In this document: positions 1-64,000 of the stretch, piece by piece
Position numbering within the stretch: position 1 is the first letter of the stretch
How the letters are laid out: the number at the start of each line of letters is the position of its first letter
Source of the DNA: Mogibacterium sp.
Lineage (GTDB): Bacteria; Bacillota; Clostridia; Peptostreptococcales; Anaerovoracaceae
Reading direction: 5' to 3'
NCBI GenBank assembly: GCA_017512365.1
Contig: JAFWGQ010000014.1
Span: 62,001 to 126,000 of the forward strand
Length of the DNA stretch: 64,000 nt
Program-made: the position numbers and the translations under genes
Notes under the pieces: model-generated
Seen by the model: only the letters and a program-made list of their open reading frames with translations
The model's database searches: none
Told to the model about the DNA's origin: nothing

Positions 1-494
1 ACGCCGCGATCCACGTAGGAATAACCGAGTCAGGCACGCCGTCGAACGGAGAACTCAAGTCCGCGGTCGGCATAGGATCGCTGCTGCTCGCCGGGATAGG
101 CGACACCATGAGAGTTTCTCTCACGGCAGATCCGGTAAAGGAAGTCCTTTTTGCGCGCCGCATACTCGAGACGGTCGGAATGAGAGAGAAGGCCATAGAC
201 GTAGTGTCCTGTCCTACATGCGGGAGGACCGAGATAGATCTCATCGGTCTCGCGAACGAAGCGGAAGAAAGGCTGATGCCTGTCGCTCGGAAGAGGGCAG
301 CTGCAGGTCTCAGGCCTCTTAAGATCGCTGTCATGGGATGCGCTGTGAACGGCCCCGGAGAGAGCCGCGAGGCGGACTACGGCATCGCCGGCGGCAGGGG
401 AGAAGGGCTGGTGTTCAGCCACGGAGAGGTAATAGAAAAGGTGCCGGAAGACAGACTCATTGACCGGCTCATAGAACTGGTCGAAGCTGAATGA
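1..494 (+). CDS. ispG: 4-hydroxy-3-methylbut-2-enyl-diphosphate synthase, C-terminal part
   Basis: Partial gene cut by the window edge; the open frame begins at base 3. IspG is the [4Fe-4S] enzyme of the MEP isoprenoid pathway that reductively opens the cyclic diphosphate MEcPP to HMBPP in the cytosol. Seen: HVGITESGTPSNGELKSAVG at the window start, the cluster-binding stretch SCPTCGRTEIDL, and later MGCAVNGPGES, the classic IspG C-terminal cysteine signature. The stop overlaps the polC start (ATGA), so the two are probably translationally coupled. An ispG-polC order is common in Firmicutes. The methionine at 108 is internal, because homology continues upstream to the edge. Confidence 0.95.
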   Translation, partial: AAIHVGITESGTPSNGELKSAVGIGSLLLAGIGDTMRVSLTADPVKEVLFARRILETVGMREKAIDVVSCPTCGRTEIDLIGLANEAEERLMPVARKRAAAGLRPLKIAVMGCAVNGPGESREADYGIAGGRGEGLVFSHGEVIEKVPEDRLIDRLIELVEAE

Positions 495-3400
495 TCAAAA
501 TACCCGAAGAAATACTGACCGCCGCTGAGCTTACCGAAGCCAGCGGCAAAAAAGCGGCTGATATCGACATCGAGATAACAAATGTATCGGTTTCCAGGAT
601 CAGCGGAGGTTCGAGCGTGGCGCTTACCATAGACGCCAAGCTCAATTTTCTGATGCCGATAAAGACCGAGCGTTTGATGAAAGAGAGGATAGCCTCCAGG
701 ATATCCTCAGTAGAGAGAGTCAGGGTCAATTATTCATACACCGGAGTCAGGATGCCGCAGCACGGCAGCGACGGACAGGATGCTTCCGGCAGACCCGGCG
801 GCAGCGGCTGGAGCGGAAGAAAGAGCAAAAAGGACGGCCCGGCGTTCGAGAACGCAAAAGGAGAGCTCGTGCTCATGGGCTCCGACTTCAGCGAAGCCCC
901 CGTGCCATACGGAGAGCTTGCCGCTCTTGTCGGCACGAAGGACAAGCCGGTCATCGAAGGCGAGGTCTTCAGGATAGATTCCATGCCGATAAAAAGCGGC
1001 CGCGAGCTGGTCACGATACTTATAGCGTCCGGGGCGAGGACATTCGCGATGAAGGCATTCACCGCCAAGGAAAAGCTCGCCGAGATACAGGAAAACATCC
1101 ACTCCGGCGACATGATAAGGGCGAAGGGCGCCATAGAATACGACACCTATGAGCACGAGAACCTCATGATGTTCTCATCTCTCAAGAAGGTCGAAAAGAA
1201 GCTCAAGGAAGACACTTACCCGAACGGCCGCAGGGTCGAGCTGCACTGCCACACGAAGATGAGCGACAACGACGGCTTCAACGAGGTCTCGGACATCGTA
1301 AGCAAGGCTGCTTTCTGGGGACAGCCGGCAGTCGCCATCACTGACCACGGAGTCGTGCAGGCCTTCCCTGACGCTGCCAAGGAAGCTGCCAACCAGGCAA
1401 AGAAGGGCAGAGACATCAAAGTCATATACGGAGTGGAGGGATATCTCTATCCTGACGAGGACGCCGCTCTTGATGACGGCACGATAGACATCAAAAAGAA
1501 CAGGACCTATCACATCATAATCCTGGCCAGGAACCAGGAGGGCCTGAAGAACATATACAAGCTTGTGAGCCTGTCGCACATAGATTATTTCTACAAGAGA
1601 CCGAGGATACCGCGTTCTGTGCTCGAAGCTCACAGGGAGGGGCTCATCATAGGATCAGCCTGCGAAGCGGGCGAGGTATATCAGGCAGTAGTCAGAGGAG
1701 CGGATGATGAAGAGCTCGACCGCATCGCTTCGTATTACGACTATCTTGAGATACAGCCGCTGGGCAACAACCGCTTCATGATAGAAGACGGCATTGCAAA
1801 GGACGAGAACGACCTGATAGCCAACAACCTCAGGATCATAGCATCGGCAGACAGGCTCGGCAAGATGACCGTAGCAACGACGGACTCCCATTATCCGTCG
1901 CAGGATGCATCGATCTACCGCAATATAATCATGGCGGGCATTGGCTTCCGCGACACGCCGTCGGATTCCCTGTACCTCAGGACGACGGATGAGATGATGG
2001 CGGAGTTCTCGTATCTCGGCGACAGGGCAGAGGAGATAGTCATCACCAATACGAACAGGATAGCGGAAATGGTCGAAGAGGTGAGACCTGTGCCGGCAGG
2101 CAAGTTCCCGCCTAAGATCGAGGGCGCCGAGGACACACTGAGAGAAAGCTGCTATTCGAAGGCGTGGTCGATATACGGAAAGCCGCTTCCGCCTGAGATA
2201 GAGGAGAGGCTTGAGACGGAGCTGAGCTCCATCATCGGCAACGGGTACGCTGTCATGTACATAGCTGCGCAGATGCTGGTAAAGAAGTCGAACGAGGACG
2301 GGTATCTCGTCGGTTCGAGGGGATCGGTAGGATCATCGTTCGCGGCGACCATGGCGGGAATCACGGAGGTGAACCCTCTGGCTCCTCACTATATCTGTCC
2401 TGAATGCAGACACTTCGAGTGGTCTGACGAACCCGACAAGTACGATACCGGATACGACATGCCGGAGAAGTCCTGTCCTGAATGCGGCGCACGCATGAAG
2501 AAGGAGGGCCTGAACATACCGTTCGCCACGTTCCTCGGGTTCAAGGGCGACAAGGAGCCTGACATAGACCTCAACTTTGCGGGCGAATACCAGGCGACGG
2601 CCCACAGATATGTGGGAGAGATCTTCGGAGACAAGAACGTATACAAGGCCGGTACTGTGGCGACCATAGCGGACAAGACCGCGTACGGATACGTCAAGCA
2701 CTACATAGAGGACAACCACATCAGCGCGAACAAGTACGACGTGGACTATCTTGTCAAGGGCTGCACGGGCGTGAAGCGCACGACAGGCCAGCACCCGGGC
2801 GGCATCATCGTCGTCCCTGACGATCACGAGATATATGAGTTCTGCCCGGTGCAGAAGCCCGCGAACAAGCGCGATACCGATGTCATCACGACGCATTTCG
2901 ATTATCACAAGATCGATGAGAACCTGCTGAAGCTGGATATCCTCGGCCACGATGTCCCGCAGCTTATCCGTCACCTGCAGGTGATGACAGGCATCGATCC
3001 GATGACGATCCCGCTGGATGACAGAGAGACCCTGAGCATATTCACATCGCTCGACGCTCTTCACATAAAGAACGAGGACTACAGATTCACGCACGGAACG
3101 TACGCCATACCGGAGTTCGGCACGAACTTCACCCGCGGCATGCTCGATGACATACATCCGACGACCGTGTCGGCTCTGATCAAGATGTCGGGATTCTCCC
3201 ACGGCACGGACGTATGGACCAACAACGCCCAGGACCTTCTCAGAAACGGGACGGCAACGATCGACGAGGTCATATCCTGCCGTGACGATATAATGAACTT
3301 CCTGATAAGCAAGGGCCTTCCGAACGGCGATGCCTTCAAGATCATGGAGATAGTCCGTAAGAACAGGCAGCTTTCGCAGGAGCAGCTCGACATGATGAAG

Positions 3401-3985
3401 GATCACGGCGTGCCTGACTGGTACATATGGTCCTGCGAGACTCTGAAGTACATGTTCCCGAGAGCTCATGCGGCGGCATATGTCATGATGTCCATCCGTA
3501 TGGCATGGTTCAAGGTGAACTACCCTGAGGCGTTCTACGCGGCGTGGTTCACTTCAAAGGTCGACAACTTCGACGCCGAGATGACCGGGAAGAGCTGGCA
3601 CGATGTCGAGCGCAGGATGGACGAGATAGATAAGCTCGGAAATACCGCCACCGCCAAGCAGAAGGAGCAGCTGACTGTATACGAGGTTATGTACGAGGCT
3701 CTCTCGAGAGGGTACGAGTTCGCAGAGCCCGTGCTCGGAACGGCCGAGGCATGCAGGTTTTCTGTCGTTGACGGAAAGATCATGCTGCCTTTCAATGCGG
3801 TCAGCGGGATAGGAGACACGGCCGCCGAGTCGCTGGCAGAGGCGTACAGGGAGAAAGCCTTCAGCACGCTCGATGACGTCAGATCGAGAACGAAGCTTTC
3901 GGGCACGAATATCGAGGACCTCAAAAGGCACGGTCTGTTTGCCGGCCTTCCTGAATCGGCCCAGATAAGCATCTTCGACCTTTAG
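491..3985 (+). CDS. polC: DNA polymerase III alpha subunit, PolC type, lacking the exonuclease domain
   Basis: Replicative polymerase of low-GC Gram-positives, 1164 aa against about 1430 in Bacillus. Domains seen: a short N-terminal domain (about 1-88), a Gly/Lys linker, an OB fold (about 153-235), the PHP domain starting RRVELHCHTKMSD (about 248) with AITDHGVVQAF, the zinc module (CPEC and CPECG, near the middle), the palm with GDKEPDIDLNF and LLKLDILGHD, and the C-terminal fingers (MFPRAHAAAYVMMS). In typical PolC a DEDD 3'-5' exonuclease of about 190 residues interrupts PHP after the GVE motif. Here that motif (about residues 314-316) runs through only about 20 residues into RTYHIIILARN, and no exonuclease motif is present. 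The start overlaps the ispG stop. The expected HDDP is HDVP here. Confidence 0.97.
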   Translation: MIKIPEEILTAAELTEASGKKAADIDIEITNVSVSRISGGSSVALTIDAKLNFLMPIKTERLMKERIASRISSVERVRVNYSYTGVRMPQHGSDGQDASGRPGGSGWSGRKSKKDGPAFENAKGELVLMGSDFSEAPVPYGELAALVGTKDKPVIEGEVFRIDSMPIKSGRELVTILIASGARTFAMKAFTAKEKLAEIQENIHSGDMIRAKGAIEYDTYEHENLMMFSSLKKVEKKLKEDTYPNGRRVELHCHTKMSDNDGFNEVSDIVSKAAFWGQPAVAITDHGVVQAFPDAAKEAANQAKKGRDIKVIYGVEGYLYPDEDAALDDGTIDIKKNRTYHIIILARNQEGLKNIYKLVSLSHIDYFYKRPRIPRSVLEAHREGLIIGSACEAGEVYQAVVRGADDEELDRIASYYDYLEIQPLGNNRFMIEDGIAKDENDLIANNLRIIASADRLGKMTVATTDSHYPSQDASIYRNIIMAGIGFRDTPSDSLYLRTTDEMMAEFSYLGDRAEEIVITNTNRIAEMVEEVRPVPAGKFPPKIEGAEDTLRESCYSKAWSIYGKPLPPEIEERLETELSSIIGNGYAVMYIAAQMLVKKSNEDGYLVGSRGSVGSSFAATMAGITEVNPLAPHYICPECRHFEWSDEPDKYDTGYDMPEKSCPECGARMKKEGLNIPFATFLGFKGDKEPDIDLNFAGEYQATAHRYVGEIFGDKNVYKAGTVATIADKTAYGYVKHYIEDNHISANKYDVDYLVKGCTGVKRTTGQHPGGIIVVPDDHEIYEFCPVQKPANKRDTDVITTHFDYHKIDENLLKLDILGHDVPQLIRHLQVMTGIDPMTIPLDDRETLSIFTSLDALHIKNEDYRFTHGTYAIPEFGTNFTRGMLDDIHPTTVSALIKMSGFSHGTDVWTNNAQDLLRNGTATIDEVISCRDDIMNFLISKGLPNGDAFKIMEIVRKNRQLSQEQLDMMKDHGVPDWYIWSCETLKYMFPRAHAAAYVMMSIRMAWFKVNYPEAFYAAWFTSKVDNFDAEMTGKSWHDVERRMDEIDKLGNTATAKQKEQLTVYEVMYEALSRGYEFAEPVLGTAEACRFSVVDGKIMLPFNAVSGIGDTAAESLAEAYREKAFSTLDDVRSRTKLSGTNIEDLKRHGLFAGLPESAQISIFDL

Positions 3986-4233
3986 CGCTCGATCTCCCAG
4001 CGGCATTCGCTGTAGAAGTAGAGCAGCTTGTATGATATGCGACGTCCCTTGTCCACGGTACAGCAATCGTACTCGACGCGGGTCGTTCCGCCCGCGCCGA
4101 GCCATTCGATATTGCTTATGTCCGTGACCCTGACCGTTTTCTTGATGCCGGAGTCCACTATCCTGAAGCGCAGAGGCCTCGGAGAGAGGGCGCCTATATC
4201 AAAGACGGCCAGCACATCGACTGCCTGTCTCAT
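3982..4233 (-). CDS. small conserved hypothetical protein, convergent with polC
   Basis: 83 aa, no assigned function. The product starts MRQAVDVLAVFDIG and ends with a pattern of beta strands and aromatics (YKLLYFYSECRWEIER). It resembles a small Firmicutes family of about 80 residues recalled from other genomes, with a central conserved 'RV.DI...' stretch and a final 'FYE..RWF.E' type ending, but the match is from memory. The ATG at 4233 is chosen over the longer frame because an AGGAG lies about 14 nt upstream, preceded by a good promoter. Its TAA stop shares TTAG with the polC stop, leaving no room for a terminator, so the two transcripts must run into each other. Confidence 0.72.
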   Translation of the reverse strand: MRQAVDVLAVFDIGALSPRPLRFRIVDSGIKKTVRVTDISNIEWLGAGGTTRVEYDCCTVDKGRRISYKLLYFYSECRWEIER

Positions 4234-4278
4234 GAAAATAAAAAATGCTCCTTTTTGAAGTGAAGCATCCCTGTCATC

Positions 4279-4307
4279 ATAATACAGAACAAGAGTTCGC
4301 AAATCAA
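4279..4307 (-). promoter_or_regulatory. promoter of the small minus-strand gene
   Basis: Read on the minus strand: TTGATT, 17-bp spacer, TATTAT. This is close to the vegetative sigma consensus, with about 45 bp to the start codon at 4233. It supports the small gene as a separate, divergently transcribed unit. Confidence 0.55.
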
Positions 4308-4358
4308 GAGCCGGATCGCGTGCTTTTCCAAACATGCACAGTGATACAAGAGAGGGAA

Positions 4359-5468
4359 ATGGATAAAAAATACAGGATATTCGTCATAAATCCGGGATCC
4401 ACATCGACAAAGCTTGCATACTTCGAGAATGAAGACAAGAAGTTCGAGACCAACGTGTTCCACGACGCGCCTGAGCTCGCCGGGTTCGGCAGCGTAAGCA
4501 ATCAGTCCGGATTCAGGAAGCAGATCATAAAGGACTTCCTGGAAGAGAACGGCATCGACCTCAGCGGCGCCGACGCGATAGTCGGACGCGGAGGAAGCTC
4601 GGCCAGTGTCAGCAGCGGAGTATATGAGATAAACGACAAGCTGATCGAAGACACCGTAAACAATGTGTCCGGCGTCGAACATCCGGCCAATCTGGGAGTG
4701 CCTCTGGCAGCGGAGCTCGCAGCAGAGTACGGGGCCAGGGCATTCATGGTCGACAGCCCGAAGACGGATGAGTTCTGCGATGAAGCGCGGATAACGGGAA
4801 TAGACGGTCTCTACAGGGTGTCGAGCCTCCATGTCCTCAATCTCAGGGGGACAGCAAGACTCTGGTGCAAAGAGCACGGAAGGAGATACGAAGACTCAGG
4901 GCTCATCGTCTGTCACATAGACGGGGGCATGTCCGTATCCGCCCATGATCACGGAAGGATGATAGACGGCACCAACAACGCCTGGGGGGAAGGTCCGTTC
5001 ACGCCTACGCGCACCGGAGAACTGCCGGCATACCTGGCAGCTGAGTATTTCCGTGATAAGGATCCGCAGGACCTCATGGACGCGTGCACCAGATCGGGGG
5101 GCTTCGTCAGTCACTTCGGCACCTCGGATTCGGACAAGGTCCACGCGATGGCCGAATCCGGCGATGAAAAGGCGGCGCTGGTATGGAACGCCATGATATA
5201 CAACATATGCAAGAGCATAGGATCGATGGCGGCGGTGCTGTCGGGAGATGTGGACGCCGTGATATGCGGAGGAGGCCTTCTGAGGTTCGAAGATATCAGA
5301 AGAGGCATAGAAGAACGCTGCAGCTTCATCGCGCCGGTATACTTCTATCCGGGCGAGGTGGAGCACGAAGCGATGGCCGCCGGAGCGCTCAGGGTCCTGT
5401 GCGGTGAGGAGGAGCCTCTTGTCTACACCGGCGAACCTGTCTGGTCCGGCTTCGTGAGCCGGCAGTGA
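4359..5468 (+). CDS. buk: butyrate kinase, copy 1
   Basis: 369 aa, acetate/butyrate kinase family (ASKHA fold). It interconverts butyryl phosphate + ADP with butyrate + ATP, the energy-yielding end of butyrate fermentation. Seen: N-terminal phosphate loop VINPGSTSTKLAY, VGRGG, CHIDGGMSVSAHDHGRMID, GPFTPTRTGELP, GGFVSHFGTSD and the C-terminal FIAPVYFYPGEVEHEA. The start at 4359 has AGAGGG just upstream; the open frame extends further but has no family match. No phosphotransbutyrylase gene is adjacent. A second copy lies at 53421. This one is the more divergent: it has VDSPKTDEF where copy 2 has VDPICVDEY. It could prefer another short or branched acyl phosphate. Confidence 0.9.
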   Translation: MDKKYRIFVINPGSTSTKLAYFENEDKKFETNVFHDAPELAGFGSVSNQSGFRKQIIKDFLEENGIDLSGADAIVGRGGSSASVSSGVYEINDKLIEDTVNNVSGVEHPANLGVPLAAELAAEYGARAFMVDSPKTDEFCDEARITGIDGLYRVSSLHVLNLRGTARLWCKEHGRRYEDSGLIVCHIDGGMSVSAHDHGRMIDGTNNAWGEGPFTPTRTGELPAYLAAEYFRDKDPQDLMDACTRSGGFVSHFGTSDSDKVHAMAESGDEKAALVWNAMIYNICKSIGSMAAVLSGDVDAVICGGGLLRFEDIRRGIEERCSFIAPVYFYPGEVEHEAMAAGALRVLCGEEEPLVYTGEPVWSGFVSRQ

Positions 5469-5495
5469 CCGGCAGGAGGATCCGGATAATAATAC

Positions 5496-5536
5496 TTGAC
5501 TTATTATGAACATATGCTAATATATTCATATGAATG
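5496..5536 (+). promoter_or_regulatory. promoter with overlapping ArsR-type operator
   Basis: TTGACT at 5496-5501 and an AT-rich -10 (TAATAT at 5518-5523, or TATATT at 5521-5526). Overlaid is a symmetric element: TATGAACATATG at 5505-5516 and TTCATATGAA at 5525-5534, the latter a perfect palindrome. ATATGAA/TTCATAT half sites are typical of SmtB/CzrA-family zinc repressors, so autorepression by the next gene and relief by zinc is inferred. Confidence 0.65.
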
Positions 5537-5583
5537 TATCGGCATATGTTTTTATATGTCACATCTTAAGAACGAGGATGGAT

Positions 5584-5895
5584 ATGGCTGAGAACGATCA
5601 CATGATAAAAGACCTTGACGAGGAGGAACTTCTTGAACTGGCGGAGCTCTTCAAGATGTTCGGCGATTCGACGCGCATCAAGATCCTCTATGATCTCTTT
5701 GACGGGGAGAAGAACGTCACTGAGATATGCGAGGATATCGCGATGAACCAGTCGGCGGTATCGCATCAGCTCAGGGCCCTCAGGACCGGCAAGCTCATAA
5801 AGAGCCGCCGCGAAGGGAAGGCCGTATACTATTCGCTCGATGATGATCACGTAAAGACGATCATAGCGATGGGCAAGGAGCACATCGAAGAGTAA
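5584..5895 (+). CDS. ArsR/SmtB-family zinc-responsive repressor
   Basis: 103 aa winged-helix repressor. Seen: LAELFKMFGDSTRIKILYDL, the recognition helix NQSAVSHQLRALRTGKL and the wing RREGKAVYYSL. The last helix carries D-x-H followed ten residues later by H-x-x-E (LDDDHVKTIIAMGKEHIEE), the spacing of the alpha-5 zinc site of SmtB. A cysteine sits in the TEICED segment, where SmtB also has one. The start at 5584 is preferred because ACGAGG lies 6 nt upstream; the ATG at 5578 abuts that site. It precedes an HMA protein and a P-type ATPase, so it is inferred to repress this export operon and release it when zinc, cadmium or lead is bound. Confidence 0.9.
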   Translation: MAENDHMIKDLDEEELLELAELFKMFGDSTRIKILYDLFDGEKNVTEICEDIAMNQSAVSHQLRALRTGKLIKSRREGKAVYYSLDDDHVKTIIAMGKEHIEE

Positions 5896-5911
5896 AACGG
5901 AGGAAAACACA

Positions 5912-6133
5912 ATGAAAAAGAAATTCAAACTGATCGACCTTGACTGTGCGAACTGCGCCGCAAAGATGGAGGAAGCAATAAAGAAGATCGACGGAGTGAC
6001 TGACGCTTCCGTGAGCTTCATGACACAGAAGATGATGATCGAAGCGGATGACGATGTGTTCGATCAGGTGGTGGAGGAAGCTGTAAAGGTCGTCGCAAAG
6101 GTCGAGCCTGACTGCCGGGTAGTGCTGAAATAA
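5912..6133 (+). CDS. free-standing heavy-metal-associated (HMA) domain protein
   Basis: 73 aa with the ferredoxin-like HMA fold and the metal-binding motif LDCANCAAKMEEAI near the N-terminus. An Asp directly before CxxC is typical of HMA domains of zinc/cadmium/lead ATPases rather than copper ones. A GGAGG lies about 9 nt before the ATG. The stop overlaps the ATPase start by one base (TAATG). It looks like the N-terminal metal-binding domain of the ATPase split into its own gene, probably delivering or buffering metal for the pump. Confidence 0.9.
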   Translation: MKKKFKLIDLDCANCAAKMEEAIKKIDGVTDASVSFMTQKMMIEADDDVFDQVVEEAVKVVAKVEPDCRVVLK

Positions 6134-8076
6134 TGGACAGATTCACAGATAAACAGAAAAAGGAACTTGCCCGCATCATAGTTTCACTGGTGATGTTCGC
6201 GGCACTTCTTGCCGCAGAGCACATGCACGTGTTCCCGGAAAAGGGAACAGGCCGTTACATACTGCTCGCGCTTTACCTCGTGCCTTACTTCCTTGTCGGC
6301 CACGATGTGATCAGGAAGTGTCTGGCGGGCATAAAGAACAGGCAGCTCTTCGACGAGAGCTTCCTGATGACGCTCGCGACCATAGGAGCCTTCGGATGCG
6401 GAGAATTCGAAGAAGCAGTCGCGGTGATGCTCTTCTATCAGATCGGGGAATTCTTCCAGGATTACGCTGTCGGCAAGTCGAGAGGCGCGATCTCGGATCT
6501 GATGAGCATAGCCCCTGATTACGCGAACAGGGAGGCTGAAGACGGGACTGTCGAGGTGATCGACCCTGACGATATAAACGTCGGCGACATGCTGATCATA
6601 AAACCGGGAGAGAAGATCCCGACAGACGGCACTGTCATGGAAGGAGAAGGCCTCATAAACACATCGGCTCTCACCGGGGAATCGATGCCGAGGCCGGTGC
6701 AGTCGGGCGATCAGGTCATCTCCGGATGCATCAACGGCGACACGCTGCTGAAAGTAAAGGCGGAGAAGGAATACGACGATTCAACTGCGGCAAAAATACT
6801 GGAGCTCGTCGAGGATGCCGCGACAAAAAAGTCGGTCACGGAGAATTTTATAACGAGATTCGCACGCTACTATACGCCGGCGGTCGTCATCGCGGCGCTG
6901 GTTCTCGCGTTCATTCCGCCGCTTGCCTCGGGGCACTTCACAGCTGAGTTCGGCAAGTGGGTGCTCAGGGCATGCACATTCCTCGTGATCTCCTGCCCGT
7001 GCGCTCTGGTCATATCCGTTCCGCTCGCGTTCTTCGGAGGCATAGGCGCGGCTTCATCGACAGGAGTGCTCGTCAAGGGCTCGAATTACCTCGAACTCAT
7101 GTCAAAGCTCCATACCGTGGCATCCGACAAGACCGGAACTCTTACGGAGGGCAGCTTCAAAGTGTCGATGGTCAGCGCAGTGAAAGGCTGCGACACCTCA
7201 GACGTCATCAGATATGCTGCTGCAGCCGAATCCGGATCGACCCATCCTATAGCGGCGGCTGTCATCGAGGCGTGCGAGGATCCGTACCCTGAAAACAGGA
7301 TAAGCGATGTACAGACTGCGGCGGGCAAAGGCATCACGGCAAAGGTCGGAAAGGACAGGATAGCTGTGGGCAACATCAGCTTTCTTGAAAGCAGCGGCAT
7401 CGAGGTGCCTGAGACCGGTGAGACAGTGCAGGGCACCAACTGCTATGTCGCAAGGAACGGAAAATACATCGGCCTTATCGTAGTGTCGGATACGCCGAAG
7501 GAGGGCGCGGCCGGCGCTGTCGCTTCGATGTTCAGAGAGGGCGTCAGAAAGTTCGTGATGCTTACCGGCGACTCGGAAGCTGTCGCGGCATCGGTCGCGA
7601 AAGAACTCGGCATCAGCGAGTACAGAGCAGGACTGCTGCCGCAGGACAAGGTGAGAGCGGTAGAGGAGCTGCTTGAAGAGCTCGCTTCGGAAGGCAGCGA
7701 AAAGAAACGCGGAACTCTCGCGTTCATAGGAGACGGGATCAACGATGCCCCGGTGCTCTCAAGGGCGGACGTCGGAATAGCCATGGGGTCGCTCGGATCT
7801 GACGCGGCCATAGAGGCGGCTGATGTCGTCATAATGGATGATGATCTTTCAAGGATACCGGCTGTCATGAGGATAGCCCGCAGGACCGTGGGGATATCAA
7901 GAACGAACATAGTGTTCGCTCTCCTTGTGAAGTTCGCTTGCCTCGTGCTCGGAGCTGCCGGAATAGCCAATATGTGGGCAGCGGTATTTGCCGATGTGGG
8001 AGTCGCCGTCATATGCATACTCAATTCGATGAGGATGCTGGTAAAGAAGGAGAAGGGCATCCTGCAAACACCTTAA
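6133..8076 (+). CDS. zntA: P1B-2-type zinc/cadmium/lead-exporting ATPase
   Basis: 647 aa inner-membrane heavy-metal pump. Seen: TGES actuator loop (NTSALTGESMPRPVQSG), the ion site SCPCALVIS in the sixth helix, phosphorylation site DKTGTLTEG, HP motif GSTHPIAAAV and hinge GDGINDAPVLSRADVGIAMG. In the last two helices it has LLVKFA and VFADVGVAV; this Lys and the Asp of DxG define the Zn/Cd/Pb subgroup (ZntA/CadA). It has no N-terminal HMA domain of its own because that is encoded by the gene just upstream. It is third in the operon after the ArsR-type sensor and is followed by a clear terminator. The symbol could equally be cadA. Confidence 0.93.
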   Translation: MDRFTDKQKKELARIIVSLVMFAALLAAEHMHVFPEKGTGRYILLALYLVPYFLVGHDVIRKCLAGIKNRQLFDESFLMTLATIGAFGCGEFEEAVAVMLFYQIGEFFQDYAVGKSRGAISDLMSIAPDYANREAEDGTVEVIDPDDINVGDMLIIKPGEKIPTDGTVMEGEGLINTSALTGESMPRPVQSGDQVISGCINGDTLLKVKAEKEYDDSTAAKILELVEDAATKKSVTENFITRFARYYTPAVVIAALVLAFIPPLASGHFTAEFGKWVLRACTFLVISCPCALVISVPLAFFGGIGAASSTGVLVKGSNYLELMSKLHTVASDKTGTLTEGSFKVSMVSAVKGCDTSDVIRYAAAAESGSTHPIAAAVIEACEDPYPENRISDVQTAAGKGITAKVGKDRIAVGNISFLESSGIEVPETGETVQGTNCYVARNGKYIGLIVVSDTPKEGAAGAVASMFREGVRKFVMLTGDSEAVAASVAKELGISEYRAGLLPQDKVRAVEELLEELASEGSEKKRGTLAFIGDGINDAPVLSRADVGIAMGSLGSDAAIEAADVVIMDDDLSRIPAVMRIARRTVGISRTNIVFALLVKFACLVLGAAGIANMWAAVFADVGVAVICILNSMRMLVKKEKGILQTP

Positions 8077-8134
8077 TAAATCTAAATCTAAATATAGTGG
8101 TATAAAGGGTATCAGTGACAACACTTTGTGTTAG

Positions 8135-8165
8135 AATAGCTACGGTAAAAACCGCAGCTATTTTT
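8135..8165 (+). terminator. intrinsic terminator of the zinc-export operon
   Basis: Stem AATAGCT-a-CGGT / ACCG-c-AGCTATT around an AAAA loop, followed by a T run. It closes the ArsR-HMA-ATPase operon. Just upstream is a small inverted repeat, AACAC-TTT-GTGTT (8120-8132), and an AAATCT tandem repeat. Confidence 0.85.
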
Positions 8166-8193
8166 ATGCGCGGGACCGGGAGAGGTGTTACGG

Positions 8194-11103
8194 GTGTCAG
8201 AAAACGACGGATACAGCAATGACAGGGAGAACAGCGGCAGGAGGCGCGTAGTCAGTGACAGCAGCAATCCTGATGCATACAGGGGACGGTCGAAAGAACG
8301 GGCATCCCTGTCGTTCAGATACGATAAAACTCCTGAGAAAGCCGGAAAAGGGCTTGCCGAAGAGGAGACCGCGACTTCGACGAAGGGTCTTGTTCCTGAA
8401 GAGAAGCCTGCAAAGAAAAGCGCGGCTTCGCGGCAGGTGGTCGCCGATGCTGAGAACGTAAGCGATGTCAGCATGACGGCAGAGGCTTCCCCGCGTACGG
8501 GATCTCCTGCTGCCGGACGGGGCTCCGAAGTGCTTGACGCGGTAAAAGGCAAGCTGGCTGAGAAAAGGCAGGATATAAGGAACAGAAGAGCGGAAGCTGC
8601 AGTAAGGAAACTGGAGAAGTCCAAAGCAGAATCCGCAGCCAGGGCTGAAAAGGCCGCAAAGGAAAAAGCCGAGAAGAAGCCTGCCGTGAATGCCGTCAGG
8701 TATCCGGGCAAGCAGATAAAGAAACAGGCGGCGTCGAAGTCCGGGAAGAAGCCTGAAAAGATAGAAAAAGGGAAGACCGGCAAGAACGGTAAGAGCAAGT
8801 CGAACGCCTCCGGATCAAAAAGCAGTCCTGATAAGCCGAACAGGCCGAAAACGCCGAAGAAACCTAAAAAGGCGATGACCGGAGGACGGAGAGTGCTCAT
8901 GTGGATATGGGCGGCCGTAAAGGTCATGCTGGCTTTTGTGATCGTAAGCGGCATCACCGTAGGCGCCTATGCCGCGTATACCATAGCGCATGCGCCTAAG
9001 ATCCATCCGGAAAAGATATACGATACGCTGGAGGTGAGCACGCACATCTACGATGATCAGGGTGACCTCATAAGCGATATATATTACGATGAGAACCGTG
9101 AAATAGCAAAGTATGATCAGCTTCCGGACAATCTCAAGAACGCTTTCATCGCTGTCGAGGACAAGACGTTCTGGGAGCACAAGGGCTTCAATTTCAGACG
9201 TATTTTCGGCGCCATATGGAATTCCCTTACGGGCGGGGGCGAGATAAGCGGCACGAGCACCATCACGCAGCAGCTTGCCCGCAACATATTCCTGCCTGAA
9301 GAAAAAAGCATAAGGTCGATAAAGCGCAAGATCATAGAGATGTACTATGCCCGGGAGATCGAAGAGGTGCTGTCAAAGGAGGAGATCCTTACGGCATATC
9401 TCAACACGATATACCTCGGATACGGATGCTACGGAGTGGATACCGCGGCCAGGAAATACTTCTCGACCAATGTCGAAAACCTCACGCTCGAGCAGTGCGC
9501 GGCACTTGCGGCGCTGCCTCAGGCCCCGGGAGTATACGCTCTTCTGACAACAGAGGAGGGAGAAGCCACGACTGAGATATCCGACGGCCTTTACGCTAAC
9601 GACATCTCTCAGGAGAGAAGGTACATGACGCTCGACCTCATGGCCGAGCAGGGCTACATAACGCAGGAGGAGGCCGACGCGGCCAAGATCCCGATCGTCG
9701 ACATGATCAAACCGGGCAAGGAAGCGAAGGACGTGAGCTCTGCGTTCAAGGACTACCTGATAGAGACTGTCATAAAAGATCTCATGGATCAGTATCAGCT
9801 TACAGAGGATCAGGCCGAAAAGCTCGTATATACCAAGGGACTGCACATATACTCGACTCTGAATACGCAGGCTCAGAAAGTCATAGTGAAGGAATTCAGG
9901 AACGGAGACAATTTCCCTGCCGCCATCAGGGACGATACCAACGTGGAAGCCGCGATGGTCATGACCGAGGTGGGCACCGGGAAGATAAAGGCGATGGCGG
10001 GCACGAGGTTCGCCGATGCAGACATGCTTTTCAACAGAGCGACCAGCCCTCGTCAGCCGGGATCGTCGATCAAGCCTCTGGCCGTATACGGCGCGGCTCT
10101 CCAGAGGAGCTTTGATTACGAAAAGCAGGGCAAGAAATTCCAGTATGTAAAGACCGGATATGACAAGCAGCAGGATACCGGCTGGGGCGATTACATAACC
10201 GTTTCTTCATATGTCAGCGATGAGAAGATGAAGGTCAACGGACTGGACTGGCCTCAGAACTTCAGCAAGACATTTACCGGCAGCAACAACTTCAGGACAG
10301 CCATACAGCAGTCGATAAATACATGCGCAGTCAAGATACTGGCTCAGGTCGGACTTGAGTATTCGATGGAAAAGGTGAAGGAATTCGGAGTCTCGACAGT
10401 TGTCGACGACACGTCTGAAGCTACAAACGATCTGAACCTTGCTGCTCTTGGCCTGGGCGCGATGACATACGGAGCCACGCCGCTCGACATGTCTCTCGCG
10501 TACGCGACATTCCCTAACGGCGGAGTCCGCAACAGCGGCATATGCTATACGAAGGTCACTGACAGCGAGGGCAAGGTCCTTCTTGAAGGGAAGTCAGAGG
10601 AGACAAGGGTCCTTGATGAAGGCGTCGCATACATCATGACGGACGTGCTTCAGGATGTAGTGTCCTACGGCATAGCGCGCGATGCGGCGATAAGCGGCAT
10701 AAAGGTAGGCGGCAAGACCGGTACTACGGATGATACATGGGACATCTGGTTCGACGGATTCACTCCTTCATATTCAGCGGCTCTTTGGATCGGCACAGAT
10801 GACAACACCCCGCTGGATGCGACCTCATCTGTCGCGGCCGCGCTCTGGAGCAATATCATGGGTCAGGTGGATGAAGCTGTTGAAGGCGAATATCCTGACA
10901 TGCCCGGCGACATTATCGTCAGAAACGGCGACTACTTCACAAAGGGCACTGAACCGCCGGTCATCGTACCAAAGAAAAAAGAAGAAAATAAGGATGATAA
11001 AAAGACTGACAGCAAGAAACAGGATACGAATGCTGCGACGCAGCCGGCGACGCAGCCTGCCCCGCAGCCTGCGGCAGACCCTGCTGCAAAGCCTGCAGCA
11101 TAG
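8194..11103 (+). CDS. class A penicillin-binding protein (glycosyltransferase/transpeptidase)
   Basis: About 969 aa bifunctional peptidoglycan synthase. A basic, Lys/Ala-rich cytoplasmic tail of roughly 235 residues precedes one membrane helix (MWIWAAVKVMLAFVIVSG). Next is the GT51 glycosyltransferase domain with VEDKTFWEHKGF, GTSTITQQLARN and TAYLNTIYLGYG, then the transpeptidase with the SxxK serine in QPGSSIKPLA, SxN as SINTC and KTG as GGKTGTT. The C-terminus is a Lys/Asp stretch followed by Pro/Gln/Ala repeats, outside the membrane. The start is taken as GTG 8194, eight bases after AGAGG; GTG 8185 overlaps that site. It is a single gene between two terminated operons. The long basic tail is unusual and may contact the membrane or division proteins. 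Confidence 0.92.
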   Translation: MSENDGYSNDRENSGRRRVVSDSSNPDAYRGRSKERASLSFRYDKTPEKAGKGLAEEETATSTKGLVPEEKPAKKSAASRQVVADAENVSDVSMTAEASPRTGSPAAGRGSEVLDAVKGKLAEKRQDIRNRRAEAAVRKLEKSKAESAARAEKAAKEKAEKKPAVNAVRYPGKQIKKQAASKSGKKPEKIEKGKTGKNGKSKSNASGSKSSPDKPNRPKTPKKPKKAMTGGRRVLMWIWAAVKVMLAFVIVSGITVGAYAAYTIAHAPKIHPEKIYDTLEVSTHIYDDQGDLISDIYYDENREIAKYDQLPDNLKNAFIAVEDKTFWEHKGFNFRRIFGAIWNSLTGGGEISGTSTITQQLARNIFLPEEKSIRSIKRKIIEMYYAREIEEVLSKEEILTAYLNTIYLGYGCYGVDTAARKYFSTNVENLTLEQCAALAALPQAPGVYALLTTEEGEATTEISDGLYANDISQERRYMTLDLMAEQGYITQEEADAAKIPIVDMIKPGKEAKDVSSAFKDYLIETVIKDLMDQYQLTEDQAEKLVYTKGLHIYSTLNTQAQKVIVKEFRNGDNFPAAIRDDTNVEAAMVMTEVGTGKIKAMAGTRFADADMLFNRATSPRQPGSSIKPLAVYGAALQRSFDYEKQGKKFQYVKTGYDKQQDTGWGDYITVSSYVSDEKMKVNGLDWPQNFSKTFTGSNNFRTAIQQSINTCAVKILAQVGLEYSMEKVKEFGVSTVVDDTSEATNDLNLAALGLGAMTYGATPLDMSLAYATFPNGGVRNSGICYTKVTDSEGKVLLEGKSEETRVLDEGVAYIMTDVLQDVVSYGIARDAAISGIKVGGKTGTTDDTWDIWFDGFTPSYSAALWIGTDDNTPLDATSSVAAALWSNIMGQVDEAVEGEYPDMPGDIIVRNGDYFTKGTEPPVIVPKKKEENKDDKKTDSKKQDTNAATQPATQPAPQPAADPAAKPAA

Positions 11104-11131
11104 CGTCAGACAGCAAAAAACAACAAAATGC

Positions 11132-11160
11132 TTGCAATCACTGCAGTTTAATGGTATAAG
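11132..11160 (+). promoter_or_regulatory. promoter of the rimP-nusA-infB operon
   Basis: TTGCAA, 17-bp spacer, TATAAG, about 80 bp before rimP. It is the only good promoter seen before the long translation operon. Confidence 0.65.
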
Positions 11161-11184
11161 TGCAGAGTAAGCTATAGTTTTTCC

Positions 11185-11212
11185 CGAAAGAGTGGGTGAT
11201 CCCACTCTTTCG
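11185..11212 (+). promoter_or_regulatory. rimP leader hairpin (candidate attenuator)
   Basis: A perfect 12-bp stem CGAAAGAGTGGG / CCCACTCTTTCG with a TGAT loop lies in the 5' leader. A similar AAAGAGTGGG hairpin is common before rimP in Firmicutes, where the operon encodes NusA. Here no U tract follows (CTTATG), so it is either a degenerate terminator, a NusA pause hairpin or an RNA-stability element. Confidence 0.6.
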
Positions 11213-11240
11213 CTTATGTAGTACCAAAAACGGAGGCGGC

Positions 11241-11717
11241 ATGGCAAAGGATGATGTATCCGCTAAAGTGAGCGGACTGCTGCAGCCGTACCTGGCTGAG
11301 CATGGACTCGATCTTTACAGGATCGAATACAAAAAGGAAGGACCGGGCTGGGTCCTGAGAGTATATCTCGACAAGCCGGCCGGAGCCGGGAGCGAATATG
11401 TCAGCATCGAGGAATGCGAAGAGGCCAGCAGGTTCCTGAGCGATGCTCTTGACCGCGATGACTTCATCGCCAGGGGCTATAACCTCGAGGTATGTTCTCC
11501 GGGGCTCGACAGAGAGCTCATAAAGGACGAGGACTATACTCGCTTCGCCGGAAGACAGGTCGAGGTCAGGACATATGAGAAAATATGCGGCAGCAGGGAG
11601 CACGAGGGCATACTCGCCGGAAAGAAAGACGGTATCGTTACCATTGAGACCGCAGACGGTGGACTCGATATCCCGGCCGATAAGATATCAAGGATAAATC
11701 TGGCAGTAGTATTTTAA
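11241..11717 (+). CDS. rimP: ribosome maturation factor RimP
   Basis: 158 aa cytoplasmic 30S assembly factor. Seen: LLQPYLAEHGLDLYRIEYKKEG, the conserved VYLDKP strand, SIEECEEASRFLSDALD and SPGLDRELIKDEDYTRFAG, then an SH3-like C-terminal half ending DIPADKISRINLAVVF. The start at 11241 has GGAGG 5 nt upstream; the frame upstream has no homology. First gene of the canonical rimP-nusA-rnpM-infB-rbfA operon. Confidence 0.95.
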   Translation: MAKDDVSAKVSGLLQPYLAEHGLDLYRIEYKKEGPGWVLRVYLDKPAGAGSEYVSIEECEEASRFLSDALDRDDFIARGYNLEVCSPGLDRELIKDEDYTRFAGRQVEVRTYEKICGSREHEGILAGKKDGIVTIETADGGLDIPADKISRINLAVVF

Positions 11718-11746
11718 AGAGATTCTCTATCGAGAAGGAGGAGACA

Positions 11747-12955
11747 ATGAGCAAGGAATTTCTAGATGCATTTGCAGATCTCAAAAAGGAGAAGAACCTT
11801 TCCCAGGAGGAGATCATAGGAGCGATCAAGGATTCTATCGAGAATGCATACAGGAAGAATTACGGAGCGTCGAATGTCAGAGTCGAAGTGGACATGGAAG
11901 AGGGCAATGTCACCGTGTTCATGGGACTGGAAGTCGTCGAAGAGGTAGAAGACGATCTGACACAGATCTCGCTTGAGGAAGCAAAAGAAATATATGACGG
12001 TTACGAGCTCGGCGATGTAGTCGAGTACGAGATCGACCCTAAGGACTTCAACAGGATCGCGGCTCAGGGAGCCAAGCAGGTCTTCGTACAGAAGAACAGA
12101 GAGGCCGAGAGGACCAATTCATACAACGAATTCATAGAAAAGAAGGGCCAGATCGTTACGGGCAAGGTCGAAAGGATCAACAACGGAACGATGCTGATAT
12201 CGCTTGGAAGGACAGAGGGCAGAGTCCCTGCCTCCGAGCAGGTAAGGACTGAGTCTTTCAAACCGGGCGACAGGATCAAGGTCTATGTCATGGATGTAAA
12301 GAAAGAGAACAAGGGTCCTCAGGTTCTGCTCTCCAGATCTCATCCGGGCCTTGTCAGAGGACTCTTCGAACTCGAGATCCCTGAGATCGCGGACGGAACG
12401 GTAGAGATAAGAGGGACGGCGCGCGAGGCCGGCTCCCGCACAAAGATCGCTGTTTTTTCGAATGACCCTAACGTGGATCCAGTAGGAGCCTGCGTAGGAA
12501 ACCGCGGCGCCAGAGTCCAGAACATCGCCGATGAGCTCTTCGGAGAGAAGATCGACATCATCGTATGGGACGATGACCCGGCCGTTCTCATCAGCAATGT
12601 CCTCAGACCTGCTATCGTCGAGGGAGTATACATCAATGAGGATGAGAAGGCCGCGACGGCAGTCGTACCTGAGCAGCAGCTCTCACTCGCTATCGGCCGT
12701 GAGGGCCAGAATGTAAGGCTCGCAGCCAGAGTCAGCGGCTGGAAGATCGATATCAAGAGCCACGAACAGCTCGAAGAGATGGGCTTTGCCTTCGATGAGT
12801 ACGAGGATTCCGAAGATATCGAAGAGATAGCTGAGGAAACCTCGGATATCGCAGAAGATGCTGAAGGTGCCGCTGAGGATATCGCAGAGGAGACAGCTGA
12901 GACGGAAGAGGTTGGCGCAGTTGAGGAGACATCAGACAGCGAAGCCGATGCGTAG
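11747..12955 (+). CDS. nusA: transcription termination/antitermination factor NusA
   Basis: 402 aa RNA polymerase-associated factor. The N-terminal RNAP-binding domain (FADLKKEKNLSQEEIIGAIK) is followed by an S1 domain (GQIVTGKVERINNGTMLISL) and two KH domains (GACVGNRGARVQNIADELFG; AIGREGQNVRLAARVSGWKI). The last 50 or so residues are an acidic Glu/Asp/Ala tail, without the extra AR repeats of proteobacterial NusA. GGAGGAGA precedes the start. The end overlaps rnpM by 8 nt. NusA may feed back on the leader hairpin at 11185. Confidence 0.96.
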   Translation: MSKEFLDAFADLKKEKNLSQEEIIGAIKDSIENAYRKNYGASNVRVEVDMEEGNVTVFMGLEVVEEVEDDLTQISLEEAKEIYDGYELGDVVEYEIDPKDFNRIAAQGAKQVFVQKNREAERTNSYNEFIEKKGQIVTGKVERINNGTMLISLGRTEGRVPASEQVRTESFKPGDRIKVYVMDVKKENKGPQVLLSRSHPGLVRGLFELEIPEIADGTVEIRGTAREAGSRTKIAVFSNDPNVDPVGACVGNRGARVQNIADELFGEKIDIIVWDDDPAVLISNVLRPAIVEGVYINEDEKAATAVVPEQQLSLAIGREGQNVRLAARVSGWKIDIKSHEQLEEMGFAFDEYEDSEDIEEIAEETSDIAEDAEGAAEDIAEETAETEEVGAVEETSDSEADA

Positions 12956-13193
12956 ATGCATCGCATGCAGGGAATCAAAGCCTCAGGACGAGCTCATGAG
13001 ATTCACGGTACAGAACGGCGGGCTCAGAGCGGACGGGGCGATACCTGCGGAGGGCAGGGGCTTCTACCTGTGCAGGGACAGAGACTGCATCGATGCTGCA
13101 ATAAAGCGAAAAGCCTTCAACAGGGCGTTGAGACGCAGCGTGGATGCTGATGAAGTTGCAAGAGTTATTGATGAAGCATTCAATAACAACTAA
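12948..13193 (+). CDS. rnpM: RnpM/YlxR family RNA-binding protein (DUF448)
   Basis: 81 aa. Seen: MRRCIACRESKPQDELMRF at the very N-terminus and GRGFYLCRDRDCIDAAIKRKAFNRAL, the hallmark of the YlxR family, which was reported as an RNase P modulator in Bacillus. ATG 12948 lies inside the end of nusA with no clear ribosome binding site, which points to coupled translation. In many Firmicutes an L7Ae-type ylxQ gene follows; here infB follows directly. Confidence 0.92.
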   Translation: MRRCIACRESKPQDELMRFTVQNGGLRADGAIPAEGRGFYLCRDRDCIDAAIKRKAFNRALRRSVDADEVARVIDEAFNNN

Positions 13194-13203
13194 GGAGGAT
13201 TGA

Positions 13204-15960
13204 ATGTCAAAGAAAGTTAGCGAACTGACCAAAGAACTTGACATAAGCTTACAGGAACTCAAGGGATACGCGGAAAAGCTCGGCATCGAGGTAGGCACGG
13301 CAAGATCGAGCCTTGAAGACGCCGATGCCGAAAGGCTCGCAAGATCCATCAACATGATGAAGGGAGTCGCGCGCGATGACGGCAGATCGGGCGGCAAGCC
13401 TAAGATCAGGGCGGTGCCTGTCGTCCACAAGGACGGCCCTAAGGCAAAGCCGCCTGCAGGCAAGCCGGTCATACCTAAAAAACCGGTAGTGCCTAAGGAT
13501 GAAAAGCCTGAGGCGTCAGAACCTGAAGAGACCGCAAAGGCTGAAGAGCCTGCTGCCGAAGCGCCTGAAAAGCCTGAGACAAAAAAGCCTGCCGAAGAGG
13601 CAAAGGCCGATGTTCCTGCGGCCGAAAAAGCAGCTGAACCTGAAAAGGAAGCCGAAAAACCTTCCGGGACTGCAAAACCTGAAAAGAAAGCGGAGCCTGA
13701 GGCAGAAAAGCCGGCGGAAAAACCTGAGGAAAAGCCTGAAGAAGAGTATGTCAACGCTCCGGGCAAGCCTATGAGGTTCAAGAAGATCTCCGATGCCGAG
13801 ACCGAAAAGAAAAAGGCCGAAGAAGCCAGAAGGCAGCAGAGAGAAAGAAGAGCCGCATCCGCAAAGGACGGTGAAGGCGGCCGCAGACAGGGCAAAGGCC
13901 AGGGCGGAGGACGCAAAGGCGGATCCACGGGCGACGACAGGCCTCAGAGAAGAGGACAGGGCGGAGCAGCTCCTGCAGCCGCTCCTTCGGGCGCTGCGAG
14001 ATCCGGCAAGGGCAAGAGCAAGAAATTCTTTGACAACCGCGACAGAGAACGTCAGTCCAGATACGACAGACGCGAAGACGGACCGGGCGGACGCCGCGGC
14101 AGCAATAACTTCTACGATGAGAACGCTCTCGAAAAACAGGAACGTCACAAGAAAAAATACAAGACCAAGACGGTCGAAGAGCCTACAGTGGAAGAACTCC
14201 TCCCTGAGGGCACCATCGCAGTTACGGTGCCTATCACTGTAGCGGGTCTTTCCGAACAGGCTGAGATCAGCGTCAGCAAAATCATCATGGCGATGATGCA
14301 GATGGGCGTCATGGCTACTATCAACCAGACCCTCGACAGGGACGCAGTCGAGATGCTCGCGGAGGATCTCGGACTCCAGATCGCTGTAACGGAGGAAGTC
14401 GCTGAGATCGAAGAACCGGGCATCGACATGCACGAGGATTCCGAGAGCGAGCTCAGACCGAGACCGCCTATCATCACGGTCATGGGTCACGTAGACCACG
14501 GTAAGACATCGCTTCTTGACGCTATCAGGAATACAAATGTGACAGCGGGTGAATCCGGCGGTATCACGCAGCATATCGGAGCTTCCGAGGTCGAGATCAA
14601 CGGCAAGAAGATCGTATTCCTCGATACCCCGGGCCACGAAGCATTTACGACCATGAGAGCGCGCGGAGCCCAGGTAACGGACATAGCGGTTCTCGTAGTT
14701 GCTGCTGACGACGGAGTAATGCCTCAGACCATAGAATCGATAAGCCACGCGAAGGCGGCAGGCGTCCCTATCATCGTTGCCATCAACAAGATGGATAAGC
14801 CGGGCGCGAACCCTGACAGGGTCAAGCAGGAACTCATGGAGCACGGGGTGCTCGTCGAGGACTGGGGCGGCGAGGTCATCTCGGTGCCGGTATCGGCCAA
14901 GAAGGGCGAGGGCATCACAGACCTGCTCGAAATGATACTACTGCAGGCGGACGTGCTCGAACTGAAGGCCAATCCTGACAGACTGGCCCTGGGTACGGTC
15001 ATAGAGGCAAGGCTCGACAAGGCCAAGGGCCCTGTGGCCACGCTGCTTGTATCGAACGGTACTCTCAAGACCGGTCAGAGCGTTGTCGCCGGGACCACAT
15101 CCGGCAAGATCAGGGTCATGACTGACGACAAGGGCAAGGCCATCAGAAAGGCAGGCCCTGCTACGGCTGTCGAGATCCTCGGTCTTTCGGACGTGCCGGC
15201 CGCGGGCGATGCCTTCAACGCCGTAAGAGACGACAAGACGGCAAGAGAGATCGCTCAGAACAGAAAAGACAAGATGAGAGAGGAAGTGCTTGCGAAGAAC
15301 GCCAGCATGACGCTCGACAAGCTCTTCAGCCAGATCCAGGAGGGTGAGGCCAAGGAGCTCAATCTCATCGTAAAGGCAGATGTTCAGGGATCTGTCGGAG
15401 CCATCATAACATCTCTTGAAAAACTCGAGACGCCTGAAGTCAGGATCAACGTCATCCACAGCGGCGTGGGAACGATCAACGAGTCCGATGTTACTCTGGC
15501 CGAGACATCGAACGCCATCATCATCGGATTCAACGTCAGACCGACGACTGCCGTAACCAACCAGGCGCAGGAAGCCGATGTCGAGATCAGGCTCTACAGG
15601 GTCATCTACGACATCATCAACGAGATACAGGATGCCATGAAGGGTATGCTCGATCCGGAGTACAGGGAGGAAGTGCTCGGCAAGGCAGAGGTCAGAGAGA
15701 CCTTCAAGGTGCCGAACCTCGGCATCGTCGCCGGCTGTTATGTCACGGAGGGCGAGGTGAAGAGGAACGCACAGATCAGGCTGGTAAGAGACGGCATCGT
15801 CATCCACGAGGGAGTCATCTCCTCGCTCAAGAGATTCAAGGACGATGCGAAGGAAGTCGCCGCCGGCTATGAGTGCGGACTGGGTATCGAAAAATACAAC
15901 GACATCAAGCCGGGTGACATCATCGAGTGCTTCGAGATGGTAGAGGTGAAGCGTGGCTAA
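13204..15960 (+). CDS. infB: translation initiation factor IF-2
   Basis: 918 aa GTPase that places fMet-tRNA on the 30S subunit and promotes subunit joining. A small IF2N domain ([23 protein letters not shown]) precedes a long low-complexity Pro/Glu/Lys/Ala and then Arg/Gly-rich region to about residue 310, and a second IF2N-like segment. G1 is [14 protein letters not shown] near residue 428, then [16 protein letters not shown] and [11 protein letters not shown], followed by domains II to IV. AAGGAGG stands close before the ATG. The last 8 bases overlap rbfA. Confidence 0.97.
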
Positions 15961-16327
15961 ATACAGACAGGGAAGGCTCAGTGAAGAGATCAAAAAGAGC
16001 GTAAGCGGATTCCTGATCAACGGAGCCAAGGATCCCGCGCTGACATCAAGGATAATAAGCATCACGGGAGCTGAGGTGACGCGTGACGGGAGCTATGCGA
16101 CCGTCTACGTTTCGCCTGTCTGCCTTGCAGATGAAGACAAGGAGCAGGTATACGCCGAAGTCCTCGCGGGATTCGAGAGGGCGAAGGGCGCGATACGCGG
16201 ACAGCTTTCGCGTGACATAATGATGCGGCATACGCCTGAACTCATATTCAAACTGGATTCGTCACAGGATTACGGACAGCGCATAGATTCCATCCTGGAC
16301 ACTCTGACTTACAGCAACGAGGACTGA
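15953..16327 (+). CDS. rbfA: 30S ribosome-binding factor RbfA
   Basis: 124 aa KH-like cold-shock factor that matures the 16S 5' end. Seen: [47 protein letters not shown], then [20 protein letters not shown], the family's C-terminal signature. It starts inside infB with a purine-rich site in the infB end. Two bases separate it from the next start. Confidence 0.95.
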
Positions 16328-16328
16328 T

Positions 16329-17309
16329 TTGAACGACACGATCAAAAGCATAGCGACAATAATGAAGGATCTTGACGGCATCCTCATATTCCCACACATC
16401 AACATGGACGGGGACGCTCTGGGGTCCGCCACCGCTCTTTGCCTTGCTCTGAGAGAACTCGGCAAGAAGGCCTATGTGATGATCAACGAACCGGTCCCGA
16501 AGAATCTGGACTTTCTCGAGTGCGGATGCACGACGGATGACGACAGCGTGCTCGACGACGTGCAGCTTTCCGTAATGGTCGACTGCAACGGCATGAACCG
16601 CATACCCGGCCGCGAGGTTGCGTGGGAGAGAGGGCGCCTGAAGGGCTGCATCGATCACCATCAGACAAAGGCCAAGGACATACGCTACGATTTCTCGCGC
16701 ATCGAGCCGAAGTCGGCAGCGACCGGAGAGATCATTTACAATATCGTGAAGGCGCTCGGCGTCGGGATATCGCTCGACATCGCCAACGCCATCTTCACGG
16801 CGATCACTACTGATACCGGCAATTTCCAGCACAGCAACACTACAAGCCGCTCGCATGAGATAGCGGGACATCTTTACAGGATCGAAGGCTTCAACTCCAA
16901 GGTCATTTCAGCGCTGATCTACGACCGCAGATCGAAGAACGCGATCAGGATGGAAGGGAGGGTCATAGACGATCTGAAGTTCTACGCTGACGGAAAACTC
17001 GTTGCCGGCAAGGTGACGCTGGATCTTCTGAAGGAGTGCGGCTGCACGATGGATGAGGCTGACGGCATCATACAGAAGATGATGAGCATCGACGGAGTAG
17101 AGGCGGCGTGTCTTTTCAAGGAATCCGAGAACAACGTCAGGGCCAGTCTCAGGGGCAGGTCATACGCCAATGTGGCCAAGGCCGCAGCTGTCTTCGGTGG
17201 AGGCGGACACGTCCTTGCCGCCGGATGCACGTTCTTCTGTACTGTGGAGGAAGCTGAGAAAAAGATCATACCCGTTCTGATCGAGACCGTGAACACAAGG
17301 GACAGATAG
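16329..17309 (+). CDS. nrnA: DHH-family bifunctional nanoRNase/pAp phosphatase
   Basis: 326 aa. Seen: FPHINMDGDALGSATAL (DHH motif I form), VDCNG, the DHH triad CIDHHQTK, TDTGNFQHSNTT, and the C-terminal DHHA1 signature FGGGGHVLAAGCTF. The family degrades 2-5 nt RNAs and dephosphorylates pAp in the cytoplasm. The start is TTG at 16329, with GAGG 6 nt upstream inside the rbfA end. A position between rbfA and truB is standard for Firmicutes. Confidence 0.92.
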   Translation: MNDTIKSIATIMKDLDGILIFPHINMDGDALGSATALCLALRELGKKAYVMINEPVPKNLDFLECGCTTDDDSVLDDVQLSVMVDCNGMNRIPGREVAWERGRLKGCIDHHQTKAKDIRYDFSRIEPKSAATGEIIYNIVKALGVGISLDIANAIFTAITTDTGNFQHSNTTSRSHEIAGHLYRIEGFNSKVISALIYDRRSKNAIRMEGRVIDDLKFYADGKLVAGKVTLDLLKECGCTMDEADGIIQKMMSIDGVEAACLFKESENNVRASLRGRSYANVAKAAAVFGGGGHVLAAGCTFFCTVEEAEKKIIPVLIETVNTRDR

Positions 17310-17324
17310 AAATCATTTCAAAGG

Positions 17325-18242
17325 ATGAAGATCGACGGAGTCATCAACGTAAACAAGCCTGCGGGCTGGACGTCACAGGACGTATGCGCAAAGCTTAGAA
17401 GCAGGCTTCACATAAAGAAAATCGGACACACCGGAACGCTCGACCCAATGGCTACGGGCGTTTTGCCTGTATGTGCGGGTAAAGCGACCCGGATAATCGA
17501 GTATTACGGCAAAGACCGCAAGACATATCACGCAGTGATGAAGCTCGGCCTTGTGACCGATACTCTGGATATAACGGGCGAGATCCTCGAAACGGGCAGT
17601 TATGCGGAAATAAGCGAAAATGCTGTGAGAGAGGCGTTCAGGGCCTATACGGGGCATGTATCCCAGGTACCTCCGAAGTATTCAGCTCTGAAAGTTGACG
17701 GAAAGCGCGCTTACGAGCTCGCGAGGGAAGGCAAGGACTTTCAGATGAAGGCCAGGGAGATCGAGATCTTTGAAAATGAGATCGCGCGTCTTGATCTTGA
17801 TGCGGGAGAGATCGAATTCGATGTCACATGCTCAAAGGGCACGTACATACGGACCATATGCGATGACATCGGAAGGACGCTCGGCTGCGGAGCTGTCATG
17901 ACTGCACTCGAGCGCACGGCATCGGGCTTTTTTACGATAGAAGACGCCGTGGATGTCGGAGAGCTGGTCAGCATGAGCGATGATGAGATCGAAGAGCTGG
18001 TGATCCCTGCGGATCTGACACTGATAAATCTCGGGAAAGCATTTCTTAACGATAACAGAGTTATTGCATTCAGGAACGGCAACTCCACAAGAGAGGGAGG
18101 ATACAGTATAACAGAGCCATCCGGATATGATCAGCTGTACCGTGTATACGGGAAGCACCCTGAAGGCAGTGACGCGCCTGCCTTTCTCGGAGTCGCGGCG
18201 ATCGAAAACGGATCCCTCGTTCCCCGCAAAGTGCTGATCTGA
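17325..18242 (+). CDS. truB: tRNA pseudouridine-55 synthase TruB
   Basis: 305 aa. Makes pseudouridine 55 in the T loop of tRNAs. Seen: GVINVNKPAGWTSQDVC, the catalytic block KIGHTGTLDPMATGVLPVC (Asp of TLD is the nucleophile), PPKYSALKVDGKRAYELARE and CSKGTYIRTICDDIG. The C-terminus is a small PUA-like region. AAAGG abuts the ATG, a weak site. Followed by the inverted-repeat array and then ribF. Confidence 0.95.
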   Translation: MKIDGVINVNKPAGWTSQDVCAKLRSRLHIKKIGHTGTLDPMATGVLPVCAGKATRIIEYYGKDRKTYHAVMKLGLVTDTLDITGEILETGSYAEISENAVREAFRAYTGHVSQVPPKYSALKVDGKRAYELAREGKDFQMKAREIEIFENEIARLDLDAGEIEFDVTCSKGTYIRTICDDIGRTLGCGAVMTALERTASGFFTIEDAVDVGELVSMSDDEIEELVIPADLTLINLGKAFLNDNRVIAFRNGNSTREGGYSITEPSGYDQLYRVYGKHPEGSDAPAFLGVAAIENGSLVPRKVLI

Positions 18243-18257
18243 TACAACATTCACACG

Positions 18258-18516
18258 AGTGTGTACGACTATAGCATTTTCTTAAGATCGTACACACATT
18301 TTACGGTCTGGCGGCTGAAACCACTTGAGAATTCTATCAAAGTGTGTACAACAAGGCAGTTCTGGAGAGATCGTACACACAATTTCAAAAAAAGTGTGTA
18401 CAAATTGGCCGTAAAGCATCGAATCGTACACATTTTCTGTAATTTTCTGTTCTTTAACTTATATGTGAACGTGGAAAGTGTGTACGATGGAGCCTAAATC
18501 CGGAGATTGTACACAC
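18258..18516. repeat. array of four inverted TGTGTACRA pairs between truB and ribF
   Basis: Eight copies of the 9-mer TGTGTACRA, alternating in orientation, form four pairs at 18259-18297, 18342-18380, 18394-18433 and 18478-18516. Each pair spans 39 or 40 bp with 23 or 24 bp inside. Starts of successive pairs are 83, 52 and 84 bp apart, near 8, 5 and 8 turns of B-DNA, and the gaps between pairs are 44, 13 and 44 bp. The insides share only short pieces (GC near the left, GAT before the right arm). Pair 4 could form a 14-bp RNA stem with one GU, but pairs 2 and 3 have mismatches that a DNA-binding protein would tolerate better. The 295-nt gap holds no convincing gene. Confidence 0.85.
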
Positions 18517-18537
18517 TTTGGCGCAGGTTAAAATAAT

Positions 18538-19491
18538 ATGCAAATCATAAATGATCTTGAAGAGCTGAGAATAGAAGAAAAGACCGCGGTGGCCCTGGGG
18601 AATTTCGACGGGATACACCTCGGGCATCAGAAGATAATGGAGAATGCGCTTGAGGCCGCAAAGAAAGGAGGCCTTAAGCCGCTTTGCTTCACTTTTTCGA
18701 ACCATCCTTTCAATTTCATCCTCGGGAGAGACGGAGATGATCCGGCCGCGATAAAGCTCATATGCTCCGAAGATGAAAAGATCTCCATGATAAGGGACAT
18801 GGGCTTCGACATCCTCGTGAACCTGCCGTTCGATGAGCGCATTATGAAGATGAGAGCGCACGATTTCTTCAGCGAGGTCCTATCCGAAGGGCTGAACTCG
18901 GGCTTCATTTCCGCAGGCTTCAACTACAGCTACGGAGCAAGGGCAGAGGGAAAGCCTGAGATGCTCATGGCCGAGTGCGCTGAAGCCTGCATGGGCTGCC
19001 GCATACAGGAAGCGGTAAAGGTCGATGGAAAGGTCGTCAGCTCGACCCTGATACGTGAGATGATCTCGGCCGGCGACATGGAGCTTGTGAGGAAATATCT
19101 CGGAAGGGCGCTGTCGTTTGCCGGCAGGGTGGAGCACGGAAACAGGATAGGAAGCGCCAACGGCTGCCCGACTGCCAACATCATCCCGGCTGCAGACAGG
19201 ATGCTTCCTCCGTACGGAGTGTATTTCACTCGTACGACAGTCGACGGCAGGGAATACAGCAGCGTATCGAATCTCGGGCTCAGACCGACGATCGATGCGG
19301 ACAATGAGGTCAGGTCGATCGAAACGAATATCTTTGACTTCAGCGATGACCTGTACAATAAGGACATAAGCGTCACATTCGATCATTTCTCGAGAGGAGA
19401 GGTCAGGTTCGGCTCCAGAGAGGAGCTCTTCGAACAGATCAGAAGAGACTGCGAGGGCGCGATGGAATATCACTCAAAACCACAGCAGTGA
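18538..19491 (+). CDS. ribF: bifunctional riboflavin kinase/FAD synthetase
   Basis: 317 aa. Converts riboflavin to FMN and FMN to FAD. The N-terminal nucleotidyltransferase shows VALGNFDGIHLGHQKIM and FNYSYGARAEGKPEML; the C-terminal flavokinase shows GRVEHGNRIGSANGCPTANI, PPYGVYFT and YNKDISVTF. The start at 18538 has only a weak GCAGG-type site. No FMN riboswitch is seen upstream; instead the inverted-repeat array ends 21 bp before the start codon, so that array may control this gene. No terminator is seen before the rpsO promoter. Confidence 0.95.
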   Translation: MQIINDLEELRIEEKTAVALGNFDGIHLGHQKIMENALEAAKKGGLKPLCFTFSNHPFNFILGRDGDDPAAIKLICSEDEKISMIRDMGFDILVNLPFDERIMKMRAHDFFSEVLSEGLNSGFISAGFNYSYGARAEGKPEMLMAECAEACMGCRIQEAVKVDGKVVSSTLIREMISAGDMELVRKYLGRALSFAGRVEHGNRIGSANGCPTANIIPAADRMLPPYGVYFTRTTVDGREYSSVSNLGLRPTIDADNEVRSIETNIFDFSDDLYNKDISVTFDHFSRGEVRFGSREELFEQIRRDCEGAMEYHSKPQQ

Positions 19492-19511
19492 TCTGATCTG
19501 ATAAAAAAAGA

Positions 19512-19540
19512 TAGACATCCGCTTCGTATTATGTTAGTAT
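19512..19540 (+). promoter_or_regulatory. rpsO promoter
   Basis: TAGACA, 17-bp spacer, TAGTAT. The predicted start is near 19547, at the foot of the leader hairpin. Confidence 0.6.
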
Positions 19541-19544
19541 ACAC

Positions 19545-19656
19545 GAGCTGCGGGATTTTTCCGCGGCTCGATCAATCAAATATACCCGCGCCGCAGTGGC
19601 TCGACACTCCAACGGCCTCGCAGAGCGGGCGAACTGAAGAAAAGGAGTTTTTTATT
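19545..19656 (+). promoter_or_regulatory. structured rpsO leader, candidate S15 autoregulatory site
   Basis: About 110 nt of 5' leader. It opens with GAGCTGCGG / CCGCGGCTC (19545-19553 with 19561-19569, one GU pair, loop GATTTTT), followed by a GC-rich second domain beginning CCCGC and ending GCGGG, then AAAAGGAG before the ATG. Ribosomal protein S15 represses its own mRNA in several phyla through such leaders; that role here is inferred. Confidence 0.5.
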
Positions 19657-19923
19657 ATGCTTACAAAAGAAAAGAAACAGGAAATCATCAAAGAGTACGC
19701 TATCAAAGAGGGCGACACAGGTTCCCCTGAGGTACAGGTAGCCATCCTTACTTACAGGATCAATGACCTCAACGAGCACCTCAAAGAGCATCACAAGGAC
19801 TTCCACTCCAGAAGAGGTCTTCTGAAGATGGTAGGTCAGAGAAGAAACCTTCTCAAGTATCTGAGAGAGACAGACATCGAAAGATACAGATCTCTCATTT
19901 CCAGACTCGGTCTGAGGAAATAA
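19657..19923 (+). CDS. rpsO: 30S ribosomal protein S15
   Basis: 88 aa, normal length. Seen: [60 protein letters not shown] and QRRNLLKYL. Binds the central domain of 16S rRNA early in 30S assembly. The start is at 19657, since AAAAGGAG lies about 9 nt upstream and the longer frame is leader RNA. The next gene is pnp, the widely conserved rpsO-pnp pair. Confidence 0.98.
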
Positions 19924-19935
19924 TCACTGACAATG

Positions 19936-19960
19936 AAGCGGGAGTGCGCCTCCCGCTTTG
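19936..19960 (+). terminator. rpsO 3' hairpin (weak terminator)
   Basis: Perfect 9-bp stem AAGCGGGAG / CTCCCGCTT with loop TGCGC, then only TTTG. The short T tract suggests partial readthrough into pnp. Confidence 0.55.
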
Positions 19961-19970
19961 CTTGTATATC

Positions 19971-19986
19971 CGGAGCAAAAGCTCCG
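19971..19986 (+). promoter_or_regulatory. pnp leader hairpin
   Basis: Stem CGGAGC / GCTCCG with an AAAA loop, about 50 nt before pnp. Leaders of pnp are processed at hairpins in other bacteria (RNase III then PNPase); a similar role here is only inferred from position. Confidence 0.4.
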
Positions 19987-20037
19987 CACGTTAATGCCCA
20001 TAGGAGAGAAAGATTAACAGGAAGGAGTTGTTAATAA

Positions 20038-22170
20038 ATGGGTAGATTTGAAGATTACAGAACATACAGAACAGCACTCGGCGGCAGGCTTCTCGAGGTA
20101 GAGATAGGCAAGCTGGCCGAACAGGCAAACGGAGCCGCAGTGGTAAGATACGGCGACACGGTCGTGAGCTGCACGGTCTGCGCCAGCAAGGAGCCGAAGC
20201 AGGACGTGGATTTCTTCCCGCTGACATGCAATTTCGAAGAGAAGCTTTACGCGGTAGGAAAGATCCCGGGCGGATACATCAAGAGAGAAGGCCGTCCGAG
20301 CGAAAAGGCCACGCTGATCTCGAGACTCATCGACAGACCGCTGAGGCCTCTTTTCCCGAAGGGATACAGAAACGACGTTGTAGTCGCGGCGACCGCTCTT
20401 TCGGTCGATCACGACTGCTCGCCTGAGGTAGCATCCCTCATCGGAACATCCATCGCGATCGCCATATCGGACATCCCTTGGGACGGCCCTACAGCAGGCG
20501 TTGTCGTTGGCAGAGTCGACGGCGAATTCGTCATCAACCCTGACTTCGAGCAGAGACAGGTATCCGACGTTAATCTGACAGTCTGCGGTACCGAGGAGGC
20601 CATCATGATGGTCGAAGCCGGAGCGAAAGAAGTTCCTGAGGATCAGATGCTCGAGGCCATACTCCTCGGTCACGAAGAGATAAAGAACATCTGCAGATTC
20701 ATCAAGGGCATCGTTGAGGAAGTCGGAAAGGAAAAGCAGGACTATGTCACTTTCAAGGCCGGCGAGGACGTAGAAGCTGCAGTAAGAGAATACTCAACAC
20801 AGCTGATGGTCGACGCCATCTATACCAAAGATAAGCAGGAAAGACTTGCCAATATGGATGCTGTGTCCGAACTCACAAAGGGACACTTCGCCGAGAAGTT
20901 TGAGGAGAGGATGGCTGAGGTAGACGAGGTCCTCTACAACATCAAGAAGGAGCAGGTCAGAACGCGCATCCTCGAAGAAGGCGTAAGACCTGACGACAGA
21001 AGACCTGATGAGATCAGACCGCTCTGGAGCGAGACCGGATATCTTCCGAGAGCTCACGGATCAGGACTCTTCAAGAGAGGCCAGACACAGGTCCTCTCGA
21101 TCGCGACACTGGCGCCACTTTCCGAGGCTCAGTGGCTCGACGGCATCGATGACGATGTGACAAGAAAGAGATACATGCATCAGTATAACTTCCCGGGCTA
21201 CTGCACGGGCGAGGCAAAGCCTTCAAGGTCGCCTGGAAGAAGAGAGATCGGACACGGAGCACTCGCTGAAAGAGCGCTTCTGCCTGTACTTCCTTCCGAC
21301 GAGGAATTCCCTTACGCTATCAGAGTCGTCTCCGAGGTAATGAGCTCTAACGGTTCATCCTCGATGGCTTCGACATGCGGCTCCACGCTCGCTCTGATGG
21401 ACGCCGGCGTTCCTATCAAAAAACCTGTATCCGGCATCGCGATGGGACTCATCGAAGGATTCAACGAAGACGGATCGAGCAAGTTCGCGATCCTCTCCGA
21501 CATCCAGGGCATGGAAGACTTCCTGGGAGACATGGACTTCAAGGTCACCGGTACTCCTGACGGCGTAACGGCGCTTCAGATGGACATCAAGGTGCACGGA
21601 CTCAACAGAGAGATCCTCAAGCAGGCCCTCGACCAGGCCAAGATCGGCAGGGCCAAGATCCTCGAGAACATGCTCGAAGAGATCGCCGAGCCTCGCAAGG
21701 AGCTCAGCCCGTACGCTCCTAGATTCATCAGCATGAGAGTCGACCCTGACAAGATCAGGCTCGTCATCGGACCTGGAGGAAAGACAGTCAACAGGATCGT
21801 CGAAGAGACCGGCGCCAAGATCGATATCTCCGACGATGATGTCGGATTCATCGCCATCTACGCTGTCGATCAGGAAAGCGCGGAAAAGGCCAGACAGGAG
21901 ATCGAGCTCATCACTAAGGATGTCGAGGTCGGAGAGACCTACGAGGGCACGGTCACAAGGATCATGGGCTTCGGAGCCTTCCTTGAGATCCTGCCGGGCA
22001 AGGAGGGGCTCCTCCACATCTCAAAGATGGCCGACCACAGGGTCAACAGGGTCGAGGATGTCATGAACATCGGCGATAAAGTTACGGTCAAGGTCTATGA
22101 GATCGATTCACAGGGCCGCATCAACCTCGAGCGTCCTGACGTCAAGAGACAGCCAAGAAGAGACAAATAA
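20038..22170 (+). CDS. pnp: polyribonucleotide nucleotidyltransferase (PNPase)
   Basis: 710 aa phosphorolytic 3'-5' exoribonuclease. Two RNase PH-like cores (first with RYGDTVVSCTVCAS and REGRPSEKATLISRLIDRPL; second with SGLFKRGQTQVLSIATLAPL, EVMSSNGSSSMASTCGSTLA and GVPIKKPVSGIAMGLI) flank a helical domain. The C-terminus has a KH domain (VIGPGGKTVNRIVEETGAKI) and an S1 domain (YEGTVTRIMGFGAFLEILPG). A GGAAGGAG element stands 10 nt before the ATG. Confidence 0.98.
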   Translation: MGRFEDYRTYRTALGGRLLEVEIGKLAEQANGAAVVRYGDTVVSCTVCASKEPKQDVDFFPLTCNFEEKLYAVGKIPGGYIKREGRPSEKATLISRLIDRPLRPLFPKGYRNDVVVAATALSVDHDCSPEVASLIGTSIAIAISDIPWDGPTAGVVVGRVDGEFVINPDFEQRQVSDVNLTVCGTEEAIMMVEAGAKEVPEDQMLEAILLGHEEIKNICRFIKGIVEEVGKEKQDYVTFKAGEDVEAAVREYSTQLMVDAIYTKDKQERLANMDAVSELTKGHFAEKFEERMAEVDEVLYNIKKEQVRTRILEEGVRPDDRRPDEIRPLWSETGYLPRAHGSGLFKRGQTQVLSIATLAPLSEAQWLDGIDDDVTRKRYMHQYNFPGYCTGEAKPSRSPGRREIGHGALAERALLPVLPSDEEFPYAIRVVSEVMSSNGSSSMASTCGSTLALMDAGVPIKKPVSGIAMGLIEGFNEDGSSKFAILSDIQGMEDFLGDMDFKVTGTPDGVTALQMDIKVHGLNREILKQALDQAKIGRAKILENMLEEIAEPRKELSPYAPRFISMRVDPDKIRLVIGPGGKTVNRIVEETGAKIDISDDDVGFIAIYAVDQESAEKARQEIELITKDVEVGETYEGTVTRIMGFGAFLEILPGKEGLLHISKMADHRVNRVEDVMNIGDKVTVKVYEIDSQGRINLERPDVKRQPRRDK

Positions 22171-22176
22171 GCTTCG

Positions 22177-24195
22177 ATGCTGTACGAAGAAGGATTCACT
22201 CAAAACAGAGAGATCTCATGGCTCAGATATAATGAGCGTGTACTCGAAGAGGCACTTGATGATAAAGTGCCTCTTTTTGAGCGCCTGCGTTTCATAGCCA
22301 TATTTGTCAGCAATCTCGAGGAATTCTTCAAGGTAAGGGTAGGCAGCCTGCTCGGCGAGGATGACGAGGGCGATGATCAGCCTGATGAAAGATCCGGGAT
22401 GACTCCGGCAGAGCAGCTCAGACTGATACACAGCATGGTGCCGGGTCTCCTGATGAAGAAGGACATGGCGTACGGCATAGTCGAGGGGAAGCTCGCCGAA
22501 TCAGGCATCATCAGGATGGAGCCTTATCAGCTCGATGAAAACGACCGCGGGAGATGCTTCGATTTCTTCCGCGACGAGATCAAAAGCAGACTGAAGGTGA
22601 TATTGCTCACGTCTGATGATCCTCTTCCTGAACTGGACGAGGAGCGTCCCTACATGATAGCCAGCCTTGACGCAGAGCTAGAGGACAGGTTCGGAGTCAT
22701 AGACATACCGGAAGACATACCCAAGCTGCTGGTCCTCGACAGGGGAATAAAGCCCGGCTCGGCTTTCAGATACGTGCTTACGGAAGACATCATAGAGATG
22801 TTTGCCGACACGCTGTTCATTCCTTTCATCCCGACAGAGATATTCTCGATAGACATCGCAAGGAACGCAGAGGCTGCGGGCGGAGGGAGCAGGGCGAATA
22901 CCGCCGGAGAGATGAGAGAGATAGTCAGGCAGAGGAAGACTGCTCCGGCCGACAAGCTCATTGCCGACGGCAGGATGTCAGGAAATCTCAGGAGATACCT
23001 CGAAGGCTGCCTCGATATAGACAGCAGACAGATATTCAGCACCACGAGGATAGATTTTTCATATCTGGACGAACTTGCGGAGGCGGTTCCGGAATGGCTC
23101 AGGATCGGCCTGATGTATGAAGCTCATGATCCTTATGATCAGACGAGGGAGATAAGAGGGAACATCATCGACGCTGTGAAGGAAAGGGATTTTCTGTCGG
23201 CGTATCCGCAGGATTCGATGGATCTCTTCCTCGGACTTCTGAGAGAAGCCGCATTTTCGGCCAGAGTAAAGGAGATAAGGCTCACGATATACCGTCTTGC
23301 AGCCAACCCGAAGATCACCGAATATCTTATTTACGCTGCAAGAAACGGGAAGAAAGTCAGAGTGGTGCTCGAACTCAGGGCAAGATTCGATGAGGAGAGG
23401 AATCTCGAATGGGCGGAAAAGCTCAGAGCGGCGGGCTGCAAAGTGTATTACGGCACGGAGAACTACAAGATACATTCCAAAATGTGCCAGATCGTCATCA
23501 CCGGCGCGGACGGGGAAGAAAGACATATCACCCAGATCTCGACAGGCAACTACAACGAAAAGACGGCGAAACAGTACACCGATCTTTCTCTGATCACATA
23601 TGACCGGAAGATCGGGAAGGCGGCAGCCAGGCTGTTCAGAGATATATGTAAGGACAGGATAGCAGATGTGCAGACCCGGGGGAGCAGGAAGGCGTCCGCA
23701 AAGAGATACGCGCCTCTTCTGGCTTCTCCGGTAAGCATGCGCAGCGAACTCCTGAGACTCATAAAGCGCGAGGCCGGAAAAGGGGACCGGGGCAGGATAT
23801 TCTTCAAGGTCAATTCCGTATCCGATGAAGAGATAATAGAGGCGCTCATGGAAGCATCATGCGCGGGATGTCAGATCCGCATGATAGTTCGCGGCATTTG
23901 CTGCATACTGCCGGGCATACCGGACTGCACCGAGAATATCTGCATCGTCAACATGGTCGGACGATTCCTCGAGCATTCGAGAGTGTATGTGTTCGGCGAG
24001 GGCGCTGAAGAAGTCATGTACATCTCTTCGGCCGATCTTATGACGAGGAACCTCGACAGAAGAGTCGAGATAGCCTGCCCTGTATGTGACGGTAAAATAA
24101 AAAGCCGCATACGCGGCATAATGACTGAAGTATACTGCGATACAGACAAAGGCAGGGTAATGATGCCGGACGGCACATACGCACGCAAGGTCTAA
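22177..24195 (+). CDS. ppk: polyphosphate kinase 1
   Basis: 672 aa. Polymerises the gamma phosphate of ATP into polyphosphate, reversibly. Seen: an N-terminal NREISWLRYNERVLEEA, FVSNLEEFFKVRVGSL, the autophosphorylated His in NYKIHSKMCQIVI (about 433), STGNYNEKTAKQYTDL, and the second active-site region ISSADLMTRNLDRRVEI. Six bases after pnp, so probably co-transcribed with this RNA-degrading phosphorolase. Its stop shares CTAA with the stop of a small convergent gene, and a plus-strand terminator lies about 300 nt further on. Confidence 0.94.
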   Translation: MLYEEGFTQNREISWLRYNERVLEEALDDKVPLFERLRFIAIFVSNLEEFFKVRVGSLLGEDDEGDDQPDERSGMTPAEQLRLIHSMVPGLLMKKDMAYGIVEGKLAESGIIRMEPYQLDENDRGRCFDFFRDEIKSRLKVILLTSDDPLPELDEERPYMIASLDAELEDRFGVIDIPEDIPKLLVLDRGIKPGSAFRYVLTEDIIEMFADTLFIPFIPTEIFSIDIARNAEAAGGGSRANTAGEMREIVRQRKTAPADKLIADGRMSGNLRRYLEGCLDIDSRQIFSTTRIDFSYLDELAEAVPEWLRIGLMYEAHDPYDQTREIRGNIIDAVKERDFLSAYPQDSMDLFLGLLREAAFSARVKEIRLTIYRLAANPKITEYLIYAARNGKKVRVVLELRARFDEERNLEWAEKLRAAGCKVYYGTENYKIHSKMCQIVITGADGEERHITQISTGNYNEKTAKQYTDLSLITYDRKIGKAAARLFRDICKDRIADVQTRGSRKASAKRYAPLLASPVSMRSELLRLIKREAGKGDRGRIFFKVNSVSDEEIIEALMEASCAGCQIRMIVRGICCILPGIPDCTENICIVNMVGRFLEHSRVYVFGEGAEEVMYISSADLMTRNLDRRVEIACPVCDGKIKSRIRGIMTEVYCDTDKGRVMMPDGTYARKV

Positions 24196-24476
24196 CGGAT
24201 GTTCCGCTTGCGCTTTTCGACCTCGGCGTCATCCGGAAAGTGCATGGTATGTCCGCTGCCGCCGGTTTCAGCATCGTCTGACTGAGAACCTTCATCGTCG
24301 TCGACGACCTCATAGTTTGCGCTTTTGTTCATGCGTTCCTTCATCTTTTCGAAAACATGAGAATAACGCTCCCTGACAGGGCGCATGTCGATCTGCTCAT
24401 CGCTGTTGGCGTACCTGACAAGAGCGTAGATGACTATTCCCACTATGAATATCAGTCCGAGCAATATGAGCGGCAT
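24192..24476 (-). CDS. small single-pass membrane protein, unknown function
   Basis: 94 aa, not recognised. It has an N-terminal membrane helix (MPLILLGLIFIVGIVIYALV), a basic/helical middle (RERYSHVFEKMKERMNK) and a hydrophilic tail rich in Asp, Glu and Ser. GAGG lies 7 nt before the ATG, and a TTGACC-17-TAAAAT promoter lies about 50 bp upstream, so the gene is well supported. It is convergent with ppk, with stops overlapping by 4 bases. Confidence 0.75.
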   Translation of the reverse strand: MPLILLGLIFIVGIVIYALVRYANSDEQIDMRPVRERYSHVFEKMKERMNKSANYEVVDDDEGSQSDDAETGGSGHTMHFPDDAEVEKRKRNIR

Positions 24477-24492
24477 ATATACCTCGCATCTC

Positions 24493-24515
24493 AGCAGCCG
24501 AAGCGCTGCTTTTTT
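24493..24515 (+). terminator. terminator for ppk readthrough
   Basis: Plus strand AGCAGC / GCTGCT stem followed by six T. It lies in the leader of the minus-strand small gene, so ppk mRNA is predicted to run antisense through that whole gene before stopping. Confidence 0.65.
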
Positions 24516-24524
24516 GATGCTCCA

Positions 24525-24553
24525 ATTTTATACTTTACAGGCCCGCCGGTCAA
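24525..24553 (-). promoter_or_regulatory. promoter of the small membrane protein gene
   Basis: Read on the minus strand: TTGACC, 17-bp spacer, TAAAAT. Confidence 0.6.
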
Positions 24554-24831
24554 TGCAACAAAAAGTACATAAAAAAACATAATAAGCAATAATCGTTACA
24601 AGAGTACTGATTGCAATGCCTGCAGACTATTCAGGTTGACTATAACAGTAATAAAAAATAGTTAACAATTAAACAATACTGTCATTACAGGATGGTTAAC
24701 CATAAAATATATTTCGTGAGCGGCAGCAATTATATAAGCTGCCACGTGAGAAAGGGTTATACAGGGAAGGGTGTATTACGATGCATCACTGCCATGTGTG
24801 ACCTTGTTTTTATTTATGAGGGGGAATTGAT
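24554..24831 (+). promoter_or_regulatory. AT-rich upstream region of the secreted protein gene
   Basis: About 280 nt without a gene, AT-rich. A possible promoter is CTGTCA (24679) with TAAAAT (24703-24708). GTTAAC occurs twice (24661, 24695), the second inside the palindrome GGTTAACC, a candidate operator. A stem GGCAGC / GCTGCC (24722-24743, 10-nt loop) sits in the presumed leader. A strong GAGGGGG lies before the ATG at 24832. No riboswitch class was recognised. Confidence 0.35.
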
Positions 24832-26784
24832 ATGAAGTATAAGAAACGAGCTTTGTCGATACTGCTGGCATTGACGATGATCCTGACATTCATGCCGGCG
24901 ATGGTGTTTGCGGATGATGTCGGGGATGCCGGAATAGTTGCTAAAATAGGCGATGTGGGATATGAAACGCTTGAATCTGCTGTATCTGCAGCAGGTGAAG
25001 AAGATGTCATAGTACTGCAGTCAGATGGTATTCTTACAGCTACTTTGATTATCCCGAAAACAGTTACTATCGATATCGGTAAATACAACATCACTGGAAA
25101 AGACATTGGTTCAAGTGTTATAGAGGTTACTGGTGGTACGGTAACTATCAAAGGAACTACCGGAAGGATTTATGGGGAGTCATATAATAGTTATCAGGGT
25201 AAGTATACGCAGATAACAAATGACGTTAAAGTAACGAGTGGAGCGTTTATTCTGGAAGGCGGCACATTGGATTATGCGTATAAAGCTGTTTCCTGTGATA
25301 AAGGTACTACTGTTACTATAAAAGCTGGAAAGGCAGAAGGGCTCAGCAATGCTGTAGAAGCATCAGAGGCAGATGTGTATGTGCAGGGAGGAGTATTGAA
25401 CTGCAATGGAAGCAGCGGTAACGGAATCCAGCTTACTGTAGGCAACGGAATCATATCTGTCTCCGGAGGAGAAGTTCATGGCACAAAGTACGGCATAATG
25501 AACACCTATGGTACAGTAATAGTTTCAGGTGATGCCAGAGTGTCTGGTGATAAGGGCGGAATAAAGCCTACTGGCGGAGAAGTAACAGTTAAAGGTAATG
25601 CTGGAATATTCTCAAGTACGGCTGATGGAATTCAAAACTACAGTGGTGCTGCGATTACTGTATTAGGTGGAACGATTACGGGTAAAATTAGCGGAATACT
25701 GCTCAATAACACAAACAAGAAAAATCCTCCGTCAAATATTACGATTTCAGGAGGGACAATAACTGGCGAACAAAACGGAATTAATGTTAATGGAGCAGCA
25801 CAGGAAGGAAATGTTGTTAATATTTCCGGAACTCCAATTATTTCCGGTGGAAATGCAGCTGTTGCAAAGAGTGCTAGCCTTAAAAAAGACGTTGATATAC
25901 CAATTTCAGGAGGCATCTATAGTACAGATGTGACAGGATTCATTGTAGCTGGTTCTGCTGTAGCTGATGTAACGAGCTCAGGAGGAGCGACAACATATGC
26001 AGTAGGCCGGGAGTCGATCCAGCAAGTTGCTAACGAGGCCGGTAATAGAGTTTCCATTACACAGGGAAGTGTTATTATAACAGAGCCAAAGGCAACAATA
26101 CAGGCTGTTCCACAAATAGCGTTAGCTAATGTAACAAATACAGAAGGAAAATCGAGCGTTGCAGTAGGACAGGAATCAATCCAGGAGGCAGCAGAAGCAT
26201 CTGATAATGCGATTGTTGTAACGCAGGGAGATGTTGTTCTTGATCCTGATACTACAAAAGCTACTGTAACTAACGATGGAACGGGAGAGGTCAAGGTAGG
26301 TGATAAAAAGGTCAACACCAGCAGTGAAGAACTGGCTGAAATGAAGAAGAATGTCAGGGAGGATGCAGAGAAGATCGATGCTCTCGAAAAGGCAAAGGCT
26401 GATGCTGATAAAACTGCTGCAGACACAAAAGCAGAGCTCGATGCTTTGAAGAAATCCGTTGAAGATGAGAAGAACATCGAAGCGAAGTATGCACCTGCCA
26501 AGGTGAAGCTCACTAAGGCAGTGAGGGGCAAGAACAGGATCACAGTATCTTTCAGGAAAGTCAAAAAGAAAGTCGCAGGCTATCAGATACGTCTGACCAA
26601 TACAAGAGACGGTAAGAAAACGTACATAACGGTTAAAAAGAGCAGCAAGAAGACGATAAAGAAGACAGTAAAGAATCTTTACGGCAATACCAAGTACAAG
26701 GTGAATGTACGTGCTTTCAACAAGGTGAAAGGAAAGAGGGTATATGGCAAATGGTCAAATACCAGGACAGTCAAGGTAAGATAG
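24832..26784 (+). CDS. secreted beta-helix-like surface protein with C-terminal Fn3-like domain
   Basis: 650 aa. Signal peptide MKYKKRALSILLALTMILTF with likely cleavage after VFA (about 27). Residues about 60-370 are short Gly-rich strands with recurrent 'SGG.I.G...GI' turns, as in right-handed beta-helix proteins. Two repeats follow (YAVGRESIQQVANEAGNRV near 389; VAVGQESIQEAAEASDNAI near 442), then a Lys/Glu/Ala coiled coil and a very basic Fn3-like domain to the end (YKVNVRAFNKVKGKRVYGKW). There is no LPxTG or other anchor, so it is probably released or held by charge. The middle of the gene is visibly AT-richer than both ends and its neighbours. Function is unknown; adhesion or cell-surface display is a guess. 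Confidence 0.8.
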   Translation: MKYKKRALSILLALTMILTFMPAMVFADDVGDAGIVAKIGDVGYETLESAVSAAGEEDVIVLQSDGILTATLIIPKTVTIDIGKYNITGKDIGSSVIEVTGGTVTIKGTTGRIYGESYNSYQGKYTQITNDVKVTSGAFILEGGTLDYAYKAVSCDKGTTVTIKAGKAEGLSNAVEASEADVYVQGGVLNCNGSSGNGIQLTVGNGIISVSGGEVHGTKYGIMNTYGTVIVSGDARVSGDKGGIKPTGGEVTVKGNAGIFSSTADGIQNYSGAAITVLGGTITGKISGILLNNTNKKNPPSNITISGGTITGEQNGINVNGAAQEGNVVNISGTPIISGGNAAVAKSASLKKDVDIPISGGIYSTDVTGFIVAGSAVADVTSSGGATTYAVGRESIQQVANEAGNRVSITQGSVIITEPKATIQAVPQIALANVTNTEGKSSVAVGQESIQEAAEASDNAIVVTQGDVVLDPDTTKATVTNDGTGEVKVGDKKVNTSSEELAEMKKNVREDAEKIDALEKAKADADKTAADTKAELDALKKSVEDEKNIEAKYAPAKVKLTKAVRGKNRITVSFRKVKKKVAGYQIRLTNTRDGKKTYITVKKSSKKTIKKTVKNLYGNTKYKVNVRAFNKVKGKRVYGKWSNTRTVKVR

Positions 26785-26832
26785 ACTGCATGGATCGGTG
26801 ATCGACCGGAATCATGTCTGAAAGATCTGATC

Positions 26833-26867
26833 ACGGAAGGCGGGGCTAAGGCTCTGCCTTCCGTTTA
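26833..26867 (+). terminator. terminator after the secreted protein gene
   Basis: Stem ACGGAAGGC / GCCTTCCGT (26833-26841 with 26856-26864), extendable inward through GU pairs, then TTTAGTT. The tail runs into the -35 box of the next gene. Confidence 0.6.
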
Positions 26868-26868
26868 G

Positions 26869-26897
26869 TTGAAGTTTGTATCCGTTGAACATATAAT
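26869..26897 (+). promoter_or_regulatory. promoter of the GGDEF gene
   Basis: TTGAAG at 26869-26874, a 17-bp spacer and a perfect TATAAT at 26892-26897. Transcription would start near 26904, so the mRNA is either leaderless at ATG 26905 or has a leader of about 19 nt before ATG 26923. Confidence 0.7.
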
Positions 26898-26922
26898 CTA
26901 CACGATGAATCCGGGGACGAAG

Positions 26923-28474
26923 ATGTTGAGAATAACTACTCTCGCATTGTGGGCAGCGGCCTTTGTCACGACGCTCGCAGGCAGCTGGAGATATTATCAT
27001 CTCTTTGCAGCTCTTACAGCGTTCAGCGCTGCGCTGCTCATTTATGCTGCAAAGGATACACAGGGCCATTACAGGAACATCTCTCTGGCGTACATGGTCG
27101 GGAGCGCTGTATGGGGGCTTGAGGAGACCCTGAGATTCATCGCGACGTTCATGAACGATTCGGAGACCGTTCTGACTGTGGCGCAGAATGTTTCGTTCAT
27201 ACCGCTTCTGTTCTTCTCGGGGGGGGGGACTGCTCCTGATGACCCAGAGCGAATACAACAAACTGCACTTCGAAAGGATGACGCTGCATACGTTCGCCAT
27301 CGCTTTCTTTGCGTTCATGGTGGTCCAGAAGCTCGTGCTTTATCACTATGCCGGCATGCAGATCAGAGGCTTCAGGATGTTCGCCGCCATGGTCTACTTC
27401 TTCGTGGCTGTGTTCACCATCGTTCTGATATTTTCCATATTCGTGCAGACGAATTTCAGGGGACATACATTCGGCACAAACTGCTCTGCTGTCATGCTGA
27501 CGGCCTACTGCGTGGTCGAGCTCGACAGGCTGTACCGCATCCTGTCAGACGCGGATCCGAGACCTCTTGTGGTCGAGATAATAGGACTGGCGGGCCTTGT
27601 GGTTTATTCATGGGCTCAGAGCGATCCTCATCTGGTCGAAAGAGGCACGGAGGAAGACGAGCTGAAGCCCGGGGAACAGGTAAAAAGTCTGTATATATGG
27701 GGGAACTCAGCTGTGTTCCTCCTGCTGGGAATGATCCTCTACGGGTTGCATTTCTTCGATACACGGGACCTTTATCTTCTCATAATCGCCGTTCTTTCTT
27801 ATGCGACGATATACAAGTCGCTTCAGGCAAGGGTATATAACACGCAGCTGCTCGAGCATCAGATGCAGGTGAACCAGAGGCTTGAAGAGATGGTCGAAGA
27901 AAAGACCAGGGAACTGCGCGAGGCCAACGAAGAACTCAGGATCATATCATCGACCGACGCCCTGACAGGCCTGTATAACAGACGCTACGGCAGAGAGTGC
28001 ATACAGGGTCTTGCTGATGCAGCAGACAGAAAGCCTTTTGCTGTGATGCTGATGGACCTCAACCATTTCAAGCAGGTGAACGATACTTACGGTCACGAGA
28101 TAGGAGACCGGGTGCTCGAAGTGGTCGGCAGAAGACTGAAAAATCTCGGAAACGACGGCGTTACCACATTCAGGACATCGGAACGCGGAGTCACCGCGAT
28201 CAGGCTCGGAGGCGACGAGTTCGTCATAGTGCTCGAAGAGCATGAGGGCGAGCCTGTACGTGAATCGGCGAAGAAGCTTGCCGAAGAGATATGCAGGGTA
28301 ATGGACGAGCCTATAAAGACCGAAGAGGGGGATATCCTTTCGACTGCCTGCATGGGCATCGGCATATGGCCTGAGAACTCCGATGATATCGACGAGCTGT
28401 ACCAGATGACCGACGAGGCCATGTACGATATCAAGCATAAGACAGACAAGAGCAGCTACAGGTTCATCGATTGA
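26923..28474 (+). CDS. membrane-bound diguanylate cyclase (GGDEF), frame interrupted at a G10 tract
   Basis: Two overlapping frames together encode one protein. The first (from ATG 26923) gives four membrane helices and reaches FIPLLFFSGGG at the G tract 27219-27228. The match continues in the next frame as LLLMTQSEYNKLHFER, with more helices, a coiled coil (LEEMVEEKTRELREANEELR) and a GGDEF domain (SSTDALTGLYNRRYG, MDLNHFKQVNDTYGHEIGD, IRLGGDEFVIVLEE). With nine G the frame is continuous; with ten, as here, the product loses the cyclase domain and ends at 27840. The active motif is intact. The product-inhibition RxxD site is absent (ERGV in its place). The G run may also act as a ribosome binding site for an internal ATG at 27239. 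Either phase variation or a sequencing error fits. Confidence 0.8.
27219..27228 (+). repeat. homopolymer of ten G inside the GGDEF gene
   Basis: Ten consecutive G, the only such tract noticed in the window, at the exact point where the reading frame changes. Loss of one G restores a continuous frame. Such tracts are typical sites of slipped-strand length change. Confidence 0.9.
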
Positions 28475-28491
28475 CAAAGCGCATTTCACAT

Positions 28492-28535
28492 AAGCCCTGT
28501 TTTGCTTGGAAATAAAGCCAAAACACGGCTTTTTT
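28492..28535 (+). terminator. terminator after the GGDEF gene
   Basis: Stem AAGCC-c-TGTTTTG / CAAAACA-c-GGCTT, one mismatch, then a T run. Separates the cyclase gene from ileS. Confidence 0.85.
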
Positions 28536-28550
28536 CTTTGTCTGTAAACG

Positions 28551-28709
28551 TGCAATGGAGACCTGTTTTGTGGTATTATTCATTAGTTATGTGAAATGAT
28601 GGTTTATTATGTCGATTTATGCGCTCAGACTGTCCGTGGAGACCAATCTGCGAGCACGGATCGACAGGTAAACGGGAACAAAATTATCATCTTAGGAGAA
28701 AGTAAAACA
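28551..28709 (+). promoter_or_regulatory. ileS promoter and structured leader
   Basis: An extended -10, TGGTATTAT (TATTAT at 28574-28579), with a weak -35 TGCAAT at 28551. The leader of about 125 nt contains a hairpin with CTGTC / GACAG (28630-28634 with 28663-28667) enclosing CCGTG / CACGG. No T-box sequence (TGGNACCGCG) was found, so control by uncharged tRNA-Ile is not supported. AGGAG precedes the ATG by about 11 nt. Confidence 0.5.
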
Positions 28710-31700
28710 ATGTTTCAGAATCTATCAGACAAGCCTGTAGCCGAGTGCCAGGCTCAGCAGGTAAAAAAGTGGGATGAGATGGACTTGCTCAGTCTCTGCG
28801 TAAAGGCAAGAGAGGGAGCTCCGTCGTTCGTGTTCTATGAGGGGCCACCGACCGCAAACGGAAAGCCGGGCATCCATCACATGATGGCCAGGACCCTCAA
28901 GGATTCAGTCAACAGATACAAGACCATGAAGGGCTTCCAGGTAAAGCGCAAAGGCGGCTGGGACACCCACGGGCTTCCGGTGGAGATCGAGGTCGAAAAA
29001 CAGCTCGGATTCTCCGGAAAGCAGAACATCGAAAAATACGGCATAAAGGAATTCAATGAGAAGTGCCGCGAGTCCGTATTCAAATACACACAGATGTGGA
29101 CGGACATGTCAGAGAAGATGGCTTATCTGGCAGACATGGAAGATCCGTATATCACATTCAAGAACGACTATATCGAGACAGGATGGTGGATCATCAAGAC
29201 AGCCTTCGATAAGGGGCTCGTTTACGAGGGCTACAAGATCCTGCCTTACTGCCCGCGCTGCGGAACGGGACTTGCCTCGCACGAGGTCGCTCAGGGCTAC
29301 AAGGACATAAAGGTCAACACCCTGACATGCAAGTTCAGGCGCACCGGAGTCGATCACGACAACGAATACTTCCTGGCATGGACGACAACGCCGTGGACCC
29401 TGGCTTCGAACGTTGCTCTGACCGTCGGCCCTGACGTCGATTATGTCAAGTGCCTGATGAAATCCGGCGAAAATAAGGGAAATCTCCTCTGGGTCGCCGA
29501 GGCTCTCGCGGACAAGGTCTTCGGGGACGATGAATATGAGGTCGCCGAAAAGGTAAAAGGCTCCGAAATGGAGTACTGGACATACGAGCAGATCGAGCCG
29601 TTCTGCGTTCCTGAAAAGGGAAAGAACGCCTTCATCGTCACATGCATGGACTATGTAAGCACTGAAGACGGTACCGGCATCGTACACACGGCTCCTGCTT
29701 TCGGTGAAGACGACTACAACTGCGGCCGCAAATATGATCTCGCTGTCCTCCAGCCTGTAGACGAGAGGGGCTGCTACACAGAGACTCCGTGGGCAGGCAG
29801 ATTCGTCATGGAGGACGGCCTCGATGTGGATATCATCAGGTATCTGGCCAAGGACGACAAGATCTATTCAAAGGCAAAGCTCGAGCACGCCTATCCGCAC
29901 TGCTGGAGATGCGACACGCCGCTCGTGTACTATGCGAACAAGTCATGGTACATCGAGATGACAAAGCTCAGAGACGAGCTCGTCGCGAACAACAAGACTG
30001 TAAACTGGTACCCGCCGTATGTAGGCGAGAAGCGCTTCGGCAACTGGCTCGAGGAGGTCAAGGACTGGGCGATCTCGAGATCGAGATACTGGGGCACCCC
30101 GATCCCTGTTTGGAAGTGCGAATGCGGACATCTCCACTGCGTGGGTTCGCGTGAGCAGCTCATCAATGACGTCGATCAGGACATCGACATGGATATCGAG
30201 CTCCACAGACCGTATGTCGATGAACTGACCATCAGATGTCCTGAGTGCGGAAAGAGCATGCACAGGATACCTGAGGTCATGGACTGCTGGTTCGACTCGG
30301 GAGCAATGCCTTTCGCTCAGTGGCACTATCCGTTCGAGAACTCGGAGAATTTCGATGAGCTCTTCCCGGCGGATTTCATCTGCGAGGGCATCGACCAGAC
30401 GAGAGGATGGTTCTACTCACTGATGGCGATCTCTACCATCGTTAAAGGGTGCGCACCGTATAAGAACGTGCTCGTGAACGACCTCATACTCGATAAGAAC
30501 GGAAAGAAGATGTCGAAGCACGTCGGCAACACCGTAAATCCATTCGAGATGATGGACAAGTACGGAGCTGACGCCGTCAGATGGTATCTCGTGTACGGCT
30601 CGCCTGCGTGGACGCCGACGAGATTCGATGAGGACGGAGTCAAGGAAGTTATCAGCAAGGTGTTCAGCACTCTGAGGAACACATACAACTTCTTCTGCCT
30701 TTACGCCAATATCGACAAGGTCGAGCTTTCGATGCTCGATGTCCCTTACGACGACAGGGCCGAGCTCGACAAGTGGATACTCTCGAAATACAACAGGCTG
30801 ATCGTCGATACGACAAAGTCCATGGACGAGTACGATCACATGAGGACAGTAAGGGCCATAGGCGAATTCATCGACGAGGATCTTTCGAACTGGTACATCA
30901 GAAGAGCCAGGAGAAGATTCTTTGCGGAAGGAGCCGGAGAGGACATGAGCCTCGACAAGAGAGCCGCGTACGCGACCACATATGAGGTGCTCGTGGGCGT
31001 AGCCAGGATGATGGCGCCTGTCGCTCCGTTCATCTCTGACGAGATATATACAAAGCTCACCGGAGAGCAGACCGTCCATACGGCTTACTATCCTGAAGCG
31101 AACGAGAGCCTGATCGATAAAAAGGCCGAGGAGAGGATGGACCTTGTAAGGACTCTCGTAAACCTCGGCAGAAGCACCAGGGAGCAGGAGAAGCTCAAGG
31201 TCAGACAGCCTCTGTCGAAGGTCATCGTCGACGGCAGTTACAGGCAGCTCATAGGAGACCTGACAGACCTCATCACCGAGGAACTCAACGTCGGCGAGGT
31301 CCAGTACGAGGACGATCTCGACAAGTACATGAACTTCGAGATCAAACCTAACTTCAGGACAGCCGGACCGGTGCTCGGAAAGAAGGTCAAGGACTTCGGA
31401 AAGAGACTGACTGAGATCAACGCGAAGGAGCTTCTCGGATCCATAAACGAGGATCACATAATGATGACTCTCGGTGATGAGGAATACGAGATCACTGAGG
31501 ACATGCTCGATGTCCGCATCTCTTCGAAGGAAGGCTTCGTGGTCGGCATGGACAACAACGTCTTCGTCATACTCGATACGACGCTGACTCAGGAGCTCAT
31601 CGATCAGGGATACGTAAGAGAGGTGATCTCCAAGATCCAGCAGCTCAGGAAGCAGGCCGATTTCGAGATGATGGACGAGATAAAGATCAGCCTCTGCGCA

Positions 31701-31844
31701 GACGATGAGATAAAGGCAGCTGTAGAGGACGCGAAGGACTTCATCATGGATGAGACTATCGCAAAGAGCCTCGAATATGACGATGGACTGCCTGAATTCG
31801 ATATCAACGGACACAGGACGGGAATAGCGGTACAGAAACTGTAG
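28710..31844 (+). CDS. ileS: isoleucyl-tRNA synthetase, type 2, with altered GIHH signature
   Basis: 1044 aa class I synthetase. Seen: PTANGKPGIHHMMARTLKD at the ATP site, GGWDTHGLPVEIEVEKQLG, the editing domain (WTTTPWTLASNVALTVG), CPRCGTGLASHE, FICEGIDQTRGWFYSLM and KMSKHVGNTVNPFE, then anticodon-binding and type-2 C-terminal domains. The length, GWDTHG form and KMSK context suit type 2, the group with natural mupirocin tolerance. The usual HxGH is GIHH here (28869-28880): positions 1 and 3 are exchanged, an arrangement reported for mupirocin-hyper-resistant type-2 enzymes. The start at 28710 has AGGAG upstream; the longer frame is leader. No other ileS lies in the window. Confidence 0.96.
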   Translation: MFQNLSDKPVAECQAQQVKKWDEMDLLSLCVKAREGAPSFVFYEGPPTANGKPGIHHMMARTLKDSVNRYKTMKGFQVKRKGGWDTHGLPVEIEVEKQLGFSGKQNIEKYGIKEFNEKCRESVFKYTQMWTDMSEKMAYLADMEDPYITFKNDYIETGWWIIKTAFDKGLVYEGYKILPYCPRCGTGLASHEVAQGYKDIKVNTLTCKFRRTGVDHDNEYFLAWTTTPWTLASNVALTVGPDVDYVKCLMKSGENKGNLLWVAEALADKVFGDDEYEVAEKVKGSEMEYWTYEQIEPFCVPEKGKNAFIVTCMDYVSTEDGTGIVHTAPAFGEDDYNCGRKYDLAVLQPVDERGCYTETPWAGRFVMEDGLDVDIIRYLAKDDKIYSKAKLEHAYPHCWRCDTPLVYYANKSWYIEMTKLRDELVANNKTVNWYPPYVGEKRFGNWLEEVKDWAISRSRYWGTPIPVWKCECGHLHCVGSREQLINDVDQDIDMDIELHRPYVDELTIRCPECGKSMHRIPEVMDCWFDSGAMPFAQWHYPFENSENFDELFPADFICEGIDQTRGWFYSLMAISTIVKGCAPYKNVLVNDLILDKNGKKMSKHVGNTVNPFEMMDKYGADAVRWYLVYGSPAWTPTRFDEDGVKEVISKVFSTLRNTYNFFCLYANIDKVELSMLDVPYDDRAELDKWILSKYNRLIVDTTKSMDEYDHMRTVRAIGEFIDEDLSNWYIRRARRRFFAEGAGEDMSLDKRAAYATTYEVLVGVARMMAPVAPFISDEIYTKLTGEQTVHTAYYPEANESLIDKKAEERMDLVRTLVNLGRSTREQEKLKVRQPLSKVIVDGSYRQLIGDLTDLITEELNVGEVQYEDDLDKYMNFEIKPNFRTAGPVLGKKVKDFGKRLTEINAKELLGSINEDHIMMTLGDEEYEITEDMLDVRISSKEGFVVGMDNNVFVILDTTLTQELIDQGYVREVISKIQQLRKQADFEMMDEIKISLCADDEIKAAVEDAKDFIMDETIAKSLEYDDGLPEFDINGHRTGIAVQKL

Positions 31845-31868
31845 TCAGCATCTGCAGGGAGCGGGCTG

Positions 31869-32918
31869 ATGCCACAGACAGAAAATGTAAAAGACATACA
31901 TAACTGCACAGTTGAGGAACTGGAGGTCCTGGTCACGGAACTCGGCGAAAAGAAGTTCCGGGCGAAGCAGATATTCGGATGGCTCGCGAAGGGTGTGGAA
32001 TCCTTCTACGAGATGCATAATGTTCCGATGAGGCTGCTCGTGAGTCTCGCGGACAGGGGATGGTATGCCGGACTTCCGGAGGCAGCGCAGGTCCAGAGAT
32101 CCGCTGACGGCACTGTAAAGTGTCTCTTCAGATTCACAGACGGTGCGGAGATCGAATCCGTTTTCATGAAATATGAATACGGCAATTCAATATGCATATC
32201 CTCGCAGGTCGGCTGCCGCATGGGATGCACGTTCTGCGCTTCGACCATGGACGGGCTTGAGAGGAACCTGAGCGGAGGCGAGATGCTGGCCCAGGTGCTC
32301 GCGATGAGGAAGCTTACCGGAGAAGATATCGGTCATGTAGTCATAATGGGCATGGGCGAACCTTTCGACAACTACGACGAGGTCATAAGGTTCATAAGGC
32401 TCATAAACGACAGGGACGGATACGATCTCGGGCTTCGCAACATCACGGTGTCCACCTGCGGGGTAATCCCGGGGATAAGGAAGTTTGCCGAAGACGCGCC
32501 TCAGGTCAATCTGGCTGTTTCGCTGCACGCTCCGAACCAGGAGCTCAGAGAACGCACTATGCCGGCCGCAAGGAAGTACGGCTATGACGAGCTGATGGAT
32601 GCCTGCAGGGAATACACCGAAAAGACGGGAAGACGCATCACCTTCGAATACGCGCTGATAGACGGTGTGAACGATTCGGAGGAATGCGCGAAGGAACTCG
32701 CAGGAAGAGTGATGGGCTGGCTCACGCATGTGAACCTCATACCTCTGAACGAAGTGAGCGGAAGAGACTACAGAAAGGTCCAGCCGGAGAACGCGCGCAG
32801 ATTCAGGGAGGTCCTCGAAAGAAGAGGCGTGGCCGTAACGGTCAGGAGGACTCTCGGCAGCGACATAGACGCGGCCTGCGGACAGCTTCGCAGGAAAAAG
32901 GACCATAAACAGATATAA
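31869..32918 (+). CDS. rlmN: dual-specificity 23S rRNA/tRNA adenine-C2 methyltransferase RlmN
   Basis: 349 aa radical SAM enzyme that makes m2A2503 in 23S rRNA and m2A37 in some tRNAs. Seen: KKFRAKQIFGWLAKGVESF, cluster motif CRMGCTFCAS, GMGEPFDNYDEV, STCGVIPGI, LAVSLHAPNQELRERTMPA and the C-terminal catalytic cysteine region (SDIDAACGQL). AGGGAG is about 8 nt before the ATG. Lies 24 nt after ileS and 20 nt before plsX. Confidence 0.95.
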   Translation: MPQTENVKDIHNCTVEELEVLVTELGEKKFRAKQIFGWLAKGVESFYEMHNVPMRLLVSLADRGWYAGLPEAAQVQRSADGTVKCLFRFTDGAEIESVFMKYEYGNSICISSQVGCRMGCTFCASTMDGLERNLSGGEMLAQVLAMRKLTGEDIGHVVIMGMGEPFDNYDEVIRFIRLINDRDGYDLGLRNITVSTCGVIPGIRKFAEDAPQVNLAVSLHAPNQELRERTMPAARKYGYDELMDACREYTEKTGRRITFEYALIDGVNDSEECAKELAGRVMGWLTHVNLIPLNEVSGRDYRKVQPENARRFREVLERRGVAVTVRRTLGSDIDAACGQLRRKKDHKQI

Positions 32919-32938
32919 AAGAACGGAGTACAGAAAGA

Positions 32939-34102
32939 ATGAAAGTATTGATTGACGGCATGGGCGGCGATTACGCGCCTGATGAAATAGTCAAGGGAGC
33001 TGTAAAGGCGGCGCCGGAGATCAAAGAGACGATAGTGATCATCGGTCCTGAAGAGCTTATCAGAAAAGCTCTCGATGACAATAAGTGGAAAGGCGGCAAT
33101 ATCGAGATCGTCGATGCCACGGAGGTCATCACCAATGATGAATCTCCTGCCATGGCGGTAAAGAAAAAGAAGGACTCGACTATCGTAAAAGGCATGGGGA
33201 TGATCAGATCGGGAGAAGCCGATGTATTCATCTCGGGCGGCAGCACCGGAGCGCTTCTTTCGGCCGGTCTCATCAATCTCGGCAGGATCAAAGGCATCAA
33301 GAGACCTTCGATCGCCGCGTGGTTCCCGCGCTGCGGCAGGGAGGGAAGCACACTCCTCCTTGACTGCGGAGCGAATGTGGAGTCTAAGCCTGAATACATA
33401 TATCAGAGCGGCATAATGGGCAGCATTTTCGTCAAGGGCATCACGGGGAATGATGAGCCTGTTGTAAGGCTTCTGAATGTCGGAGCAGAAGAAGGAAAGG
33501 GCGATGACCTGCATAAGGACGCTTTCAAAATGCTCGAAAAAAGCGACATCAACTTCAAGGGCAATGTCGAGGCGAGAGATGTCGTCTTCGGAGAGACCGA
33601 CGTTGTCGTCACAGACGGCTTCAGCGGCAATGTATTCCTCAAGAGCAGCGAGGGCATGTCGCTTGCGATAACGGGCCTTCTCAGGCAGAAACTGACAGAA
33701 AGCCTGGTCGCCAAGGCAGGAGCAGCGCTGGTGCACAGCAAGCTGAAAGCGCTCAAAACCACCTTCGGCTACGCTGATGCCGGCGGAGCGCCTATCCTGG
33801 GCCTCAAGGGAGCTGTGCTCAAGATCCACGGCAATTCAAAGGAGACCGAGGTTTATTATGCGATACACAGAGCCATCGACTATGTGAGCAATGACATAAA
33901 CGGCATGATAGAGGAAGCCATACTCAAGAACGAAGCCATCAAAAAAGAGCAGAGCATCTCAGGCAGGATCGCGGAAGCTATCTCCACAGCCAGCGAGACA
34001 TTCCGGAAAAAACCTGATGCTGAAAAAGCGCGCGATGAAGAGGACGATCCGTTCGCGGTCTTTATGCAGGTGGACGGCAAAGAGCAGCAAGAGGAAAAGT
34101 AG
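32939..34102 (+). CDS. plsX: phosphate acyltransferase PlsX
   Basis: 387 aa. Converts acyl-ACP to acyl phosphate, the donor for PlsY (40793). Seen: VLIDGMGGDYAPDEIVKGAV, SGGSTGALLSAGLINLGRIK, IAAWFPRCGREGSTLLLDCG, VVVTDGFSGNVFLKSSEGMS and ADAGGAPILGLKGAVLKIHG. About 50 residues longer than usual: the end is an acidic, lysine-rich tail (EKARDEEDDPFAVF). The usual acpP gene between plsX and rnc is missing; rnc begins on the base after the stop. Confidence 0.94.
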   Translation: MKVLIDGMGGDYAPDEIVKGAVKAAPEIKETIVIIGPEELIRKALDDNKWKGGNIEIVDATEVITNDESPAMAVKKKKDSTIVKGMGMIRSGEADVFISGGSTGALLSAGLINLGRIKGIKRPSIAAWFPRCGREGSTLLLDCGANVESKPEYIYQSGIMGSIFVKGITGNDEPVVRLLNVGAEEGKGDDLHKDAFKMLEKSDINFKGNVEARDVVFGETDVVVTDGFSGNVFLKSSEGMSLAITGLLRQKLTESLVAKAGAALVHSKLKALKTTFGYADAGGAPILGLKGAVLKIHGNSKETEVYYAIHRAIDYVSNDINGMIEEAILKNEAIKKEQSISGRIAEAISTASETFRKKPDAEKARDEEDDPFAVFMQVDGKEQQEEK

Positions 34103-34804
34103 ATGTCCGGAAAAACAGATTACCGAAAACTTTACGATATAACGGGATACTGCTTTTCGGACGAAAGGCTGCTCAGGACAGCGCTGACTCACAGCTCTTA
34201 CGCATCAGAGCACAGGCTCGGATATGACAGGAACAACGAAAGGCTCGAGTTCATAGGCGACGCTTTCGTGGACGCAGTAGTCGGAGTCGAGCTCTTCAGC
34301 ATCATGAAGGACGCTCATGAGGGAGAACTATCGAGATGCAGGGCCGATGTCGTCTGCGAGGATTCGCTCGCCGGGGCTGCGTCAGAGATGGGACTCGGAG
34401 GATTTCTGTACCTGGGCAGAGGAGAGGAAGCGAGCGGCGGCAGGAACAAGCCGTCCATACTGGCCGATGCCTTCGAAGCGCTCATGGGAGCGATCATAAT
34501 GGACGGAGGCTATGAAGCCTGCCGTGAAGTCATACTGAGACTGCTGAAGGACAGGATAATGCTTGCGTCAGAGGGCAAGCTCAACAAGGATTTCAAGACG
34601 AAACTGCAGGAGATACTGCAGGACAGGGACAAAAACGTAAAGATAGCGTATGAGATAACTGATCAGACGGGACCCGATCACAGCAAGGTGTTCACCACGC
34701 AGGTCGCGGTGAACGGAAAGGTCCTCGGGTCGGGATCAGGACGAAGCAAGGCAAGGGCCGAGCAGGCGGCGGCAGAGGACGCGCTCACGAAGGGAGAGTA
34801 TTGA
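34103..34804 (+). CDS. rnc: ribonuclease III
   Basis: 233 aa double-strand-specific endoribonuclease for rRNA and mRNA processing. Seen: LRTALTHSSYASEH, signature NERLEFIGDAFVDAVVG, LADAFEALMGAIIMDGGYEA and a C-terminal dsRNA-binding domain (DFKTKLQEILQ, GSGRSKARAEQAAAEDAL). The start is directly after the plsX stop, with AGAGGAAAAG in the plsX end as binding site; smc begins directly after its own stop. Confidence 0.96.
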   Translation: MSGKTDYRKLYDITGYCFSDERLLRTALTHSSYASEHRLGYDRNNERLEFIGDAFVDAVVGVELFSIMKDAHEGELSRCRADVVCEDSLAGAASEMGLGGFLYLGRGEEASGGRNKPSILADAFEALMGAIIMDGGYEACREVILRLLKDRIMLASEGKLNKDFKTKLQEILQDRDKNVKIAYEITDQTGPDHSKVFTTQVAVNGKVLGSGSGRSKARAEQAAAEDALTKGEY

Positions 34805-37800
34805 TTGTACTTTAAGAGAATAGAGATGCAGGGCTTCAAATCCTTTGCGGACCCTGTAAGCATTGAACTTAATGACGGTGTGACATGCATCATCGGACCT
34901 AACGGAAGCGGCAAGAGCAACATCTCCGACGCCCTCAGATGGGTTCTCGGCGAGCAGAGCTCGAAACAGCTCAGGGGCTCAAAGATGCAGGATGTCATAT
35001 TTGCCGGCACCGCGACCAGAAAGCCTAAGGGTATGGCCGAGGTCACTCTTGTGATAGACAATTCCGGAGGGATACTGCCGCTCGAATACAACGAGGTAGC
35101 CGTTACCAGGCGCATGTTCCGCTCGGGAGAGAGTGAATACCTGATAAACGGCAATCAGTGCAGGCTTAGAGATATCCGTGAGCTCTTCATGGATACCGGT
35201 ATCGGTGTAGAGGGATACTCTATCATCGGCCAGGGCAAGATCGCGGACATCGTCAGCACGAGGCCTGAGAACAGACGTCAGATATTCGAAGAGGCAGCCG
35301 GAGTAGTTCTGTACAAGAGCAGGAAAACAGAAGCCGAGAACAAGCTCAGGGCAGCGACTGTTGACCTCGACAGGGTAAGGGACATCATCGTCGAGATCGA
35401 AGGGCGCATAGGAGGACTGAAGGAGGATTCCGAAAAAGCGACCGAATATATCGGTCTCAGAGACAGATACAAATATCTCGGCATAAACATAATCCTCCAC
35501 AATCTCGTAAATCTCGAGTCGAGCGTCGAGACGGGAAAGGCGGATCTGGAAGATCTGCAGAAGAGGATCGACGAGACGGCTGCGAGACTCGAAGAGACTG
35601 ATAACAGGATAGACAGCCTGAGAGACGAAGACATAGATCTTTCGGATGAATTATCCAGAGCCAATGCCAGGCTTCTCGAGACGATCGATGAGCTCGCGAT
35701 CATAACAAGCGGCGGCAAGCTCAACCGCGAACGTCTTGAGAACATCGAAAAGGAGCTTGCAAGGCTCGATGAGGAAAGCAAGGCCGCCGAGGCAAGACTG
35801 GAACAGGAAAGAGCTGAGCTCGCCAGACTCGAAGAAGGCGAGAAGTCCATGAATGATGAAGTGGACAGAGTAAGAGCCGAGCTCGACAGCGCTGTCGTCA
35901 AGTACAACGAGGACAGCAGAAAGGCTTCGAAGATAACGTTTGAGGTCGAAGAACTCAAGAACGATCTCATCGAGATCAACAATAAGAACATAACAAAGAA
36001 CGCGGATATAAAGACCCTGAGAAACTACATGGCGACTCTGGAGGAGCGTAGAGACAGCCTTACTGAGGAATTCGAGACCAGGGGCACGACCGGCGCGGAC
36101 AACAGAGAGAACCTTAAACAACTCGAAAAGAAGATCGCCGAAAACGAGGCGCAGCTCAAGGCAAAGAGAGACAGGCTGGATGAAGTTTCCGATAACATTA
36201 TATCTGTTGCATCAAATATAGATAAGATCGCTGCCGAGACAGACGAGATATCAGCCAGATCCAACAGAGCCATAGCAAGGAGAAGCACCATCCAGGAGAT
36301 GGAAGCCAACTACGAGGGCTACAACAACGCCGTAAGGGCCATCATGTCCGGCGGCCGCAAGGGAATAATCGGAACTGTTTCCGACATCATCAAGGTCCCG
36401 GGCGGCTTTGAAACAGCCATAGAGACGGCTCTGGGCGGGAATCTGCAGAATATAGTCTGCGATGACGATGATGCCGCCATGAAGTCCATAGAATGGCTCA
36501 AGGCCAGCAGCTCCGGCAGGGCTACATTCCTGCCTGTTGCGTCGGTAAAGGCCGACAGGATCGCACTGGACAGCAGCGTAAAAAATGCGAAAGGCTTCGT
36601 AGGGATCGCATCAGGGATCGTACAGACCGAGGACCGCTTCAGAGAGATAGTAGATTACCTGCTCTGCAGGGTCATCATAGCTGACAGCATGGACAACGCT
36701 GTAAGACTTTCGAAGATGAACATCGGCGGATTCAGGATCGTTACCGTCGAGGGTGAAGTGATCAACGCTTACGGAGCCATCACAGGCGGAAAGTTCAGGA
36801 ACAGGACGGCGAACCTTCTTGACAGAAAGAAAGAGATCAGCACGCTGAGCGCTCAGATCGATGAATACGCAAAAAGGACTGCAGCTCTCTCTGAGTTAAA
36901 GGACAAGGCAGAAAACGCAAGGATGCAGCTCAGAAGCGAAAGGGATGCTCTGAGAACAGAGATCACAGAGCTGGATATAGCAGGCAATGTGCTGAGGACC
37001 GACAGGGATCACGCGGAAGCTCTTGTCAGGGAAGACGAGGGTGCGGCCGAAAGATTCAGATCCGGTATGGAGACCATAGAATCGGATATCGCAAGAGCCG
37101 AAGAGATGATAGCGGGCCACAGGAAGAGCATCGAGGAGGCCGAAGGCGAATATGCCGAAAAGGAGGCCAGGGTCGAGGCTCTCATGGCCGAGGCTGATGA
37201 GATGAAGCCTGTCATCGAAAAAGACAACGAGATGATAGTATCTCTCAAGGTAAAGATCGGCGAGAGCGAATCGAGACTCTTCTCCGGCAACGAGATGATA
37301 GAGCGCGTGAGAGACAGCGTCACGGAGCTCGAATCCGCACTCGAGGAAAACAGGGAGTCACAGGCCGAACTCACAGGAACTGTCGAACGGCTCACTGCCA
37401 CGGGCGAAGAATCCGGCGACAGGGAGAAGGCTCTCGCGGCTGAAAAGGCCGGTCTCGAAGAAAAGATCAGCGCTATCTCGGACAGGATAGAAGATACAAG
37501 AAACAGGAACGAAGAGCTCCTTGACCTCCAGAAGAAGGACAGAGAGGAACTCGAGGAGATCAGGGACGCAAGATATAAGCTGGAGATAAGGACAGCAAAG
37601 AACGAGACTCTTCTCGATACCCAGAAGGACAAGCTCTGGGATGAATTCGAGGTCAGTTATGCCGAGGCGGTCGACATGAGGGATGAGAACTTCGCCGTAA
37701 CCGCCGGAAACAGGGAATCCAGAGAGATAAGGCTCAGACTTGCCGAACTCGGAGACGTCAATATCGGAGCGATCGAGGAGTACAAGGCTGTCAGCAAAAG

Positions 37801-38359
37801 ATATGAGTTCATGACTGCCCAGGAGGCCGACCTTACAAAGGCCATGGACGAGCTGAACGATATCATCTCGAACATGGACAAGACCATAAAAACGAAGTTC
37901 AAGGAGAATTTCGACAGGGTCGTGGTCAATTTCGAGGAATCCTTCAGGGAACTTTTCGGCGGAGGCTATGCCGAGCTGCGGCTTGAGGACGAGACTAAGC
38001 CGCTTGAGTCAGGCATCGAGATAACGGCTCAGCCTCCGGGAAAGAAGCTCAAGAACATCAATCTGCTTTCGGGAGGCGAAAAGACCCTGACGGCGATAGC
38101 CCTGATGTTCGCTGTCCTCAAGGCCAAGCCTACGCCTTTCGTCATACTCGACGAGGTCGAGGCTGCGCTTGATGAGGTCAATATCGAGAGGTTCTCCGAC
38201 TACCTCAAGAATTTCGAAAACATTCAGTTCGCTCTCATAACGCACCAGAAAGCGACGATGGAGCACGCTGATGTGCTCTACGGCGTGACGATGCCTGAGC
38301 AGGGCATATCGCGTATGCTGTCGCTGAAGCTGGGTGATGAGTTCGATCTGGATGAATAA
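34805..38359 (+). CDS. smc: chromosome segregation ATPase SMC
   Basis: 1184 aa, normal length. Condenses and resolves the nucleoid with ScpA/ScpB. The N-terminal ATPase half has GPNGSGKSNISDALRWVLGE; a long coiled coil leads to the hinge (GRKGIIGTVSDIIKVPGGFE, roughly 510-690) and back to the C-terminal half with NLLSGGEKTLTAIALMFAVL and FVILDEVEAALDEVN. The start is TTG 34805, giving the usual YFKRIEMQGFKSFADPV opening; AAGGGAGA is upstream. A structured intergenic element follows, then ftsY. Confidence 0.97.
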   Translation: MYFKRIEMQGFKSFADPVSIELNDGVTCIIGPNGSGKSNISDALRWVLGEQSSKQLRGSKMQDVIFAGTATRKPKGMAEVTLVIDNSGGILPLEYNEVAVTRRMFRSGESEYLINGNQCRLRDIRELFMDTGIGVEGYSIIGQGKIADIVSTRPENRRQIFEEAAGVVLYKSRKTEAENKLRAATVDLDRVRDIIVEIEGRIGGLKEDSEKATEYIGLRDRYKYLGINIILHNLVNLESSVETGKADLEDLQKRIDETAARLEETDNRIDSLRDEDIDLSDELSRANARLLETIDELAIITSGGKLNRERLENIEKELARLDEESKAAEARLEQERAELARLEEGEKSMNDEVDRVRAELDSAVVKYNEDSRKASKITFEVEELKNDLIEINNKNITKNADIKTLRNYMATLEERRDSLTEEFETRGTTGADNRENLKQLEKKIAENEAQLKAKRDRLDEVSDNIISVASNIDKIAAETDEISARSNRAIARRSTIQEMEANYEGYNNAVRAIMSGGRKGIIGTVSDIIKVPGGFETAIETALGGNLQNIVCDDDDAAMKSIEWLKASSSGRATFLPVASVKADRIALDSSVKNAKGFVGIASGIVQTEDRFREIVDYLLCRVIIADSMDNAVRLSKMNIGGFRIVTVEGEVINAYGAITGGKFRNRTANLLDRKKEISTLSAQIDEYAKRTAALSELKDKAENARMQLRSERDALRTEITELDIAGNVLRTDRDHAEALVREDEGAAERFRSGMETIESDIARAEEMIAGHRKSIEEAEGEYAEKEARVEALMAEADEMKPVIEKDNEMIVSLKVKIGESESRLFSGNEMIERVRDSVTELESALEENRESQAELTGTVERLTATGEESGDREKALAAEKAGLEEKISAISDRIEDTRNRNEELLDLQKKDREELEEIRDARYKLEIRTAKNETLLDTQKDKLWDEFEVSYAEAVDMRDENFAVTAGNRESREIRLRLAELGDVNIGAIEEYKAVSKRYEFMTAQEADLTKAMDELNDIISNMDKTIKTKFKENFDRVVVNFEESFRELFGGGYAELRLEDETKPLESGIEITAQPPGKKLKNINLLSGGEKTLTAIALMFAVLKAKPTPFVILDEVEAALDEVNIERFSDYLKNFENIQFALITHQKATMEHADVLYGVTMPEQGISRMLSLKLGDEFDLDE

Positions 38360-38363
38360 AAGC

Positions 38364-38548
38364 GATGTTTTCATATGCCTCACGCGGCTGGATTCCGTCG
38401 CCGTGAATGTCTGCTCGTTCGGCCTTGCCTCTCGGGGAACGGCCCTGACGCTTCGCTTGCGGGACTCGTTCCGTGCCGATCGCCCGCGGCCTCTCTCGGA
38501 CATTCATAGCGGCTCCTCCATACGCCGCGCTCACCGTATGAAAACATC
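38364..38548. other. long nested hairpin element between smc and ftsY
   Basis: A 185-nt inverted structure closed by a perfect 12-bp helix, GATGTTTTCATA / TATGAAAACATC (38364-38375 with 38537-38548). Nested inside in order: CGCGGC/GCCGCG, TGG/CCA, GCCG/CGGC, TGAATGTC/GACATTCA (38404-38411 with 38499-38506), GGCC/GGCC, GGAACG/CGTTCC (38436-38441 with 38467-38472) and a CGC/GCG apical stem. It fills the 216-nt gap, has no plausible gene, and is GC-rich inside an AT-rich rim. It may be a structured RNA, an mRNA processing or stability element, or a hairpin-type mobile element. No T run follows, so it is not a standard terminator. Confidence 0.6.
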
Positions 38549-38575
38549 AGATAATAATCAAGAAGGAGACTCAGA

Positions 38576-39478
38576 ATGGCTCTATTTGAGAAGAAAAACG
38601 CATTCCAGAAGTTCATAGACAGCATCACAATGGCCGTCTACGACAATCCGGAGCTCGGTCCGGAGTTCCTCGACCAGCTTGAGGAATCCCTGGTCATGGC
38701 AGATGTCGGCATCGACACATCCGCAAAGATAATCGAAAAGCTCAACGAAGTGATCAACTATCATCACTACACAAGGGAGCGCGAGATAAGACGCGAGCTT
38801 GCGAAGATAGTGGAAGAGATCATGGACAAGGGAGAGCGCAACAGGATGGCTGATGAGTATCCGCTGATCATACTCATGATCGGCATAAACGGCGGAGGCA
38901 AGACGACCACCATCGCCAAGCTCGCATACATGTACAGGCAGCAGGGCAAAAATGTCATGCTCGCGGCAGCGGACACTTTCCGCGCGGCAGCAGCCGAGCA
39001 GCTCCAGATGTGGGGCGACAGGACCGGCGTCAGGGTCATCAGACACGAAGAGGGCACGGATCCGACTGCCGTCATATACGACGCCATACAGTCGGCAAAG
39101 GCCAACGATATCGACGTTCTGATCTGCGATACCGCCGGACGCCTGCAGAACAAAGTAAATCTCATGAAGGAGCTCGAAAAGATGAGCAAGGTCATCTCGA
39201 GGGAGTGGCCTGAGGCTGCCAGAGAGAACCTGCTCGTGCTCGATGCGACCACCGGCAAGAACGCGGTGAGCCAGGCTGAGGAATTCAACGGCATCACTGA
39301 CATCACCGGGATCGTACTTACAAAGATGGACGGCACCGCAAGAGGCGGCATTTCCATAACCATAACGGACGAATTCGACATGCCGATCAAGTTCATCGGA
39401 GTCGGAGAAAAGATGGAAGATCTTGTACCGTTCGATGCTCACGAATTCGTGGAGGGAATATTCGAAGAAGATGAGTAA
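38576..39478 (+). CDS. ftsY: signal recognition particle receptor FtsY
   Basis: 300 aa SRP-type GTPase that docks SRP-ribosome complexes at the membrane. Short N domain without the acidic A region, then the G domain: GINGGGKTTTIAKLAYMY, DTFRAAAAEQLQMWGDR, DTAGRLQNKVNLMKELEKM, TKMDGTARGGISI and GVGEKMEDLVPFDAHEFVEG. AAGGAG precedes the ATG. It overlaps der by 8 nt. The ylxM-ffh pair that often follows is not here. Confidence 0.96.
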   Translation: MALFEKKNAFQKFIDSITMAVYDNPELGPEFLDQLEESLVMADVGIDTSAKIIEKLNEVINYHHYTREREIRRELAKIVEEIMDKGERNRMADEYPLIILMIGINGGGKTTTIAKLAYMYRQQGKNVMLAAADTFRAAAAEQLQMWGDRTGVRVIRHEEGTDPTAVIYDAIQSAKANDIDVLICDTAGRLQNKVNLMKELEKMSKVISREWPEAARENLLVLDATTGKNAVSQAEEFNGITDITGIVLTKMDGTARGGISITITDEFDMPIKFIGVGEKMEDLVPFDAHEFVEGIFEEDE

Positions 39479-40796
39479 ACCTATACTCGCAGTAGTCGGC
39501 AGACCGAATGTCGGCAAATCCACATTTTTCAACAGGCTCGTAGGCGAAAGACGGGCCATAGTCGAGGATGTCCCGGGCGTAACGCGCGACCGCATCTATG
39601 CCGAGACCGAATGGAACGGCAAGGAATTCGGCGTGATAGACACAGGCGGCATCGAAGTAAAGACTGACGACACCATACGATCCCAGATGAGGGATCAGGC
39701 CGTTACGGCCATGGACATGGCGGACGTCATACTCTTCATGGTGGACGGAAAAGAAGGCCTGACGACAGCGGACCGCGAGGTCGCCGACCTTCTGAGGCGC
39801 ACGGGAAAGGAGGTCATACTCGTTGTCAATAAGGTCGATGCTCCGTCGAAGGCGTACGATCTTGTTTATGATTTCTACGAGCTCGGCTTCGGAGAGCCTG
39901 TGCCTATCAGCGCGGCCAACATGACCAACATCGGTGACCTTCTCGACCGCATAGTCGAGAGCTTCCCGGAAGAAGCATTCGGAGGATCTGATGAGACCGT
40001 AAACATCGCAATAATCGGAAAGCCGAATGTCGGCAAGTCATCGCTTATAAACGCTCTCACGAAGCAGAACAGGGTCATAGTATCGCCTATAGCCGGCACT
40101 ACGAGAGACACCATAGACACGCCTTTTACATACAAGGACAGGGAATACACGCTCATAGACACTGCGGGTCTCAGAAAGAAGAGCAAGGTGCGCGACTCCA
40201 TAGAGAAGTTCAGCGTCATAAGGGCTGTCGCCGCGGTGGAGCGCTGCGATATCTGCGTCCTCATGATAGACGCGGTCGAGGGACTGACCGAACAGGACAA
40301 GAAGATCGCGGGCTACGCCCATGAGGCGGGCAAGGGTCTTCTCATCGTCGTCAACAAGTGGGACCTCATCGAGAAGGAGACCAACACCATGCGTGACTAT
40401 GAGAGGAAGATCAAGGCAGAGCTTCTCTTTGCATCATACGCTCCGGTCCTCTTCGTTTCGGTGCTCAACAAAGTGAGGCTCTACGACATCATCGACAGAT
40501 GCTCGAAGATAGCCGATGCAAGAGCTGTCAGGATCACGACCGGCAGACTCAACAGCGTGATAGAGGACGCTGTCATGATGAGACAGCCTCCTTCAGACAA
40601 GGGCAGGAGACTGAAGATATACTACGCGGCGCAGATAGGCACAAAGCCGCCTCTGTTCAGCTTCAGCATCAACGACAGGCAGCTCATGCATTTCTCGTAT
40701 TCGAGATATCTTGAGAACAAAATAAGAGAGGCTTTCGACTTCGAAGGCACATCGATCAAATTCGTATGGAATGAAAAGAGAGGTGAAAAGCAGTGA
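39471..40796 (+). CDS. der: ribosome-associated GTPase Der (EngA)
   Basis: 441 aa protein with two tandem GTPase domains, needed for 50S assembly. First domain: VVGRPNVGKSTFFNRLVGER, DTGGIE and NKVD; second: IIGKPNVGKSSLINALTKQN, DTAGLRKKSKV and NKWDLIEK; then the C-terminal KH-like domain (SDKGRRLKIYYAAQIGTKPP). ATG 39471 inside the ftsY end is preferred over the longer frame. Confidence 0.96.
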   Translation: MSKPILAVVGRPNVGKSTFFNRLVGERRAIVEDVPGVTRDRIYAETEWNGKEFGVIDTGGIEVKTDDTIRSQMRDQAVTAMDMADVILFMVDGKEGLTTADREVADLLRRTGKEVILVVNKVDAPSKAYDLVYDFYELGFGEPVPISAANMTNIGDLLDRIVESFPEEAFGGSDETVNIAIIGKPNVGKSSLINALTKQNRVIVSPIAGTTRDTIDTPFTYKDREYTLIDTAGLRKKSKVRDSIEKFSVIRAVAAVERCDICVLMIDAVEGLTEQDKKIAGYAHEAGKGLLIVVNKWDLIEKETNTMRDYERKIKAELLFASYAPVLFVSVLNKVRLYDIIDRCSKIADARAVRITTGRLNSVIEDAVMMRQPPSDKGRRLKIYYAAQIGTKPPLFSFSINDRQLMHFSYSRYLENKIREAFDFEGTSIKFVWNEKRGEKQ

Positions 40797-41404
40797 GCGG
40801 AACGATGATCGGAAAACTGGCGATCGCCTTTCTTATCGCTTACGCACTCGGTGACATCAACCCGGCGATCATATTCGGCAAGATAAAGGGGATAGACATC
40901 CGCAGGGAAGGCTCGGGCAACGCAGGCATGACCAATACCATAAGGGTGATGGGCCTCGGCTACGGCATAGCCGTTTTTGTCATAGACGTACTCAAGGCCT
41001 TCGCAGCCGTAAAGATCGGCTTTGCGATCGCGGGCACATTCGGCGCCATGGCGGGCTTCGCAGGAGTAGTTCTCGGACACTGCTTCCCGGCAGCATTCGG
41101 TTTCAGGGGAGGCAAGGGCGTAGCCGCATCTTTCGGCGCTGCTCTGGCTCTGAACTGGAAGACCGCGCTTATTGCGCTCGCTGCCGCAGGACTGGGCTTC
41201 GGCCTGACGCGCAAGATGTCCGTAGGCTCGCTAGCGGCAGCTCTGGCATACCCGGTCGCCGTATGGTTCATAGCACCTGAATACAGATACTTCTCCATTG
41301 CCGCAGCATTTTTTCTCATCATCATGCATATCAGCAACATAAAGAGGATCGCAAAGGGAGAAGAGAAGGAGCTTAGCGTAGGAAACGCGGACAAAGCCGA
41401 ATGA
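40793..41404 (+). CDS. plsY: acyl-phosphate:glycerol-3-phosphate acyltransferase PlsY
   Basis: 203 aa membrane protein, partner of PlsX, making lysophosphatidate. Seen: GDINPAIIFGKIKGIDIRRE, GSGNAGMTN, the glycerol-phosphate loop GHCFPAAFGFRGGKGVAASF, several hydrophobic helices and a short charged C-terminus. The start is GTG 40793, with AGAGGTG about 8 nt upstream; it overlaps the der stop by 4. ATG 40805 is an alternative. Confidence 0.94.
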   Translation: MSGTMIGKLAIAFLIAYALGDINPAIIFGKIKGIDIRREGSGNAGMTNTIRVMGLGYGIAVFVIDVLKAFAAVKIGFAIAGTFGAMAGFAGVVLGHCFPAAFGFRGGKGVAASFGAALALNWKTALIALAAAGLGFGLTRKMSVGSLAAALAYPVAVWFIAPEYRYFSIAAAFFLIIMHISNIKRIAKGEEKELSVGNADKAE

Positions 41405-42735
41405 AGACATATAATATCATCACATACGGATGCCAGATGAATGAGCACGACTCCGAGAACATCGCGGGACTCCTGGAGGCGATGGGATATGAGCACTGCG
41501 ATGATCCGTATAAGGCGGACATCACCGTGATCAATACCTGCAGCGTCAGGGACAACGCCGACAAGAGATTCTTCGGAACGCTCGGACAGTTCAAGAAGGT
41601 CAAAAAGAACAGACCTTCTTTCATGTTGTGCGTATGCGGGTGCATGCCTCAGCAGCCGAGAGTGGTCGAAGAGATCAACAGGAGGTTCTCCTGGGTGGAC
41701 ATAGTGTTCGGTACCCAGAATATAGCCGGACTGCCGGAACTCATCGAAGAGAGAACAAAGACCGGCAAAAGGGTGCGTTCCATAATCGACAACAATCCTC
41801 ACATAGATGAAGATGAAATGAAGCCGGTAAGGATGCACAGCCACAAGGCTCTTGTAAACATCACCTACGGATGCAATAATTTCTGCACATACTGCATAGT
41901 ACCGTATACGAGGGGGCGCGAGAAGAGCAGGATGCTTACGGCCGTCACTGACGAGATCAGGTGTCTTGCAGAGGACGGGGTGAAGGAAGTGATGCTGCTC
42001 GGGCAGAATGTCGACTCGTACAGAGACGCTTCGGGACACAGCTTCGCGGATCTCATAAAGGCAGTCAACGAAACAGACGGCATCGAGCGCATAAGGTTCA
42101 TGACTTCACATCCGAAGGATATCTCCGACGAGATGATCGACTGCTTCAGGACATGCGGCAAGCTCTGCCATAACATACATCTGCCGGTGCAGTCGGGCAG
42201 CGACCGCATACTTAAGCGTATGAACCGGCACTACGACAGGGCATCGTATCTTGAGACAGTGGATAAGCTGAGAGCGGCCGCTCCGGACATCACGATATCG
42301 ACGGATGTGATAGTGGGATTCCCGGGAGAGACTGACGAGGATTTCGAGGGTACGCTGGATATCGTCAGAAGAGTCGGTTACGACTCGGCGTTCACCTTCA
42401 TCTATTCGCCGAGGGAGGGCACTCCCGCCGCGAAGTTCGCGGATCAGATACCGGACGATGTATGCCACGAGAGATTCGACAGGCTGGTCGGGGTGCTGAA
42501 CGACATCAGTCTGAAAAAGAACCGGGAATACAAAGGAAAGGTTTACGAAGTGATAGCCGAAGGTGTGAGCCGCAGCGATGAGACGACGATCTCGGGCAGG
42601 ACGGACGGCTTCAAGCTCGTCAACTTCACTACAGACCGCAGCCCCGAAGAGATAATGGGCAAAACGGTAAAAGTGCTGATAACAGAGAGCAAGACCTTCA
42701 GCCTTGAGGGTACGGAGATAAGAAGCGAGGTATAA
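41401..42735 (+). CDS. miaB: tRNA-2-methylthio-N6-isopentenyladenosine synthase MiaB
   Basis: 444 aa radical SAM methylthiotransferase acting on i6A37 of tRNAs. N-terminal cluster cysteines in ITYGCQMNEHDSENIAG, NTCSVRDNA and CVCGCMPQQ; radical SAM motif YGCNNFCTYCIVPYTRG; GQNVDSY, HLPVQSGSDRILKRMNRHYD, DVIVGFPGETDEDFEGTL and a C-terminal TRAM domain. It starts in the plsY stop (ATGA). Confidence 0.95.
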   Translation: MKTYNIITYGCQMNEHDSENIAGLLEAMGYEHCDDPYKADITVINTCSVRDNADKRFFGTLGQFKKVKKNRPSFMLCVCGCMPQQPRVVEEINRRFSWVDIVFGTQNIAGLPELIEERTKTGKRVRSIIDNNPHIDEDEMKPVRMHSHKALVNITYGCNNFCTYCIVPYTRGREKSRMLTAVTDEIRCLAEDGVKEVMLLGQNVDSYRDASGHSFADLIKAVNETDGIERIRFMTSHPKDISDEMIDCFRTCGKLCHNIHLPVQSGSDRILKRMNRHYDRASYLETVDKLRAAAPDITISTDVIVGFPGETDEDFEGTLDIVRRVGYDSAFTFIYSPREGTPAAKFADQIPDDVCHERFDRLVGVLNDISLKKNREYKGKVYEVIAEGVSRSDETTISGRTDGFKLVNFTTDRSPEEIMGKTVKVLITESKTFSLEGTEIRSEV

Positions 42736-42736
42736 A

Positions 42737-43357
42737 ATGAATGCAGGCATGATATTGGGCAAACTTCTTTCACTGCCGGGGATCATACTCGGGCTGAGCT
42801 TCCATGAGTTCGCGCACGCATGGGTCTCTGACAGGCTGGGCGATCCTACGCCGAGAAGAGACGGCAGAGTGACTATCAATCCTCTGGCTCATATCGACTG
42901 GATCGGCTTTGCAGCCCTGCTCCTTGTCGGCTTCGGCTGGGGCAAGCCGGTAGTGATAGATCCGAGATATTACAAAAACAGGAGGCGAGATGAATTCCTC
43001 GTCGCCATAGCGGGCGTCACGATGAATCTCATTCTTGCTGTGATAATCTCGATACCTGTGCGGTTCATGATGAAGCATTATGCTACGAGCATGCCGTCGG
43101 ATCTGATGTACAACATCTTCCAGATACTCTATTACGCGGTGACTATCAATGTCGTTCTGATGGTCTTCAACCTGCTGCCGGTGCCTCCGCTCGACGGATG
43201 GAACATAGTCACGCAGCTGTTCAAGCTCGATCAGTACGACTGGTGGTACAAGGTATATCAGTACGGCACGTACATACTGCTCGCGCTGATAGTGTTCAAT
43301 GTAACGGATCTGGTGCTCACACCGCTTGTCAATATGGTGATGAAGCTGTTGATCTGA
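42737..43357 (+). CDS. M50-family site-2-type membrane metalloprotease
   Basis: 206 aa polytopic membrane protein with zinc motif LSFHEFAHAWVSDRLGDPTP, DGRVTINPLAHID and the third ligand in NLLPVPPLDGWNI. It belongs to the short YwhC-like M50 group, without PDZ or CBS domains, so it is not RseP. The substrate is unknown. GAGG is 7 nt before the ATG; it follows miaB by one base and is closed by a terminator-like hairpin. Confidence 0.88.
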   Translation: MNAGMILGKLLSLPGIILGLSFHEFAHAWVSDRLGDPTPRRDGRVTINPLAHIDWIGFAALLLVGFGWGKPVVIDPRYYKNRRRDEFLVAIAGVTMNLILAVIISIPVRFMMKHYATSMPSDLMYNIFQILYYAVTINVVLMVFNLLPVPPLDGWNIVTQLFKLDQYDWWYKVYQYGTYILLALIVFNVTDLVLTPLVNMVMKLLI

Positions 43358-43361
43358 AAAG

Positions 43362-43390
43362 AAAGGCGGCGGCGCTATGCTGCTGCCTTT
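43362..43390 (+). terminator. terminator-like hairpin after the M50 protease gene
   Basis: 12-bp stem AAAGGCGGCGGC / GCTGCTGCCTTT with two GU pairs and a GCTAT loop, A-rich before and TTTGATATTT after. It separates the miaB group from nth. Confidence 0.65.
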
Positions 43391-43410
43391 GATATTTGGA
43401 AGAAAAAGAC

Positions 43411-44061
43411 ATGGGCAGGAAAAGACTTATAAAAGACTCTCAGATAAATGAAGTGATGGACACTCTCGGGAAGATGCATCCGGAAGCGATGTGCGCTCTT
43501 GACCACGGAAGCGAATTCGAACTGCTGGTCGCGGTCGTACTGTCTGCTCAGACAACAGACGTAAGCGTCAATAAGGTGACGCCGGAACTCTTCAAAAAAT
43601 ATCCGGTGCCGGAAGCTCTCGCGTCTGCATCGCAGGCCGATGTGATAGACACGATAAGGACCATCGGACTGTACAAGACCAAGTCGGCGAATATCATAAA
43701 GCTTGCGCAGAAGCTGGTCGATGATTTCGGAGGCGCTGTTCCCGACACGTTCGAGGAGCTCACAAGCCTTCCGGGAGTGGGCCGCAAGACCGCCAATGTT
43801 GTGATGGCCGAAGCCTTCGGAAAACCCGCGATCGCGGTCGACACACACGTGTTCAGAGTCTCCAACAGGATCGGTCTGACCGATGCAAAGGATGTGAACG
43901 CGACGGAGGACCAGCTGAAGGAGCGTCTGCCGGAAAACATGTGGATAAGGGCGCATCATCTCCTGATATTCCACGGACGAAAGATCTGTCACGCGAGAAA
44001 GCCTGACTGTGAAAACTGCGGAATACAGGAGATTTGCCTGCATAACGGAGGGACAAAGTGA
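43411..44061 (+). CDS. nth: endonuclease III
   Basis: 216 aa base-excision-repair glycosylase/AP lyase for oxidised pyrimidines. Seen: ELLVAVVLSAQTTDVSVNKV, helix-hairpin-helix LPGVGRKTANVV with the catalytic Lys, VDTHVFRVSNRIG with the catalytic Asp, and the [4Fe-4S] ligands spaced C-x6-C-x2-C-x5-C (CHARKPDCENCGIQEIC). The ATG at 43411 has GGAAGA upstream; a TTG at 43396 is possible. Overlaps sbcD by 4 nt. Confidence 0.95.
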   Translation: MGRKRLIKDSQINEVMDTLGKMHPEAMCALDHGSEFELLVAVVLSAQTTDVSVNKVTPELFKKYPVPEALASASQADVIDTIRTIGLYKTKSANIIKLAQKLVDDFGGAVPDTFEELTSLPGVGRKTANVVMAEAFGKPAIAVDTHVFRVSNRIGLTDAKDVNATEDQLKERLPENMWIRAHHLLIFHGRKICHARKPDCENCGIQEICLHNGGTK

Positions 44062-45230
44062 GAATAATGCATCTCTCGGATCTGCATCTGGGAAAGCGCG
44101 TAAACGAGTTTTCGATGATCGAAGACCAGCGGTATATCCTCGACCGGATCACTGAAATGATAAAAGCGGAAAAGATACAGGCCGTGATCATAGCCGGTGA
44201 TGTATACGACAAGCCTCTGCCTCCGGCCGAGGCTGTCAGGCTCTTCGATTCCTTTATTACCGGACTCGAGGAGACGGGTCTTGACGTATTCATCATAAGC
44301 GGCAATCACGACTCGGCCGAGAGGCTGTCTTTCGGCGCCGGCATCATGGACAAGAGGGGCATACACTTTGCCGGAGGCTACGACGGAAGCATCCGCAGAA
44401 CAAGTCTTCAGGACGAATACGGGGAAGTGGATTTCTACATGCTGCCTTTCCTGAAGCCGACTCATGTGCGGGCCTTCATCGAAAGGGAGTGCGAAGACGG
44501 AAGCGCCGGGCCTGAGATCGGCTCATATACCGATGCTGTCAGATTCGCAGTGGAAAGGATGGGGATCGACCGAAGCAGACGAAACGTCCTGATCGCCCAT
44601 CAGTTCGTTACGGGTTCGGAAAGAACGGAATCCGAGGAGATAACTGTCGGAGGTCTCGACAACGTGGACGCGGACGTGTTCGAGGGCTTCGACTACACGG
44701 CGCTGGGACATCTGCACGGACCGCAGGACACATCCGCTCCCGGAGTGAGATACTGCGGATCGCCTCTGAAGTATTCGTTCTCCGAGGCGGATCAGAAAAA
44801 ATCCGTGACCATCGTCGATCTCGGAGAAAAGAAAAACGGGGTATGCGTCGCTGATGTAAGGACCCGGGAGCTTGTTCCGCTGCGTGACATGATGGCCATC
44901 AGGGGACCGTTTCATCTCCTGACCGATAAGCAGTATTACGAAAAAATCGACAGGGACTGCTACATGAGGGTGATACTTACAGACGAAGAGGACATAATCG
45001 GAGCATTGTCCGATCTCAGGGCTGTATATCCCAATATCATGAGGCTTGAGTACGACAACAGCCGTACACGGGCTTTCCCGACGGTATCCGACGCGGCCGA
45101 AACCGATTCGAGGACCCCGCTCGAGATATTCGCGGAATTATATGAAAAACAGAACGGAAAGCCCATGAGCGATGAGCAGACGGTCCTTATCTCCGGGCTT
45201 ATAGATAAAGTGTGGGGTGCCGGAGAATGA
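44058..45230 (+). CDS. sbcD: exonuclease subunit SbcD (Mre11-like)
   Basis: 390 aa metallophosphatase nuclease subunit. Seen: IMHLSDLHLGKRV, AGDVYDKPLPP, ISGNHDSAERL, IAHQFVTGSE and ALGHLHGPQ, covering the five phosphoesterase motifs, then the capping domain. The start is GTG 44058 with GGAGGG 5 nt upstream. With SbcC it opens hairpins and cuts double-strand ends. Confidence 0.95.
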   Translation: MRIMHLSDLHLGKRVNEFSMIEDQRYILDRITEMIKAEKIQAVIIAGDVYDKPLPPAEAVRLFDSFITGLEETGLDVFIISGNHDSAERLSFGAGIMDKRGIHFAGGYDGSIRRTSLQDEYGEVDFYMLPFLKPTHVRAFIERECEDGSAGPEIGSYTDAVRFAVERMGIDRSRRNVLIAHQFVTGSERTESEEITVGGLDNVDADVFEGFDYTALGHLHGPQDTSAPGVRYCGSPLKYSFSEADQKKSVTIVDLGEKKNGVCVADVRTRELVPLRDMMAIRGPFHLLTDKQYYEKIDRDCYMRVILTDEEDIIGALSDLRAVYPNIMRLEYDNSRTRAFPTVSDAAETDSRTPLEIFAELYEKQNGKPMSDEQTVLISGLIDKVWGAGE

Positions 45231-47995
45231 GACCGATAAAACTGACGATGACAGGCTTCGGCCCGTACAGGGATAAAACAGTCATAGACATGAAGAGCCT
45301 CGGGACAGGAGGGCTCTATCTGATAACCGGAGATACAGGCGCCGGAAAGACCTTTATTTTCGATGCTGTCACCTATGCTCTTTACGGTGAGACCAGCGGA
45401 GGCAGCAGAGACAGCAGGTCGCTGAGATCCCAGTACGCCGGTGATGAGGACAGGACTGAAGTCGAGCTGGTATTTGAGTATTCCGGCAGGGAATACACGG
45501 TCACCAGGAATCCTGAATATGACAGACCAAAAAAACGCGGCGAGGGCATGACGCACGAGAACGCCTCGGCGACTCTGAAAATGCCCGACGGCAGCGTGAC
45601 GGACGGACCATCCAGGGTCACTGAGGCGGTAAAGGATATCCTCGGGATAGACAGGGGACAGTTCTGCAACATAGTCATGATCGCGCAGGGAGAGTTTCGC
45701 AGGGTGCTGAACGCGACCACTGACGAAAGGCAGAAGCTTTTCAGAAAGCTCTTCAACACACAGCCGTATAACGATCTTGTCGAAGAACTCAAGTCGATGG
45801 GAAGGTCAGTGGATGATGAGTATGCCGAAAACAGAAAAGAGATAGACCGGGCTCTCTCCAATGTGAACTGCAGCTATGACTATGCGATGCAGCTGAAGCT
45901 CGACGAACTCAGATCCGATCCCGGCACCGGTATCACGGATATAACAGATACGCTGGAATCCCTGATCGGATACAGTGAATCCAGGATCAGAGAGTGCGAA
46001 GTATCCCTGGAAAAGACAGAAGAGATCCTCAGCGAGGCAAACGGCAGGATCGCCGTCATCAACAGCTACAGGGAAAGCGTAAAAGCGCTCGGGACTGCCA
46101 GGGCAAATGTCAAGAAAATCGAAGACGACATAAGGTCCGCGCAGTTCGAGCTTCAGCTTGCAAATGAGGAAAAGCCTCTGATCGGACAGCTGAGAAATGA
46201 AGCCGCTGTAACGGAAAACAGCCTTGATGCCTACGACGTGCTCGATGGTCTGAACACAGAGCTTGAGGCGGCAGAAAAGCTGGCGTCTGACAGGCACGGG
46301 GAACTGATAACTGTCAGAGAAAAAAGAAAAGCTTCCGGAGAAGAACTTGAGAGCATAAAGGCCGAGCTCGCGGATCTGAAGCATTCTGATGAAAGTATGA
46401 TAAAGATCGGGAACGAGCTGGAGAAGACCCGGAACAGGATAAGCCTGTTCGAAGCTCTGAGCGAGGACCTGAAAAAGGTGACGGATCTCAGAGAAAGCCT
46501 GCGAAAATGTCAGGACGAGCTCAGGCCTCTTATCAGCAGGGCGGAAAAGCTCGATGCAGACTATTCGGAAGGACACTCTCTCTTTCTGAGGAATCAGGCC
46601 GGCATACTGGCGTCCGGCCTTGAGGAGAACGAGCCCTGTCCTGTGTGCGGCGCGACCGATCATCCGCACCCGGCGGTGAAGGTCGATGACGCGCCGTCGA
46701 AAGAGGAACTCGACAGGATACAAAAGGATGCAAAAGCGGCCAGAGATCTCGCAGCAGAAAAGGCGGGTGATGCCCAGAAGATAAAGGGGAACCTGGATGC
46801 AGCCGAAAACAGCGTGAAGGGGACGGCCCTGAAGGAGACAGGTACGGACGATATCGGCGAAGCTCTTGTTCTGACCGAAAAAGGCACTCAAAAGCTCAGA
46901 GCCGACGTCATCTCACTTGAGATGACGGAAAAAGATCTGAAGGAAAAGATCGGGCGCAGATCAGAGCTTGAGGAAGCGCTCACAGCGGCGGAAGAAGAAT
47001 TTGGAAAGCTCAGCGAGAGCATGGTCGAAGCCGAAAAGGAATACATCGCGCTGAAGTCCGATGCCGATTCTGTCAGAAAAAGGCGCGATGATACAGCTGC
47101 AGGGCTCAAGTTCGAAAGCAGGAAAGCAGCCGCTGAGCATGTCGAAGATATAAGAAAGAAGGCTCAGGACAAAGAGGACGCCATAGAAGAGGCAGTAAAA
47201 AAACTGAACGAAGCCAAAGGTACCCGGACATCGAACGAGACAAAGATCGCCGAGCTCGAAAAGGTGGTGGCGGGAGCCGTTCCGATGGATGAGACAGACG
47301 CGTATCAGAAAAAGACCGAAGCAGAGAAGAAAAAGAAGGAGCTGACAGAATTCAGGACGCAGACTGCCGCTGAGCTCATCAACGCCGGGAACGCTCTTGA
47401 AAGCATCAGATCCAGTTCAGATCTGCTCGGGTCTCTCAGAAAACAGCACGAGATGATCGATTCGCTCGTAAGGACCGCATCGGGAACACTTTCGGGCAGG
47501 GACAGGATAAGTCTCGAGACCTACGTCCAGACCTTCTATTTCGAAAGGATAATAAGACACGCCAATCTCCGGCTGAGGATAATGTCAGGCGGACAGTATG
47601 AATTTGTGAGATCGGATCTGTCGAGAGACAACAGGCATCGCTTCGGACTGGATCTGTCCGTTACCGATCACTACAGCGGCACGGAAAGACCTGTGAGCAC
47701 GCTGTCGGGAGGCGAGAGCTTCATCGCGTCCATGGCGCTGGCGCTCGGTCTTTCGGATGAGGTCCAGGCCTCCGCGGGAGGCATCAGACTCGATACGATG
47801 TTTGTGGACGAGGGCTTCGGATCACTCGACTCCGAGACGCTTGAAACGGCGATCCGGACACTGACGGAGCTTTCCAACGAGGACAGGCTTGTCGGCATAA
47901 TTTCTCATGTCGAAGCCCTCAGGAACCGCATCGAAAAGCAGATAGTGGTCACCAAGGACCGCACGAGCGGCAGCCGCGTGGATATTCTGACCTGA
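45227..47995 (+). CDS. sbcC: exonuclease subunit SbcC (Rad50-like)
   Basis: 922 aa ABC ATPase with long coiled coils. Seen: LTMTGFGPYRDKTVIDM, Walker A GDTGAGKTFIFDAVTYALYG, zinc hook PCPVCGATDHPHP in mid-chain (about 475), ABC signature TLSGGESFIASMALALGL and Walker B MFVDEGFGSLD. ATG 45227 overlaps the sbcD stop (ATGA); a longer frame exists but adds no homology. Confidence 0.95.
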   Translation: MRPIKLTMTGFGPYRDKTVIDMKSLGTGGLYLITGDTGAGKTFIFDAVTYALYGETSGGSRDSRSLRSQYAGDEDRTEVELVFEYSGREYTVTRNPEYDRPKKRGEGMTHENASATLKMPDGSVTDGPSRVTEAVKDILGIDRGQFCNIVMIAQGEFRRVLNATTDERQKLFRKLFNTQPYNDLVEELKSMGRSVDDEYAENRKEIDRALSNVNCSYDYAMQLKLDELRSDPGTGITDITDTLESLIGYSESRIRECEVSLEKTEEILSEANGRIAVINSYRESVKALGTARANVKKIEDDIRSAQFELQLANEEKPLIGQLRNEAAVTENSLDAYDVLDGLNTELEAAEKLASDRHGELITVREKRKASGEELESIKAELADLKHSDESMIKIGNELEKTRNRISLFEALSEDLKKVTDLRESLRKCQDELRPLISRAEKLDADYSEGHSLFLRNQAGILASGLEENEPCPVCGATDHPHPAVKVDDAPSKEELDRIQKDAKAARDLAAEKAGDAQKIKGNLDAAENSVKGTALKETGTDDIGEALVLTEKGTQKLRADVISLEMTEKDLKEKIGRRSELEEALTAAEEEFGKLSESMVEAEKEYIALKSDADSVRKRRDDTAAGLKFESRKAAAEHVEDIRKKAQDKEDAIEEAVKKLNEAKGTRTSNETKIAELEKVVAGAVPMDETDAYQKKTEAEKKKKELTEFRTQTAAELINAGNALESIRSSSDLLGSLRKQHEMIDSLVRTASGTLSGRDRISLETYVQTFYFERIIRHANLRLRIMSGGQYEFVRSDLSRDNRHRFGLDLSVTDHYSGTERPVSTLSGGESFIASMALALGLSDEVQASAGGIRLDTMFVDEGFGSLDSETLETAIRTLTELSNEDRLVGIISHVEALRNRIEKQIVVTKDRTSGSRVDILT

Positions 47996-48019
47996 TGAGC
48001 GACATTCTTTTAATAATCC

Positions 48020-48048
48020 TTGAAAGAATCGGTACCCGTTGTTAATAT
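48020..48048 (+). promoter_or_regulatory. promoter of the gap-pgk-tpiA operon
   Basis: TTGAAA, 17-bp spacer, TAATAT. An inverted repeat ATTCTTT / AAAGAAT (48004-48010 with 48023-48029) overlaps the -35 and could be an operator. Confidence 0.6.
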
Positions 48049-48112
48049 TATTATGTATGTAATAGTCACCATCTGAAGCACTGTTTCATAATGAATAATC
48101 AGGAGGAGAGAA

Positions 48113-49162
48113 ATGATCAAGGTTGGCATCAATGGTTGGGGACGAATCGCCACGTGCGTAATGAGAGCTATCAGACAGTTCGACGACATGGAGGTCGTCG
48201 GCATCAACTGGCGTAACGCGGATACGGATTATGTAGCCTATATGCTCAAATACGATTCCGCATTCGGAAGATTCCCTGAAGAAGTCAAGGCTTATGACAA
48301 GGGCATCATCGTAGGCGGCAGGAAGATCCCGGTATACTTCGAGTCGGATCCTGAGAACATCCCGTGGAGCGAATGCGGAGCAGAGTACGTCATCGACTGT
48401 ACAGGCACGCTCACGACTACCGAGAAATCAGCGCCGCACCTCAAAGCAGGCGCAAAGAAGGTCATCATTTCCGCTCCTGCAAAGGACAAGACGACACCTA
48501 CCTTTGTGTACGGCGTAAACCACGACTGGTACAAGAGAAACATGAATGTCGTATCGACAGCATCCTGCACCACCAACTGCCTCGCGCCTATCTGCAAGGT
48601 CATCAATGACAAGTGGGGCATCTATGAGGGTCTCCTGACGACGATACACGCGACCACGGGCAAACAGAAGACAAATGACGGCCGTACAAAGTACAACTGG
48701 AGGATGGGACGCTCGGTGTTCAACAACATCATCCCGACCACGACAGGCGCGGCAAAGGCTGTAGCGCTGGTCATCCCTGAACTCGAAGGAGCGATCACGG
48801 GAATGGCCTTCCGTATCCCTGCTGTCGATGTTTCCGCTGTCGACCTCGACGTAGTGCTCAGAAGCGCAACTTCATATGAAGAGATCAACAAGGCCATGAA
48901 GGAGGCCTCGGAGACTTATCTGAAGGATGTTCTCCTTTACACTGAAGAGGAAGTTACATCGATCGACTTCATCGGATGCCCGGCTCCGTCTGTCTACGAC
49001 GCCAAGATGGGCATCGAGGTCAACGACAAGTTCTTCAAGATCGTAGGCTACTATGACAACGAATACGGTTATACGTCCAACATGCTCAGGATGGTAAGGC
49101 ACATGTACAGGACTGACATCGATACATTCCCTATCGTTGAAGACGACAGCAAAAAGAAATAG
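48113..49162 (+). CDS. gap: glyceraldehyde-3-phosphate dehydrogenase
   Basis: 349 aa. Oxidises GAP to 1,3-bisphosphoglycerate. Seen: KVGINGWGRIATCVMRA, the catalytic Cys in STASCTTNCLAP, TIHATTGKQKTNDG, RMGRSVFNNIIPTTTGAAKA and YDNEYGYTSNMLRM. At the end of the second beta strand the usual NAD-selective Asp (IND...) is replaced: VGINWRNADTDYVAYMLKYD. Loss of that Asp often goes with NADP use, so cofactor preference is uncertain. AGGAGG precedes the ATG. Confidence 0.94.
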   Translation: MIKVGINGWGRIATCVMRAIRQFDDMEVVGINWRNADTDYVAYMLKYDSAFGRFPEEVKAYDKGIIVGGRKIPVYFESDPENIPWSECGAEYVIDCTGTLTTTEKSAPHLKAGAKKVIISAPAKDKTTPTFVYGVNHDWYKRNMNVVSTASCTTNCLAPICKVINDKWGIYEGLLTTIHATTGKQKTNDGRTKYNWRMGRSVFNNIIPTTTGAAKAVALVIPELEGAITGMAFRIPAVDVSAVDLDVVLRSATSYEEINKAMKEASETYLKDVLLYTEEEVTSIDFIGCPAPSVYDAKMGIEVNDKFFKIVGYYDNEYGYTSNMLRMVRHMYRTDIDTFPIVEDDSKKK

Positions 49163-49176
49163 CATAGATACATAAG

Positions 49177-49203
49177 CTGTGCCGTGCGTCATGTACGGCA
49201 CAG
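49177..49203 (+). promoter_or_regulatory. intercistronic hairpin gap-pgk
   Basis: Perfect 9-bp stem CTGTGCCGT / ACGGCACAG with a 9-nt loop, then AATCTTTAAAGGAG. Without a T run it is more likely a processing or stabilising element that sets the gap:pgk ratio than a terminator. Confidence 0.55.
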
Positions 49204-49225
49204 AATCTTTAAAGGAGACCATGAA

Positions 49226-50410
49226 ATGAAAAAAACCGTAAAAGACATCAACTGGGCCGGAAAGACGGCTGTCACAAGATGCGACTTCAACGTGCCTCTT
49301 GACGGAGACAGGATCACCGACGATACCCGCATCAGGGCCGCGCTTCCGACCATAAAGTATCTGATGGAGAACGGTGCGGCGACAGTGCTCATGTCGCACC
49401 TCGGAAGACCTAAGGGCAAGCCTGTTCCGGAGATGAGCCTCGCTCCTGTGGCGAAGAGACTCAGCGAGCTGCTCGGAAAGGACGTCATCTTCGTTCCTTC
49501 CGATGCGGTCGTGGATGACAAGGTCAGAGCGGCGGCAAAAGTTCTCAAAGCCGGAGAGGTCATGCTCATCGAGAACGTGAGATACAGAGAAGAGGAAGAA
49601 AAGAACGATCCGGGATTTGCGAAGGATCTCGCGGGCCTGGGCGATGTATTCGTGCAGGATGCTTTCGGAACAGCTCACAGAGCCCACGCTTCGACGACAG
49701 GCATCGCGGACTACATCCCTGCGGTATCGGGCTTCCTTATCGAAAAGGAGCTCAGGTTCCTCGGAGAGGCTGTCAACGATCCGAAGAGACCGTTCGCCGC
49801 GATCATGGGCGGAGCCAAGGTGAAAGACAAGATCCCTGTGATCACGAACCTGCTCGACAAGGTCGACATCCTCCTTATCGGAGGCGGAATGGCATATACC
49901 TTCTTCAAAGCGCAGGGCTATTCCATCGGCACATCGCTTCTTGACGAGGAGGGCCTTGAACTCGCGGGAGACATACTCAGGAAAGCGGAGGAGAAGGGCG
50001 TGAAGTTCATGCTTCCTGTCGATGTGGTCGCAGCGGATGAGTTCGCGAACGATTCTCCATGCGGCGTATATCCTGTGGATTCGATCCCGGACAACAGGAT
50101 GGGCCTCGACATCGGGCCTGAGACTATAAAGCTCTACTGCGATACTCTCGCGACAACGAAGACCGTCATATGGAACGGACCGATGGGAGTCTTCGAGATG
50201 GACAACTTCGCAAAGGGTACGAAAGCTATCGCCGAATGTCTGGCTGAGATCGATGCAACGACAGTCATCGGCGGCGGCGACAGCGCGGCGGCTGTTGCGA
50301 AATTCGGTCTCGGGGACAGGATGACGCACATAAGCACAGGCGGCGGAGCCAGCCTTGAATTCCTCGAGGGAAGGGAGCTGCCGGGGATCGCTATCATAGA
50401 AGACAAGTAG
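49226..50410 (+). CDS. pgk: phosphoglycerate kinase
   Basis: 394 aa. Transfers phosphate from 1,3-bisphosphoglycerate to ADP. Seen: [79 protein letters not shown] and [21 protein letters not shown] 10 nt before the ATG at 49226 decides the start over the longer frame. Confidence 0.97.
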
Positions 50411-50423
50411 GAAAGGGTAAAAC

Positions 50424-51182
50424 ATGAAAAAAATACTTATCGCAGGCAACTGGAAAATGAACAAGCTCAGCGCTGATGCTGAGGAATTCATAAAGGAACT
50501 GAGAGCAAAGAATCTCCCGAATGAGAAGGACATATGCATACTCGCGCCGTTCACTCTTATCGCGGGAGTTGGAGAGGCTCTGGAAGGCTCTGAGATCGGC
50601 TTCGGGGCCCAGAACGTTCATTTCGAAGAAAGCGGGGCATTCACGGGAGAAATATCCGTGCCGATGCTGAAGGAACTCGGCGTCACTCACTGCATAGTGG
50701 GCCACTCAGAGAGAAGGGAATACTTCAACGAGACAGACGATACCGTAAACCGCAAGCTCATGGCACTTCTCGCTGCGGGCATCACCCCGATACTCTGTGT
50801 AGGCGAGTCTCTTGAGGTCAGAGAGGGAGGCGGCGAGCAGACATTCGTCGCGGGCCAGCTCATTGCTGATTTCAGCGGCATTTCCGCATCTGATGCTGCA
50901 AAGATCGTCATCGCATACGAGCCTATCTGGGCTATAGGCACAGGCAGGACGGCTACGCCTGAGCAGGCCGAGGAGATGTGCGCGTTCATAAGAGGAGTGC
51001 TCTCCGGCATCTATGACATGGCGACCGGCGACAGCCTCATGATCCTCTACGGCGGAAGCATGAAACCGGGCAACGCTAAAGAACTGCTCGAAAAGCCTGA
51101 TATCAACGGCGGGCTGATCGGAGGAGCAAGCCTGAAGGCGGACGACTTCGCTGCGATCGCGGAAGCTGCGGCATCGCTGTGA
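50424..51182 (+). CDS. tpiA: triosephosphate isomerase
   Basis: 252 aa TIM barrel. Seen: [17 protein letters not shown], catalytic His in [13 protein letters not shown], catalytic Glu in [20 protein letters not shown] and phosphate loop [20 protein letters not shown] precedes the ATG, 13 nt after pgk. The gap-pgk-tpiA cluster lacks gpmI and eno, which often follow. Confidence 0.97.
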
Positions 51183-51187
51183 TCCGT

Positions 51188-51216
51188 TTGACATAAAATA
51201 GTATAAGTGTTATATT
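51188..51216 (+). promoter_or_regulatory. strong promoter of the secG transcript
   Basis: TTGACA, 17-bp spacer, TATATT: the best match to a vegetative promoter seen in the window. Confidence 0.8.
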
Positions 51217-51264
51217 TAAGCGTTCGATTTTCTGCACGCCGCGTGCCGTCTGTCGGACGCTTAA
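51216..51264 (+). promoter_or_regulatory. long hairpin in the secG leader
   Basis: TTAAGCGTTCG / CGGACGCTTAA (51216-51226 with 51254-51264), 11 bp with one GU, enclosing CACG-CCG-CGTG. It starts at the -10 box and has no T run. It may be an mRNA 5'-end structure or, as DNA, a cruciform or operator. Confidence 0.5.
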
Positions 51265-51295
51265 TAACGGTATTTTCAATTGATCGGAGGACAAA

Positions 51296-51529
51296 ATGCA
51301 TACTGCATTAATGATCATTCTGCTGATCTCCAGCATAGTGCTCATCATCAGCATCCTGCTTCAGGAGAGTAAGAGCGACGGACTTTCGGGTTCGATAGCC
51401 GGAGGAGCGGAGCAGTTGTTCGGCAAGCGCAAGAGCAAGGGCTATGACGCTCTGCTTTCAAGAGTCACGACCGTCTGTGCCGTGATCTACATTATCGTGT
51501 CGCTTGCAATTGTAGCTATTTTCAACTGA
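51296..51529 (+). CDS. secG: preprotein translocase subunit SecG
   Basis: 77 aa with two membrane helices (LMIILLISSIVLIISILLQ and AVIYIIVSLAIVAIF) separated by the conserved SKSDGLSGSIAGGAEQLFG. Part of the SecYEG channel. CGGAGG lies 6 nt before the ATG. Followed after one base by the pyrophosphatase-like gene. Confidence 0.95.
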   Translation: MHTALMIILLISSIVLIISILLQESKSDGLSGSIAGGAEQLFGKRKSKGYDALLSRVTTVCAVIYIIVSLAIVAIFN

Positions 51530-51530
51530 T

Positions 51531-53333
51531 ATGCTCGATAAGATATTGACTCTCGCGTGCGCATTGTTCGGACTGCTCACAGCCATCTCGCTTGAAGCAT
51601 GGCTGAGAAGCCGCATATCGAAGAATGCAAGTACTACCAGAACTTACAAAGCCGTACGCAACAGGAATTCCGAGTACTGGTCGAACCAGTACCTTCCGCT
51701 CATCGTAATGCTGGCGGTGGTGGCTGCAGCCATCGGATTTGCTGTTTCGCCATGGAATGCCGCGGTCTTTTTCGGAGGCGCGGTGCTTTGTTTTGTTTCG
51801 GTGATACTCGGATCGAGAACGGTGATAAGCGGAAGCATATCTTCCTCTTCACTGGCTGTTTCCGGAGATGTGAGGGGAGCTCTCAGGACCGCTTACAGAT
51901 CGGCGGCCGTGATGGGGCTTTTCGTTTCTTCGTTCGCGCTGATAGCGCTGGGCTTCCTGTTCTACTTCCTTGATACGGAAAAAATGGTGAGCCTGATAGC
52001 GAGCTTCGGCCTGGGCGCGTCGATAACTTCTCTGTGCCTTAATCTTTCGGGCACAGCGTTTTCGGGTGCTTACGCGCTTTCTGTAAAGAGCGATGACTTT
52101 ACCGATTACACGGGAATGTTCATAGGAAGCGGCGCGGACTTCGTTGAGACATATATACTCTCGGCATGCGCCGCCGCGCTGCTCGCCGGCATCGGCGTGG
52201 ATGCATCCGGCGTGACTTCGACATTCACCATCGCGTCTGCCGCGAAGTATCCGCTTATCGTTCTGGCAGCGGGCATCGTCGCAAGCATCACAGGCATACT
52301 CGCGTACAGAGGCAGGATAGTTAAGAACCCTGCTTCGGGAGTCACCCTCGGAAACTATATCTGCGCTGTCATAGTCATCGCTGCGGCTCTGTATTTCAGC
52401 AGGAGGCTGCTGCAGTCGTACGTATACGGGTTCTGCGTTGCTGCCGGCATCGTTGCCGCTGTCGCATGCGGAGAGATATCCAAGCTGTATTCATATGACG
52501 GCTTCATGTTCAGAAAGCATGTGCCTGACGCCAGGACCGTCGGCGCAAGCCAGTCCATGATATACAGTCTGTCGATCGGCATGATGTCTGTCGTCATTCC
52601 CGCTGTCATAACGACGGCCGCTATGACAGTGGCTTTCAAGTTCGCCAATTTCTACGGTATCGCTCTTGCGTCGATCGGCATCAATTCGATGGCGGGGATC
52701 AATTCCGCGGTAAGAGGATTTTCCATCAATACCGCAAGCTCTTCGGAAATAGCTTCGGTCATCCTGGAAAGCGATGAGAGCCCGAATCCTGCAGACGTTC
52801 TTCTTACAGCATCGGTAAGGACCGATGTCATCGGAAAGACATATTCCGCCGTTGCCACTATCATCACTCTCACGGCGATGTTCACCGCGCTGTCGGTCAC
52901 AGCGGAAAGTCCTGCTGCCGACCTTCTGAGTACGCCGGTATTCCTCGGCATCACAACAGGAGCTGTTTTCGTCTTCGTATGCGCCGGTCTCATAATAAGA
53001 TCGATAAGGATGACAGCAACGGTACTGAGAGAAAGACTTGACGACATGTATAGCGATGAGAAGCACATAAATACGCTCAGAGGACTTGTTCCTCTGTACG
53101 TGGCGTCTCTCCTCGTACCGGCTCTTGCCGGCCTTCTGGGCGGAATAAACAGCCTTATAGCGTTCACATGTTCCGTCACCGTTACGGGAATGTGCATGCT
53201 TTTCGCATTCAATTATTCCGGAAAGTACTTTGACAGGATGGCCACGGAGACCCTCGGAAATGTCATCAAGGTCATGGTGGTCGCAGCGATCGTTTTTGCT
53301 CCTGTCTTTATGAAGTTCGGAGGAGTGCTTTAA
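51531..53333 (+). CDS. membrane pyrophosphatase-like protein lacking catalytic residues
   Basis: 600 aa, about 14-16 predicted helices. The order and spacing of segments follow ion-pumping membrane pyrophosphatases (usually about 660-700 aa), but the pyrophosphate site is gone. Where the family has GGGIFTKAADVGADL, this has SGTAFSGAYALSVKSDD (173-189). The DNVGDNVGD loop is shortened to DYTGMFIGSGADFVETY (192-208). VDAYGPIADNAGGIAEM becomes VRGFSINTASSSEIASV (394-410). The acidic C-terminal loop (VGDTVGDPFKDT) is deleted, leaving ETLGNVIKVMVVAAIVFAP (573-591). It has no ribosome binding site of its own and is probably coupled to secG. A dead-enzyme role, perhaps a regulator or Sec-linked membrane factor, is inferred only. 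Confidence 0.82.
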   Translation: MLDKILTLACALFGLLTAISLEAWLRSRISKNASTTRTYKAVRNRNSEYWSNQYLPLIVMLAVVAAAIGFAVSPWNAAVFFGGAVLCFVSVILGSRTVISGSISSSSLAVSGDVRGALRTAYRSAAVMGLFVSSFALIALGFLFYFLDTEKMVSLIASFGLGASITSLCLNLSGTAFSGAYALSVKSDDFTDYTGMFIGSGADFVETYILSACAAALLAGIGVDASGVTSTFTIASAAKYPLIVLAAGIVASITGILAYRGRIVKNPASGVTLGNYICAVIVIAAALYFSRRLLQSYVYGFCVAAGIVAAVACGEISKLYSYDGFMFRKHVPDARTVGASQSMIYSLSIGMMSVVIPAVITTAAMTVAFKFANFYGIALASIGINSMAGINSAVRGFSINTASSSEIASVILESDESPNPADVLLTASVRTDVIGKTYSAVATIITLTAMFTALSVTAESPAADLLSTPVFLGITTGAVFVFVCAGLIIRSIRMTATVLRERLDDMYSDEKHINTLRGLVPLYVASLLVPALAGLLGGINSLIAFTCSVTVTGMCMLFAFNYSGKYFDRMATETLGNVIKVMVVAAIVFAPVFMKFGGVL

Positions 53334-53370
53334 TCTGTAATCTGCAGAGTATATCCGGCAGAAAAAAGAT

Positions 53371-53406
53371 CGCGGTGGCTCTGCAAACGGAGACGCCGCG
53401 TTTTTT
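53371..53406 (+). terminator. terminator after the pyrophosphatase-like gene
   Basis: Stem from CGCGG / CCGCG extended inward to CTC / GAG with one mismatch, then six T. It lies only 15 bp before butyrate kinase 2. Confidence 0.85.
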
Positions 53407-53420
53407 AACATCTTAGACTT

Positions 53421-54545
53421 ATGAGAAACGGAAAATACAGGATATTCGTAATTAATCCGGGATCGACATCCACCAAGCTTGCGATGTTCAGCAATGACGA
53501 AAAAGTCTTCGAGACATCGGTGACGCATGACGCGTCCGTGCTGAATTCGTTCGGAGACGTGAACGATCAGTTCGGCTACAGGATGAAGGTCATAGAAGAT
53601 TTCATAAAGGACAATGACATAGATCTCGACGGCGTCGATGCTTTTGTCGGGAGAGGCGGCGGATGCTATCCGGTGCCGTCGGGAACCTTCGAGGTCAACG
53701 AAAGGCTTCTGAACGATATCAGAAACAACGTCGGAAGGACCATACATCCGTCGATACTCGGAGTGCAGCTCGCCCGCGAGATGCAGCAAAGATACGGAGG
53801 CAGACTCTTCATGGTCGATCCGATATGCGTCGATGAGTACACGGACGTCGCGAGAGTTACCGGAGTAAAGGAAATAGAAAGAAGGACTGAGTCGCACGCG
53901 CTGAATCTCAGAGGCACCGCGATGAAGCACTGCAAGATCCACGGCATGGATCACAAAGATGCGTGCCTCGTGGTGGCGCACATAGACGGAGGTATCACCA
54001 TTGCCGCACACGACCACGGCATGCAGGTAGACTGCAATCAGGGCGCGGGCGGCGAGGGACCGTTTACCGCAACAAGGACCGGATCGCTGCCGCTGATGGA
54101 GGTGCTCGACTACTTCCGCGATCATACGGTAGAGGAGATGAGACATCTCTGTACCGGCACCGGAGGCTTCGTATCCCACTTCGGCACTTCGGATGCTGAT
54201 GAGATATACGGCAGGGTGCTTGCCGGAGATAAGAACGCCGCACTGATATGGGAGGCTCTCGGATACAACATCGTGAAGTACATCGGCTCGATGGCGACGG
54301 TGCTGAAGGGCAGGGTCGACGGCATACTGATCACGGGCAGATATACGAGATTCGGCTCGCTGATAGATTACATCAGGGAATATACGGAGTGGATAGCTCC
54401 GGTATACGTATATGAGAATGAAGTTGAACAGGAAGCCATGTGCGCGGGAGCTCTCAGAGTGCTCAGAGGCGAAGAGGAGCCAAGGGTATATACCGGTGCG
54501 GACATGGTAAAGAGAGAGGTACAGGAGGGTAAAAATGCTGGATAA
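53421..54545 (+). CDS. buk: butyrate kinase, copy 2
   Basis: 374 aa, same family and length as the copy at 4359. Seen: VINPGSTSTKLAMF, VGRGGGCYPVPSGTFEVNE, VDPICVDEYTDVARVTG, SHALNLRGTAM, AHIDGGITIAAHDHGM, GPFTATRTGSLP, GGFVSHFGTSDADE and WIAPVYVYENEVEQEAMCAG. It is closer to well-known butyrate kinases than copy 1. No ribosome binding site is visible before ATG 53421, which directly follows a terminator. The end overlaps pheS by 11 nt, so pheST translation is tied to this gene. Confidence 0.9.
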   Translation: MRNGKYRIFVINPGSTSTKLAMFSNDEKVFETSVTHDASVLNSFGDVNDQFGYRMKVIEDFIKDNDIDLDGVDAFVGRGGGCYPVPSGTFEVNERLLNDIRNNVGRTIHPSILGVQLAREMQQRYGGRLFMVDPICVDEYTDVARVTGVKEIERRTESHALNLRGTAMKHCKIHGMDHKDACLVVAHIDGGITIAAHDHGMQVDCNQGAGGEGPFTATRTGSLPLMEVLDYFRDHTVEEMRHLCTGTGGFVSHFGTSDADEIYGRVLAGDKNAALIWEALGYNIVKYIGSMATVLKGRVDGILITGRYTRFGSLIDYIREYTEWIAPVYVYENEVEQEAMCAGALRVLRGEEEPRVYTGADMVKREVQEGKNAG

Positions 54546-55572
54546 GCTGGAGAAGATTCGCGAAGAAGGATTTCAGCGCATCGCCGAAGCAGCTGATATG
54601 GACAGCCTCGAGGCTGTGCGCAGGGAGCTGACCGGTAAAAAGAGCGCGCTGCAGGAAGTCCTCAAGAGCCTCGGCGGTATCGATCCCGAAATGAGGAAGT
54701 CCGTCGGAATGAAGGCCAACGAGGTAAAGAATTCCTTCGCAGAGAAACTGCAGGAAAAGGCCGATGAACTGATCGCGGGCGCTTCCGCGGTCGAAGGCGA
54801 CATAGATCTGACGCTGCCCGGCACAAAAGCCGGTGCAGGAGTGCTGCATCCGATCACGCAGATGTGCTACGACCTGAACGATGCGTTCAGATCGCTGGGA
54901 TTCGAGATATATAACGAAGACGACATAAGCAGCGAGAGGTTCGCTTTCGATAATCTGAACTTTGCTGCCGACCACCCGGCCAGAGCGTCCATGGACACAT
55001 ACTGGCTCAAGGGTACGGAAAATAAAAGAGGCAGCGAAAGACTGTGCCTCAGGCCGCATCTTACCGGCGGCTCCGTAAGGTATCTCCTCGAGCACGGCGC
55101 TCCTGCCAGGTTCGTGTATCCGGGAAGGGTATACAGGAACGAAACGACAGATGCCCGCCATGAGAGAGCCTTTTTCCAGTACGAGGCGCTGATAGTCGAC
55201 AGGGACATCTCCTTCAGCTCCGGACGCGTGATGATCGAGACCATACTCGAGAAGGTGTTCGGCCGCAAGGTCAACGTAAGGATGAGGGAAGGCTTTTTCC
55301 CGTTCACCGAACCGGGCTACGAGATCGACATGGAATGCCTGCTCTGCGGAGGCAAGGGCTGCAAGGCATGCAACCAGGCAGGCTGGATCGAAGTCATGCC
55401 GGGAGGAGTCATCCATCCGAACGTGCTCAGGGCGGCGAAGCTCGATCCGGACGTATGGACCGGTTTCTATACGAATATCGGACTCGACAGGCTGGTAATG
55501 ATGCGCTACGGAGTCGATGATGTAAGGCTGTTCCACAGTGCGGATCTGAGATTCCTCGAGCAGTTCAGGTAG
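54535..55572 (+). CDS. pheS: phenylalanyl-tRNA synthetase alpha subunit
   Basis: 345 aa class II catalytic subunit. N-terminal coiled coil (KLEKIREEGFQRIAEA), then GTKAGAGVLHPITQM, DNLNFAADHPARASMDTYWL, LRPHLTGGSVRYLLEH, FVYPGRVYRNETTDARHE, FPFTEPGYEIDMECLLCGGK and GLDRLVMMRYGVDDVR (motif 3). GGAGGG lies 5 nt before the ATG, inside the kinase gene. Confidence 0.97.
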   Translation: MLDKLEKIREEGFQRIAEAADMDSLEAVRRELTGKKSALQEVLKSLGGIDPEMRKSVGMKANEVKNSFAEKLQEKADELIAGASAVEGDIDLTLPGTKAGAGVLHPITQMCYDLNDAFRSLGFEIYNEDDISSERFAFDNLNFAADHPARASMDTYWLKGTENKRGSERLCLRPHLTGGSVRYLLEHGAPARFVYPGRVYRNETTDARHERAFFQYEALIVDRDISFSSGRVMIETILEKVFGRKVNVRMREGFFPFTEPGYEIDMECLLCGGKGCKACNQAGWIEVMPGGVIHPNVLRAAKLDPDVWTGFYTNIGLDRLVMMRYGVDDVRLFHSADLRFLEQFR

Positions 55573-55587
55573 GAAGGGAGGCACCAT

Positions 55588-58020
55588 ATGAATATTTCAC
55601 TGAAATTCTTACAGAGATATGTCGATCTGCCTGCTGATCTTACTTACGAGCAGATCGCATATGATCTCACCATGAGGACCGTGGAGGTCGAGGAAGTCAT
55701 AAAGACTGCCGACAAGTTCCATGACATAGTTGTCGGAGAGATAAAGGAAGTAAAGGCTCATCCGAACGCAGACGCTCTGAAGATCTGCATCACGGATGTC
55801 GGAGAGGGCGAACTCAGACAGATCGTCTGCGGAGGATCGAATCTGGTCGAGGGGCATAAAGTCTGCGTCTCAAAGCCGGGCGCCGAGGTCGTATGGCACG
55901 GAGAGGGCGAGCCTGTGCTGATAAAGGAAAGCAAGCTGAGAGGCGAGCCGTCGTACGGAATGATATGCTCGCCGCTCGAGGTGTACCTCGGAGATCTTAT
56001 CTCCAATGAGGACGAAAGATGGATCGTGGATTTCACCGAGCTCGGCATCGACTGCGAGACCGGTCAGTCCGTGGCGGAGGTCATGGGTCTCGATGATGTC
56101 ATCCTCGAGGTAGACAACAAGTCGCTCTCGAACAGACCTGATCTCTGGGGACACTACGGGATCGCCAGAGAACTTGCTGCTATCTACAAGGTCCCGTTCA
56201 AAGAACTCAGCAGAGAGCTTCCCGAAGGCCTTCCGGAGTATCCGGTCACGATCAGAGAGCCTGAAAGATGCAACAGATTCACTGCTACAAAGATCGATAA
56301 CGTCTGCGTAAAGGAATCGCCTGCATGGATGAAGAATCTCATAATAAACGCCGGAATGAGGCCTATCAACGCCATAGTCGACATCACCAACTTCGTCATG
56401 CTCGCTGTCGGAGCTCCTCAGCACGCTTATGACAGCACTCACGTCGAAGGCGGTGAGATAGTCGTAAGGCTTGCCGAAGAGGGCGAAAAGCTTCTGCTTC
56501 TCGATGAAAAGGATCTGGAGCTCACGCACGATCATCTCGTGGTCTGCGACGCAAAGAAGCCTCTGAATCTCGCAGGTATAAAGGGCGGCAGAGACGACTC
56601 CGTTCTTGACAGCACGAATTCCATCATACTGGAATGCGCGGTATTCACCGCGCCGGGTATCAGACGCACGACCGCATACTTCAACGAGAAGACCGATGCT
56701 GCGCTCAGATACGAGAAAGGCATAGATACGCAGAGAGCAGATCTCGGCGTTTCGATGGCTCTTTCGCTGTTCAGGGAGATATATCCGGAATGTGTCATTT
56801 CGGCATTCGCTGACAATTATCCTGTCAGAACGGAAAACTCCGAGATAGATATCTCGCAGGAATTCCTCGACAGGAGGCTCGGAGAGGTCCTGACTCAGAG
56901 CACGATCGAAGACATCCTCAGGAGGCTCGGATACATCGTTATCTTCCAGCAGGGAGTGTACCGCTGCATAGCGCCTACCTGGAGATCTACAGGCGATGTT
57001 TCCATTCGTGATGACGTTCTGGGCGATATTGCCAGACTTATCGGCTACGAGTATTTCACGAAGCAGCCGCTCCCTGTGAAATTCGACCACTGCGTCAATC
57101 AGGTCAGGATGGATCTTGCCAGAAGGCTCAGGGAATACCTCGCTTTCAGATGCGGGATGAACGAGATTTTTACTTATCCGTGGATAGATGAAAAGTACAT
57201 CCGCGCCGCAAAGATCGACACATCGGAATCGATCATGCTTGCGACGCCGCCTGCGCCTGAGCTGGGCATACTCAGAAGCTCGCTCATACCGGGCATGCTC
57301 GAATCGATCGAAAAGAACCACAGATACTACGACGAGTTCGCGATGTTCGAGGCCGCTCAGGTGTTCGTAAAAGGCGAGTACAGCCCGTCGGATCCTGATG
57401 AGGTGCTGCCTGTGCACAGGAACCTCCTTACAGGCGTGTTCGCCGGCAGGGACGCCAAGGCGCTTTTCTTCAATGTAAAAGGCGCTGTCGAAAACATGAA
57501 CGGATACTGCCACTTCGAGCCTCTGACTTTCGCTCAGGTCGAGAAGCCTTGCTGGGCTGACGAAAAGGTATGGCTCAATGTCATGAGCGGGAAAGATGAA
57601 GAAGAAGTGATCGTCGGATCGATCGGTCTCCTCGCGGTATCGGCTCTGGCTGATTCGGGCATAAAGCTCATAAGCGCGGCAGCCTTCGAACTCGATGTCG
57701 ATAAGATCACTCCGTATCCGTCGAGGACCAACGAATTCAAGCATCTGCCGCTTTATCCGCTGGTAGAGCAGGATCTTTCGATACTGGTAGACGAGTCCGT
57801 CAAGTGGAGCCAGATCGAAGAGGCGATCGGAAAGATGGTCAAAGAGCTCAGCTTCGTCGAGGAATACAGGGGCAAACAGATCCCTGCAGGGATGAAGTCG
57901 ATCATGCTCAGCTACAGGATCGGAAATGATGATTCGACCATGAACTCGAAGCAGATAGAAAAGAAGATGAACGCGATAGTCGGAGTGCTCAGGAAGAAGG
58001 TGGGAGCCGAACTCCGCTGA
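55588..58020 (+). CDS. pheT: phenylalanyl-tRNA synthetase beta subunit
   Basis: 810 aa. Seen: ISLKFLQRYVDLPADLT, the tRNA-binding OB domain (VVGEIKEVKAHPNADALKI, SYGMICSPLE), B3/B4 editing region (SNRPDLWGHYGIARELAAIY, GMRPINAIVDITNFVML), B5 and a C-terminal ferredoxin-like anticodon domain (KHLPLYPLVEQDLSILVDE). Forms the alpha2beta2 enzyme with PheS. Confidence 0.97.
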   Translation: MNISLKFLQRYVDLPADLTYEQIAYDLTMRTVEVEEVIKTADKFHDIVVGEIKEVKAHPNADALKICITDVGEGELRQIVCGGSNLVEGHKVCVSKPGAEVVWHGEGEPVLIKESKLRGEPSYGMICSPLEVYLGDLISNEDERWIVDFTELGIDCETGQSVAEVMGLDDVILEVDNKSLSNRPDLWGHYGIARELAAIYKVPFKELSRELPEGLPEYPVTIREPERCNRFTATKIDNVCVKESPAWMKNLIINAGMRPINAIVDITNFVMLAVGAPQHAYDSTHVEGGEIVVRLAEEGEKLLLLDEKDLELTHDHLVVCDAKKPLNLAGIKGGRDDSVLDSTNSIILECAVFTAPGIRRTTAYFNEKTDAALRYEKGIDTQRADLGVSMALSLFREIYPECVISAFADNYPVRTENSEIDISQEFLDRRLGEVLTQSTIEDILRRLGYIVIFQQGVYRCIAPTWRSTGDVSIRDDVLGDIARLIGYEYFTKQPLPVKFDHCVNQVRMDLARRLREYLAFRCGMNEIFTYPWIDEKYIRAAKIDTSESIMLATPPAPELGILRSSLIPGMLESIEKNHRYYDEFAMFEAAQVFVKGEYSPSDPDEVLPVHRNLLTGVFAGRDAKALFFNVKGAVENMNGYCHFEPLTFAQVEKPCWADEKVWLNVMSGKDEEEVIVGSIGLLAVSALADSGIKLISAAAFELDVDKITPYPSRTNEFKHLPLYPLVEQDLSILVDESVKWSQIEEAIGKMVKELSFVEEYRGKQIPAGMKSIMLSYRIGNDDSTMNSKQIEKKMNAIVGVLRKKVGAELR

Positions 58021-58070
58021 ATGGTGTGATATCTGACGGAAAAACGGAATTGATACACAGCGTTTGCAGA

Positions 58071-58117
58071 AAAAAGGTGTATGGGTCGCCTGCAAAGGGC
58101 GATCTGTACACCTTTTT
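58071..58117. terminator. bidirectional terminator pheT / pseudouridine synthase
   Basis: AAAAAGGTGTA ... TGTACACCTTTTT, with an inner GTCGCC/GGGCGAT stem. A-rich on one side and T-rich on the other, it can stop both converging transcripts. A second small stem GGAGTT/AACTCC lies at 58127-58143. Confidence 0.85.
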
Positions 58118-58178
58118 GATTATCCGGGAGTTTGAACAACTCCGTATCCGGGCGTCAGGGTGTATGAAACAGAGAAGA

Positions 58179-59093
58179 TCATCTGATCTTACACCGTTCG
58201 GCTGCTGCAAGGATGTCATCCGGCAGCGGTGCTTCGAAGCTGACGCGTTCGCCGGTGACCGGATGGTCGAATTCGATGTAGTACGCATGCAGAGCCTGGC
58301 GGTCTATTAGCTCAGTTCTGCCGCCGTAGAGCCTGTCGCCGGCGATAGGATGACCTGTGTGCGACAGGTGTACTCTGATCTGATGAGTGCGGCCGGTATG
58401 AAGAGTTACCTCGACAAGGGTATGAGGGCCATGTTCCGCGCTGTCACAGCGCTCAAGGACTCTGAACTCGGACACGGCGTCCTTGCCTCCGTCTTCGACT
58501 TCCATGTGGCAGCGCTGTATTGACACGGAATCAGGACGTCCTATGGGCAGATCGATGAGGAAATGATCTTCGGATACAGAGCCTTCGACAAGTGCGATGT
58601 ATTTCTTCACAACGGTATTGCGCCGCATCTGGTTAGAAAGCTCATTCTGTGCATTGGCATTTTTGCAGACTATTATAAGACCCGATGTGTCCATGTCTAT
58701 GCGGTTGGCAAAGCGCACCTTGAACGACTGGCCGCTTTCCTCCATGTATTTCATGATGCCGTTTGCTATCGTATGGTCAGGATGACCCTTTGTCGGATGA
58801 ACTATGACGCCGGGCTGCTTGTTGATCATTATTATGTCATCATCCTCATATACTATGTCCAGAGGGATGTCCTGAGCCGGGAAATCGCTCGTTTCCTCGG
58901 GAAGTCTTACACCAATAACATCACCGACCTCGGGCTTTACATAACCCGGTGCCGGCGTTCCGTTCAGGTCTATGAGCGACTGATACTTCATCTTTGTCCT
59001 GAATCTTGCCGAGAACCGGTAGTTGAGACGGAGTATCTGGTTGATCGTATAGCCTGATTCTTCTTCAGTTACGATATGTTCGTATTTTGCCAT
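58179..59093 (-). CDS. RluD-family 23S rRNA pseudouridine synthase
   Basis: 304 aa. N-terminal S4 domain (YTINQILRLNYRFSARFRTK), then the catalytic core: IVYEDDDIIMINKQPGVIVH, catalytic Asp in NRIDMDTSGLIIVCKN (family norm HRLD.DTSG), KKYIALVEG, GRTHQIRVHLSHTGHPIAGD and LHAYYIEFDHP. Modifies uridines in large-subunit rRNA; the exact sites cannot be told. Its start shares one base with the nadK stop, so the two form one minus-strand operon. Confidence 0.9.
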   Translation of the reverse strand: MAKYEHIVTEEESGYTINQILRLNYRFSARFRTKMKYQSLIDLNGTPAPGYVKPEVGDVIGVRLPEETSDFPAQDIPLDIVYEDDDIIMINKQPGVIVHPTKGHPDHTIANGIMKYMEESGQSFKVRFANRIDMDTSGLIIVCKNANAQNELSNQMRRNTVVKKYIALVEGSVSEDHFLIDLPIGRPDSVSIQRCHMEVEDGGKDAVSEFRVLERCDSAEHGPHTLVEVTLHTGRTHQIRVHLSHTGHPIAGDRLYGGRTELIDRQALHAYYIEFDHPVTGERVSFEAPLPDDILAAAERCKIR

Positions 59094-59890
59094 CAGAGAA
59101 GTTTGCTTGAGAGCTTGTTCCAGTGGTCGTATGATGATGTGCGGATAAGATGGATCTCCCTGTCCGATTCGGAGATCTCCATCCTGAGGACGCCGCCGAA
59201 TTCATGAGTGCGTCCGTCGAAGGAGACCATGACTGTGCCGCCCTCGCATCGGCCTGTCCCGGCGACAGTTATCCTTTCCTTTGAAGGGAGGAGGATGCTC
59301 GATCTGAAGCATCTGTACGCATTGGTGCTCATCGGAGCGATAGGCGTTATCTGCAGGACCTCGAGTTCAGGAGATACTAAAGATCCGCCCAGCGAGTAGT
59401 TATAAGCGGTCGAACCGACCGGTGTGGATATGATTATGCCGTCTCCGGAGAAATCCTGGATCTTTGTGTTGTCGATGGATATCTCATAATGGGACGCGTG
59501 GGAGAAAGGCCCTCTGATAACAATCTCGTTGAGGCCGGTGCGCATGAACTCGCCTCTGCGCGTTATGATCCTGGCCTGCACAGGCCTGATGTTCTGGAGT
59601 TTATAGTCACCCTTGACGATGTATTCGAGGGTCTGTCTCAGATTGCGCGGCGAAGCCTCCTGGAAAAAGCCCAGATGACCGGTGTTGATGCCGATTATAG
59701 GCGCGGCAGGGAAGCCGCATTTGTGAACGAAACTCAGGAAAGTGCCGTCGCCTCCTATACAGGCGAGGACATCCGCTTCTTCTGAATACTCGTCGAGCAT
59801 CTCAAACCCGAATTCATCGAGAAGGGAGGTAAGCTCCCTGAGCGCCCTGCGTGAATCATCCTTGAAATTGGAGAATACGAATATCTTCAT
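59093..59890 (-). CDS. nadK: NAD kinase
   Basis: 265 aa. Phosphorylates NAD to NADP. Seen: ACIGGDGTFLSFVHKCGFPA, IIGINTGHLGFFQEA, NEIVIRGPFSHASHYEI, FSGDGIIISTPVGSTAYNYS and PIAPMSTNAYRCF. The start is at 59890, with CGGAG about 9 nt upstream and the promoter just beyond; the longer open frame runs through that promoter. Confidence 0.95.
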   Translation of the reverse strand: MKIFVFSNFKDDSRRALRELTSLLDEFGFEMLDEYSEEADVLACIGGDGTFLSFVHKCGFPAAPIIGINTGHLGFFQEASPRNLRQTLEYIVKGDYKLQNIRPVQARIITRRGEFMRTGLNEIVIRGPFSHASHYEISIDNTKIQDFSGDGIIISTPVGSTAYNYSLGGSLVSPELEVLQITPIAPMSTNAYRCFRSSILLPSKERITVAGTGRCEGGTVMVSFDGRTHEFGGVLRMEISESDREIHLIRTSSYDHWNKLSSKLL

Positions 59891-59938
59891 TTTATCTGCT
59901 CCGTATGTTATAATATGCTTTCGTAAATTGTACCACAA
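59886..59938. promoter_or_regulatory. overlapping divergent promoters sharing one -10 element
   Basis: Plus strand: TTCATT (59886), 17 bp, TATAAT (59909-59914). Minus strand: TTGTGG (59933-59938), 17 bp, TATTAT (59910-59915). The -10 boxes occupy the same seven bases, so only one polymerase can occupy the site at a time. Minus drives nadK; plus drives the 59968 gene and perhaps dgt-dnaG-rpoD. Confidence 0.6.
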
Positions 59939-59967
59939 AGAGAAGATGAATTGAACGTGTTTGACGC

Positions 59968-60516
59968 ATGGATAAGGTCAGATTCTACAATATACTGGAT
60001 ATAGAAAGCCCTGATGAATTCAAGTTCTACGAGAACCTCTCCGCACTGCTTGAAGAGGACGAATTCATAGAAGAGAACCTCATAAAGGATCTGCTGAGGG
60101 ATATCGACAAGGAGAAGCTGGCGGAGCACTTCGATTCGTATTTCGAGGCGTTCCTCGGCCATCTGCCCGAAAATGAGACCGAAATGTACATGACCGTCGA
60201 TTCCATAGGGAGAGTGTTCGACGGCATGATCTATGACGGCATGTCAGATGAGGACATATCCGCACTGGCATCCGAGATATCGAAGTTCCGCAAATGGTAC
60301 GTTCACGACCTGAATGTATTCGACAGGATTAGCGGCAGCGAGCTGAGCGTCAGGGACGCGAGATACGACATAGCTGCAGCAAAGCTGCTCGGAGACGAAG
60401 CGGATCACGATTTCAGGCTCGCTCTCGACTACGATCCGGACGGATATAATGTCAGAGTGGCGGACATGCTGAGCGCCGGCATGGCAGATGAGGACATTGC
60501 TGAGGACTGTCAATAA
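59968..60516 (+). CDS. acidic hypothetical protein upstream of dgt
   Basis: 182 aa, not recognised. It is soluble, strongly acidic and mostly helical, with no signal peptide or membrane segment. It has repeated 'DEDI' turns (MSDEDISALA; MADEDIAEDC). An in-frame TGA lies two codons upstream of ATG 59968, so the start is this ATG or a later one; the ribosome binding site is weak. The intact frame, the promoter at 59886 and co-direction with dgt-dnaG-rpoD support a real gene. Confidence 0.65.
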   Translation: MDKVRFYNILDIESPDEFKFYENLSALLEEDEFIEENLIKDLLRDIDKEKLAEHFDSYFEAFLGHLPENETEMYMTVDSIGRVFDGMIYDGMSDEDISALASEISKFRKWYVHDLNVFDRISGSELSVRDARYDIAAAKLLGDEADHDFRLALDYDPDGYNVRVADMLSAGMADEDIAEDCQ

Positions 60517-60537
60517 GTTTACCGATATACATTATTC

Positions 60538-61554
60538 GTGATTTACAGAGAAGATGCGGAAAAAAGAGAATACGAGATCCTCTCGCCGCTCGCATCCAGG
60601 GCCGCCGAGTCAAAAGGAAGGTTATACGACGAGGAGCAGTGCTGTTTCAGAACTGTATATCAGAGGGACAGGGACAGGATAATCCATTCAAAGGCATTCA
60701 GGCGGCTGATACACAAGACACAGGTTTTTCTGGCCCCTGAGACTGACCATTACCGCACCAGGCTGACCCATACTCTAGAGGTGGCGCAGATCTCGCGTAC
60801 TGTCGCGCAGATACTCGCGTATAACGGCGACCTTACCGAAGCCATCGCTCTGGGACACGATCTCGGACATACGCCTTTCGGTCACGTAGGGGAAAAGGTC
60901 CTCAACAGCATACATCCCGGAGGCTTCTCGCATAACGAGCAGAGTCTCAGGACCGTCGATCTGCTCGAAGAGACTTCCAGACGGAGAGGGCTCAACCTGA
61001 CCTGCGAGGTGAGAGACGGCATACTGAATCACAGGGGACCTGTCAGGCCGATGACTCTCGAAGGCCAGATCGTCAAGATATGCGACAGGATCGCGTATGT
61101 GAACCACGACATAGACGACGCCGTAAGAAGCGGCATATTCACTATGGAGGATCTGCCCCGGAAGGATCTCGAAGTGCTCGGGTATACGCACAGCGACAGG
61201 ATCAATAACCTTATCGCCGATCTGTGCTCGAACAGTGAGGGAAAGGATACGGTGGAGCTTTCGCCGGATTTCAGCGATGCTCTTCTGGACCTGAGGAGCT
61301 TCCTCTTCAGGAACGTCTATCAGTCGCCTGATGTGCGCACAACATCCGATCTCGACAAGGTCGAAAAGGTGATAACGTCGCTTTACGATCACTTCCTTGA
61401 GCATCCGGATGAGATACAGGGCATATACGGGACGGTCCGGGAGGAGGAAGGCGCTCACGCCGCCGTCAGGGACTGGATATCAGGAATGACGGACCGCTAC
61501 GCGCTCGAGATGTACGAAAAGCTCTTCGTGCCGCAGGGATGGAGGCAGCTGTAG
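60538..61554 (+). CDS. dgt: deoxyguanosinetriphosphate triphosphohydrolase-like protein
   Basis: 338 aa HD-domain dNTP triphosphohydrolase. Seen: YQRDRDRIIHSKAFRRLIHK, TQVFLAPETDHYRTRLTHTL (first His), HDLGHTPFGHVGEK (HD), SHNEQSLR and KICDRIAYVNHDIDDA. The start is GTG 60538 with no clear ribosome binding site; 21 nt follow the previous gene. The order dgt-dnaG-rpoD is common in Clostridia. Confidence 0.93.
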   Translation: MIYREDAEKREYEILSPLASRAAESKGRLYDEEQCCFRTVYQRDRDRIIHSKAFRRLIHKTQVFLAPETDHYRTRLTHTLEVAQISRTVAQILAYNGDLTEAIALGHDLGHTPFGHVGEKVLNSIHPGGFSHNEQSLRTVDLLEETSRRRGLNLTCEVRDGILNHRGPVRPMTLEGQIVKICDRIAYVNHDIDDAVRSGIFTMEDLPRKDLEVLGYTHSDRINNLIADLCSNSEGKDTVELSPDFSDALLDLRSFLFRNVYQSPDVRTTSDLDKVEKVITSLYDHFLEHPDEIQGIYGTVREEEGAHAAVRDWISGMTDRYALEMYEKLFVPQGWRQL

Positions 61555-61557
61555 GCC

Positions 61558-63348
61558 ATGGCTTATGACAACTTCACTGATGAATTAAAGGCTCAGCTCA
61601 ACATCGTCGATATCATAGGCCGGGAGGTCGCTCTGAAGAAGTCGGGCTCCGGCTACATGGGTCTGTGTCCGTTCCATTCCGAAAAAACACCGTCCTTCAG
61701 CGTCAATGAAGGCAAGCAGTTCTATCACTGCTTCGGCTGCGGAAAGTCGGGCGATGTAATAAGCTTCGTTTCCGAATACTATAAGCTTCCGTTCATGGAA
61801 GCCGTGGAGAAGCTTGCGAAGGAAAACGGCATAAAGCTGCCTGAACGCAGGACGAGCGGCCCCAGGATCGACTACGACAAATATCATGGTATAAACGCTA
61901 AAGCCGCAAGGTTCTTTTATAATTCCCTGGGAACAAAGGGCAACAAGGGCCTGGCGTATCTGAGAAGCCGCGGACTGACAAAAGAGACGATCACGGCGTT
62001 CGGACTCGGATACGCGCCGGCTTCGGGGCACGCTCTCGTGGATCATCTCAGAAGCGAAGGCGTTAACGATGAGGACATGATCAGGCTGGGGCTGGCAAAC
62101 AGCGGCAAAGGCGGCCTGTATGATAAATTCAGAGACAGGGTGATGTTCCCGATCATAAGCACTCAGGACAAGGTGATCGGCTTCGGCGGACGCGCAATAG
62201 GCGATTACAAGCCAAAATATCTGAATTCGCCCGAAAGCGAGATATTCCTCAAGAAGAACAACCTGTTCGGCCTTAATCTGACTAAGAAGGAGATAGACAG
62301 GGAGCAGAGAGCGATCATAGTCGAGGGATACATGGACATGATCTCCCTGTATCAGAACGGAGTGAAGAACGCCGCCGCGTCGCTCGGAACGGCGCTTACA
62401 CCTAACCAGGCGAGGCTGCTGTGCAGATACTCCAGAAATATCGTACTGTCGTACGATTCCGATGCTGCCGGCATCAACGCCGCGCTCAGAGGGATAGATG
62501 TCATAAGCGCAGCGGGCGGCAAACCGAGAGTGCTGACGGTAACGGACGGCAAGGATCCGGATGATTTCATAAAAGCTCACGGCAAAGACGCCTTCATGAA
62601 GCTGGTCGATGACGCTGTGCCCGCGACTGATTACAAGCTCGCTCTTGCAAAACGCGGCCTGGATCTTGAAGACGACAGGGACGTGCTCGAATATGTAGAA
62701 AAGGTCGTTCCGGTACTCGCGCAGCTCGGTCCTGTAGAGCTCGACATCTACACCAGGAAGCTCTCGGAGGAGCTCGGGATATCCGGTCAGGCGATAAGCA
62801 TGGCAGTTCAGACCGGCGGCAGAGACCGGCGTTCCGGAGACAGGCAGTCGGAACTCAGAAACGAGAGGGCGGTCAGAGAAACGGCAAAGAAGTCTCCGGA
62901 TACGGGATATTATGAAAGGCTTGAGACGGCGTTCGTCATACTGGCGATGCATGATCCGAGATACATAAAGCGCTTCAGGGAAGACGGCATCGAATTCAGA
63001 GGCGCGCTTACGAATAAGATATTGCTCGTTGAAGAGTCGATCTGCGCGAATGACGCAAAGGCGGCCCACGGGATAGAAAAGGAAAAGATATTCGAAGCGC
63101 TCGATCCTGATGAAGAAGCCGTGTTCGCGAAGCAGCTTGCATCGATACAGACAGGACCCGACGATGAGGCCTTCTACAGAGAGACGAAGGCAGGGTATCT
63201 GCAGGGAAGATACAGGGACGAAAAGACGGAGATCACGAACAACATAGCGGTCGCCGAAAAAATGGGCAGGACCGATGAAGTCGAAAGGCTCGCGGCCCGT
63301 CTGATCGAACTCGATGAACTCATCAGGAACACAATGGAGGAGAGATAA
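61558..63348 (+). CDS. dnaG: DNA primase
   Basis: 596 aa. N-terminal zinc ribbon ([30 protein letters not shown]), the catalytic core with [20 protein letters not shown] and the Toprim motifs [20 protein letters not shown] and [13 protein letters not shown], then a helicase-binding C-terminal domain. GGAGG is about 10 nt before the ATG. Its stop shares one base with the rpoD start. Confidence 0.96.
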
Positions 63349-64000
63349 TGCCTGAAGATGTAAAGAATTCAATCAAGGAAATGGACAGCATCTATGATGA
63401 CGATGAGAAGGAAGTCAGGAACGTAGTTTCCAGGACCGAGGAACTCGCCAACTCGATAGTCGAGACGGCCAAGCTCACCGGAAATGAAGTCACATATTCC
63501 GAGATCAACGCGATACTTTCGGATGTGACTCTCGACAAGGACACTCTCGAGGAGATATATGATCTTGTCGAGAGCAAGAACGTCAGCATCATGGAGACGA
63601 GGGAACCGACCTCCATCGAACTCGAGGATGAAGACGTCGATGACGATGAGATACTCGAGATGGAGATGGAAGGCGATGATATCATCAACGATGAGGAAGA
63701 CGAAAAGAAGAGCGGAGTAATCATCAAATCGTCGGGCGAGATCGAGGTGACCGATGCGGCCAAGAACATCCCTACGGACGACCCTGTAAGGATGTACTTC
63801 AAGGAGATCGGCAAGGTGCCTCTGCTGACTGCGGAGGAGGAGCGCGAACTCGCCATCCGCATCGAGCAGGGCGACGAGGAGGCCAAAAAGAAGCTTTGCG
63901 AGTCAAACCTGAGACTCGTCGTATCCATCGCGAGAAGATACCTCAACAGAGGCCTTTCGTTCCTTGACCTCATCCAGGAGGGAAACCTCGGACTCATCAA
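63348..64000 (+). CDS. rpoD: primary sigma factor SigA/RpoD, N-terminal part
   Basis: Partial, cut by the window end; 217 codons are visible. An acidic N-terminal region 1.1 (runs of Glu/Asp near residues 85-125) precedes region 1.2 ([20 protein letters not shown]) and the start of region 2 ([31 protein letters not shown]). GGAGGAGA lies 3 nt before the ATG. It closes the macromolecular-synthesis operon. Confidence 0.96.

Follow-up and report, generated by a model that had tools for sequence, protein, structure and literature searches.

A secG-linked membrane pyrophosphatase homologue in a Mogibacterium-like genus appears to have lost its hydrolytic site and kept much of its ion gate

Background

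Membrane pyrophosphatases (mPPases) are primary ion pumps that occur as homodimers and possess 16 transmembrane helices. There are also membrane pseudoenzymes, such as the inactive rhomboids, in which the catalytic residues have been lost and both the fold and the selection acting on it have been retained.

The aspartates D6.43 and D16.39 of mPPases hold the nucleophilic water (PMC10897367), K5.58 and K16.38 are phosphate ligands, and the active-site cavity is covered by loops 5-6 and 13-14, with directional pumping requiring closure by loop 5-6 (PMC5150537). The H+/Na+ binding site is given as E6.53/57, D6.50, S6.54 and D/N16.46, and K16.50 and S5.43 are discussed in gating and selectivity (PMC10897367); the gate residues are also treated in PMC5150537, and several coupling mechanisms are still proposed (PMC5150537, PMC9408878). 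Among the matches listed for the open-licence literature in PubMed Central, no title or abstract opening described a degenerate mPPase family or an mPPase pseudoenzyme.

Identity of the gene and its position

We analysed a stretch of DNA of 64,000 nucleotides, referred to below as the window, together with related genomes. The gene under study, which we call mPP*, lies in the window among the following neighbours:

50424..51182, forward strand: tpiA, the conserved upstream neighbour, with gapA and pgk further upstream (open reading frame, named by sequence recognition)
51296..51529, forward strand: secG, a preprotein translocase subunit of 77 aa (PF03840, E 2.2e-21; TIGR00810, E 6.8e-21)
51531..53333, forward strand: mPP*, a degenerate membrane pyrophosphatase homologue with an ATG start and an unbroken open reading frame of 600 aa
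53421..54545, forward strand: a butyrate kinase-like gene, buk, followed by pheS and pheT, all frequent downstream neighbours (named by sequence recognition)

The start codon of mPP* is 1 nt past the stop codon of secG in the window. The downstream neighbours are conserved in most loci, and buk was not found at the loci of genomes G442 and G425.

The original prediction had described an intact frame of 600 codons whose segment order and structural residues follow those of the mPPases. Both points held: the frame was confirmed at its full length, all of the quoted motifs are found in the translation, and a profile search with PF03030 (H_PPase) returned mPP* with 147.7 bits (E 7e-43) against a curated cut-off of 29.7. 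PF03030 also matched all 19 members of set A3. In a profile-profile comparison with nine canonical mPPases of the same bacterial family, mPP* aligned over 593 columns with 31% identity (E 2.2e-53, probability 100), and a sequence profile search matched it, at the sequence level, to solved mPPases in the PDB. Eleven NCBIfam models matched mPP*, and the equivalog cut-off was reached for none of them, the best score being 167.3 bits against a required 546. A simple hydropathy analysis gave 15 segments in mPP* and 14 in one canonical relative.

By profile and full-length alignment, mPP* belongs to the same family as the K+-dependent Na+-translocating mPPase of the T. maritima type (E at 6.53, A at 12.46), with which it also shares D6.50, E6.53, S/T6.54, K16.50 and S5.43. 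Unlike that enzyme, mPP* is without the PPi site and has lost most of the Mg ligands, and its loops 5-6, 13-14 and 15-16 are shortened or deleted. In the phylogenetic tree, mPP* nests with the canonical, secG-linked copies that its own genus contains. The nearest canonical sequences in the trees are the HppA proteins of two sister species (G082 and G412), whose genes occupy the same tpiA-secG-hppA position; unlike mPP*, they have the canonical residue at 16 of 16 hydrolytic positions. The canonical same-genus protein has 671 aa, compared with the 600 aa of mPP*.

Loss of the hydrolytic site

The numbering of VrPPase was carried over through the canonical HppA of G082, and columns were taken from alignments of 81-87 sequences. 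Hydrolytic positions other than D6.43, D16.39, K5.58 and K16.38 are those that we take to be hydrolytic from the VrPPase structure. Three segments of mPP* are affected most directly:

52065..52091, forward strand: junction left by the deleted loop 5-6 (residues 179-187), with K5.58, D253, D257, K261 and E268 lost
52092..52118, forward strand: remnant of the DNVGDNVGD motif, now DDFTDYTGM, with D188 and D192 kept and D6.43 changed to M196
53235..53255, forward strand: junction left by the deleted loop 15-16, with K694, D723, D727, K16.38 and D16.39 lost

As mapped to VrPPase, K5.58 is replaced by G179, D253 by A182, D6.43 by M196, D507 by A402 and N534 by V429, and D257, K261, E268, K694, D723, D727, K16.38 and D16.39 are deleted. 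The Lys and Asp residues that hold Mg-pyrophosphate had been predicted to be replaced at every motif. This stood for both nucleophile aspartates and both PPi-gripping lysines, all of which are lost, and did not stand for 3 of the 16 hydrolytic positions, where the canonical residue persists (D279 as D188, D283 as D192 and D691 as D568). The predicted deletion of two acidic loops was borne out, as loops 5-6 and 15-16 are both gone in the profile alignment; loop 13-14 is shortened, and the large gaps of this alignment coincide with these three loops of the pump. Judged from the aligned Asp/Asn/Lys set and loop 5-6, mPP* lacks most of the residues, and the closing loop, by which a functional H+/Na+-pumping mPPase (EC 7.1.3.1) would hold Mg-PPi and the nucleophilic water.

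Retention and selection within the genus

A degenerate copy was found at this locus in 41 of the 47 genomes of the window's Mogibacterium-like genus, and the matched stretches of these 41 copies contain no internal stops. As for the other genomes of the genus, G082 and G412 carry a canonical copy behind secG, G436 has a canonical copy with a masked stretch near pheS, G438 has an mPP2-type copy only, and no mPPase match was obtained in G429 (92% complete) or G434 (59% complete). Contig ends cut the degenerate copies of G433, G443 and G447. A scan of named genomes returned 19 loci; for 18, identity is 63-86% and the title is Mogibacterium sp. or (uncultured) Clostridiales bacterium. Several are from goat, sheep or horse gut, and many are the same contigs as those of the genus set. 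The possibility that mPP* is a strain-specific oddity or a contaminant (the assembly shows 6.9% contamination) was rejected because 41 of the 47 genomes carry the degenerate copy.

The dN/dS ratio of the degenerate gene (Nei-Gojobori method) was computable for 17 of 19 pairs, several of which had saturated dS, and ranged from 0.040 to 0.188. These values are similar to those of secG and above those of pheS; the second mPPase, described below, gave 0.026-0.066 in three pairs. The mPP* protein evolves faster than its neighbours: identity to mPP* across the genus falls from 86% down to 33%, compared with about 64-98% for neighbour genes, and the copies of G425, G428, G328 and G400 are closer to a canonical mPPase (28-37%). 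Across 36 copies, conservation reaches 90% or more at 41 columns that carry the canonical majority residue and at 25 columns that carry another residue.

The fast divergence would be expected if mPP* were in slow decay or of marginal function, with selection relaxed after another pyrophosphatase took over PPi removal and the open frames being remnants. A DHHA2 domain, found in family-II soluble pyrophosphatases, is encoded in 42 of the 47 genus genomes and in all five genomes with degenerate copies in a second genus of the family (that of G093), compared with 6 of the 12 others of that second genus, so mPPase hydrolysis looks dispensable; family-I pyrophosphatase was found in 0 of the 47 genus genomes. 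Decay would also suit the copy of G439, which is frameshifted near its start (or misassembled), and that of G400, which is short (503 aa). However, the low dN/dS ratios, the absence of internal stops from the 41 copies and the two sets of conserved columns all speak against decay, to which we assign a very slim chance.

The original prediction of a retained membrane pseudoenzyme instead of a decaying gene therefore agrees with the presence of the copy in 41 of 47 genomes, its open frames, its dN/dS ratios and its fixed place behind secG, and the conservation of both the gene and its secG-linked position shows that it is not unique to one strain. Like the inactive rhomboids, mPP* appears to have kept selection despite the loss of catalytic residues, and we consider it very probable, from the sequence comparisons, that it is a retained non-hydrolysing mPPase homologue.

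Two kinds of unusual copy were noted in the genus. In L112 (G439:C155), the first residues are in a different frame from the rest, through a frameshift or an assembly error. L120 (G400:C16:103158-104648) is shorter (503 aa), and L119 (G328) is less degenerate; these copies may represent further stages in the genus.

A second mPPase and the question of an active partner

The genome of the window (G000) was expected to be worth searching for a second, intact hppA, and one is present, split over two contigs. This canonical mPPase falls in a different subfamily from the secG-linked one in the mPPase tree, and shares 91-96% identity with the mPP2-type copies taken from other genomes of the genus (66% for G328). 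Its locus, L001 (G000:C61:1-3313), holds an intact mPPase gene that runs off C61, and C55 probably begins with its C-terminus; the adjoining gene looks, by eye, like a DHH-type phosphoesterase.

A canonical mPPase or pieces of one were found elsewhere in 36 of the 41 genus genomes with a degenerate copy, and outside the genus G048 and G025 hold both a degenerate and a canonical mPPase. In a homodimeric enzyme such as an mPPase, an inactive subunit could tune the active one, and mPP* might thus regulate the intact second mPPase or join it as the other half of a heterodimer. Against this, no canonical mPPase was found in five of the 41 genomes, namely G320 (96% complete), G376 (93%), G407 (82%), G430 (71%) and G447 (74%), nor in any of the five genomes with degenerate copies in the second genus (86-99% complete) or in G118 (90%), where incomplete assemblies could hide some canonical copies. 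Since the degenerate copy is kept in genomes without a detected canonical one, an active partner does not seem to be required; as a general role, pairing with an intact mPPase was rejected, and we regard the tuning of a second mPPase as very unlikely.

The second mPPase, otherwise canonical, appears to be interrupted in G404:C88 (an internal TGA) and in G395:C203 (two frames), either by assembly error or by real loss.

Partial retention of the ion gate

The following codons of mPP* correspond to gate residues:

52020..52022, forward strand: S164, the Ser5.43 codon, the ion-selectivity serine, retained (by alignment; role according to PMC10897367)
52137..52151, forward strand: ion-gate segment D203-F-V-E206-T207, corresponding to D6.50, E6.53 and S/T6.54 (by alignment)
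53268..53270, forward strand: K580, the Lys16.50 codon, the gate lysine, retained (by alignment)

The gate D6.50, E6.53/57, S6.54, D/N16.46 and K16.50 reads D, E, T, G and K in mPP*, with three residues identical, one conservative and one lost; the last is N16.46, now G576. Among 36 degenerate sequences of the genus, Asp is found at 6.50 in 34 (Glu in the other 2), Lys at 16.50 in 32, Glu at 6.53 in 29, Ser or Thr at 6.54 in 32, and Ser at 5.43 in 83%. Two positions are mostly lost in these sequences: N16.46 (N in 2 of 36) and R5.50 (R in 6 of 36).

To compare the two sets of positions, mean identities were calculated. For the 36 genus sequences, mean identity was 0.56 at the gate and 0.15 at the hydrolytic positions (rank test p 0.0015), and for 6 further sequences it was 0.81 at 7 gate positions and 0.24 at 16 hydrolytic positions (p 0.00014), in rank tests that count related sequences as separate. 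The 6 further sequences are those of G328, G400, G093, G025, G048 and G118, the first two of which belong to the window's genus. Gate identity also exceeded that of other canonical-invariant polar columns (p 0.008 in the genus and p 0.0003 in the 6 further sequences), a set built on 35 rows of one bacterial family from which the secG-linked copy of G071 (three altered sites), G041, G000-C61 and the truncated copy of G025 were left out. The mPPase tree and the retention counts leave out the contig-end pieces of G433, G443 and G447, the copy of G436 (masked stretch read as X), a partial second copy of G413 and an interrupted copy of G404; G439 is included in the retention counts although its first residues sit in another frame.

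In the second genus, D6.43, K16.38 and D16.39 are absent from all 5 copies and K5.58 is still K in 2 of them. At the gate, all 5 copies have Lys at 16.50 and Ser at 6.54, and 4 of the 5 have Asn at 16.46. As aligned, 4 of the 5 also have Asp at 6.50; G286 was counted as a gap there, and by eye has an Asp in this segment. E6.53 is Asp in 3 of the 5 and Glu in none.

As aligned, the gate residues S5.43, D6.50 and K16.50, and E6.53 in most of the genus, are thus shown to be kept more often than the hydrolytic ones. The role in membrane energetics that had been suggested for this gene, or a role with ions, gains support from this difference. Gate retention could also reflect folding alone, through buried charges or a buried salt bridge.

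Because the hydrolytic centre is gone and most of the gate is kept, we infer that binding or conduction of H+ or Na+ without PPi is the most likely function of the protein. The proposed course of events is as follows: an ancestral secG-linked mPPase would have lost the nucleophile Asp, the PPi-gripping Lys and the lid loops in place, and most of the membrane-embedded H+/Na+ gate would have been kept; the resulting protein, made together with SecG, would bind or conduct H+ or Na+ without PPi, as a gate-only channel, a carrier or an ion-responsive membrane subunit. We give not quite an even chance to the reading that a secG-linked mPPase ceased to hydrolyse PPi while staying at its locus and was then kept as a membrane protein that works without PPi in an ion-related role, and an ion-conducting or ion-responsive mechanism for mPP* is a proposal that we make tentatively. 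The pattern suggests that a pump may have been re-used for a new membrane job.

In another explanation, the emptied cytoplasmic pocket would recognise a different ligand, and mPP* would be a neofunctionalised transporter or binder. The former active-site stretches (residues about 185-208, 394-409 and 418-436) are strongly conserved in the window's clade, as such a function would predict. However, few of those columns are kept outside this clade, and a sequence by itself allows no inference about a ligand; we therefore consider a new ligand unlikely, with a small but appreciable probability. Whatever role the protein has, natural mPPases without the hydrolytic centre and with much of the gate would be ready-made objects in which the gate could be tested alone.

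Linkage to secG and transcription signals

In 39 of the 41 degenerate loci of the genus, secG lies upstream; contig ends truncate the other two, those of G443 and G447. Counted up to the first Met, the gap behind secG measures 1-45 nt in 37 of the 38 degenerate genus loci examined and 75 nt in G328, compared with 18-147 nt in canonical loci (n=36). For the copy of G406, no ATG was found near the start and the candidates are TTG codons only. This close arrangement would be in line with mPP* acting as a structural or regulatory partner that binds or stabilises SecYEG from the SecG side, in which the buried charges only hold the fold. However, secG is also upstream in 28 of 28 of the best-scoring canonical loci of the bacterial family, which were not a random draw, so the linkage seems to have been inherited from before the degeneration and is weak evidence for a Sec role; in addition, the spacing is not shortened in four other degenerate loci (G048, 81 nt; G351, 94 nt; G025, 101 nt; G118, 106 nt). 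We consider such a SecYEG-binding role improbable, and rate the Sec translocon as a partner of mPP* in general as equally so.

Linkage to secG as a sign of Sec function, which the original prediction had raised, was accordingly downgraded in view of the 28 canonical loci. These observations raise the question of why hppA and secG are neighbours so frequently in this bacterial family; secG was not detected at the canonical copies of G063 and G075, which lie beside glycolytic genes.

Two transcription signals flank the gene pair:

51188..51216, forward strand: sigma-70-like promoter TTGACA-N17-TATATT with TG before the second hexamer, upstream of secG (11 of 12 positions)
53371..53406, forward strand: intrinsic terminator behind mPP*, with a stem-loop at 53371-53400 and six T (-19.1 kcal/mol, z -3.63)

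A promoter scan found 3 promoter-like sites against a mean of 2.1 in shuffled sequences. Upstream of secG, sites with at least 10 of 12 matches occur in 32 of 38 degenerate loci of the genus, in 10 of the 36 canonical ones and in 2 of the 5 other degenerate ones. Behind the gene, a hairpin that reaches -10 kcal/mol and precedes a T-run is present in 31 of 38, 32 of 36 and 0 of 5 loci of these groups, respectively; the terminator behind hppA is therefore common to canonical loci too. The terminator at 53371-53406 was not listed by a pattern scan. From these signals a joint secG-mPP* transcript is likely in the genus, consensus matches being no proof of one.

The stem of the terminator behind the degenerate gene shares its sequence across many species, as GGTGGCTCTG or GGCGGCTCTG, and this sharing exceeds what a plain terminator seems to need. 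A search for RNA elements in positions 48000-56000 of the window gave none at the gathering threshold.

Distribution and number of losses

In a survey of the bacterial family, an mPPase match was found in 124 of 148 genomes. Besides those of the window's genus, low-scoring long copies were found in G048 and G118 (one genus), in G025 and in G093. In G048, G118 and G025, several C-terminal hydrolytic residues are retained (D723, D727). Within the second genus, 5 of 17 genomes (G093, G286, G351, G392 and G406) have a degenerate copy. In the lineages of G048/G118, G025 and G093, secG is upstream wherever the contig reaches, the locus of G392 being cut.

A phylogenetic tree of the neighbour-encoded proteins PGK and TpiA was built from the 56 loci at which pgk and tpiA are both present, of which 44 are degenerate and 12 canonical; G286, G392 and 27 short canonical loci (L007-L016 and L018-L034) are absent from it. 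This tree requires four changes of state; well-supported branches make at least three of them unavoidable, and a single change suffices in 0% of 200 bootstrap trees. In the mPPase tree, G093 groups with the window's genus with a support of 83, on long branches that warn of long-branch attraction, and only two changes are forced. The mPPase tree would thus lend itself to a single origin, in which one ancient loss was followed by later re-acquisition of a canonical copy, and this scenario is disfavoured by the neighbour-gene tree. Since a locus whose catalytic centre has been deleted could regain it only by re-acquisition, we read the four state changes as losses, and the hydrolytic centre was probably lost three or four separate times in this one bacterial family.

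If true, a primary ion pump would have given rise to a lineage of pseudoenzymes more than once. The stronger proposal, that mPPases several times separately became PPi-independent, gate-only Na+/H+ channels or carriers, located at secG wherever the contig reaches, with an ion flow perhaps tied to the Sec translocon or to membrane energisation, appears doubtful to us on the present comparisons.

In a class-wide sample of 137 genomes, 88 of which have an mPPase, mPP* was the sole long degenerate copy that a score under 200 bits revealed. The remaining matches below this score in the sample are pieces or fragments that were left unopened, as were copies of about 590-640 bits. Since G048 and G118, whose copies are less strongly degenerate, score in the latter range, milder cases outside the bacterial family may exist.

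Several other mPPase sequences were noted during these searches. At G574:C1:1947621-1947866, a 424-aa open frame covers no more of the mPPase profile than its final 82 positions. Five genomes of the bacterial family encode mPPases of 811-857 aa (stop-to-stop frames) with a Lys at the K+-independence position (L046, L047, L057, L058 and L059), which lie far from the other mPPases in the tree. Finally, L049 (G071, C1:1782739-1784679) is a full-length secG-linked mPPase with the changes D500 to A, K541 to E and D691 to N, in a genome whose second copy is intact, and it is possibly an early stage of the same loss.
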